A DNA stretch of 33,535 nucleotides from Synechococcales cyanobacterium S06. Lineage in GTDB: Bacteria > Cyanobacteriota > Cyanobacteriia > Cyanobacteriales > JAABRE01. Shown piece by piece: positions 1 to 33,535 of the stretch. The notes beneath the pieces are model-generated. The model ran no database searches, had not been told where the DNA came from, and was given only the letters and a program-made list of their open reading frames with translations. The translations under genes and the position numbers were made by a program. Location of the stretch: contig JAABRE010000052.1 in assembly GCA_011391125.1 (NCBI GenBank), positions 1-33,535 of the forward strand, in the 5' to 3' direction. Every line of letters begins with the position of its first letter. The first letter of the stretch is position 1.

Positions 1-213
1 TTTAATAGGAAATAAGGGCCAAAAATAAGTTTTCACTACATAAAATACACTACCCTTAATTAAAAGTTTTTTTGTCTTGTTAATTTTTTCTTTCTTTTGT
101 TCATCGAGCTGTTGAGCATTCTTGATGAGCTGGGTTAATTGTTCGTGGTTAATGCCGATAATTCTTTTTGTTTCTTGGGTATGACTATTTAGGTAGTTTA
201 ATATTTGACTCAT
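1..213 (-). pseudogene. transposase N-terminal fragment (IS5-like), runs off the left edge
   Basis: Reading leftward from the ATG at 213-211 there are 71 open codons to the window edge. The first ~54 residues (starting MSQILNYLNSHTQETKR, then a helical segment EQLTQLIKNAQQLDEQKK) resemble the N-terminus of a widespread cyanobacterial DDE transposase family, usually filed under IS5-like elements. In that family a Gly-rich, Lys/Pro-containing stretch should follow; here the frame passes instead into unrelated hydrophobic residues ending FYVVKTYFWPLFPIK. I infer a truncated or recombined remnant, not an active transposase. It lies just beyond the broken 3' end of the neighbouring vapC, so the two truncations may share one event. 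The family assignment is from memory of sequence style. Confidence 0.45.
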
Positions 214-256
214 CGTTACTTAGATCAGATAATTTTATAATTTTATAAGTTTAATT

Positions 257-496
257 TTACACCCTATTTGTATTTCGGAGATGTCTGTTAGTGATTTCCA
301 GATATTCTTGATCTTCTAAGTAGGTTTCTAAGATAGTCCACTCTCTCTCATTTTGGCAACCTTGCAGTAATTCCATCTGAGTAAAACGACTGAGAAAAAA
401 TGGTTGATCTTCCATTACGGCCTCTAATTGTTGTCGTTTTAACCCTGTTTGATCCCGAAAAATATTAATCCACACGGATGTATCAATCAGAAACAT
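257..496 (-). pseudogene. vapC: VapC-like PIN-domain toxin, C-terminally truncated
   Basis: The 79-residue product begins MFLIDTSVWINIFRD, the first strand and first acidic residue (Asp5) of a PIN-domain ribonuclease. A second acidic region follows at ELLQGC (Glu43). PIN toxins of this type are ~125-135 residues and need further Asp residues in the C-terminal half. Here the frame ends after NRHLRNTNRV, about where the family continues into the helix before those residues. The metal site would be incomplete, so ribonuclease activity is unlikely. The start overlaps the end of the upstream antitoxin by 14 nt, the usual translationally coupled vapBC arrangement. The lost end is replaced by sequence next to a transposase fragment. 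Confidence 0.75.
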
Positions 497-695
497 GACG
501 ATTAGCTCTTAAGCTTTTATAATCATAATCGGTAGCAAAGTCAATTTGACCACTTAGGTCTAATAAATTGCGTTTTTTGCGGTTACGGATCAATTCCTGT
601 AAGGCAAAATTTAACAACTCTTTTTTTGTCCTTATATTGGTCAATCTGAAGGCTTCTTCCATCAGGCGATCGTCAAGTTCAACGTTGGTTCTCAT
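483..695 (-). CDS. vapB: VapB-type antitoxin
   Basis: This 70-residue protein has an N-terminal ribbon-helix-helix-like DNA-binding segment (MRTNVELDDRLMEEAFRLT, then KKELLNFALQELIRNRK), followed by a short acidic/aromatic C-terminal tail (DFATDYDYKSLR) of the kind that wraps around a PIN toxin. This is the common cyanobacterial VapB family. It is the first gene of the minus-strand pair and overlaps vapC by 14 nt. Because the toxin is truncated, the antitoxin is probably an orphan repressor now. The AGTGTA repeats just upstream are a plausible autoregulatory operator. Confidence 0.8.
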   Translation of the reverse strand: MRTNVELDDRLMEEAFRLTNIRTKKELLNFALQELIRNRKKRNLLDLSGQIDFATDYDYKSLRANRHVSD

Positions 696-697
696 AA

Positions 698-733
698 AGT
701 GTATATAGTGTAAGAATAAGTGTATTTTACACT
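698..733. promoter_or_regulatory. putative VapB operator: AGTGTA repeats
   Basis: Immediately upstream of vapB, AGTGTA occurs at 698-703, 707-712 and 719-724. The inverted form TACACT at 728-733 makes 719-733 a perfect 15-bp palindrome with a 3-bp centre. Repeated short half-sites beside the start of an RHH antitoxin gene are typical of toxin-antitoxin autoregulation. Binding by this VapB is inferred. Confidence 0.5.
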
Positions 734-817
734 AAGTGAAAATTATTGAAAAATTTTTCGGGAAAATGGTATTTTCAGAGAGTAGATAATCTTATGTTAA
801 ATTACAGAAATTGTCGC

Positions 818-832
818 AGAAATCTGATTTCT
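818..832. repeat. 15-bp palindrome in the leader of the caspase-GUN4 gene
   Basis: AGAAAT at 818-823 and ATTTCT at 827-832 flank a 3-bp centre, 24 bp upstream of the ATG at 857. It could be a small operator or a chance AT-rich palindrome. Confidence 0.25.
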
Positions 833-856
833 AAATTATAAAAGGAAAATAAACCC

Positions 857-2271
857 ATGTTTAAATTTAATTTGTTACTTAAAATTAGCTTAACTACTTT
901 ACTTTTATTGCCCGTAATTTTACAAGTAAAATCTGAAAAAGCTAGTAGTAATTTAGCTTTACCTACCCAAATAAAACCAACTTTAATTATTCAAAACCAA
1001 AAGGAACAAAAAGAGCTTCGCGTCGCTTTAGTTATCGGGAATTCTCAATATAAAATGAGTCCTTTAGCTAACCCTATTAATGATGCTAGTGATATGTAGA
1101 AGAATTTGGTTTTGAGGTAATAAACGTATTAGATGGTGATTTAATAAAGATGAATCAAGGTGTTAATGAATTTCAGCAAAAATTAGGCCCTGGAGTAGTA
1201 GGCTTATTTTTTTATGCTGGTCATGGAATGCAGGTTGATGGCGAAAATTATTTACTTCCTACTGATGCAACTTTACCAAAAAAAGATGCTATTAAAAATG
1301 AAACTATTTCTGTTAGTAGTGTGTTAAAAATAATGCAGAAAGCTAACACTAAAATGAATATAATTATTTTTGATGCTTGCCGCAATGATCCCTTTAAACG
1401 TGGTTGGGGAGAAGAACAAAATCGCAATTTTAGTTTAGGGGGTTTAGCTCCAGTTGATGCTAAAGTCGGTTCATTAATCGCTTATTCCACCGCTCCGGGG
1501 GATTATGCGGCCGATGGTTATGGCCGCAACAGTCCTTATACTGAACAATTAAAACAGCAAATTAAAACCCCTAATCTCGACATTTACATTATGTTTAGAA
1601 ATGTTCGAGCTGGAGTTTATCAAGAAACCAAAGGCAATCAAATTCCTTGGGTTTCCGTGTCAATTACTAATAGTTTCGCTTTTAATTCTACACAAAGTAA
1701 CAATAATAATAAGCCAATAATTAATACTTCTGAACCTACTAATAATTTACCTGTAATTGTGGCAGCTAGGGCGATTTCTCCTAGTAATATGTATGAACGT
1801 TTAGAGTATTTTTTGAGTAATAAACAATGGCAAAAAGCCGATCAACAAACTTGGGAAATTATGAGACAAGTTAGCAGTTTTGGTCGTAAAATTTCCCTTG
1901 ATTCTAATGAAATAAATAATTTTTCCTGTCAAGATTTAACTAAAATTGATCAGCTTTGGTTAAAACATTCTAATAATAGATTTGGTTTAAGTATCCAAGA
2001 GGGAATTTATCAAACTTTGGGTGGTAATAAGGATAAAAAATCCCTCCTAAAATTCCTTCGACAAATTGGTTGGCGAAGACTTAATAATAATCAAGAAGAA
2101 TATCTCAGTTATAATGAGTTAACTTTTTCTGAAAATGCCCCTCTTGGTCATTTTCCTACCACTGCTGGAATTGATGGTTTATCTAGTGTTGCTAGAAACT
2201 GGGCTTTATATACTACTGAATATGAGTCTTTTCTGACACATTTATTAGACAGGGTTGCTGTTTGTAAATAA
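857..2271 (+). pseudogene. secreted caspase-like protease fused to a GUN4 domain, frameshifted
   Basis: Two ORFs in different frames make one broken gene. The first (857-1099) has a Sec-type signal peptide (KISLTTLLLLPVILQV), then the first strand of a peptidase C14 caspase fold (RVALVIGNSQYK) and LANPINDASDM, and stops. Homology resumes in another frame at about 1099 (EEFGFEV) and runs to 2271. The downstream part carries the catalytic His in FFYAGHGMQ and the catalytic Cys in IIIFDACRND (residues 25 and 77 counted from the ATG at 1150). From about residue 213 to the end is a GUN4 domain (MYERLEYFL, ..CQDLTKIDQLWLKHS.NRFGLS.., GWRR, LTF..NAPLGHFP). Family members normally have some residues such as AKAL between DM and the EEFGF equivalent, so a deletion of about 10 nt near 1097 is likely. 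The SD AAAGGAA precedes 857. Confidence 0.85.
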
Positions 2272-2321
2272 ATTGCTTTAAAAGATGTTACAATTGACCT
2301 CTCTAACCCTTACCCTTAGTA

Positions 2322-2361
2322 GCCATCTCCCCCAACCCCTCTCCCAGAGGGTGAGGGGAGT
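2322..2361. repeat. C-rich/G-rich dispersed repeat (CCCCAACCCCTCTCCC type)
   Basis: The spacer between the caspase pseudogene and hisC holds CCCCCAACCCCTCTCCCAG followed by AGGGTGAGGGGAG, which can fold into a short hairpin. Related G-rich strings occur at about 26455-26498 and 33417-33440. This is a common cyanobacterial dispersed repeat type. A role as terminator is possible but not shown. Confidence 0.5.
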
Positions 2362-2379
2362 TGATTGTAATTAATTATT

Positions 2380-3477
2380 ATGAGCAATTTTAGTTTTATT
2401 CGTCCGCAACTTGCCAAAATTAAAGCTTATACCCCTCATCCCGGTGGTAAAGTTAATCTGAATTTGGACCGTTTAGATACTAATGAAAGTCCCTATGATT
2501 TAAGTCAGGAATTAAAGCAAAAATTGGCTTCAATTTATCAAAATCAGATTGAAACTAATCGTTATCCTGATGGTTCTCATTATCATTTAAAACAGGCAAT
2601 TTCTACCTATGTAAATGAGTCTGGTAACAGCAATATTACCCTTGATAATATCTCCGTTGGTAATGGTTCTGATGAGTTAATTCGATCGCTTTTAATTGCC
2701 ACTTGTTTAAATAATTCCGGTTCAATTTTAGTCGCAGATCCTACCTTTTCCATGTATGCTATTTTAGCGGAAACTTTGGGAATTAACGTGGTGAAAATTG
2801 GGCGATCGGAAACGGATTTTAGCATTGATCTTGACTCAGCAAATCAGGCAATTAATAACCAAAATAATCAGATCAAAGTAATATTTGTAGTTCACCCCAA
2901 TTCGCCGACGGGAAATGCTTTAACTCCCCAAGAAAAGGACTGGTTAAGGTCAATTTCTGAGGAAATTTTAGTGGTAATAGATGAAGCTTATTTTGAATTT
3001 AGCCAAGATACCTTAGTAGGAGAATTAAAAGAGCATCCCAACTGGATTATTTTGCGGACATTTTCAAAAGCTTTTAGATTAGCGTCATTGCGGGTCGGAT
3101 ATGCGATCGCCCATCCGCAAATAATTAGTGCTTTAGAAAAAATTAGATTACCTTACAACTTACCCAGTTTCACGCAAACAGCAGCGTTATTGACCTTAAC
3201 TGAACGAGAATCAATTTTAAAGACAATTCCTGAAACTATAAAAGAAAGGGAGAAAGTATATAGTAACTTATCCAAAATATCAGGGATAAAAATATGTCCA
3301 AGTGCCGGTAATTTTGTCTTTTTACAGTTAAAAAATAACGAAGAAATGGCTGAAAAATTAAAACAAGAAGGCACATTAGTTCGTCATACCTGCAACGGTT
3401 TAAGGATAACCATTGGTACTCCCGAAGAAAATGATCGCACCATCAAAAGAATAATTAGGTTTACGGAAAAAAGCTGA
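2380..3477 (+). CDS. hisC: histidinol-phosphate aminotransferase
   Basis: A 365-residue fold-type I PLP aminotransferase of normal HisC length. Visible motifs: the N-terminal LDTNESPYD, the cofactor loop GNGSDELIR (95-103), HPNSPTGN (172-179), DEAYFEF (201-207) and the Schiff-base lysine in [17 protein letters not shown] (Lys230). HisC converts imidazole-acetol phosphate plus glutamate to histidinol phosphate in histidine biosynthesis. The gene is transcribed alone and converges on a minus-strand operon across a heptamer array. A related aminotransferase (CobD-like) sits at 16760; the NESPYD and [14 protein letters not shown] motifs favour HisC here. Confidence 0.92.
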
Positions 3478-3610
3478 CAGCTATGTAGATCAAGACTTTC
3501 AAGTTGGTTTGGCTTGAATTAAGTGCAAGGATTTCAACAAATAATAGTAAAAAACCTTACATTTACTGGGATTAATCAAGATTTTGGCTCGTCAAAAGAC
3601 GCGGTCAAAC

Positions 3611-3673
3611 TATCAACTATCAACTATCAACTATCAACTATCAACTATCAACTATCAACTATCAACTGTCAAC
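3611..3673. repeat. heptamer tandem array, 9 units of TATCAAC
   Basis: Eight perfect TATCAAC units and one TGTCAAC unit run from 3611 to 3673, between the convergent hisC and the minus-strand gene at 3662. The last codons and the stop of that minus-strand gene lie inside the array, so the repeat encodes the end of the protein. It is a short tandemly repeated sequence of the cyanobacterial STRR kind. Confidence 0.95.
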
Positions 3674-4135
3674 TATATTATTGCGTGCTTTTTTGATAGT
3701 TTGAGGTAATACTCCAACCAAAAGAGCAAAAGCTTGATCGGGAACTTTGTGGGTGGTTTCGCCATCGAACCAGTTTTCAAATTGATTGAGAATAATTTGA
3801 GCACGTTGGAAAGGGACAGGATTATCGGTAATATGTTTAATTAACCGAATCCATTGTCTTCTAATTAAATAAGCGGAAATTCGCTCTTTGGAAGTATCAG
3901 GATAGGTAAAACTTAAATTACCAACGGGAATAACTTTAACCACATTAGTATCAAAAACACTGCCAACAATGGCACCGGGGCCAGCAAATTCAGCATGGTA
4001 TCTTTTATAAATAATTAAACCATTTTTGCGGCGAGGATTAACCACCAAAGAATTTTTATCCCGCAAAGATAAGACAATTTCCGCCGGATTTAAACTTAAA
4101 TATTCAGGATAAATCACCGTGTCACTTTTAACCAT
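3662..4135 (-). CDS. conserved protein of unknown function with a possible C-terminal HTH
   Basis: I do not recognise a named family for this 157-residue protein. It has a beta-rich N-terminal half (LVVNPRRKNGLIIYKRYHAEFAG.., VVKVIPVGNLSF) and a helical, basic C-terminal half (ERISAYLIRRQWIRLIKHI). A segment at ~134-151 (DQAFALLVGVLPQTIKKA) could form a helix-turn-helix. No signal peptide or membrane segment is apparent. It is last in a minus-strand run dapF-GNAT-this gene and overlaps the GNAT stop by 8 nt, so translation is probably coupled. The final residues VDS and the stop codon come from the heptamer array, so the original C-terminus may have been altered. Confidence 0.7.
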   Translation of the reverse strand: MVKSDTVIYPEYLSLNPAEIVLSLRDKNSLVVNPRRKNGLIIYKRYHAEFAGPGAIVGSVFDTNVVKVIPVGNLSFTYPDTSKERISAYLIRRQWIRLIKHITDNPVPFQRAQIILNQFENWFDGETTHKVPDQAFALLVGVLPQTIKKARNNIVDS

Positions 4136-4772
4136 GAGAAATGTGTTTGTTTAAAAACAAACGTCTAGGTTGCCCGAAAAACCAGCTTCCAAGAGTGGAT
4201 TCAAAACGATGTAATTGGTAACCATTTTTAAAATATAATTGTTGTGCTTGATCATTATTTTCTAACACGTGTAAAGCTACCTGATTATAGCCCCAATTAC
4301 GAGCAGTTTGCTCACAACATAATAATAATTGGCGAGCAATACCTTGGCGACGACAACTAGGTTTAACCGCTAAATTAGAAATATAGGGGTAATTCGGTTC
4401 GGGAGATTGACTCAACCAAGGAAAACTAGAACGAACGGACAACTCCGCCGTACCCACAATCTCCTCATAATTATTTGAGTTGGTAATAATTGCAACAAGA
4501 CAAAGATAACTAGGGGAATGATGATTAAGACGAGTCCTTAAATCTTCATAAAGACCTAATTTTAATAAAGGAGAAACCCAGGCCATCATACCTTGAGAGG
4601 AATGAAAACTCTCGGTTAAAACTTGACTAAGAGGTTTAATATCTTTAGGTATGGCCGACCTAATGACTAATTGAACATGACCGATGGTCGGACCAGTTTC
4701 AACAGAAGGAGAGGGAAAAAAGGAAAAAAAACAGGAGTTCACCACTACTGAAAAAATATTAAAAAAACACAA
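4128..4772 (-). CDS. GNAT-family N-acetyltransferase
   Basis: The 214-residue product has a GNAT acetyltransferase fold from about residue 34 on. The acetyl-CoA binding motif A is ISNLAVKPSCRRQGIARQLL, with the R/Q-x-x-G-x-G/A signature at RRQGIA (141-146). The motif B region NNDQAQQLYFKNGYQ follows. The substrate cannot be told; RimI-like protein acetylation is one option. The first ~30 residues (Phe/Ser-rich) are not part of the domain and no clear SD precedes 4772, so the true start may be a non-ATG codon nearer residue 34. It lies 49 nt downstream of dapF in the same direction and overlaps the next gene by 8 nt. Confidence 0.82.
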   Translation of the reverse strand: MCFFNIFSVVVNSCFFSFFPSPSVETGPTIGHVQLVIRSAIPKDIKPLSQVLTESFHSSQGMMAWVSPLLKLGLYEDLRTRLNHHSPSYLCLVAIITNSNNYEEIVGTAELSVRSSFPWLSQSPEPNYPYISNLAVKPSCRRQGIARQLLLCCEQTARNWGYNQVALHVLENNDQAQQLYFKNGYQLHRFESTLGSWFFGQPRRLFLNKHISHG

Positions 4773-4821
4773 ATTATCAAAAATTTGACGGTTATTTTAA
4801 GACTAACAAAATTTGGAGAAT

Positions 4822-5670
4822 TTATCTGAGAAAATATTGTCCAGTAAAGACTTTTTCCGCCGGTCCCGTCATATAGATTCTATTTTCTACTTGATTCCAA
4901 TTAATTTGCAATGGTCCACCGGGTAATTCCACCGTACAAACTGCGGCGCTTTTTTCGGCTAAAACCCCTGCTACCACAGTAGCACAAGCTCCTGTACCAC
5001 AAGCAAGGGTAATTCCCGCTCCCCTTTCCCAAACCCTCATTTTCAGATAATCTGGACGTACTACTTGCACAAATTCCGTGTTGGTTCTTTGGGGGAACGC
5101 GCCATGATGTTCAAATTTCGGGCCAATCTGTTCGAGGGCGATCGCCTCTACATCATCCACAAAGGTTACACAGTGAGGGTTTCCCATACTAACACAGGTA
5201 ACTAACCAAGTGTTTTCCTCAACTTCTAAAGGTTCATTGACCACTTTCTCATTTCCTGCTCCTAAAGTAGTGGGAATCAGGGCTGGAGTTAAAATGGGAG
5301 TTCCCATATCCACCGTAATTTGGTCAGATTCGGCTAATTTCGGGGTAATGACACCGGCCAAAGTGTGAATGCGGTAGGTTTTGCCAAGTTCAGAAGTCCC
5401 TTCCAAATCCGCTAAAAAACGCGCCAAACAACGGATTCCGTTGCCACACATTTCCGGTTCAGAACCGTCGGAGTTAAAAATGCGCATCGTGTAATCCGTC
5501 CCTTCTTGGCCTGGTAAAGCAAAGATGACCCCGTCAGCACCGATGCCAAAATGGCGATCGCACATTTTGACTGCTTGTTCAGGAGTGATCAGGGGTTCAG
5601 TAGAATGACGATTATCAATTAGGATAAAATCATTACCTAAACCGTGATATTTGCTAAACTGAATCATCAT
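4822..5670 (-). CDS. dapF: diaminopimelate epimerase
   Basis: A 282-residue DapF of normal length that interconverts LL- and meso-diaminopimelate for lysine and peptidoglycan synthesis, without cofactor. The two catalytic cysteines are in [11 protein letters not shown] (Cys75) and [11 protein letters not shown] (Cys224). The N-terminal [13 protein letters not shown] and the GNPHCV motif (163-168) are also present. The gene begins MM; either Met could be used. It heads a probable minus-strand operon with the GNAT gene and the unknown gene. It is divergent from hfq with only 38 nt between start codons, so the promoters must overlap or lie inside the opposing coding regions. Confidence 0.96.
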
Positions 5671-5708
5671 TAAATCTTACCTCGCTCAAACTATTAGAGA
5701 ATTAAATT

Positions 5709-5921
5709 ATGACTAATTTTAATGTCGGTCTTCCTAGTATACGTCAAATACAGACATTTATCAAAGAAAAAAAAGAGTTAGAAATAAAAGTGATGACCGG
5801 AGACATCTTTACCGGTAAAATTCTTTGGCAAGATGAAAATTGTATTTGTTTAATGGAGAATAATAATCAAAAAATACTACTTTGGTATCAGGCTGTTATT
5901 TATCTTAAACCAAAAGGTTAA
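5709..5921 (+). CDS. hfq: RNA chaperone Hfq, cyanobacterial short form
   Basis: This 70-residue protein matches the divergent cyanobacterial Hfq pattern: start M..F..GLPSIRQIQTFIK, then the Sm1-like core LEIKVMTGDIFTGKILWQDENCICLM and a final strand AVIYLKPKG. Canonical enterobacterial Hfq has YKHAI in Sm2; here, as in other cyanobacteria, that motif is not recognisable. In Synechocystis, Hfq is needed for motility and binds the pilus ATPase PilB1 (established for that organism); the role here is inferred. Placement back-to-back with dapF supports the call. Confidence 0.88.
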   Translation: MTNFNVGLPSIRQIQTFIKEKKELEIKVMTGDIFTGKILWQDENCICLMENNNQKILLWYQAVIYLKPKG

Positions 5922-6064
5922 CTTATTTAAAACTGTAGGAGCGGCAAATTTTAATAATATTATTTATTTTTATAATGATAATTGTTAATATTTGCTCATC
6001 CGAGAAAGTAAAGTCAGACTAACAGCTATAATTATTTATAAATTTACAGTTTAGGTTAACAACA

Positions 6065-6499
6065 ATGACAGAAGAAACTACACCAAAAATAGAAGCTGCT
6101 CCTCAAGCAAAAAAAGAGAAACCTCCTGCTCTTGAAGATAAACCCTTTAATGAATTTATCGAACAAGTTTTTACCCCAGCTTTACAAAAAGCCTTAACAG
6201 GGGAAGGAATCAACGATATGCAGTTAAGTTTTGTCAAGGATAAATTGCCTTTAATTGGGGCAAATAACGAGCAATATTGGCAAATAAAAGGTAATTGGAA
6301 TAACAATAAACGGCAATTTAACCTTTATTTTCCCGAGGAAAATATTAACGGTTCTAAAGCATTTTCTTGTGCAACAAATGGCGGTAAATCTAGTGATCTT
6401 GAATCGTTTATGATCGATGAGAAAAAAGTTACTTTAGATTTAATGGTACTTTATACTTTACAACGTTTAAGAGCACAAAAATGGTTAACTAGAAATTAG
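6065..6499 (+). CDS. DUF2996 family protein
   Basis: A 144-residue protein with a low-complexity, Lys/Pro/Glu-rich start (EAAPQAKKEKPPALEDKP) followed by a compact domain beginning FNEFIEQVFTPALQKAL and ending LDLMVLYTLQRLRAQKWLTRN. That pattern fits DUF2996, a family of cyanobacteria and plastid-bearing eukaryotes with no assigned biochemical role. There is no signal peptide or membrane helix, so it is probably cytoplasmic. It is preceded by a 143-nt AT-rich leader after hfq and followed by a 30-bp palindrome that may separate it from the convergent cruP. Confidence 0.75.
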   Translation: MTEETTPKIEAAPQAKKEKPPALEDKPFNEFIEQVFTPALQKALTGEGINDMQLSFVKDKLPLIGANNEQYWQIKGNWNNNKRQFNLYFPEENINGSKAFSCATNGGKSSDLESFMIDEKKVTLDLMVLYTLQRLRAQKWLTRN

Positions 6500-6599
6500 T
6501 CTAAATTTTTGGGCTTTACCTCTAAGTAGCTAAAGTGCAATACATAGATATAGGGATCCTAAATAGGTTGTAAAAAATTGTTTTCACCAAACCCTTACT

Positions 6600-6629
6600 G
6601 TAGAGACGTTGCATGCAACGTCTCTACAC
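6600..6629. repeat. 30-bp perfect palindrome between convergent genes
   Basis: TGTAGAGACGTTGCA (6600-6614) is followed directly by its exact reverse complement (6615-6629). Palindromes with this GTAGAGACGTTGCA arm are dispersed in many cyanobacterial genomes. Here it lies between the 3' ends of the DUF2996 gene and cruP and could end transcription from either side or act as a mobile hairpin. Confidence 0.9.
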
Positions 6630-6658
6630 AAATCATTTAGAAGTGCGCTAGAAAACAT

Positions 6659-8200
6659 TTAACCATGATAATCATTTCCTGAGCCATATTGCCAACTATC
6701 TAGGAAACGATGGTAGTAATATTGCTGCTCTGGAGACAAATTTTTGGCAACGGGTTTAAGCAGATTTCCTAATGGATATAAACCGGAATATAGACCTAAA
6801 TTAACATAATGAATTAACCAATCTGCTAATACAGGTATTCCCACTTGGGGGAGTAAAGGTAAGACAAATTTAGGATTAACTAAGGGGAGAGTTTTTGATA
6901 GTGCTCCCAACTGAATTACATCTTGTAAAAACGGTTTTAAGACCTCATCTCCGAGATTATTCATAACAGTAAATACAGCACTCATTAAGTTATTAATTTG
7001 ATTGGGATCAGCTTTTTGGTTAATTTTAATACTCATAGTTTTTTGAAATAACCAAGTAACAGAAATATTCGGTTGATAGGGTTGTAACAAAGCTAAATCC
7101 TGTTTATTTAATAGGTCTAATTTTAACGCTTCATTTATCCCTAAACTTAACCTTTTCAAGTGTCTGACCATTGCACCAAAACCACCAAAACTAACAGGAG
7201 ACTGACTTCCACTACTATCACCTAGTGGTAAAATACGATTCCAAGGCATTTTTAAAGGACTGTCTTTATAGGAAGGAAAAAAGCCAAATAAAAACCGTTC
7301 AAATTGTAACTTTTCTAAGGATATATTCTGATATTCTGGTAATAACCTGAGATATTCTTCTGTAAAAAATTCCAGACTAAATCGTTCAGGATTAGCATCT
7401 AAATAGGTAAATAAATAAGTAGTGCGTCCATCATTGGCGGGAAAAGCTTCCCAGAAATATTGGCACTGGTTTAAAATCGGGGTAAAAGAGGCAATTAAAT
7501 CTCCAGTGTCGTTGTTTTCAAAACCTTTAGCGCAACTGCCCACCACCAAACAAACTCCTTCGGGTTTTGCTCCTTTTCTGGCCTGTTTAGCCATGGGTGA
7601 AAAATGACCCATTGCATCAATTAATAACCTAGTTGTTAAGCTATTTTCTCCTAATTGGACTTTCACTCCATTATTATAAACTGTAGCACCATTAAAGTTA
7701 GTATTTTCCAGTAATTTTCCCCCGAAATCGAGAAATTTTTGCTTCAATTTTTCCAATAAATAAACTGGACTGATTCCGATATTTAAGACATCTTGAATCC
7801 ATAATTCATAACCTTGATGAAAACTAACCCTAGCTGGATTATATTCAGAAGCGATCGCCTGTTCAATTTCGGTTTCAGATAACAAATCCAACTCAAGAAA
7901 AACCTGTAATTCCTGACGGGAAATATTCCATTCTTGGTCCCTTCCGCGCAAAATTCCTCGTTCAATAATAGCCACTTTCCAACCTTGTAATTGCAAAGAA
8001 GTCGCAATTAAAATACCTAAAGTTCCACCACAAATACAAACATCAAAATCTAAACATTGTAAAGATTCATTACCTTGCTTGACAATTTCAGTAAATTGTG
8101 TATTATTATGGCGTAATTGTTGCCAAGAATAATCGGCATTTTTTAAACGGGAAAAAACGTCACCCGGAAGCTGAGATAAAATTTCTTGTGTTAATGACAT
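6659..8200 (-). CDS. cruP: CruP, lycopene-cyclase-like flavoprotein
   Basis: The 513-residue protein has an N-terminal FAD-binding Rossmann motif (DVCICGGTLGILIATSL..., Asp53-Leu69, with the ribose-binding Glu80 in AIIERG). Next come blocks that I associate with the CruA/CruP lycopene cyclase family: RDQEWNISRQEL, YNPARVSFHQGYELWI, LLIDAMGHFSPMAKQARKG, YFWEAFP.NDGRTTYLFTY and GDSSGSQSPVSFGGFGAMVRHLKRL. Length and the GGTLG start suit CruP rather than the longer CruA. CruP is reported to influence carotenoid epoxide accumulation in plants; its reaction is uncertain. It is divergent from the ndbB-like gene with 79 nt between starts. Confidence 0.88.
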   Translation of the reverse strand: MSLTQEILSQLPGDVFSRLKNADYSWQQLRHNNTQFTEIVKQGNESLQCLDFDVCICGGTLGILIATSLQLQGWKVAIIERGILRGRDQEWNISRQELQVFLELDLLSETEIEQAIASEYNPARVSFHQGYELWIQDVLNIGISPVYLLEKLKQKFLDFGGKLLENTNFNGATVYNNGVKVQLGENSLTTRLLIDAMGHFSPMAKQARKGAKPEGVCLVVGSCAKGFENNDTGDLIASFTPILNQCQYFWEAFPANDGRTTYLFTYLDANPERFSLEFFTEEYLRLLPEYQNISLEKLQFERFLFGFFPSYKDSPLKMPWNRILPLGDSSGSQSPVSFGGFGAMVRHLKRLSLGINEALKLDLLNKQDLALLQPYQPNISVTWLFQKTMSIKINQKADPNQINNLMSAVFTVMNNLGDEVLKPFLQDVIQLGALSKTLPLVNPKFVLPLLPQVGIPVLADWLIHYVNLGLYSGLYPLGNLLKPVAKNLSPEQQYYYHRFLDSWQYGSGNDYHG

Positions 8201-8279
8201 TTTCTTAATTATTGGATATTTTAAATAATATTAAATAAAAGGTTAATGTATAAATTATATAACACAAAGGAGTTTGTGA

Positions 8280-9455
8280 ATGAAGAAACGGATTTGCATT
8301 TTAGGAGGAGGATTTGGTGGACTTTATACAAGTTTAGGGTTACAAAAGTTTATTAAACAAAATCCTGATTACGAAGTCATTTTGATTGATCAAAATGATC
8401 ATTTATTATTTACTCCCCTGCTTTATGAATTGATTACCAACGAGTTAGAAGATTGGGAAATTGCGCCTAATTTTCAGAAATTGTTAGAAAATACGGGGAT
8501 TAAATTTTATCAAGATCTAATCAAGAATCTTGACTTAAAAAATCGAGAAATAGAGCTAGAAAATGGAGGAAAACTTAATTATGATTGTTTAGTTTTAACA
8601 GTTGGTCGGGAAGTTCGTTTAAATGGATTACCAGGAGTTAAGGAATTTACTTTTCCGTTTAGAACATTAGAAGATGTGCATAATTTAAAGGATAAACTAA
8701 CATCATTGCTCAATTCTGAAGTAGATAAAATTAAAGTTAGTATTATTGGAGGAGGTCCTAGTGGAGTAGAATTAGCGGGAAAAATAGCTGATAAATTAGA
8801 AAAACGCGGTGATGTCCATTTAATTACTAGGGATAATCGCATCCTAAGACACTTTACTGATGCAACCCGACAAAGTGCCATTAATGCTTTAAATAAACGA
8901 GGAGTTGCGATTAGTTTGAATACCAATATTAAAGAAATTAATTCTGATTTTATTACCTTTCAACAAGGAGCAGAAATTGGTATTTTCCCAACTAATTTGG
9001 TGATTTGGACTACGGGAACACAGGCAAGAAAATTAATCAATAATTTAGGAGCTTGTAATAATATCAGTCAATTGGTTTCTCTGGCAACATTACAATTACC
9101 TGATTATCCAGAAGTATTTGCTTTTGGGGATGTGGCGGAGGTTATTGATGGAAATAACAAAGTAGTCCCAGCGATGGCTCAAGCAACATATCAACAGGCC
9201 AATTTTGCTGCTAAAAATGTAGTGCGTTTTTTGCAGGGAAAAAAGTTAGGAAAGTTTCGTTATTTACACTTAGGAGAAATGTTAGCTTTAGGGAAAAATG
9301 ATTCAGCAATCACTAGCTTTGGTTTTCATTTACATGGGGGTTTTGCTAACCTAATTAGACGTTTAGTTTATCTGGAAAGAATGCCCACTTTTAAACATCG
9401 TTTTCAAGTGTTATCATTGTGGTTTAAAAAATTATTTAAAAGAGGCAAAAAATGA
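8280..9455 (+). CDS. ndbB: type-2 NAD(P)H:quinone dehydrogenase, NdbB/NDC1-like
   Basis: A 391-residue two-dinucleotide-fold flavoprotein. The FAD motif is RICILGGGFGGLYTSLGL (GGGFGG at 9-14) and the NAD(P) motif is SIIGGGPSGVELAGKIA (GGGPSG at 157-162). The late FAD contact is PEVFAFGDVAEV. The block LLYELITNELEDWEIAP closely resembles the Synechocystis NdbB type rather than NdbA or NdbC. NdbB/NDC1 reduces demethylphylloquinone before its methylation in vitamin K1 synthesis (established in Synechocystis and Arabidopsis). The basic C-terminus (WFKKLFKRGKK) may bind membrane. It overlaps the next gene by 4 nt (ATGA), so the two are translationally coupled. Confidence 0.85.
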   Translation: MKKRICILGGGFGGLYTSLGLQKFIKQNPDYEVILIDQNDHLLFTPLLYELITNELEDWEIAPNFQKLLENTGIKFYQDLIKNLDLKNREIELENGGKLNYDCLVLTVGREVRLNGLPGVKEFTFPFRTLEDVHNLKDKLTSLLNSEVDKIKVSIIGGGPSGVELAGKIADKLEKRGDVHLITRDNRILRHFTDATRQSAINALNKRGVAISLNTNIKEINSDFITFQQGAEIGIFPTNLVIWTTGTQARKLINNLGACNNISQLVSLATLQLPDYPEVFAFGDVAEVIDGNNKVVPAMAQATYQQANFAAKNVVRFLQGKKLGKFRYLHLGEMLALGKNDSAITSFGFHLHGGFANLIRRLVYLERMPTFKHRFQVLSLWFKKLFKRGKK

Positions 9456-11302
9456 AAAAAATACAGCAACTTTTCGGGTTAGATTTGCGATCTCTAGCCC
9501 TATTTAGAATGGGTTTAGCTTTAATAATAATCACAGATTTAATAATTCGTTTTCAAGACTTAAACGTTTTTTATACCGATCAAGGAGTCTTACCAAGAAG
9601 TGCTTTAATTAGTGAAGGTATTTTAAACCCATTATACTGGTCAATTTACTTCATTAATGGACAACCTTTAATAGTGGGAATGCTATTTATTTTCGCTATT
9701 TTCATGGCCTTTTGTATGTTAATAGGTTATCGAACCCGGTTAGCGACAATTGCATCTTGGGCCATGATTATTTCCTTACATAATCGTAATACAGCCTTAC
9801 TTTTTGCGGGTGATGATGTTTTACGCGCCTTACTATTTTGGGCGATGTTTTTACCATTAGGAGCGACATATTCCCTAGATAGTGCGTTAAATTCATCGAA
9901 AGAGAAAATACCGAAAAATATCCTCACGGGGGCAACTGTTGCTTTAGTCATTCAACAATGTTTTTTTTACATGATTTCGGTATTATTTAAAGGTAGTAGT
10001 ACCATCTGGTTTCCTGAAGGTACTGCAGTATATTATGCCTTTCATTTTGACCAATATGCTAAACCAGCAACTGCTTTTTTTGCGAATGCTCCTGAGCTAT
10101 TATTAAAATTAGCAACCTATGCAACTTTAATAGTGGAATTAATCGGACCATTATTTTTATTTATCCCCGTTTATACCACATTTTTTAGAACGGCTACGGT
10201 CATAACTTTTATCCTATTACATTTGTGTTTTGATGTAACTTTTGAAATCGGACTTTTTCCCTTACTAAGTGTTTCGAGTTGGTTAGCATATATTCCAACG
10301 CCAATTTGGGATTATTTCGAGGATAAAATAAGTACAGAAGAAAGGCAAGGATTAACAATTTATTATGATGCAGATTGTGGATTTTGCAAAAAAGTTGTCC
10401 ATATATTAAGGACTTTTTTAATCTTACCAAAAACCCCCTTATTAAAAGCACAGGAAGATGAATCAATATATGCAGATATGGAGGCAAATAATTCTTGGGT
10501 GGTCTTAGATTGGCAGGGAAATCGACGTTTCAAATGGGAAGCATTAATTTATGTAATTAGTTTGTCTCCCGTGTTTAAATTTCTAGTCCCAATTATGAGA
10601 ATACCTGTGTTATTTTCCCTGGGGACAAAATTCTATGAAACCGTCGCCACCAATCGTAAAATGGCGGGAATATTTACCAAACCATTAAAATTTCGCCCTT
10701 TAGAAGTGAAACCTTTTCTACTTTTAAATATTCTGACTTTATTCCTAATAACAGCGTCTTTTTTCTGGAATATCAGGAGTTTTGCTCAGTTAAAATATAA
10801 CCGTAGAACCGAGCAGCCAAAAGATGCAATTACCTTTCTTTACCACCTATTTAATCGTCGAACAATTAACAGTTTTGATTGGATTAGTCGAGTCACAAGA
10901 TTAGATCAATCGTGGAGTATTTTTGCACCTGCTCCGCCGCGGGATGATGGTTGGCACATTATCCAAGGAACATTAAAAGATGGCACCGAAGTGGATGTTT
11001 TATATGACAAAGAAGGTCCCGTAAATTGGGAAAAACCGAGTATAAAAGACCGGAATAAATTGTATAAAAATATGCAATGGCGGACCTATTTTATTAACCT
11101 AAATCGTAGTATTGGTGACACACTTTATCCCTATTATGCGAATTATTTGTGTCGGAATTGGAACGCAAATAATCAAGGCGAAAAACAGTTAGACAAATTC
11201 ACCATTTATTTTATGGATGAACGTACAGTACCCCCCGGAGAAGAGCAAAAAGTAGAGAAAAAAACAGATTGGGAGCAAGATTGTTCCCCGAAAAAAGAAT
11301 AA
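9452..11302 (+). CDS. HTTM-domain membrane protein with DCC thiol-disulfide domain
   Basis: A 616-residue polytopic membrane protein. Residues ~10-285 form an HTTM domain, the family that includes vitamin-K-dependent gamma-carboxylase: SLALFRMGLALIIITDL, YTDQGVLPR, then hydrophobic helices. The segment MISVLFKGSSTIWFPEGTA puts Lys180 where the carboxylase family has its essential lysine region (my alignment by eye). Residues ~300-410 form a DCC domain with the redox motif DADCGFC (Cys309, Cys312). A further helix at ~430-450 is followed by a soluble tail (WSIFAPAPPRDDGWHIIQG) typical of bacterial HTTM proteins. The product's substrate is unknown. It is coupled to the quinone reductase gene by a 4-nt overlap. 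Confidence 0.85.
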   Translation: MKKIQQLFGLDLRSLALFRMGLALIIITDLIIRFQDLNVFYTDQGVLPRSALISEGILNPLYWSIYFINGQPLIVGMLFIFAIFMAFCMLIGYRTRLATIASWAMIISLHNRNTALLFAGDDVLRALLFWAMFLPLGATYSLDSALNSSKEKIPKNILTGATVALVIQQCFFYMISVLFKGSSTIWFPEGTAVYYAFHFDQYAKPATAFFANAPELLLKLATYATLIVELIGPLFLFIPVYTTFFRTATVITFILLHLCFDVTFEIGLFPLLSVSSWLAYIPTPIWDYFEDKISTEERQGLTIYYDADCGFCKKVVHILRTFLILPKTPLLKAQEDESIYADMEANNSWVVLDWQGNRRFKWEALIYVISLSPVFKFLVPIMRIPVLFSLGTKFYETVATNRKMAGIFTKPLKFRPLEVKPFLLLNILTLFLITASFFWNIRSFAQLKYNRRTEQPKDAITFLYHLFNRRTINSFDWISRVTRLDQSWSIFAPAPPRDDGWHIIQGTLKDGTEVDVLYDKEGPVNWEKPSIKDRNKLYKNMQWRTYFINLNRSIGDTLYPYYANYLCRNWNANNQGEKQLDKFTIYFMDERTVPPGEEQKVEKKTDWEQDCSPKKE

Positions 11303-11308
11303 ATTTAA

Positions 11309-11340
11309 GGAGAGTAAAAATCTGATTTTTAGCCAAAAAA
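11309..11340. repeat. dispersed repeat shared with 31694-31722 (inverted)
   Basis: The stretch GGAGAGTAAAAATCTGATTT continuing into TTAGCCAAAAA here matches, in reverse complement and with about three differences, the sequence at 31694-31722. Both lie just after a stop codon region, one after the HTTM gene and one after the AraC gene. A second AAAAATCCGATTTTT string follows at 11347-11361. Confidence 0.6.
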
Positions 11341-11381
11341 ACTGGTAAAAAATCCGATTTTTGATGACAAATCCTTTATGT

Positions 11382-12473
11382 TTAAAGTTTTGGTTTAATG
11401 AACACAGAACCAAGACCAAAGGCGAGAATTAAGCCAAGAATACCATTAGATTCGGGGACTTGAGCAACATCTGAGCGATTCCAGCCGATAACATCAAAGG
11501 CCCGCAGGTCTAATTGACTAATTGTTACGAGTTCACCAGGAGCAGCCGTCGGATCTAGGATTCCCAAACCGGAGTTATCTTTCCAATGGCTCGCTTGACG
11601 ACCATCCCCAAAGTTTTTGCCAGTAGAAAAGTGAGCCAAATTGGTCGCTCCGCCATCAAGGGAAAAATATTTGGTCCTGGTATCGGCTGTCCAGTCAATA
11701 GCACCTACTGCAGTGCTATCGGCTGAATAACGATACATATCTAAGGGTGTGACGAAGGTAAACTCATTGTCACTAAATGGACCATTCACCGGTGGACTAT
11801 TAATATCTAAGATATCGACACCACTAGTAAAGCCCAGGGTATGACCAATTTCGTGAGTCGCAATCCCTATGAAGTCAAATGCTCCCCCAGTGATACCGTT
11901 AGTCGGGTCAAAGTCCCAGGAGAATTGATTACTAAATTCGATCGTTGCATCACTGGGGTCTGATGTTGTAAAACCCAAAGCTTTAGCGTTGGCAGTAGTT
12001 AGATTTATCAACTGATTGTTAAGATCTCCGTCGTTATCTAAATAAGGAGTTGCGCTACCCGAACCGTTGGGATTGTTGGAGGTTCGGTTGAGCAGAAGGT
12101 TGAAAGCACTGCCAGATTGTAGGTTAGCTACGGCGGTGTAATCATCTACAGATTTTTGATCCCAGGTGAGGGTATTTTTGAATTGATTATAAGTAACCCA
12201 TGCTTCTGACGAACCAGCTTGACCAAGAATACCTGTACCGAGGTCCCTGAATCCTATGTTGATATTCACAGTCACGGGATCAGTAAATATGCTTGACCAA
12301 CGATTGGCTGCGGTTTGGAAACCGGCGATCGCATTGGCAGCCATACTTGAATCATAGCTAAAATTAAAAGTGAGCGCCCAACTCGGAGCACTACTAGCAA
12401 CAATGAACCCGAGAGCTCCTGCTAGTGGTGAGAGGGATTTGAGGCATTTTGTGCGCTTAAAATGATTTAACAT
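11382..12473 (-). CDS. exported zinc metalloprotease with PEP-CTERM-like tail
   Basis: The 363-residue protein has a signal peptide (LAGALGFIVASSAPSWA, cleavage near 33) and a zinc-binding HExxHxxGF motif in GIATHEIGHTLGF (His207, Glu208, His211). The C-terminal sorting tail is VPESNGILGLILAFGLGSVF followed by a short basic end. Length and motif context (NRWSSIFTDPVTVNINIGF near the start, DLRAFDVIGW near the end) match what I know as the NF038122-type metalloproteases, which carry PEP-CTERM signals. The signal here reads VPES rather than VPEP. The protein should be exported and processed at the membrane by an exosortase not seen in this window. Its substrate is unknown. It converges on the HTTM gene. 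Confidence 0.82.
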   Translation of the reverse strand: MLNHFKRTKCLKSLSPLAGALGFIVASSAPSWALTFNFSYDSSMAANAIAGFQTAANRWSSIFTDPVTVNINIGFRDLGTGILGQAGSSEAWVTYNQFKNTLTWDQKSVDDYTAVANLQSGSAFNLLLNRTSNNPNGSGSATPYLDNDGDLNNQLINLTTANAKALGFTTSDPSDATIEFSNQFSWDFDPTNGITGGAFDFIGIATHEIGHTLGFTSGVDILDINSPPVNGPFSDNEFTFVTPLDMYRYSADSTAVGAIDWTADTRTKYFSLDGGATNLAHFSTGKNFGDGRQASHWKDNSGLGILDPTAAPGELVTISQLDLRAFDVIGWNRSDVAQVPESNGILGLILAFGLGSVFIKPKL

Positions 12474-12568
12474 TTATATTTAGTCGTAATTTCAGAAGCT
12501 TTAATATTTTTATAATAAACGGTTGTGTCAGTTTTTTCAGAGGTGACTAGAGAACCTGATCTAAGAGG

Positions 12569-12574
12569 TATAAT
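12569..12574 (+). promoter_or_regulatory. putative -10 box, copy 1 leader
   Basis: TATAAT occurs 129 nt before the copy 1 hicB start codon. A weak TGACTA lies 19 nt upstream of it as a possible -35. The same TATAAT is kept in copy 2. Confidence 0.35.
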
Positions 12575-12703
12575 TAGCTAAAATTAGGGTGTAATAATTG
12601 GGGCTTTAAAAGCATTTTTTCGAGAAAAAATTGACGAATTTGAGACTTAAGATTATTAAAATAAATCAAAAATATTATAAGATTAAAAAAGGAGGTCTTA
12701 ACG

Positions 12704-13052
12704 ATGAAATATCAAGTTAAATTATATAAAAGTGAAGAAGGATAGGCGTTGCATGACTCTGAGATGAAATTGTAGGGGCAATCCCTTGTGGTTGCCCCCG
12801 AAACGCTGATAGGGTAGGGACAAGCCCTACCCCTACATTGAAAATAAATATCAAATCATCTTGCATAGGTGCAACGCCGAAGGATACGCAGTTTGTTGTC
12901 CCATGTTACCCTGATGTTGGTCTCAGGGACAAACAAAAGAAGAAGCCTTAGAAAACATCAAAGATGCCATTCAACTTTATTTAGAAACAATTGAAGAATT
13001 AAATCAAGAAGAAGAATATCTTTATGATTTGCATTATGTTGAGGTGGGATAA
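12704..13052 (+). pseudogene. hicB: hicB antitoxin, copy 1, interrupted by a MITE and a stop
   Basis: The frame opens MKYQVKLYKSEEG as in the intact copy at 13597 and is then broken by 134 bp of inserted DNA at 12745-12878. After the insertion the homologous reading continues (YAVCCPML) but meets a TGA where copy 2 has GGA (CCCTGA versus CGGGGA). The rest, from AEEAL-like residues to HYVEVG, stays recognisable to the TAA at 13050-13052. A strong Shine-Dalgarno GGAGGT at 12691-12696 is kept. No functional antitoxin can come from this copy. Confidence 0.92.
12745..12878. mobile_element. 134-bp MITE with 9-bp terminal inverted repeats and 8-bp target duplication
   Basis: The insert starts GGCGTTGCA (12745-12753) and ends TGCAACGCC (12870-12878), a perfect 9-bp inverted terminal repeat. 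It is flanked by the direct repeat GAAGGATA at 12737-12744 and 12879-12886. The intact paralogous copy at 13597 has a single GAAGGATA at this site, which proves the insertion. Inside are two hairpins: one with arms GGGGCAA and TTGCCCC (12775-12798), the other with arms GGGTAGGG and CCCTACCC (12812-12832). It has no coding capacity, so a transposase must have acted in trans. Confidence 0.93.
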
Positions 13053-13057
13053 TTTTC

Positions 13058-13270
13058 AGGCCAAAATTATCAGGAATTAACCATTTACAAGCGGTGAGAG
13101 CGTTTAAAAAAGCGGGTTTTTATGTAATTAGACAAGGAAAACATATCTCGATGAGTAATGGCAAAAATACGATTATTATTCCTAGAAATAATCCCATAAA
13201 TCCTTATACAATGGGTGGTCTGATCAGAGATGCAGGTTTAACCATTGAGCAGTTTAAAGCACTTTTGTAA
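13058..13270 (+). pseudogene. hicA: hicA toxin, copy 1, start codon lost
   Basis: Codons 2-70 are open (PKLSGINHLQAVRAFKKAGF.., RQGKHISMSNGK, then NPYTMGGLIRDAGLTIEQFKALL) and the C-terminus is complete. However, the ATG of the paralogous copy is AGG here (13058-13060), and no nearby in-frame ATG or GTG with an SD can replace it. The His in RQGKHISM is the expected catalytic residue of HicA mRNA interferases. This copy keeps the natural end of the toxin, which copy 2 has lost. Confidence 0.85.
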
Positions 13271-13279
13271 CAAAAAAAT

Positions 13280-13418
13280 AGGATGAACATAGGGACTCCT
13301 ACACTAATTCACTACCTTTTGAAAGGATGAAAGTGTGATCAAAAAAAGAGATCGTAAAATTCGTTGATCTGACCACTCAAATTGGCAATTATGTGAACCC
13401 CATTGACCAAGAAAATTG
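13280..13418 (+). pseudogene. trhO fragment from the duplication
   Basis: The sequence CCTACACTAATTCACTACC (from 13297) and what follows matches 14327 onward in the intact trhO. It encodes recognisable [12 protein letters not shown], then a TGA, then TTQIGNYVNP. The first ~70 codons are missing, probably deleted at the shared string TGAACATA. The fragment stops where the second leader starts at 13419. Confidence 0.85.
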
Positions 13419-13460
13419 GTCAGTTTTTTCAGAGGAGACCAGAGAACCGGATCTAAGAGG

Positions 13461-13466
13461 TATAAT
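13461..13466 (+). promoter_or_regulatory. putative -10 box for hicB copy 2
   Basis: TATAAT lies 130 nt upstream of the intact hicB start, within a leader almost identical to that of copy 1. Conservation in both copies is weak support, since the duplication looks recent. Confidence 0.35.
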
Positions 13467-13596
13467 TAGCTAAAATTAGGGTGTAATAATTGGGGCTTTA
13501 AAAGCACTTTTTTCGAGAAAAAATTGACGAATTTGAGACTTAAAATTATTAAAATAAATCAAAAATATTATAAGATAAAAAAAGGAGGTCTTAACA

Positions 13597-13803
13597 ATGA
13601 AATATCAAGTTAAATTATACAAAAGTGAAGAAGGATACGCCGTTTGTTGTCCCATGTTACGGGGATGTTGGTCTCAAGGGCAAAAAAAAGAAGAAGCCTT
13701 AGAAAATATCAAGGATGCCATTCAACTTTATTTAGAAACAATTGAAGAATTAAATCAAGAAGAAGAATATCTTTATGATTTATATTATGTTGAGGTGGGA
13801 TAA
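13597..13803 (+). CDS. hicB: HicB-type antitoxin, intact copy
   Basis: A 68-residue HicB of the short UPF0150-like type: MKYQVKLYKSEEGYAVCCPMLRGCWSQG has the partial RNase H-like fold start, and KKEEALENIKDAIQLYLETIEEL is the characteristic helix. The tail is acidic. No C-terminal DNA-binding domain is present, so repression may depend on the complex. A perfect SD (AGGAGG, 13583-13588) precedes the ATG. It is followed after 5 nt by hicA copy 2, whose C-terminus is replaced, so this antitoxin may now have only a partial toxin partner. Confidence 0.9.
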   Translation: MKYQVKLYKSEEGYAVCCPMLRGCWSQGQKKEEALENIKDAIQLYLETIEELNQEEEYLYDLYYVEVG

Positions 13804-13808
13804 TTGTC

Positions 13809-13976
13809 ATGCCCAAATTATCAGGAATTAACCATTTACAAGCTGTGAGAGCGTTTAAAAAAGCGGGTTTTTCTATACTCAGACAAGGAAAACATATCTC
13901 GATGAGTAATGGCAAAAATACGATTATTATTCCTAGAAATAATCCCATTAACCCTTATACCATGGCTGGTAAGTAA
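13809..13976 (+). CDS. hicA: HicA-type toxin, C-terminally altered copy
   Basis: The 55-residue frame starts MPKLSGINHLQAVRAFKKAGFSILRQGKH (shown in parts: MPKLSGINHL, QAVRAFKKAGF, RQGKHISMS) and has the HicA dsRBD-like beta-alpha-beta core with the catalytic His in QGKHISM. It ends NPYTMAGK, where copy 1 continues GGLIRDAGLTIEQFKALL. The missing 33 nt are replaced by 92 nt (13971-14062) carrying a hairpin, after which the original tail TTTAAAGCACTTTTGTAA reappears. About 15 residues forming the last helix are lost. Activity is uncertain, because the core and the His are kept. It lies 5 nt after hicB. Confidence 0.8.
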   Translation: MPKLSGINHLQAVRAFKKAGFSILRQGKHISMSNGKNTIIIPRNNPINPYTMAGK

Positions 13977-14010
13977 GTGGTCATAATTATTGTCATATAT
14001 AAAAAAGTTC

Positions 14011-14057
14011 GTTGTTGGGCTTCAGCCCTATACCAGCTTGGGCTGAAGCCCAACAAC
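14011..14057. repeat. hairpin element with 18-bp arms inside the hicA copy 2 tail
   Basis: GTTGTTGGGCTTCAGCCC (14011-14028) and its exact reverse complement (14040-14057) flank an 11-nt loop. The GTTGGGCTTCAGCCC arm is a common cyanobacterial dispersed hairpin. Comparison with copy 1 shows that it sits in DNA that replaced 33 nt of hicA. Confidence 0.9.
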
Positions 14058-14102
14058 AAACCTTTAAAGCACTTTTGTAACGAAAAAATAGGAGTAAAAA
14101 TT

Positions 14103-14981
14103 ATGATAGTAGTAGCAGCCTTTTATAAATTTATTAAACTAGAAGATTACCGAGAAAAAAGAGCACCTTTGCTAACCTTTTGCCAAGAAAAAGATATTAA
14201 AGGGACAATTTTATTAGCAGAGGAAGGCATCAATTCAACCATTGCCGGTACTCGTGAAGCAATAAACGATTTTTTCAGTTATCTAAAATCAGATCCTCGT
14301 TTTTCAGATATTGAACATAAGGAATCCTACACTAATTCACTACCTTTTGAAAGGATGAAAGTATTATTAAAAAAAGAAATCGTCACATTAGGGGAAAAAA
14401 AAGTCGATCCCACCACCCAAGTCGGTAATTATGTTAACCCAAAAAACTGGAATCAATTAATCACAAATCCCGAAGTAGTTTTAGTAGATACTCGCAATGA
14501 TTATGAGGTGAAAATTGGCACTTTTAAAGGAGCAAAAAATCCTCAAACCCATTCATTTAGGGAGTTTCCTGAATATGTTAAAAATAATTTAGATCCAGAA
14601 AAAACGCCTAAAGTAGCGATGTTTTGTACCGGAGGAATTCGCTGCGAAAAATCCACTTCCTATTTATTAAGTCAAGGTTTTAAGGAAGTTTATCACCTAC
14701 AAGGAGGTATTCTTAAATATTTAGAAGAAGTACCAGAAAATGAAAGTTTATGGGAAGGAGAATGCTTCGTTTTTGATGAAAGAATTGCGGTTAAACATGG
14801 TTTAGAAAAGGGAAATTATACCCTGTGTTTTGGGTGTGGTCATCCCCTTTCTGAGTCGGAAAAACAATCAGATAAATATGAGGAAAGTGTTTGTTGTCCT
14901 TACTGTTATGATGATTTAACCGAGGAGAAAAGGGCGCGCCAATTAATGCGCAAAAGTCAGAATAAATATCATCTGAATTAA
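14103..14981 (+). CDS. trhO: tRNA uridine(34) hydroxylase, rhodanese-related
   Basis: I start at the ATG at 14103, preceded by TAGGAG; the frame is open upstream, but those residues come from the hairpin element. The 292-residue product has the YceA/TrhO layout. An N-terminal domain ([21 protein letters not shown]) is followed by a rhodanese domain with [17 protein letters not shown] and active-site loop [12 protein letters not shown] (Cys175, Cys181). A Cys-rich tail ([17 protein letters not shown]) could bind zinc. TrhO forms 5-hydroxyuridine at position 34 of tRNA anticodons (known for the E. coli family member). A decayed fragment of this gene lies at 13280-13418. Confidence 0.92.
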
Positions 14982-14986
14982 TTTAG

Positions 14987-15053
14987 TAGGGTGGGAATTT
15001 TGGCAATGAATTTTAATTATAATGAGAAATTTATTTAAAAAAATTCTCACCTT
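14987..15053. repeat. imperfect inverted repeat after trhO
   Basis: GGGTGGGAATTTT near 14988 and AAAATTCTCACCT near 15041 form an imperfect stem around an AT-rich core. The layout resembles the inverted repeat at 17846-17903. It may be a degenerate MITE or a terminator for trhO. Confidence 0.4.
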
Positions 15054-15093
15054 ATATTTAGGGTAACTAAACTCAAATTGGGAGCAAAAAAAG

Positions 15094-15552
15094 ATGACCA
15101 TGGTGACAGAAATTAACCAAATATCTTCACTTTATGAGCAAGATTTTTGTTTATGGATTGAAACTACAGTTAAGTTATTAAAAGAAAGGAATTTAAAGCA
15201 GTTAGATTATGATAATTTGATTGAAGAAATAGAAGGTATGGGAAGAAGTGAAAGGAGAGAATTAGAAAATAGATTAATTGTGTTAATTATGCACTTACTT
15301 AAATGTAAATATCAAGCCCATAAGTTATCTCAAAGCTGGATTATTACCATAAAAGAGCAGCGTCGTCAAGTTAAAAAAATCTTAAAAAATAGTCCTAGTC
15401 TGAGATCATATTTAGATAATATAATCTCAGAATGTTATCATTCAGCTAGGTTTGAAGCTTCAGAAGAAACTAAGTTAAATTTGGTTACTTTTCCAGAAAT
15501 TAATCCTTTTTCTTTAGCAGAAATCTTAAATGATGAATTTTTCTCAACTTAA
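15094..15552 (+). CDS. DUF29 family protein
   Basis: The 152-residue protein starts MTMVTEINQISSLYEQDF and shows the DUF29 pattern: LYEQDFCLWIETTVKLLKER, LDYDNLIEEIEGMGRSERRELENRL and a second helical half ending near PFSLAEIL. DUF29 proteins are abundant in cyanobacteria, often in many paralogues; they are helical and have no established activity. No membrane segment or signal peptide is visible. Met1 or Met3 could be the start. The stop overlaps the stop region of the convergent O-methyltransferase by 4 nt (15549-15552). Confidence 0.88.
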   Translation: MTMVTEINQISSLYEQDFCLWIETTVKLLKERNLKQLDYDNLIEEIEGMGRSERRELENRLIVLIMHLLKCKYQAHKLSQSWIITIKEQRRQVKKILKNSPSLRSYLDNIISECYHSARFEASEETKLNLVTFPEINPFSLAEILNDEFFST

Positions 15553-16211
15553 AGTTTTAAAGCTAAAGTTAAACCGTCACCAATGGGGATTAAACTAATA
15601 AAAACTCGCTCATCTTGATGCAATTTTTCGTTAAATTGACGGATTTTATTAGTGCGATTATCTTGTATATTTGGGTCAGCAACTTGACCGGACCAAAGTA
15701 CATTATCAATCACAATTAAACCTCCTGACCGCACTAATTGTAAACACCGTTCATAATAATGCTCATAATTACTTTTATCTGCATCAATAAAAGCGAAATC
15801 AAAACTATTAGTTTCTCCCTCAGAAATTAACCGATCTAAAGTTTCTAAAGCTGGCGCAATATGTAACTTGATTTTATCATTTACACCCGCTTTTTGCCAA
15901 TATTTATGCGCTATATTGGTGTATTCTTCGCTCACATCACAGGCAATTAATTGACCATTTTCTGGTAAAGCCAATGCCACCGCTAATGAAGAATAACCCG
16001 TAAATACCCCCACTTCTAGACATTTTTTTGCGCCTATCAATTTGACTAAAAGCGCCATGAATTGCCCTTGTTCAGGAGCAATTTGCATTTGACTCATGGG
16101 GTGAGAGGCTGTTTCCTGGCGAAGTTGTTTCAAAAGTTCAGTTTCTTGTAGCGAAACTGAAAGTAAATATTCGTAAAGTTGACCTTCAAGTCCAATAGTT
16201 TGATTTGACAT
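15549..16211 (-). CDS. SAM-dependent O-methyltransferase (class I)
   Basis: I choose the Met at 16211 (MSNQTIGLEGQLYEYLLSVS), giving 220 residues. This matches the length and start of cyanobacterial O-methyltransferases such as the Synechocystis enzyme from slr0095; the open frame extends 19 further residues upstream to 16268. Motifs are the SAM loop CLEVGVFTGYSSLAVALAL, the acidic motif GQLIACDVS, the metal-binding Asp in FAFIDADKSNYEHYYE, and VIDNVLWSGQVAD. The family methylates catechol-type phenolics in a divalent-metal-dependent way; the natural substrate here is unknown. It converges on the DUF29 gene. Confidence 0.88.
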   Translation of the reverse strand: MSNQTIGLEGQLYEYLLSVSLQETELLKQLRQETASHPMSQMQIAPEQGQFMALLVKLIGAKKCLEVGVFTGYSSLAVALALPENGQLIACDVSEEYTNIAHKYWQKAGVNDKIKLHIAPALETLDRLISEGETNSFDFAFIDADKSNYEHYYERCLQLVRSGGLIVIDNVLWSGQVADPNIQDNRTNKIRQFNEKLHQDERVFISLIPIGDGLTLALKL

Positions 16212-16455
16212 TAGTTGAGTTAAGATAGCATCATGATAAAATTTTAGCAAAAATTTCCAAAAATCCACAGAAATAAAAGCTTTCAGAGATCCATAATGAC
16301 CCTCTTGATTATAGAATAATGCAGTGAAACATTGAAACTGTCGTTATTTGCCCATTTATGGGCCGGTAAAAAGGGACAGAATTGATGTAAATGAATCAAA
16401 AACAGAGTTTAATAAAGTAAACTCAAGTAAAACACATATTATCTAGGAGATTTAC

Positions 16456-16737
16456 ATGAATAAAGGTGAATTAGTCGATTCCATCGCCGCTAGAGCGAGT
16501 GTCACCAAAAAACACGCTGATGCTGTTTTAACCGCCGCTATTGAAGCAATTATGGAAGCCGTTGCTGATGGCGACAAAGTGACTTTAGTTGGTTTTGGCT
16601 CTTTTGAACGTCGTGAAAGAAAAGCCCGCGAAGGCCGCAACCCCAAAACAGGCGAGAAAATGGACATTCCCGCCACCCAAGTTCCAGCTTTCTCTGCTGG
16701 TAAATTGTTCAAAGATAAAGTTGCTCCCAAGGACTAA
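16456..16737 (+). CDS. HU-family DNA-binding protein
   Basis: A 93-residue HU/IHF protein: MNKGELVDSIAARASVTKKHADAVLTA forms the helical dimerisation body, and GFGSFERRERKAREGRNPKTGE with IPATQVPAFSAGK forms the DNA-intercalating arm and final helix. HU compacts and bends nucleoid DNA. A good SD (AGGAGA, 16446-16451) precedes the ATG. The coding sequence is more GC-rich and codon-biased than its neighbours, as usual for a highly expressed gene. The cobD-like gene starts 22 nt downstream and is probably co-transcribed. Confidence 0.95.
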   Translation: MNKGELVDSIAARASVTKKHADAVLTAAIEAIMEAVADGDKVTLVGFGSFERRERKAREGRNPKTGEKMDIPATQVPAFSAGKLFKDKVAPKD

Positions 16738-16759
16738 ACTCACTCAGCTGGCAGAAATT

Positions 16760-17812
16760 ATGGTGACAAGACCAAATCACGGCGGCAATTTGAACTGGGC
16801 TGCGACCATCGCTGGTTGTCAACCAGCCGAGTTGCTGGATTTTTCTGCCAGTATCAATCCTTGGGGACCTCCCCTAAGTGCGATGGAGGCTATTTCTAGG
16901 GGTCTGACGGCGCTCAAATCTTATCCTGACCCCAATTATTCCCAATTAAAATCCGCTTTGGCAGAGTTTCATAAGCTCTCTCCTGAGTGGATTTTACCCG
17001 GTAACGGGGCGGCGGAGTTGTTGACTTGGGCAGCTTGGAATTTGGCGCAATGTGAGTCAGTTTATTTACCTAGTCCAGCTTTTGGCGATTATTACAGGGC
17101 ATTAAATGCTTTTGGTGCGACAATTAAACCCATTTTTTTAGATTTGAATTGTTTAAATCAGGGGAATTTTTCCCAAGCTGGATTACTTTTAAATAATCCC
17201 CATAATCCCACAGGAAAATTGTTTTTGCGCTCGCAAATTTTGCCCTATTTACAACAGTTTAAACTGGTGGTTATTGATGAAGCTTTTATGGATTTTTTGC
17301 CTCCGGAACACGAACAAAGTTTAATTTCTGATTGCGAAAATTACCCGAATTTAGTCATTGTGCGATCGCTGACTAAATTTTATAGTTTACCCGGTTTAAG
17401 ATTAGGTTATGCCATTTCCCACCCTGAACGATGGCAAAGATGGCAAAAATTGCGAGATCCTTGGTCAGTAAATAGTTTAGCAGCTTTAGTGGGAGAAGCA
17501 GTGATTAAAGATCAGGAATTTCAAGAGCAAACTTGGCAATGGTTAGCACCAACAAGGGAGAAATTATGGCAAGATTTAGGGTCAATTCCTAACTTAAAAC
17601 CCTTAAAAAGTAGCGCTAATTTCTTATTAGTTGAAACCACAGAATCCAGTTTACAATTACAGGAAAAACTCTTAAAACAGTCTCAAATTTTAATCCGTGA
17701 TTGTCTTAGTTTTCCCGAATTAGGCGATCGATATTTTCGTGTTGCTGTGAGAACTTTAACTGAAAATAACCGTTTAATCGAAAGTTTAAAGATAATAAAT
17801 ATTAGTTCGTAG
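16760..17812 (+). CDS. cobD: threonine-phosphate decarboxylase-like PLP enzyme (CobD)
   Basis: The frame is open from 16589, but that part overlaps HU. The ATG at 16760 begins MVTRPNHGGNLNWAATIAG, the usual CobD start, giving 350 residues. Motifs: LLDFSASINPWGPP (substrate-side loop), LPGNGAAELL (PLP phosphate), LLNNPHNPTGK, VIDEAFMDF and the Schiff-base lysine in VRSLTKFYSLPGLRLGYA. CobD makes (R)-1-amino-2-propanol O-2-phosphate from threonine phosphate for the cobalamin lower-loop linker. Cyanobacteria make pseudocobalamin, so the role is plausible. The fold is close to HisC and specificity cannot be proven from sequence alone, but the HGGN and FSASINPWGPP blocks favour CobD. Confidence 0.85.
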   Translation: MVTRPNHGGNLNWAATIAGCQPAELLDFSASINPWGPPLSAMEAISRGLTALKSYPDPNYSQLKSALAEFHKLSPEWILPGNGAAELLTWAAWNLAQCESVYLPSPAFGDYYRALNAFGATIKPIFLDLNCLNQGNFSQAGLLLNNPHNPTGKLFLRSQILPYLQQFKLVVIDEAFMDFLPPEHEQSLISDCENYPNLVIVRSLTKFYSLPGLRLGYAISHPERWQRWQKLRDPWSVNSLAALVGEAVIKDQEFQEQTWQWLAPTREKLWQDLGSIPNLKPLKSSANFLLVETTESSLQLQEKLLKQSQILIRDCLSFPELGDRYFRVAVRTLTENNRLIESLKIINISS

Positions 17813-17845
17813 TTGCGCTTTAGCGCTAAAATATAATGGTAAGCT

Positions 17846-17903
17846 GGGCAGTTTTTAATAATAATAATAAAAATCAAGTAATTAATTTAGGGAAAAACTG
17901 CCC
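17846..17903. repeat. inverted repeat GGGCAGTTTTT / AAAAACTGCCC
   Basis: GGGCAGTTTTT (17846-17856) and AAAAACTGCCC (17893-17903) are perfect 11-bp arms around a 36-nt AT-rich core. It lies between cobD and the next gene. A smaller GCGCTTTAGCGC palindrome precedes it at 17815-17826. It could be a MITE remnant or a stabilising mRNA hairpin. Confidence 0.7.
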
Positions 17904-17941
17904 ACCCTACGAAAGTAGATAATTATTAATTATAATAAATT

Positions 17942-19342
17942 ATGTCACAAAGAAACGAAACAAAAATATTAATATTTTCCCTCTTAATTACCGCAGGTTT
18001 AATTGGTGGTGGAGCTTGGTGGTTTTTGAATAAATTTAACCAAAATAATGGAACTTCAATTAATGTTAATAACAATAATCAATCATCAGCAACTCCTCGC
18101 ATTAGTTCAGGGGAAACCCTATTAATTACCGACGAAAGTAACCCGAATAAACTAGCAGGAATTAGCGCATTTGCAGCGGGGAATTTTAGTGAAGCAGTGA
18201 CAAATTTACAAGCATCTTTAGCCATTAATCGCAATGATCCCGAAGCCTTAATTTACCTGAATAATGCCAAAATTGCTAATAACAAATCCTATACAATTGT
18301 CGTGGCTTCTGTACCCATTGGCGTCGAAAAAAATGTCGCTCAAGAAATATTAAGAGGAGTTGCCCAAGCACAGAATGAAATTAACGCCAAAGGCGGCATA
18401 AATGGCATACCTTTAAAAGTAATTATTGCCAATGATGATAATAACCCCGATATTGCTCAAAAATTAGCTCAAGAATTTGTGAAAAATCCGGAAATTTTAG
18501 GAGTAATTGGGCATTTTGGTAGTGAAACCACCATCGCAGCTTCCTCAGTATATCAAAGTAATGGTTTAGTGTTAATTTCGCCGACAAGTACCTCTGTTAA
18601 ACTGTCAGGAATTGGTAATTATATCTTTAGAACCGTACCCAGCGATCGCTTTTCTGGTAATAGTTTAGCCAAGTATATGTTAACAACATTAAACCGAAAA
18701 AAAGCGGCCGTATTTTATAATTCCCAAAGTGATTATAGTACCTCTTTAAAAGACGTTTTTACTACCACAATTTTTGGCGAAGGAGGAGAAATTGTCACCG
18801 AATTTGACTTCAGTAAACCTAATTTTAATGCCATAAATGCAGTCCAAGAAGCCACCCAAAGAGGAGCAGAAGTATTAATGTTAGCGCCTAATTCTGCTAC
18901 CTTAGATCAAGCTTTACAAGTAACACTAATTAACCAGAAAAAACTGCCCATTTTAGCCGGTGATAGTGTCTATAAACCCAAAACCTTAGAAATAGGAAAA
19001 GACCTTAGTTTAGGTATGATTGTAGCCGTTCCTTGGCACGTTTTATCTAATCCTAATTCTCCCTTTGTAAAAACAGCAACTAACCTTTGGGGAGGTGACA
19101 TTAATTGGCGGACAACCATGGCTTATGATGCTACCGAAGCCTTAATTACAGCTATTAGTAAAAATCCTACCCGTCAAGGAGTTCAACAAGCCTTATTAGA
19201 CCCTAATTTTGTGGCCCAAGGAGGAGCAGGAGACATCCGCTTTTTACCCTCCGGCGATCGCAATCAACAGGTACAATTAGTAACAATAATTAAGGGCAAT
19301 CGTTCCGGTTTTGGTTACGATTTTGTCCCCCTTAAAAATTGA
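17942..19342 (+). CDS. periplasmic ligand-binding protein (Leu/Ile/Val type), membrane-anchored
   Basis: The 466-residue protein has an N-terminal membrane anchor (ILIFSLLITAGLIGGGAWWFL, ~9-29), an Asn/Ser-rich linker and a single TPR-like helix pair (GISAFAAGNFSEAVTNLQAS.., NRNDPEAL). From ~118 it has a type-1 periplasmic binding fold (YTIVVASVPIGV, EILRGVAQAQNEINAKGGING, VIGHFGSETTIAASSVY, LVLISPTSTSVKLSG, FRTVPSD). The family includes branched-chain amino acid and amide receptors. No permease or ATPase gene is adjacent, so it may be an orphan sensor or pair with a distant ABC system. The ligand is unknown. Confidence 0.82.
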   Translation: MSQRNETKILIFSLLITAGLIGGGAWWFLNKFNQNNGTSINVNNNNQSSATPRISSGETLLITDESNPNKLAGISAFAAGNFSEAVTNLQASLAINRNDPEALIYLNNAKIANNKSYTIVVASVPIGVEKNVAQEILRGVAQAQNEINAKGGINGIPLKVIIANDDNNPDIAQKLAQEFVKNPEILGVIGHFGSETTIAASSVYQSNGLVLISPTSTSVKLSGIGNYIFRTVPSDRFSGNSLAKYMLTTLNRKKAAVFYNSQSDYSTSLKDVFTTTIFGEGGEIVTEFDFSKPNFNAINAVQEATQRGAEVLMLAPNSATLDQALQVTLINQKKLPILAGDSVYKPKTLEIGKDLSLGMIVAVPWHVLSNPNSPFVKTATNLWGGDINWRTTMAYDATEALITAISKNPTRQGVQQALLDPNFVAQGGAGDIRFLPSGDRNQQVQLVTIIKGNRSGFGYDFVPLKN

Positions 19343-19481
19343 CAATTAACAAGGAAAAATTAATACTTAATAATTAAAAATTGCTAGTATTATTAATAAA
19401 TAATTCTCTTCTCTTTCCATTAAGGGTAAAATTCTGTAACAATACATTACAGAAATCGTTATTAATAAACAAAGGAAAATC

Positions 19482-19700
19482 ATGGCAGGTAAAATTAAGA
19501 AAGGTGCATTAGTTCATGTCGTTCGGGAAAAACTAGCCGATAGTGTAGAATCCTTAGCCAGTGATACAAGGTTTCCCTCCTATATCTTTGACAGTAAAGG
19601 CGAAATCCTTGATTTAAACGAGGAATATGCCCTAGTTAAATTCTATGTTCCCACACCGAGCGTCTGGCTACGCATTGATCAACTAGATTTAGCTGAATAA
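19482..19700 (+). CDS. ndhO: NAD(P)H-quinone oxidoreductase subunit O
   Basis: A 72-residue NdhO. The pattern [45 protein letters not shown] and QLDLAE is characteristic. NdhO is a peripheral, oxygenic-photosynthesis-specific subunit of the thylakoid NDH-1 complex, which takes part in cyclic electron flow and respiration. The SD AAAGGAAA precedes the ATG. The mdh gene begins 12 nt downstream, so the two are very probably co-transcribed. Confidence 0.95.
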
Positions 19701-19712
19701 AAGGTAAAAATC

Positions 19713-20684
19713 ATGAAAGCAATCACCACAACTACCATTTCCTGTAAATCCCCTCGAGTGACAATTATTGGAGCGGGCAAGGTTGGTAGTACATTGACTC
19801 AACGTATTGCGGAGAAAGACTTGGCCGATGTGGTGTTATTGGATTTGGTTGAGGGATTACCGCAAGGTATCGCCCTCGACTTAAGCGAAGCTCAGGGGGT
19901 AGAATTACACAGCAGTAAGATTATTGGTACAAATGACTATGCTGATACCGTAGGCTCTGATATTGTGGTAATTACAGCCGGATTAGCTCGTAAACCAGGG
20001 ATGAGTCGGGACGACCTGTTGTATATTAACGCCAAAATTGTTGTCGAAGCCGCCCAAAAAGCTTTGACCTATTCTCCGAATGCCATGTTTATCGTCATCA
20101 CCAACCCGCTTGATGTGATGACCTACTTAGTTTGGAAAGCCGTGGGATTACCCCACACCCAAGTAGTAGGAATGGCTGGAGTCTTAGATTCATCGCGGTT
20201 ACAAGCTTTTATTGCCATGGAATTAGGCGTATCCATCGCCAACGTGAATGCCTTGGTTTTAGGAGGCCATGGGGACTTAATGTTACCTTTACTCAGGTAT
20301 TGTACCGTTAGTGGAGTGCCGATTACCGAGATTATGAGCAAATCAGATATTGACAGGTTAGTCGAACGCACTCGCCATGGTGGGGCCGAAATTGTTAAAT
20401 TGCTCAAAACCGGCGGTGCTTTTTATGCTCCGGCTTCTTCAGCTTGTGTGATGATTGAATCTATGATTAGAAATCAATCGCGAATTTTACCTGCTGCTGC
20501 TTATTTAAAAGGAGAATATGGCCTTCATGATATCTTCATTGGTGTGCCTTGTCGTTTAGGTTGTCACGGTGTCGAAAAAGTGTTGGAAGTCGATTTAACC
20601 GAGGAAGAAACAGAATCTTTACACGCTTCTGCTGCTTCGGTGCGTCAAAATATTGACCTCGCTTTCGCACATTTAAAAATGTAA
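19713..20684 (+). CDS. mdh: malate dehydrogenase
   Basis: A 323-residue LDH-like malate dehydrogenase. It has the NAD motif VTIIGAGKVGSTLTQ (16-30) and the acidic ribose-binding LLDLVEG. The substrate-specificity loop is TAGLARKPGMSRDDLL, where Arg93 stands at the position that is Gln in lactate dehydrogenase, so malate/oxaloacetate is expected. Others are ITNPLDVMTYL, VLDSSRLQ (Arg162) and the catalytic His186 in LVLGGHGDLMLP. It has ~12 extra N-terminal residues before the Rossmann start. It follows ndhO after 12 nt and is followed by a strong hairpin. Confidence 0.95.
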   Translation: MKAITTTTISCKSPRVTIIGAGKVGSTLTQRIAEKDLADVVLLDLVEGLPQGIALDLSEAQGVELHSSKIIGTNDYADTVGSDIVVITAGLARKPGMSRDDLLYINAKIVVEAAQKALTYSPNAMFIVITNPLDVMTYLVWKAVGLPHTQVVGMAGVLDSSRLQAFIAMELGVSIANVNALVLGGHGDLMLPLLRYCTVSGVPITEIMSKSDIDRLVERTRHGGAEIVKLLKTGGAFYAPASSACVMIESMIRNQSRILPAAAYLKGEYGLHDIFIGVPCRLGCHGVEKVLEVDLTEEETESLHASAASVRQNIDLAFAHLKM

Positions 20685-20690
20685 TTGTGT

Positions 20691-20714
20691 CGGGATAATT
20701 GCTCAATTATCCCG
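20691..20714 (+). terminator. hairpin after mdh, possible terminator
   Basis: CGGGATAATTG (20691-20701) pairs perfectly with CAATTATCCCG (20704-20714) across two bases, 7 nt after the mdh stop. No clean T-run follows, so Rho-independent termination is unproven; it may instead stabilise the ndhO-mdh mRNA. Confidence 0.5.
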
Positions 20715-20745
20715 ATCATTAATGAATGGTTAATTATTAATTATT

Positions 20746-22905
20746 ATGACTCAAGCAAAAGTTAAAAAATCCACGCTTAATTTACAAAATCCTGACTATT
20801 ATTTTAACCGAGAATTAAGCTGGTTAGAATTTAATTATCGCGTCCTTTCTGAAGCCTTAGACGAGCGCACTCCCTTATTAGAAAGACTTAAATTTTTAGC
20901 TATTTTTAGTGCGAATTTAGATGAATTTTTTATGGTGAGGGTGGCCGCTTTAAAACAGCAAGTTGAAGCCGGAGTTACGAAATTAACTCCCGATGGCCGA
21001 ACACCCGAACAACAATTAACAGATATTAGTAAACGTCTTCATCCTTTAATTAAACAGCAAGATCATCACTTTGAATATATCATTCGACCTTTGCTAGTTG
21101 AACATGGTATTAATATTATTAATTACGTGGATTTAAACCAAGAACAAAGAACCTATTTACACAAGTTTTTTGAGGAATATATATTTCCAGTTTTGACTCC
21201 TTTAGCCGTGGATCCGAGTCATCCCTTTCCCTATATGTCAAATTTGAGTTTAAATTTAGCCGTCGTCATTCAAAATCCCGACACAGAAGAGGAATTATTT
21301 GCCCGAGTTAAAGTTCCTCGAGTTTTATCTCGTTTTGTGCCTTTACCCCCCGAATTACGGCAATTTCACGGGGATAAAATGGAGGTTTGGAGTGGAGTAC
21401 CCCTCGAACAAGTGATTGCCCATAATTTGGACTTTTTGTTTCCGGGGATGAATATTCAGGAATGTTATCCTTTTAGAATTACTAGAAATGCAGATTTAAC
21501 AGTGGAAGAAGATGAAGCCGACGATTTACTTTTGGCCATTGAACAAGAATTAAGAAAACGTCGTTTTGGCGGTTCAGCTGTCCGTTTAGAAATTGAATCT
21601 TCCCTTCCCGAAAATATCCGTTTAATGTTAACTAAAGAATTGGGTTTAGCGGAGGAAGATGTGTATGAAAAAGATGGCTTATTAGGGTTAGGAAATTTAT
21701 TTTATTTTCTGTCTTTATCGCTACCAGAATTAAAAGATAAACCTTGGAAATCCGTTGTTCCAGCGGAATTTCAGGTGATTAATCCGATAAAATTAGATAA
21801 CGATTCTGTGACTAATAATGACGGCAAAAATATCTTTGACTTGATCAAAGAAGGCGACAGGCTTATCCATCACCCCTACCACTCATTTAGCGCCACCGTA
21901 CAGCAGTTTATCACCCAAGCTGCTTATGATGAAAATGTGCTGGCCATAAAAATGACATTGTATCGTACTTCGGGAGATTCACCGATTGTTAATGCGCTGA
22001 TTTCTGCCGCCGAAAATGGTAAACAAGTGGCCGTTTTAGTGGAATTAAAAGCGCGTTTTGACGAAGAAAATAATATTAATTGGGCGAAAAAATTAGAGAA
22101 AGCTGGAGTCCATGTAGTATATGGTTTAGTCGGGTTAAAAACCCATACCAAAATCGTTTTAGTAGTACGTCAAGAAAAGAACAAAATCCGTCGTTATGCT
22201 CATATTGGCACCGGCAATTATAATCCGAAAACTGCTAAATTATACACCGATTTAGGGCTATTAACTTGTCGAGAAGATTTAGGTGCCGATTTAACTGATT
22301 TGTTTAACTTTTTAACCGGTTATTCCAAGCAAAAATCCTACCGTAAATTGTTAGTTGCTCCGGTTACTTTACGAGACAAAATAACAGCCATGATTTTACG
22401 AGAAGCTGAACATTGTCGTCAGGGAAAAAGTGGCCGGATTATTGCCAAAATGAACGCTTTAGTGGATAGTAAAATTATTGCCGCTTTGTATGAAGCCAGT
22501 CAAGCTGGTGTTAAAATTGATCTGATTATTCGTGGTATTTGTTGTTTAAGACCGGGGATTCCCAAGGTAAGTGATAATATTAATGTGATTAGTATTATTG
22601 GGCGTTTCTTAGAACATTCTCGCATTTTTTATTTTCATAATGGAGGTGAGGAAGAAGTTTATATTGGTAGTGCAGATTGGATGAGTCGAAACTTAAATCG
22701 TCGTGTCGAAGCTGTTACCCCAGTGGAAGAGCCAAAATTAGCTCAAGACTTACAAGAAATTCTCGGGATTATGTTAGCTGATAACCGTCAAGCTTGGGAT
22801 TTACAAAATGATGGTAGTTATATCCAACGCAAACCAATTGATGAAAAACATTCCCAAAGTACCCAAGAAATTTTAATGGAATTAGCCCTCAAATCTACTG
22901 ATTAG
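20746..22905 (+). CDS. ppk1: polyphosphate kinase 1
   Basis: A 719-residue PPK1 of normal length that makes polyphosphate from ATP reversibly. The N-domain signature is YFNRELSWLEFNYRVL and the head domain includes LKFLAIFSANLDEFFMVRV. The autophosphorylated His is in GLVGLKTHTKIVLVV (His467, equivalent to E. coli His435), and the second His is in GRFLEHSRIFYF (His624, equivalent to His592). IGTGNYNPKTAKLYTDLGL and GSADWMSRNLNRRVEA are the phospholipase-D-like repeats. It stands alone after the mdh hairpin and converges on the porin gene over two heptamer arrays. Confidence 0.97.
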   Translation: MTQAKVKKSTLNLQNPDYYFNRELSWLEFNYRVLSEALDERTPLLERLKFLAIFSANLDEFFMVRVAALKQQVEAGVTKLTPDGRTPEQQLTDISKRLHPLIKQQDHHFEYIIRPLLVEHGINIINYVDLNQEQRTYLHKFFEEYIFPVLTPLAVDPSHPFPYMSNLSLNLAVVIQNPDTEEELFARVKVPRVLSRFVPLPPELRQFHGDKMEVWSGVPLEQVIAHNLDFLFPGMNIQECYPFRITRNADLTVEEDEADDLLLAIEQELRKRRFGGSAVRLEIESSLPENIRLMLTKELGLAEEDVYEKDGLLGLGNLFYFLSLSLPELKDKPWKSVVPAEFQVINPIKLDNDSVTNNDGKNIFDLIKEGDRLIHHPYHSFSATVQQFITQAAYDENVLAIKMTLYRTSGDSPIVNALISAAENGKQVAVLVELKARFDEENNINWAKKLEKAGVHVVYGLVGLKTHTKIVLVVRQEKNKIRRYAHIGTGNYNPKTAKLYTDLGLLTCREDLGADLTDLFNFLTGYSKQKSYRKLLVAPVTLRDKITAMILREAEHCRQGKSGRIIAKMNALVDSKIIAALYEASQAGVKIDLIIRGICCLRPGIPKVSDNINVISIIGRFLEHSRIFYFHNGGEEEVYIGSADWMSRNLNRRVEAVTPVEEPKLAQDLQEILGIMLADNRQAWDLQNDGSYIQRKPIDEKHSQSTQEILMELALKSTD

Positions 22906-22924
22906 GCTGATTGCACCAAATTGC

Positions 22925-23040
22925 GGTAATAGGTAATCGGTAATCGGTAATCGGTAATCGGTAATAGATAATAGGTAATAGGTAATAGGTAATAGGTTTT
23001 TAGGTTTTTAGGTTTTTAGGTAATAGGTTTTTAGGTAATA
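22925..23040. repeat. heptamer/octamer tandem array (GGTAATC, GGTAATA, GGTTTTTA)
   Basis: Directly after ppk1 the sequence runs as GGTAATA, four GGTAATC, then GGTAATA/GATAATA units, then a mix of the octamer GGTTTTTA with GGTAATA, up to 23040. The change of unit along the array suggests slippage followed by drift. Confidence 0.93.
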
Positions 23041-23074
23041 AGAATAACTATTAACTCACCTGCTTAAAATTTGT

Positions 23075-23193
23075 TAACTGATAACTGATTACTGTTAACT
23101 GATAACTGATAACTGATAACTGATAACTGATAACTGATAACTGATAACTGATAACTGATAACTGATAACTGATAACTGATAACTGATAACTGA
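23075..23193. repeat. heptamer tandem array, 17 units of TAACTGA
   Basis: Two TAACTGA units, one variant TTACTGT, then 14 perfect TAACTGA units run in register to 23193. The array ends 21 bp before the stop codon of the minus-strand porin gene. With the preceding array it fills nearly all of the 309-bp gap between the convergent ppk1 and porin genes. Confidence 0.96.
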
Positions 23194-23214
23194 TGTTTAG
23201 TGAGATCAAGCCAG

Positions 23215-24750
23215 TTAAAACTGGATTTTGGCCCGAATTCCGGCAATAAAGGCGTTTTCCGTGGTAGAACGGGGAGGCTGAATATATTGAAGGTCAGCGG
23301 TAAGATAAAACCAAGGGGTAACGGCGTAACTGTAGTATGCTTCAATTCCCTGTTCATCGCCAACGCTAACTGGTCCAGCAATATCGTTCAGGGAGTCTTG
23401 CAGGTCATCGCTTAAGTCATAGTAAAAGTAACCTAGGCCAAAACTATCCCGCTCCCGGTTTGGAAATAGCCCTGTACCACCAATTCCAGCGATGATTGAA
23501 TTTTGGACATAGTTGGGATTACCGTCAGAAATAGCACCCTTGAGAAATACCCCCCACCCCTGACTCGGATTACTCTTATTAACATGAAACAGATGAGAGA
23601 ATTGAAATGCAAGACTGTAAGTTCCTGTCTTGGTTAAAGGTTCTAAACCATTTTTAAAGGACTCAGATACACTCGCAAAATCTGTTCCCGTTTTAGTTGA
23701 ATAGATACCCGTGAAGGAGAAAGTAGTTGGCCTGCCCGCCATTTTGGTGGCGTAGGCCGTGGTGAGGGAGAAAGTGACTCCATTACTAAATAGATCATCA
23801 GGCCAATATTCTTGGGTGCGGTCATCAGGGTCATAAACCCAGAAAGATAGGGTAACAGGGTTCAGTTTAACATTGGCGATCGCCCCAAAGAAAACAGGAG
23901 GCACTAAACCACTCGGAGGAGCTGCAAAGACTGCATTTTCAAATCGACGCGTTCCCCAGCCCCCAAAAAAGGGATCGTTTTGTACCAGGTCGAGTGCATT
24001 GATTTTGCCAAGCATTACGGAGGTGCGATCGCCAAATTTCTGAGTGAAATAGAGGGATGTAGCGACAAGAGTATCCGGACTTTCCCCTGGGAATTCCATA
24101 CCGGAGTTCGTCGGGAAAAATGTCCCTCCAAGTGAACCGGGGAGTTCACCATAGCGATATTCGAGGTGAGTGTTAAAACCTCCTCCTTGCCAAAGTCCCA
24201 GTTTACCGGTATCAAAATTAATCCAATTATCTAATCTACCACCGTATTGAATCCCATTTTCGCCAGTTCCCGCTGCTAATCCCTGCAAATATTGAGTAAA
24301 TTCTAGCTCAAAATTGATCCCTTTCTCTTTTAATTGAGAACGAAATCCACCCCAATCTCCTGTCAAATAAGGACGTTGACCAATATTTTGACTTGATTCG
24401 GTCTCCGACTCATTAGAGGCAGGTGTTTGGGAAGAAGAGTCCTCTTCTGGCACGTTTTTGCTATCCTCAGAGTCAGGACTAATTTCTCCTTCAACAAGTA
24501 AATCACTGGCTTTTGTTGAGTAGATTTCCAGATTATCAGCACTTGTTGGCTCAGTAATGGGGTTAATTTCAGGGATGAATAAATCATTATGCGCCGTGGC
24601 GATCGCCTCAGAGGTGATGTTCTCAGGATTTAGCTGATCAGATGGTACAAATTCAGCTGTCGCCAAAACGGGATTGAAAATTAGTCCAGCGAGGGCGATC
24701 GCCGGAGTCAAGGCCAAAACTTTGCCTTTGGGGTAACGGATTCGGTTCAA
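23215..24750 (-). CDS. OprB-type carbohydrate porin without SLH domain
   Basis: A 511-residue outer-membrane beta-barrel. There is a signal peptide (VLALTPAIALAGLIFNPVLATA), then a ~90-residue acidic, Ser/Glu-rich linker (~35-122). The OprB-family barrel starts at GQRPYLTGDWGGFRSQLKEKG and includes LYFTQKFGDRTSVMLGKI, NDPFFGGWGTRRFENAVF and a last strand AFIAGIRAKIQF ending in Phe, the usual BAM signal. Most cyanobacterial porins have an SLH domain after the signal peptide; here it is absent and the linker stands in its place. That resembles proteobacterial OprB and suggests transfer with the adjacent island. Substrate is inferred to be sugars or small organic acids. Confidence 0.88.
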   Translation of the reverse strand: MNRIRYPKGKVLALTPAIALAGLIFNPVLATAEFVPSDQLNPENITSEAIATAHNDLFIPEINPITEPTSADNLEIYSTKASDLLVEGEISPDSEDSKNVPEEDSSSQTPASNESETESSQNIGQRPYLTGDWGGFRSQLKEKGINFELEFTQYLQGLAAGTGENGIQYGGRLDNWINFDTGKLGLWQGGGFNTHLEYRYGELPGSLGGTFFPTNSGMEFPGESPDTLVATSLYFTQKFGDRTSVMLGKINALDLVQNDPFFGGWGTRRFENAVFAAPPSGLVPPVFFGAIANVKLNPVTLSFWVYDPDDRTQEYWPDDLFSNGVTFSLTTAYATKMAGRPTTFSFTGIYSTKTGTDFASVSESFKNGLEPLTKTGTYSLAFQFSHLFHVNKSNPSQGWGVFLKGAISDGNPNYVQNSIIAGIGGTGLFPNRERDSFGLGYFYYDLSDDLQDSLNDIAGPVSVGDEQGIEAYYSYAVTPWFYLTADLQYIQPPRSTTENAFIAGIRAKIQF

Positions 24751-24797
24751 TTTTTGTCAGCCTCCATAATAATAGTTAATCACCTGTTACACCGTAC

Positions 24798-25580
24798 TTA
24801 CTCCATAAACCAACCATGACTGACAACCAGGGACTGTCCTGTTAACGCATTGGAAGGAAAAGCAGCGAAAAATAAAGTAGCTTCAGCCACATCTTCAAGA
24901 GTGGTAAATTCGCCGTCAACGGTTTCTTTAAGCATGACATTTTTAATCACTTCTGCTTCAGAAATACCTAATGCTAGAGCTTGTTCAGGAATTTGTTTGT
25001 CAACAAGGGGTGTGCGAACAAAACCCGGACAGATTACATTGGCGTGTACGCCATATTTAGCTCCTTCCTTAGCTACCACCTTAGCGAGTCCGATCAAACC
25101 ATGTTTTGCGGTGACATAAGGTGCTTTGAGCATGGACGCTTCTTTTGAGTGTACCGAACCCATGTAAATAACGCTACCACCGCGTCCTGATTTATACATA
25201 TAAGGTAAGCAGGCTTTTGTGGTCAAAAAAGCGCCGTCAAGATGAATAGCGAGCATTTTTTTCCAGTCAGCATAACTGAAGTCTTCTAGGGGATGGACAA
25301 TTTGGATTCCGGCGTTACTTACGAGGATATCAACACCACCGAAAGCCTCTACCACTGCACTTACACCAGCGTTAACCGCTTCTTCGTTGGTCACGTCCAT
25401 AGCAACACCGATCGCCTTACCACCGTGCGCGCAAATTTCGGCAGCAGTGGCATTTGCAGAGTCTAAATTGAGATCGGCGATCGCCACTTTAGCCCCTTCA
25501 CGGGCGAAGGTTTGGGCAATTCCTTTACCAATACCACTAGCTGCTCCGGTAATAATCGCCGATTTATCTTGTAATTTCAT
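24798..25580 (-). CDS. bdhA: 3-hydroxybutyrate dehydrogenase (SDR)
   Basis: A 260-residue short-chain dehydrogenase. The NAD motif is [13 protein letters not shown] (10-22), with NAG at 89-91 and catalytic Ser142, Tyr155 and Lys159 (GSVHS.., PYVTAKHG). The block [20 protein letters not shown], the [14 protein letters not shown] region and [18 protein letters not shown] are typical of bacterial D-3-hydroxybutyrate dehydrogenase, which oxidises 3-hydroxybutyrate to acetoacetate with NAD. It starts 12 nt after the stop of the acetoacetate decarboxylase gene, so the two consecutive pathway enzymes are co-transcribed. Confidence 0.9.
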
Positions 25581-25592
25581 CGAATTTTCCTC

Positions 25593-26342
25593 TTATTTAG
25601 CTAAATAATCGTGAACAACAGTACCTAAACCTAAAGTGAGATCAGAGACAATATGGACACCGGATATTACTTCCAAAACAGGAAGGGAAGCTACAGGGGC
25701 TAGAGCGTGATGGAATAACTCTAGGGCAGCCGGACCTTCCCAAGCTCCCTTAACGGTGATATCCTCACAGAAATAACGCACAATCTCACAAATACGGGGA
25801 GTTCCATCCACATGGGGGATAATTTTTAACAGATAATTAGGGGAAGCTAAAGATTCGCTGGTTTTTTCCAGAGATAAAGCCCGATGTTTATAGCCCATGG
25901 TGGCGACTGCAACGGGTAATGAACCCATTTTGAGGACACCGACTAAGGTATCTTTTTCGATAGTGAGGATAGGAGAGGCTAATTTTTTAGGAAAACCCCA
26001 TAATTCTCGTCCTCCAGCAATGGGAGGTTCGCAATCGAGATACATTGCATGAACATAACTCCCGGGTTTACCTTGAAAACTTACTGGTATAACCTGGCCA
26101 CTTTCGGTATAATCACCAAAACCGGTGGAATCGGGCATACGGATAAATTCATATTTAACTAGGGGTTCGCTAAATTCTAGGGGTGCGGGAATAACGGCTC
26201 GCAGTGCATCGGGATCGCTGCGATAGGTAATAATAAAAAACTCACGGTTAACAAAGCGATAGGGACCAGGGGGAAATGCCGGACTGGTCAAAGGCATCGC
26301 AAAAGCCTTGGATATAACTTCATTTTCATTCATAAAAGTCAC
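25593..26342 (-). CDS. adc: acetoacetate decarboxylase
   Basis: A 249-residue acetoacetate decarboxylase. The Schiff-base lysine is Lys119 in [15 protein letters not shown], with Lys120 next to it, matching the Lys pair whose proximity lowers the pKa in the clostridial enzyme. Other family blocks are [29 protein letters not shown] and the final [14 protein letters not shown]. It converts acetoacetate to acetone and CO2. It lies 12 nt upstream of bdhA in the same direction. The frame starts MTFMNEN; either Met is possible. Confidence 0.93.
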
Positions 26343-26421
26343 TCCATTTTTAATTTTAGATTTTAGACATTGAATAATTAGGACGATGCTCTTAATTAAA
26401 TGATGCTAGTGTTTTGTGACA

Positions 26422-26526
26422 TATAGCATTTTTAGTTGATATTTTGCCTCTTTTTCCCCCTCTCCCTTTGGGATGAGGGGGGTAGGGGGTGAGGGAGTAT
26501 ATAACACTTAATCAGAAAATGCTATA
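26422..26526. mobile_element. possible MITE with TATAGCATTTT termini
   Basis: TATAGCATTTT (26422-26432) and its exact reverse complement AAAATGCTATA (26516-26526) bound 105 bp in the gap between the patatin and adc genes. The interior holds the G-rich dispersed string at ~26455-26498. I see no clear target duplication, so it may be an old or composite element. Confidence 0.45.
26455..26498. repeat. G-rich/C-rich dispersed repeat
   Basis: CCCCCTCTCCCTTTGGGATG continues into GAGGGGGGTAGGGGGTGAGGG. Related strings are at 2322-2361 and 33417-33440. The two halves can pair into a hairpin. Confidence 0.6.
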
Positions 26527-26555
26527 AATTAAAGCAAAGTGCATCGCCCTACAAG

Positions 26556-26576
26556 TATCAACTATTAACTATTAAC
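26556..26576. repeat. short heptamer array, 3 units (TATCAAC, TATTAAC, TATTAAC)
   Basis: Three heptamers of the same family as 3611-3673 overlap the stop codon of the patatin gene at 26572-26574. Confidence 0.85.
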
Positions 26577-27660
26577 GATTCCCTAATCTCGCTTCGATAA
26601 ACTTTCTTCCTTGTTTTTCGCCATCTTGAATGAGTATTTGGATATTTTCAGGAGAACGATCCAATTTACCTTCATAAGTCAAACTTTTTGCCAATTCCTC
26701 AGACATTTCAATCATCGGGATGTGGTAAGGTTGATCGGGATCTTCAGAGAATAATTTAGGGATTTTAATCGGTTCTTTAACCTCAGTTTCTGCCATAAAT
26801 TCTTCCCTAAATGCTCCTCTCAAAAGTGCTATATTCAGATCTTCGATCGCCCGTAAACTTTGGAATAGGGAAATATTACCCTCTAATTGATTACGGCGAT
26901 CGCTGATATCATTAGCCATAACGGGAATTTTATTGTTTGTGGTGGGATTAATCTTAATTACCCAAATTTCTTGGGGAATATTATTAATACCCACATAATC
27001 ACGCTTAATTAAGGGTTGAATCGGCGGATTATCGGAAAAAAGACCATCCCAATAGGCCATACCATCAATTTCGACAGCGGGGAAAAGATTAGGGACACAA
27101 GCAGAAGCGAGGATATGTTCAAGTCTGATCGGTTCGTGGTAGGAATTAAATCTGTGCAATCTTCCCGTAAGAATATTACACGCTCCTAAGATCAAGATTG
27201 GGGCTTCTGGTGAAGCACTCCAAGTTGCTAATTCTGAGACATCAATATGGGCTTTCAGTAATTCCTCAAGATCGGTAAAGCGACTCCGCAAACCTTGTGT
27301 ACCTAGAGAAGTCGCCATTTTAAAGAATGGTGAGGAAGGACTGATATTATATTGAGGAATTAAGCCTAAACTGGTTAATTCTAGTGCTTTAATGGCAAAA
27401 TCATTGAAAAAACGCTCTTGAGGGGTTTGGGCCGTATTATCTTCCCAGAAGTCAATTAAGCGTTTCCACAAACATGAATCGCCTTTTTTGAAAGCGTACC
27501 AGAGGAAAAAAGCACAAATTGCTCCTCCTGATGTGCCACTTAAGCTGACAATGTTAAAATTTTCTTGAATTTTGCTTTCAGATAGGGCTTTGAGTACACC
27601 CGCTGTAAAAGCAGTTTGACTACCGCCACCTTGAGTGGCGATCGCAACTTTTGGTTTCAT
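26572..27660 (-). CDS. patatin-like phospholipase / acyl hydrolase
   Basis: The 362-residue protein has the patatin Ser-Asp dyad: oxyanion glycines in ATQGGGSQTAF (11-13), nucleophile Ser44 in LSGTSGGAICAFF, and Asp205 in YWDGLFSDNPP. It is probably cytoplasmic, as no signal peptide is seen. Patatin-like proteins hydrolyse acyl esters. Relatives in proteobacteria lie beside acetoacetate decarboxylase and hydroxybutyrate dehydrogenase genes, where a role in lipid or polyhydroxybutyrate turnover is suspected but, as far as I know, not proven. The stop codon lies within a short heptamer array. The start is 40 nt downstream of the membrane protein gene. Confidence 0.9.
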   Translation of the reverse strand: MKPKVAIATQGGGSQTAFTAGVLKALSESKIQENFNIVSLSGTSGGAICAFFLWYAFKKGDSCLWKRLIDFWEDNTAQTPQERFFNDFAIKALELTSLGLIPQYNISPSSPFFKMATSLGTQGLRSRFTDLEELLKAHIDVSELATWSASPEAPILILGACNILTGRLHRFNSYHEPIRLEHILASACVPNLFPAVEIDGMAYWDGLFSDNPPIQPLIKRDYVGINNIPQEIWVIKINPTTNNKIPVMANDISDRRNQLEGNISLFQSLRAIEDLNIALLRGAFREEFMAETEVKEPIKIPKLFSEDPDQPYHIPMIEMSEELAKSLTYEGKLDRSPENIQILIQDGEKQGRKFIEARLGNR

Positions 27661-27700
27661 AGTAAAATTTCTAACCTCTCAGTGAAAATTTGTCTAACAT

Positions 27701-28363
27701 CTAACTACCGAGAATATTGATCGCACGCGCAGCTATCGCAGCGATATTGACAAGGGAGATACTACTTTCTGTCATCATCAGCAGTTTAGCTCGTTGGGTT
27801 AGGGGTAAAGTATCAGTGGGACTAAAGGCTGTAGCTGTGGTAAATGATAGAAATAGATAATCTATAAAGGTTGGTTTCCAGTTGGGCATAATGTCTTCTG
27901 GCAGACTTGCTTGAGTAAAAATCCAATCAGGAGTTTGTTTGCTATTATGTAATCGAGCTTCGGGACCACCGACATCAATCTGCCAATAAAGTAACGAGAA
28001 TATCAGTACATTACTAATCCACAACGAAATACTCGAAGTCAGTAGATACAGACCGTCTATCGCTTTAGACCCCGTTACGATCTCTCTAATCAGTTCTCCT
28101 AGACCGATCAGAGTGGCTGTCCCCATTACGAGGCAAAAGAAAAGCATTACTACCCGTTCTACCCTTAACCAACGCTTTTTACCTCTTGTCCATCCCACCG
28201 CAAACATCGCTGCGAAAATAGTAATAATCTCAAGGTAGAGAAACCAAATTGGCAAAAGACGGAGGCGATCGGGCAGTACGCTGGTCAAACCCAATGCTAG
28301 GAAAATCGTCAGGGCAACAGGCCAGCGTGATTCGATGGCGCGTTCGGGAACTGGTTTAGACAT
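27701..28363 (-). CDS. integral membrane protein with channel-like pore segment
   Basis: A 220-residue protein with about five hydrophobic segments (~13-30, 38-57, 70-88, 105-128, 196-218). The C-terminal block FLSFTTATAFSPTDTLPLTQ (171-190), followed by a long hydrophobic helix, resembles in layout the pore loop and inner helix of two-TM potassium channels (SFVTLTTVGYGD-type). However, the filter triplet Gly-Tyr-Gly is absent (AFSPTD instead), so potassium selectivity cannot be assumed. I know no named family with certainty. It lies between the flavoprotein and patatin genes in the same direction, so a transport role for the island is a guess. Confidence 0.72.
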   Translation of the reverse strand: MSKPVPERAIESRWPVALTIFLALGLTSVLPDRLRLLPIWFLYLEIITIFAAMFAVGWTRGKKRWLRVERVVMLFFCLVMGTATLIGLGELIREIVTGSKAIDGLYLLTSSISLWISNVLIFSLLYWQIDVGGPEARLHNSKQTPDWIFTQASLPEDIMPNWKPTFIDYLFLSFTTATAFSPTDTLPLTQRAKLLMMTESSISLVNIAAIAARAINILGS

Positions 28364-28490
28364 ATTTAGGAGGCCTCAGAGTCAATAATAAGTATCATTT
28401 TCTCTAAAATTTTGCAGTCTGACCAGAAAAAAAGGTTTCAGGTTTTTTCTCCTTTCAAGGGGAAAGAATAAGGATGTCCCTTCCTACCCA

Positions 28491-28512
28491 GGGCAATCCC
28501 TTGTGGTTGCCA
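28491..28512. repeat. hairpin repeat GGGCAATCCCTTGTGGTTGCC
   Basis: This string also occurs inside the MITE at 12775-12798, with the GGCAA/TTGCC arms kept. It is a dispersed hairpin in the 266-bp gap between the flavoprotein and membrane protein genes. Confidence 0.7.
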
Positions 28513-28570
28513 CTACGCGATTGGGGAAGTAATAAAAATATTCCTTATTTCAAGCTACAGCCTTTAGGTT

Positions 28571-28596
28571 TAGGGGTTAACGGCCGTTAACCCCTA
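28571..28596. repeat. 26-bp perfect palindrome TAGGGGTTAACGG/CCGTTAACCCCTA
   Basis: A perfect 26-bp palindrome with no spacer lies 34 bp past the stop of the flavoprotein gene. The 266-bp gap 28364-28629 otherwise holds the hairpin at 28491 and no ORF that I can support. It may terminate the flavoprotein transcript. Confidence 0.85.
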
Positions 28597-28629
28597 CGGA
28601 TAACTGATTGCCTTATGACTCAATTTATG

Positions 28630-30336
28630 CTAATACAAAGTTCCAGGAACGGTATCTTTGCGTAGGAATACAGACTGCGACATCATACCACCGGAGATGT
28701 TGCTCGCTTGGAAGCCGTGCTGCATCAAGATACGAACGGCATAATGCGCGCGCTGGCCTGAGCGACAGAACACCAAGATTTGGCGATCGCGGGGCAGTTG
28801 ATCCAGATTGTCGCGCAAATGCACCAGATCAATGTTCAAGGCACCGGGAACGCTTTCAACTGCCAACTCTTCGGCGTGACGTACATCCAACAAGAAACCA
28901 TCGCCAATCTGATCCCAATGGGTGATTGGCATATCACCCCGAAGAATATTGGCGGCCACCATACCAGCAAAATTAACGGGAGACTTGGCACTACCAAACT
29001 GGGGAGCGTAAGTTAACTCAGTTTCTTCTAAATCATAAACCGTAGCTCCAAACTGAATCGCCATGGCAAAGGCATCAATGCGCTTATCAACGCCATCCTG
29101 ACCTAAAGCTTGAGCACCCAAGACTCGTCCGTCTGATTTACGGAAAATACATTTAATTGCCAGCATTTTAGCTCCTGGATAATAGCCAGCATGGGAGTTC
29201 GGATAAATATAAACCTTTTCGTAATCAGTATCGCCTAAGCGTTTTAGGGTTTTTTCATTGATACCAGTCCAAGCGCAAGCTGCCCCAAAGAGTCCGATAA
29301 TAGCCGTACCCTGTGTACCCCGATAGCGAGAATCCCTACCCGCAATTACATCGGCTGCAATTCTACCTTGACGGTTAGCAGGACCGGCTAAGGCAATCAG
29401 GGACCATTCACCCGTCATAAAGTCCTTAACCTCGATCGCATCACCTACAGCAAAGATATCTGGTTGATTGGTACGCATTTGGTCATCCACACGAATACCA
29501 CCTCGTTGACCAATCTCGATTCCTGCCGTCTTCGCCAATTCAGTTTCAGGACGTACCCCAATCCCCAAAACTACAATATCAGTTGGATATACTTCGCCCG
29601 CTTTGGTTACAACTTCGAGAGCACCCTTAACATTCTTCTGTATGCTTGCAGGTTCAGTATTTAGGAGCAGATGAATACCTTTTTCAGTAATAAAACGCTC
29701 ACAGTAACGAGCCATTTCTGGATCAATCGGTCCAATAATCTGAGAATCACGTTGGATTAAAGTTACATCTAACCCTAAATGAAGCAAATTTTCAGCCATT
29801 TCCAGACCAATAAAGCCACCACCAATCACCACAGCACGCTTTTTGATCACCGTCTGAAATCCGGTATAGGATTCCATACCTGATAAGGATTGATTCGCTC
29901 CTAGCCACTCCTTGATTGCTATGACATCAGGCACAGTTCTTACTGAAAAGACACCGGGTAAATCAATTCCTGGCAAATTGGGACGAATGGGAGCAGCACC
30001 AGGAGATAATACCAACTTATCATAGGATTCCGTAATCACCTCACCAGTCAGTGTATTTCGCAGATCTATTGTTTTCTGTTCGGGTGCAATCTTAATTGCT
30101 TCACAGTTAACCCGCGCATCAATGGCAAACTGCCCCTGAAAAGTTTTAACATCCGATACTAACAAACTTGACTGTTTTTCAATTAAACCTCCCACATAGT
30201 AAGGTAATCCACAATTGGCGTAGGAAACGTAGGGACCGCGTTCTACCATGATGATTTGAGCTGTTTCATCTAAACGACGCAGTCGTGCTGCACAGGATGC
30301 ACCACCAGCGACTCCACCAACAATAATCACTTTCAT
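28630..30336 (-). CDS. CoA-disulfide reductase-like flavoprotein with C-terminal rhodanese domain
   Basis: A 568-residue fusion. Residues ~1-445 are a class-III pyridine nucleotide-disulfide reductase: FAD motif VIIVGGVAGGASCAARLRRL, redox Cys42 in SYANCGLPYYVGG, NAD(P) motif VVIGGGFIGLEMAENL, late FAD motif PDIFAVGDAIEV, and the dimerisation domain (FGAACAWTGINEKTLK). Residues ~465-568 are a rhodanese domain (GFLLDVRHAEEL, active-site Cys524 in LVFCRSGQRAHYA). This is the CoADR-RHD architecture, linked in other bacteria to CoA disulfide or persulfide reduction. It heads the island on the minus strand and is divergent from the AraC regulator, which may control it. Confidence 0.9.
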   Translation of the reverse strand: MKVIIVGGVAGGASCAARLRRLDETAQIIMVERGPYVSYANCGLPYYVGGLIEKQSSLLVSDVKTFQGQFAIDARVNCEAIKIAPEQKTIDLRNTLTGEVITESYDKLVLSPGAAPIRPNLPGIDLPGVFSVRTVPDVIAIKEWLGANQSLSGMESYTGFQTVIKKRAVVIGGGFIGLEMAENLLHLGLDVTLIQRDSQIIGPIDPEMARYCERFITEKGIHLLLNTEPASIQKNVKGALEVVTKAGEVYPTDIVVLGIGVRPETELAKTAGIEIGQRGGIRVDDQMRTNQPDIFAVGDAIEVKDFMTGEWSLIALAGPANRQGRIAADVIAGRDSRYRGTQGTAIIGLFGAACAWTGINEKTLKRLGDTDYEKVYIYPNSHAGYYPGAKMLAIKCIFRKSDGRVLGAQALGQDGVDKRIDAFAMAIQFGATVYDLEETELTYAPQFGSAKSPVNFAGMVAANILRGDMPITHWDQIGDGFLLDVRHAEELAVESVPGALNIDLVHLRDNLDQLPRDRQILVFCRSGQRAHYAVRILMQHGFQASNISGGMMSQSVFLRKDTVPGTLY

Positions 30337-30385
30337 CTAAAATTTTCTCCTTATTTACGTATTCAGCTATTCTAAATTTGTTTTA

Positions 30386-30416
30386 TTACCTATTACTACC
30401 CGTTAGGTAATAGTAG
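30386..30416. promoter_or_regulatory. inverted repeat in the divergent AraC/flavoprotein promoter region
   Basis: TTACCTA (30386-30392) and TAGGTAA (30404-30410) are inverted about an 11-bp centre; the wider block CCTATTACTACC to GGTAATAGTAGG is also nearly symmetric. It lies about 50 bp from the flavoprotein start and 150 bp from the araC start, a plausible operator position. Confidence 0.4.
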
Positions 30417-30562
30417 GATATTGGCAAGTCTGATTCTAAAAATAAATCAATCGTCCATCAATTTTGATTATGACTCAGGAGCAAATACACGGCTTCTCAT
30501 TTCCTGCCAAATAGGTTAAAAAATATAAAGAGACTAAAATTTAATGTGTCGCAGTTTAGTTA

Positions 30563-31570
30563 ATGAATACCCTACCTTTGGTTCGAGCAAATGCACTTTT
30601 GCCCATGATGCGATTTTTGAATCAGGTTGGTGCGCCTACCCAGCAATTTCTACTCCAAACCAAGCTACCTAGTGCTGTTTTAGATCAACCGGAAGCATTG
30701 ATGTCACTATATCAGACGCATAACTTTATCGAATTAGCTGCTCGCAGTGAAGGGATAGAATTACTCAGTGTGTTGGCGAGTCAGCAACTTCAGATTGCTG
30801 ATATCGGTCTATTTGGCAAAGTTTTGAGCCAATCTTTAACTGGTTATGATCTGTTGCAGACCATAGTTGCCTTACTGACAAAGACTTATAGCTCAGGAGT
30901 GCGAGTTTGGCTAACCCAAGATCATGAACGCGTCTGGTTTAACCATCAATACCTGAATACAGGTAATCTAGGACATCAACAGTTTCAGTATTATGCTTGT
31001 CTGCTGCACCTAAGAGTGATGCGGTTAATCATTGGCTCTCAATGGTATCCAACGGATTTGCATTTTCAAGCGGGAAAACTTCAAGGATTATCGCAAATTG
31101 ACTTATTTTCCGGAACACGAGTTCGTTTTAACCAACCCCATAATGCGATCGCTTTGCCTAAATCCATTTTATACCTACCGATTAAACAACGGGAAAACGT
31201 TGATCAGTCCGATTCGCCAGACTTATATGAACGATTACGCTCATCATCCCCTGCGATTAACCTTGTGGAATCACTACGCCAATTTCTTCAATTCCAGTTG
31301 CCGAGTGGTCATGGCCAAATAGAAATGGCAGCAGAGTCCGCCGGAATCAGCGTGCGAACACTGCAAAGAAGGCTGGCGCTTGAAGGTCTCAGCTATTCTC
31401 GACTTGTTGACCAGGTGCGCTTCCATTTAGCGGTTAACAGACTAAAAGAGCCAACCATGCAGTTAGGGGATATTGCCGGTGAACTCGGCTACACTAAGCA
31501 GGGCAATTTCACACGGGCATTTCAACGCTGGTCGGGGGTAACACCGAGTGAATATCGTTGCTTGCTGTAA
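30563..31570 (+). CDS. AraC-family transcriptional regulator
   Basis: The 335-residue protein has an N-terminal ~200-residue ligand-binding domain of the Arabinose_bd-like type found in regulators such as OruR (LVRANALLPMMRFLNQVG at the start). The C-terminal AraC helix-turn-helix pair is MAAESAGISVRTLQRRLALEG (first HTH) and LGDIAGELGYTKQGNFTRAFQRWSGVTPSEYR (second, with the family's F-R-A-F-x-R-W-x-G-x-T-P-x-x-Y signature). The ligand is unknown. Divergence from the flavoprotein gene at the edge of the ketone-body cluster suggests that it regulates this island. Its composition is GC-richer than the genes to its right. Confidence 0.93.
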   Translation: MNTLPLVRANALLPMMRFLNQVGAPTQQFLLQTKLPSAVLDQPEALMSLYQTHNFIELAARSEGIELLSVLASQQLQIADIGLFGKVLSQSLTGYDLLQTIVALLTKTYSSGVRVWLTQDHERVWFNHQYLNTGNLGHQQFQYYACLLHLRVMRLIIGSQWYPTDLHFQAGKLQGLSQIDLFSGTRVRFNQPHNAIALPKSILYLPIKQRENVDQSDSPDLYERLRSSSPAINLVESLRQFLQFQLPSGHGQIEMAAESAGISVRTLQRRLALEGLSYSRLVDQVRFHLAVNRLKEPTMQLGDIAGELGYTKQGNFTRAFQRWSGVTPSEYRCLL

Positions 31571-31693
31571 TCTCAGAACCTCCGAGAATCGCTACACCAT
31601 CGCCGATTAAAATTAGTAAAATATTTGGATAACTAGAAAGTTAAAGGTTAAATGACACATACATAATTAATCGTTTTTGTCAATGAGTAAATC

Positions 31694-31722
31694 TTTTTGG
31701 CTAAAAATCGGATTTTCGCTCC
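31694..31722. repeat. dispersed repeat shared with 11309-11340 (inverted)
   Basis: TTTTTGGCTAAAAATCGGAT continuing into TTTCGCTCC matches the reverse complement of 11309-11340. The 374-bp gap 31571-31944 otherwise contains AT-rich sequence in which I see no gene. Two ATGACAC/TTTGACACC strings flank the repeat loosely. Confidence 0.6.
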
Positions 31723-31944
31723 TCCAATTAATTTGAGGTAGGTGCTTACATCACTTAATTCGGTCATAAATGTTAATTCATTTGACACCTAATGATAAGT
31801 GTTTATTAAAAACTATTGCTAAAATCTAACTTACAATAAAAAACAATGGGGAAAAACAGAAGAAAATCAACAATATTTACTTGGTTTCTGACTTTAACAA
31901 CATCAAAGACGATTATTATTTATAAATCTTAACAAATTAAAACT

Positions 31945-32808
31945 ATGGCTCAACATCTTTCAGGTCTAGCAACAATTACCCTATTTTCCTTAATGATGTC
32001 ATTAGGAATAAATGTAAATTTTCAAGAAATTACGTCCTTATGGAAAGACAAAAAATTACTTGCAAATTCAATCATTGCATCCGATATTCTTGTTCCTTTA
32101 GTGGGATTATTTTTAGTTTTATTTATTGATTTATCTCCAGAAGTTAGACTAGGTATTTTATTAATGGCTGCTTGTCCGGGAGCACCCATGATTGCTCGTA
32201 AATCAGCAAAAGCTGGTAGTAAATTAAGTTTTGCCCTGAGTTTGCAGTCAACCATTGCCCTTTTAGCTGTGATTACCACACCAATTACCCTGGCATTTTT
32301 TAGTAAAATATTTGATGTCACTGCCTCCATTGAGATTATCAGTGTTGCTAAACAAATTGTTATGGGACAATTACTTCCCATTGGTATCGGAGTTTTGCTC
32401 AATGAGAAAAAACCGAGTATTGCGAATAAAATCAGAGAACCTCTGACCAAAATAGCCAATGGATTATTTGCAGTTTTAGCAATTATTATTTTAATAATTG
32501 CGATCAAATTATTAGTTAAAACCAATTTTATTAGCTTTATCGTCATGGGAATAATTGCGATCGCCTCGTTAGGAATTGGGCATTTTTTCGGTGGAACAGA
32601 CCTAGAAACTCGTCAAAGTTTAGCCATTGCTTGTGCTAGTAGAAATGCGGGACTTGCTTTATTTGTGGGAACTTTAAATTTTCTAGATCCCAAAATCAAA
32701 ACCTATTTAATGTCAGCAGTTGTTAGTTATGCTGTGATTGCTGCAATTATGACAATTCCCTATCTTAAATGGGTTAAATCTAATCAAAAAGAAGTTTCAC
32801 AGGAATGA
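31945..32808 (+). CDS. BASS-family (bile acid:sodium symporter-like) transporter
   Basis: A 287-residue membrane protein with about eight or nine hydrophobic segments and no long soluble part. Family blocks are LMMSLGINVNFQEI near the N-terminus (compare the MG/xMGL.l...f motif), LMAACPGAPMIARKSAKAG with the conserved Pro/Gly crossing region, and SLAIACASRNAGLALFVGT, matching the second discontinuous helix (ERN or SRNA-GLA). BASS proteins carry organic anions such as pyruvate or bicarbonate with sodium in plants and cyanobacteria (SbtA is a separate family). The substrate here is unknown. It is transcribed alone. Confidence 0.82.
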   Translation: MAQHLSGLATITLFSLMMSLGINVNFQEITSLWKDKKLLANSIIASDILVPLVGLFLVLFIDLSPEVRLGILLMAACPGAPMIARKSAKAGSKLSFALSLQSTIALLAVITTPITLAFFSKIFDVTASIEIISVAKQIVMGQLLPIGIGVLLNEKKPSIANKIREPLTKIANGLFAVLAIIILIIAIKLLVKTNFISFIVMGIIAIASLGIGHFFGGTDLETRQSLAIACASRNAGLALFVGTLNFLDPKIKTYLMSAVVSYAVIAAIMTIPYLKWVKSNQKEVSQE

Positions 32809-32971
32809 GTTTCACAGGATTAATTCTCAAAATTTTAAGAATGATAGTCTGTAGGGTTCGAGCAACCCTAATTAACTTAAAATATTAGATAATTTATCTT
32901 AAATAGTTGCCCATATTTAGAGAAATATAATATTATAATATATTTATTAATATCATTTGAAGTGATAGACT

Positions 32972-33181
32972 ATGTTTTCATCTTGTATAGAATTTGAAAC
33001 CACAATAGACAAAAATGGCTTAATTGCACTTCCACAGAAATATCAACAAGAATTTAATTCAGATGAACAAGTAACAGTTATTATTATCAAACCTCAAGAA
33101 ATTCGAGATCATAGTGCTTTTTTAAATGGTTATAGTGAAGAAGATGAGGGATTATATGATGAGTATCCTCTCCTTTTATAG
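32972..33181 (+). CDS. AbrB-like antitoxin, apparently orphan
   Basis: A 69-residue protein with a swapped-hairpin AbrB-like N-terminus (EFETTIDKNGLIALPQKYQQEF.., VTVIII) and the acidic tail DHSAFLNGYSEEDEGLYDEY seen on many small cyanobacterial antitoxins. A toxin gene normally starts over the antitoxin stop. Here ATGATGAGTATCC at 33159 opens a frame of only about 11 codons before a stop near the IS630 remnant, so the toxin seems to be lost. The family call is by pattern, not by search. Confidence 0.65.
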   Translation: MFSSCIEFETTIDKNGLIALPQKYQQEFNSDEQVTVIIIKPQEIRDHSAFLNGYSEEDEGLYDEYPLLL

Positions 33182-33204
33182 TAATTCCAAATAAGAAGCG
33201 AACA

Positions 33205-33459
33205 CTAAAAAAGACAATAATCTGCAATAATTTTATCTAAAGAAGTCCCGACAGGAGCATACATTCTCGCTCTTTTTAAAGCACTAAAATCATGTTCAAT
33301 ATCATTCAAATCAGGGGAATAAGAAGGTTTTAATATAACTTCATGTTCTGTAGTTTCCACTAATTGTTTAATCTTATTTTTTCTATGAATGGGTGCATTG
33401 TCCATAATAATGATGTACCCCCCTACCCCCCCTCGCGAGCAGGGTGTTTTCATTCTCAA
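33205..33459 (-). pseudogene. IS630-family transposase, C-terminal remnant
   Basis: The 84-codon frame carries the second and third parts of an IS630/Tc1-like DDE domain: the Asp in IIIMDNAPIHRKNKIKQLVE and the Glu in SYSPDLNDIEHDFSALKRA. The N-terminal HTH region and first Asp are missing. The first ~15 residues (PCSRGGVGGY) are encoded by the G-rich dispersed repeat at 33417-33440, so the repeat has joined or replaced the 5' part. It ends at YCLF near the orphan antitoxin. It is not functional. Confidence 0.85.
33417..33440. repeat. G-rich dispersed repeat at the break of the IS630 remnant
   Basis: On the plus strand TACCCCCCTACCCCCCCTCG marks the 5' break of the IS630 remnant. It is of the same kind as the strings at 2322-2361 and 26455-26498. 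Confidence 0.65.
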
Positions 33460-33462
33460 AAT

Positions 33463-33534
33463 TTAAACGAAAGAAAGAGCAAAACTTTTATCTTTATTAG
33501 CTCTTTTTTCGATTTTTAAACGATCAACATTATT
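33463..33534 (-). CDS. possible 3' end of a gene running off the right edge
   Basis: Reading leftward from the edge, 23 open codons (NNVDRLKIEKRANKDKSF, then ALSFV) end in TAA at 33463-33465. The Lys-rich content could be coding, but with so few codons this may be chance. No family is recognisable. Confidence 0.2.
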   Translation of the reverse strand, partial: NNVDRLKIEKRANKDKSFALSFV

Positions 33535-33535
33535 A

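Follow-up and report, generated by a model that had tools for sequence, protein, structure and literature searches.

Within the window, by which is meant the whole stretch of 33,535 nucleotides analysed from Synechococcales cyanobacterium S06, two neighbouring genes on the forward strand encode, respectively, an NDH-2-type NAD(P)H:quinone oxidoreductase (8280-9455, 391 amino acids; NDH2) and a membrane protein in which an HTTM-type region is joined to a DCC1-like domain (9452-11302, 616 amino acids; HTTM-DCC). The two frames share four nucleotides, the ATGA at 9452-9455, as an earlier sequence-only reading of this DNA had proposed. Both are genuine genes, since relatives are present in other gene clusters, with identities of 42-52% for NDH2 and 52-61% for HTTM-DCC. 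The ORF map places a gap of 79 nucleotides (8201-8279) between the pair and a divergent FAD-oxidoreductase gene (6659-8200), and it is presumably here that the promoter of the pair is found. The FAD-oxidoreductase itself, which has a homologue (32%) near the SGNH1 and HTTM genes of genome G105, was set aside as a part of the system, its family occurring in only 2 of 44 clustered loci.

The reductase matches the Pfam family PF07992 (Pyr_redox_2) with 135 bits and the NDH-2 structure 4nwz of the PDB with 121 bits over residues 2-366. The presence of two nucleotide-binding stretches, the second of which carries GPSG, together with this similarity to a solved NDH-2, places it among the type II enzymes. 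Residues 300-305 read AQATYQ, and the corresponding AQxxxQ, which we take to be the NDH-2 quinone-site motif, is found in all 19 rows of cluster-encoded NDH2. The fold and this motif are shared with NdbB/NDC1. Yet in the NDH2 tree the window protein falls outside the widespread cyanobacterial clade (18 rows, support 100/100), the clade that holds the other NDH2 copy of the genome (C99, encoded elsewhere), and it differs from that clade at 22 diagnostic columns. The widespread clade is probably NdbB, a name assigned here in a tree built without labelled NdbB sequences, and on that footing the label 'NdbB-like' given by the sequence-only reading is not supported. The gene is better described as a paralogue linked to the gene set discussed below, an assignment that rests on the profile and structure matches, the tree and the diagnostic columns. 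Second copies outside the widespread clade are also seen in six genomes that have no close HTTM-DCC (G318, G101, G157, G261, G066 and G027), and this type of NDH2 is therefore not exclusive to the pathway; nor did the tree demonstrate the cluster NDH2s as a single clade. A more distant likeness is to FSP1, the NDH-2-like flavoprotein that serves animals as an NAD(P)H:quinone reductase and has a vitamin K role, whose PDB entries match with about 51 bits as against 121 for bacterial NDH-2.

The second protein is modular. Its HTTM-type transmembrane region (about residues 1-290; 9452-10321) is delimited by the SdpB profile, by PF05090 matches in relatives and by hydropathy. TIGR04033 (SdpB) covers residues 16-281 with 27.2 bits, which is below the cut-off, and no PF05090 match was reported for the window protein itself. 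However, among 27 aligned relatives PF05090 is matched by seven (E up to 1; best 1.2e-10), SdpB, the closest named profile, by 16 and HvfX weakly by four. In a small local database, two plain HTTM proteins that score above the PF05090 cut-off (L072 and L077) align to the window protein with E near 1e-15. As judged from these alignments, HTTM-DCC is related to the HTTM superfamily by way of its PF05090-matching relatives. Next comes the DCC1-like domain (residues 303-403; 10358-10660), for which PF04134 gives 31 bits against a cut-off of 27.8. This match, along with a CxxC pair, identifies a DCC1-like thiol-disulfide oxidoreductase domain. The pair is CGFC (10376-10387), with Cys309 at codon 10376-10378 and Cys312 at codon 10385-10387, so that the DCC motif of the sequence-only reading is indeed present. 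A C-terminal domain (residues 474-612; 10871-11287), which aligns as separate blocks and is also found in HTTM proteins that have no DCC domain, contributes Cys567 (11150-11152) and Cys611 (11282-11284), each of which is kept by 21 of the 22 cluster proteins and, across the whole alignment, by 36 of 41.

The conservation of the key residues differs in its reach. Lys180 (9989-9991) is found in 39 of 41 aligned sequences, including all 22 cluster members, and has thus come through the check on conservation that had been suggested for it, although its retention in paralogues outside the cluster means that it is no marker of a carboxylase. The CxxC is likewise present in 22/22 cluster members, with 25/41 overall, and it is absent from three same-order paralogues outside the cluster that keep both the lysine and the DCC domain. 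As a strict pathway marker it was dropped, since it also occurs in L061, L062 and L063, all of them outside the cluster.

How close, then, does HTTM-DCC stand to the vitamin-K-dependent carboxylase (GGCX), whose catalytic lysine is K218? Likenesses to GGCX and its bacterial orthologue, which is said to have been placed in the biosynthesis of the antibiotic malonomycin by Law et al. in 2018, comprise the HTTM superfamily, a conserved membrane lysine and a quinone reductase nearby. The differences are that here a DCC domain is fused, the gene context is another one and no sequence match to a solved GGCX was detected: a profile of 27 HTTM-DCC proteins found no GGCX match among PDB sequences, and a plain HTTM protein used as a bridge to GGCX returned only an unrelated weak match. 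An AF2 model built from seven sequences reached a pLDDT of 46.5, too poor for a fold search, and when viral_contigs was scanned for sequences with which to deepen the alignment, 22 candidate stretches came up and not one was confirmed. Any homology to the vitamin K carboxylase is accordingly remote, and the correspondence of Lys180 to K218 putative.

The gene pair belongs to a larger set. Co-occurrence across 386 genomes, scored at E below 1e-200 for HTTM-DCC, up to 1e-60 for an acyl-CoA dehydrogenase (ACAD) and up to 1e-20 for the SGNH-fold protein SGNH1, places close HTTM-DCC in 17 genomes from 11 genera. ACAD is found in 18 genomes, namely the same 17 and a distant match at 46% in G227, and SGNH1 also in 18, the same 17 and a decayed cluster in G383. 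A fatty acyl-AMP ligase (FAAL) of at least 61% identity is present in 17/17 of the HTTM-DCC genomes. Uncorrected for phylogeny, the hypergeometric probability is about 5e-30 for HTTM and SGNH1 counted by genome (17 intact each) and, again uncorrected, 1.5e-15 for HTTM and ACAD counted by genus. In six genomes (G189, G074, G229, G305, G326 and G060) the genes form a single run of FAAL-ACAD-ACP-MBOAT1-SGNH1-NDH2-HTTM, and the decayed cluster of G383 (L060) holds broken pieces of six of the seven together, with no ACP recognised. In S06 the set is split between contig C55, with FAAL-ACAD-ACP-MBOAT1-SGNH1, and C116, the window, with NDH2-HTTM-DCC. Content and linkage thus give good support to a set of FAAL, ACAD, ACP, DltB-like MBOAT, SGNH-fold protein, NDH2 and HTTM-DCC, and it is almost certain that the window pair belongs to this pathway. 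The pair had been put forward as the best candidate in the window for an undescribed system: the two genes are linked, but they are a fragment, and the FAAL-ACAD-ACP-MBOAT-SGNH part had been missed.

A functional coupling of the quinone reductase to HTTM-DCC is supported by gene order. Seven of the 17 genomes, representing 7 of the 11 genera, have the two genes side by side, and NDH2 lies upstream on the same strand in 6/6 named loci, including L006, which is also among the 17, and L007, where other ORFs intervene. The neighbourhood is conserved, unlike the four-nucleotide overlap. Among 13 NDH2-HTTM loci compared, the window included and L006 and L048, whose contigs are equally long, counted once, overlap is confined to S06. 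An NDH2 paralogue adjoins some gene of the common set in every one of the 17 genomes, its neighbours being HTTM in seven, SGNH1 in eight and MBOAT1 in two. In genus g22 (seven genomes) no cluster gene lies beside HTTM-DCC within reach of the contigs, and with eight SGNH1 and two MBOAT1 neighbours against seven HTTM, the genetic link of NDH2 to the pathway is no weaker than its link to HTTM.

The partner proteins recall the DltA-DltB-DltC-DltD machinery with which Gram-positive bacteria D-alanylate their acceptors, with an AMP-forming ligase, a carrier protein, a DltB-like MBOAT and an SGNH-fold protein in common; a passage of PMC12662226 describes the roles of DltA, DltB and DltC. Locus L082 (FAAL-ACAD-ACP-MBOAT1) shows the ligase and carrier protein accompanying the MBOAT. 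MBOAT1 has DltB (TIGR04091) as its only NCBIfam match, at 177.5 bits and hence below the equivalog cut-off of 375, and matches the PDB DltB with 94.8 bits. For SGNH1 neither Pfam nor NCBIfam gave a match, the DltD profile included, but its predicted model matches SGNH hydrolases with Z of about 13, and the motifs GSG(A/V)H and ADTH(Y/H)HL, which supply the Ser and DxxH, are kept in 14/14 rows. It is probably membrane-anchored through an N-terminal helix, as judged by eye. The system departs from Dlt in that ACAD, NDH2 and HTTM-DCC are added and the ligase is a FAAL. The latter scores highest with an NRPS/PKS model (508 bits), followed by fatty-acid-AMP ligase (448) and DltA (105), and this proximity to fatty-acid-AMP ligases argues against D-Ala as the substrate. 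FAAL, ACAD and ACP also stand together in lipopeptide starter cassettes. For rotihibin, a section of PMC8552735 proposes that a fatty acyl-AMP ligase, two acyl-CoA dehydrogenases and an ACP are the source of the unsaturated acyl chain, and the same section cites the ramoplanin cassette as similar. Unlike those cassettes, the six contiguous clusters contain neither an NRPS nor a PKS in the interval from FAAL to HTTM, and the partners are an MBOAT and an SGNH protein.

We therefore favour, at a rough probability of one half once the inferred chemistry is included, the reading that NDH2 and HTTM-DCC form the redox module of a pathway by which cyanobacteria carry out an acyl modification, with an architecture resembling that of Dlt. 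FAAL would adenylate a free fatty acid and load the acyl group on ACP, and ACAD would introduce a double bond into the chain. A search for ETF alpha (PF00766) found none in the S06 genome, with the control search positive in 10 of 14 genomes, and the electron acceptor of ACAD would therefore not be a usual ETF. Transfer of the acyl group to the far side of the membrane would then fall to MBOAT1, and SGNH1 may help attach it to an exoplasmic glycan or glycolipid, much as the Dlt machinery does with D-alanine. NDH2 would use NAD(P)H to reduce a membrane quinone, and HTTM-DCC may spend the quinol in a Lys180-dependent oxidative step, an oxygenation or carboxylation of the acyl chain or the acceptor, after which the DCC dithiol could reset the quinone product or the enzyme. 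That the quinol from NDH2 is used by HTTM-DCC is a shade less probable than the reading as a whole. A full analogue of the vitamin K cycle, in which NDH2 would supply the hydroquinone, HTTM with O2 and Lys180 would carboxylate or oxygenate the chain or acceptor, and DCC would replace VKOR, is unlikely.

Where the electrons go is the point on which the alternatives turn. NDH2 might be the electron partner of ACAD, passing electrons to quinone, with HTTM-DCC left to thiol-disulfide exchange for exoplasmic pathway proteins. The missing ETF alpha of S06 speaks for such a division, as do G105 and G141, in which NDH2 runs with ACAD, ACP and MBOAT1 and HTTM lies elsewhere, and the thiol role fits the fused CxxC domain and the conserved Cys567 and Cys611. 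NDH2 nonetheless keeps both nucleotide-binding stretches and AQxxxQ, it adjoins HTTM-DCC in the seven genera noted above, and in G213 an NDH2-HTTM pair persists with no FAAL, ACAD or SGNH1, although HTTM-DCC is interrupted there. We consider this division improbable, but the foremost among the alternatives; the G213 pair also tells against the favoured reading. Somewhat less probable is that HTTM-DCC is a non-enzymatic scaffold or a DoxX/SdpB-like quinone-binding relay that hands quinol electrons on to the DCC dithiol and so keeps an exoplasmic partner, SGNH1 or MBOAT1, active. The SdpB and HvfX matches favour it, as does the pattern of CxxC within the window's order, kept in cluster proteins and absent from three paralogues outside the cluster. 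Against it, SGNH1 and MBOAT1 are not known to require a redox step, and the wide conservation of a lysine in the membrane region would suggest catalysis.

Protein Glu carboxylation by an NdbB-type reductase with a carboxylase-like enzyme would account for the NDH2-HTTM adjacency and for Lys180. It is very improbable, given an NDH2 that lies outside the widespread clade and the constant partners FAAL, ACAD and SGNH1, accompanied in the loci inspected by ACP and MBOAT1. These partners favour as substrate an acyl chain, or the acceptor of that chain, over protein Glu. Chance adjacency of a general respiratory dehydrogenase could draw on the overlap being restricted to one of 13 loci and on the second NDH2 copies of genomes that lack the pathway, but it is contradicted by the 17/17 adjacency to the gene set and is scarcely credible.

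No published description of the seven-gene set was found among the open-licence papers searched. Most HTTM proteins of bacteria have, to our knowledge, no assigned function, and here one is tied to defined acyl-handling enzymes by near-perfect co-occurrence and repeated linkage, which opens its role to genetic testing. Should HTTM use quinol to act on an acyl chain, the reach of vitamin-K-type chemistry would come to include the tailoring of lipids or glycans, and the complete analogue of the cycle, if true, would imply that cyanobacteria make a new class of surface glycan or lipid bearing acyl groups.

Some variation surrounds the set. Contig C137 of S06 carries an optional second MBOAT-SGNH pair, and this MBOAT2-SGNH2 module was rejected as core, and regarded as accessory, because SGNH2, present in 20 of 386 genomes, occurs in only 4 of the 17. 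In family f38, which lies outside the window's class, three of eleven loci (L061, L062 and L067) have a different predicted quinone-interacting oxidoreductase near HTTM, a point in favour of the proposed redox module, and the other eight have the HTTM region and no neighbouring oxidoreductase, a point against it. Named carriers of the set include Sphaerospermopsis aphanizomenoides and metagenome-assembled genomes of Okeania, and, as a further point against the favoured reading, in the Okeania locus L002 a sulfotransferase gene occupies the place of SGNH1.

Two overlapping genes, as the sequence-only reading had it, are borne out on the forward strand: NDH2 (8280-9455, +) encodes a 391 aa NDH-2-type flavoprotein that scores 121 bits to a PDB NDH-2, and HTTM-DCC (9452-11302, +) encodes a 616 aa membrane protein, with the two reading frames sharing 4 nt, ATGA. 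In HTTM-DCC the HTTM-type membrane region is joined to a DCC1-like domain (aa 303-403) and a C-terminal domain that is also found in HTTM proteins without DCC. Against HTTM-type profiles, the window protein gives only sub-threshold scores, to SdpB and LMF1, and it is assigned to the HTTM proteins because its aligned relatives match PF05090 (7/27) and SdpB (16/27) in the profile search.

Near relatives of HTTM-DCC the recurrent gene order is FAAL-ACAD-ACP-MBOAT1-SGNH1-NDH2-HTTM-DCC, which is unbroken in six genomes (G189, G074, G229, G305, G326 and G060) and followed in some loci by MBOAT2-SGNH2-GT2. Domain searches identify the ligase as a fatty acyl-AMP ligase (FAAL; fatty-acid-AMP ligase profile, 448 bits), ACAD by three Pfam domains of acyl-CoA dehydrogenase, ACP as a carrier protein and MBOAT1 as DltB-like (177.5 bits, under the cut-off). 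SGNH1 has no profile match in these searches; Ser and DxxH motifs are present in 14/14 of its rows, among which L006 and L048 are one contig judging by length, and its predicted model (pTM 0.64) resembles SGNH hydrolases with a Z of about 13. The genome from which the window comes carries these genes in separate pieces, with FAAL-ACAD-ACP-MBOAT1-SGNH1 on contig C55, NDH2-HTTM-DCC on C116 (the window) and MBOAT2-SGNH2 on C137. Two Okeania loci (L002:3323-4243 and L007:550-1545) have a sulfotransferase gene in the SGNH1 slot, the Pfam match coming from L002, which suggests that the Okeania product may be sulfated.

Phylum-wide searches each covered the identical set of 386 genomes, as against MBOAT1 and ACP, whose presence is known from fetched loci. 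At E up to 0.001, HTTM-DCC has a match in 28 genomes. In 17 of them the match is close (E below 1e-200), and the 11 remaining genomes were excluded before the count, namely G383 (decayed), G213 (divergent, interrupted), G143 (a paralogue) and eight outside the window's class. ACAD at E up to 1e-60 is found in 18 genomes, the 17 plus G227 (46% identity), and SGNH1 at E up to 1e-20 also in 18, the 17 plus the decayed G383. In a search of 19 genomes, FAAL is present at 61% identity or more in 17/17 close HTTM-DCC genomes and is not found in G383 or G213 at E up to 1e-100. The 17 carriers, seven of which belong to genus g22, span 11 genera. A hypergeometric test, uncorrected for phylogeny, gives p of about 5e-30 when genomes are counted and 1.5e-15 when genera are. 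Genera g6, g26 and g31 are mixed, with the set in some members and no match by this search in others. SGNH2 was rejected as a core member, being found in just 4/17 carriers.

An NDH2 paralogue lies beside some gene of the set in 17/17 carriers: beside HTTM-DCC in G000, G060, G074, G189, G229, G305 and G326, beside SGNH1 in G111 and the seven g22 genomes, and beside MBOAT1 in G105 and G141. HTTM-DCC itself has SGNH1 as its neighbour in G105 and G141, and MBOAT2 in G111; next to the g22 copies no set gene was seen within reach of the contigs. NDH2 is upstream of HTTM-DCC in 6/6 named loci (L006 and G326:C221 taken as one and counted once), with intervening reading frames in L007. In G383 (L060) fragments of FAAL, ACAD, MBOAT1, SGNH1, NDH2 and HTTM-DCC, all short reading frames among which ACP was not recognised, lie at a single place, as if the set had been lost as a unit. 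G213 (L063:6654-9275) has an NDH2-HTTM pair with an interrupted HTTM-DCC, genome searches finding no FAAL, ACAD or SGNH1 match, and this pair could be a relic or could mean that NDH2-HTTM is a self-standing unit.

By its sequence the window NDH2 is different from the widespread NDH2 type. In a tree of 44 rows picked from fetched loci, with a very distant outgroup, 18 rows of the same order and class, the own-genome copy on C99 included, form a 100/100 clade, outside which fall the window NDH2, the other cluster-linked copies and six more (L117, L118, L119, L122, L129 and L130) where no HTTM-DCC was seen. The window copy has a long end branch (0.91), and the tree does not establish the cluster copies as one clade. 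Widespread and cluster NDH2 are separated by 22 diagnostic columns, including one within the second nucleotide site, which is Tyr in 18/18 widespread versus Pro in 18/19 cluster proteins; the AQxxxQ motif is kept in both. NdbB is reported in both Synechocystis (slr1743) and Anabaena (alr4094) (PMC12923008), and the widespread clade is probably NdbB. Of the copies found in the NDH2 search, L117:9041-10258 (G318) is closest to the window copy, at 55%; it adjoins a GT2 gene, and a close HTTM-DCC is absent from G318.

Lys180 of HTTM-DCC, which the sequence-only reading required to be conserved, is kept in 39/41 proteins and in 22/22 cluster proteins, the latter including seven from g22 and three from Okeania. 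The CxxC motif is found in 25/41, namely the 22 cluster proteins, L061 and L062 of family f38, and L063 (G213). It is absent from three same-order non-cluster paralogues that keep Lys180 and the DCC domain (G105:C7, G141:C3 at 2.25 Mb, and G143; L057:8016-9833, L058:7940-9757 and L059:7972-9756). Cys567 and Cys611 each occur in 36/41. In a quick HTTM tree one branch sets the cluster proteins apart with an SH-aLRT of just 79.

Alongside the directly observed joint presence, linkage, joint decay, domain content and conserved residues, a scheme can be proposed in which FAAL would charge ACP and ACAD would desaturate the acyl chain, a step with a precedent proposed for rotihibin (PMC8552735). By analogy with the Dlt system (PMC12662226), MBOAT1 and SGNH1 would carry out transfer, and NDH2 would supply quinol to HTTM-DCC. 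The main rival to this last step is that NDH2 might instead be the electron acceptor for ACAD: ETF alpha was not found in the window's own genome, and ACAD therefore needs another acceptor. Quinol-dependent HTTM is supported, short of proof, by family f38, outside the window's class, where 3/11 HTTM-region loci (L061, L062 and L067) share a further protein family that is absent from the remaining 8/11. The family member from L061 combines Nitrate_red_gam, Fe4S4 and CCG domains, and it is like QmoC/HdrD-type quinone-interacting oxidoreductases; the gene overlaps HTTM in L062 and is separated from it by one small reading frame in L061 and L067. These three loci come from genomes of 2.1-2.3 Mb and also have TPR-type proteins near HTTM, and the HTTM genes are in tandem in L061 and L062.

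Every single part of the set is already known, and no description of the combination was found in the literature searched. The set is read here as a Dlt-like acyl-transfer system to which a quinone/HTTM-DCC redox module has been added.

Among other genes of the window, 6659-8200 (-), transcribed divergently from NDH2, encodes an FAD oxidoreductase that weakly matches lycopene-cyclase-type proteins and is taken to be CruP-like; G105 has a homologue (32%) close to SGNH1-HTTM. Convergent with HTTM-DCC is an NF038122-family metalloprotease (11382-12473, -; 320.8 bits), and 1150-2271 (+) encodes a protein with caspase and GUN4 domains. One run (24798-28363, -) holds an SDR, an acetoacetate decarboxylase, a patatin and a reading frame without a Pfam match, with an AraC-type regulator nearby (30563-31570), and 28630-30336 (-) encodes a pyridine nucleotide-disulfide oxidoreductase with a rhodanese domain at its C-terminus.
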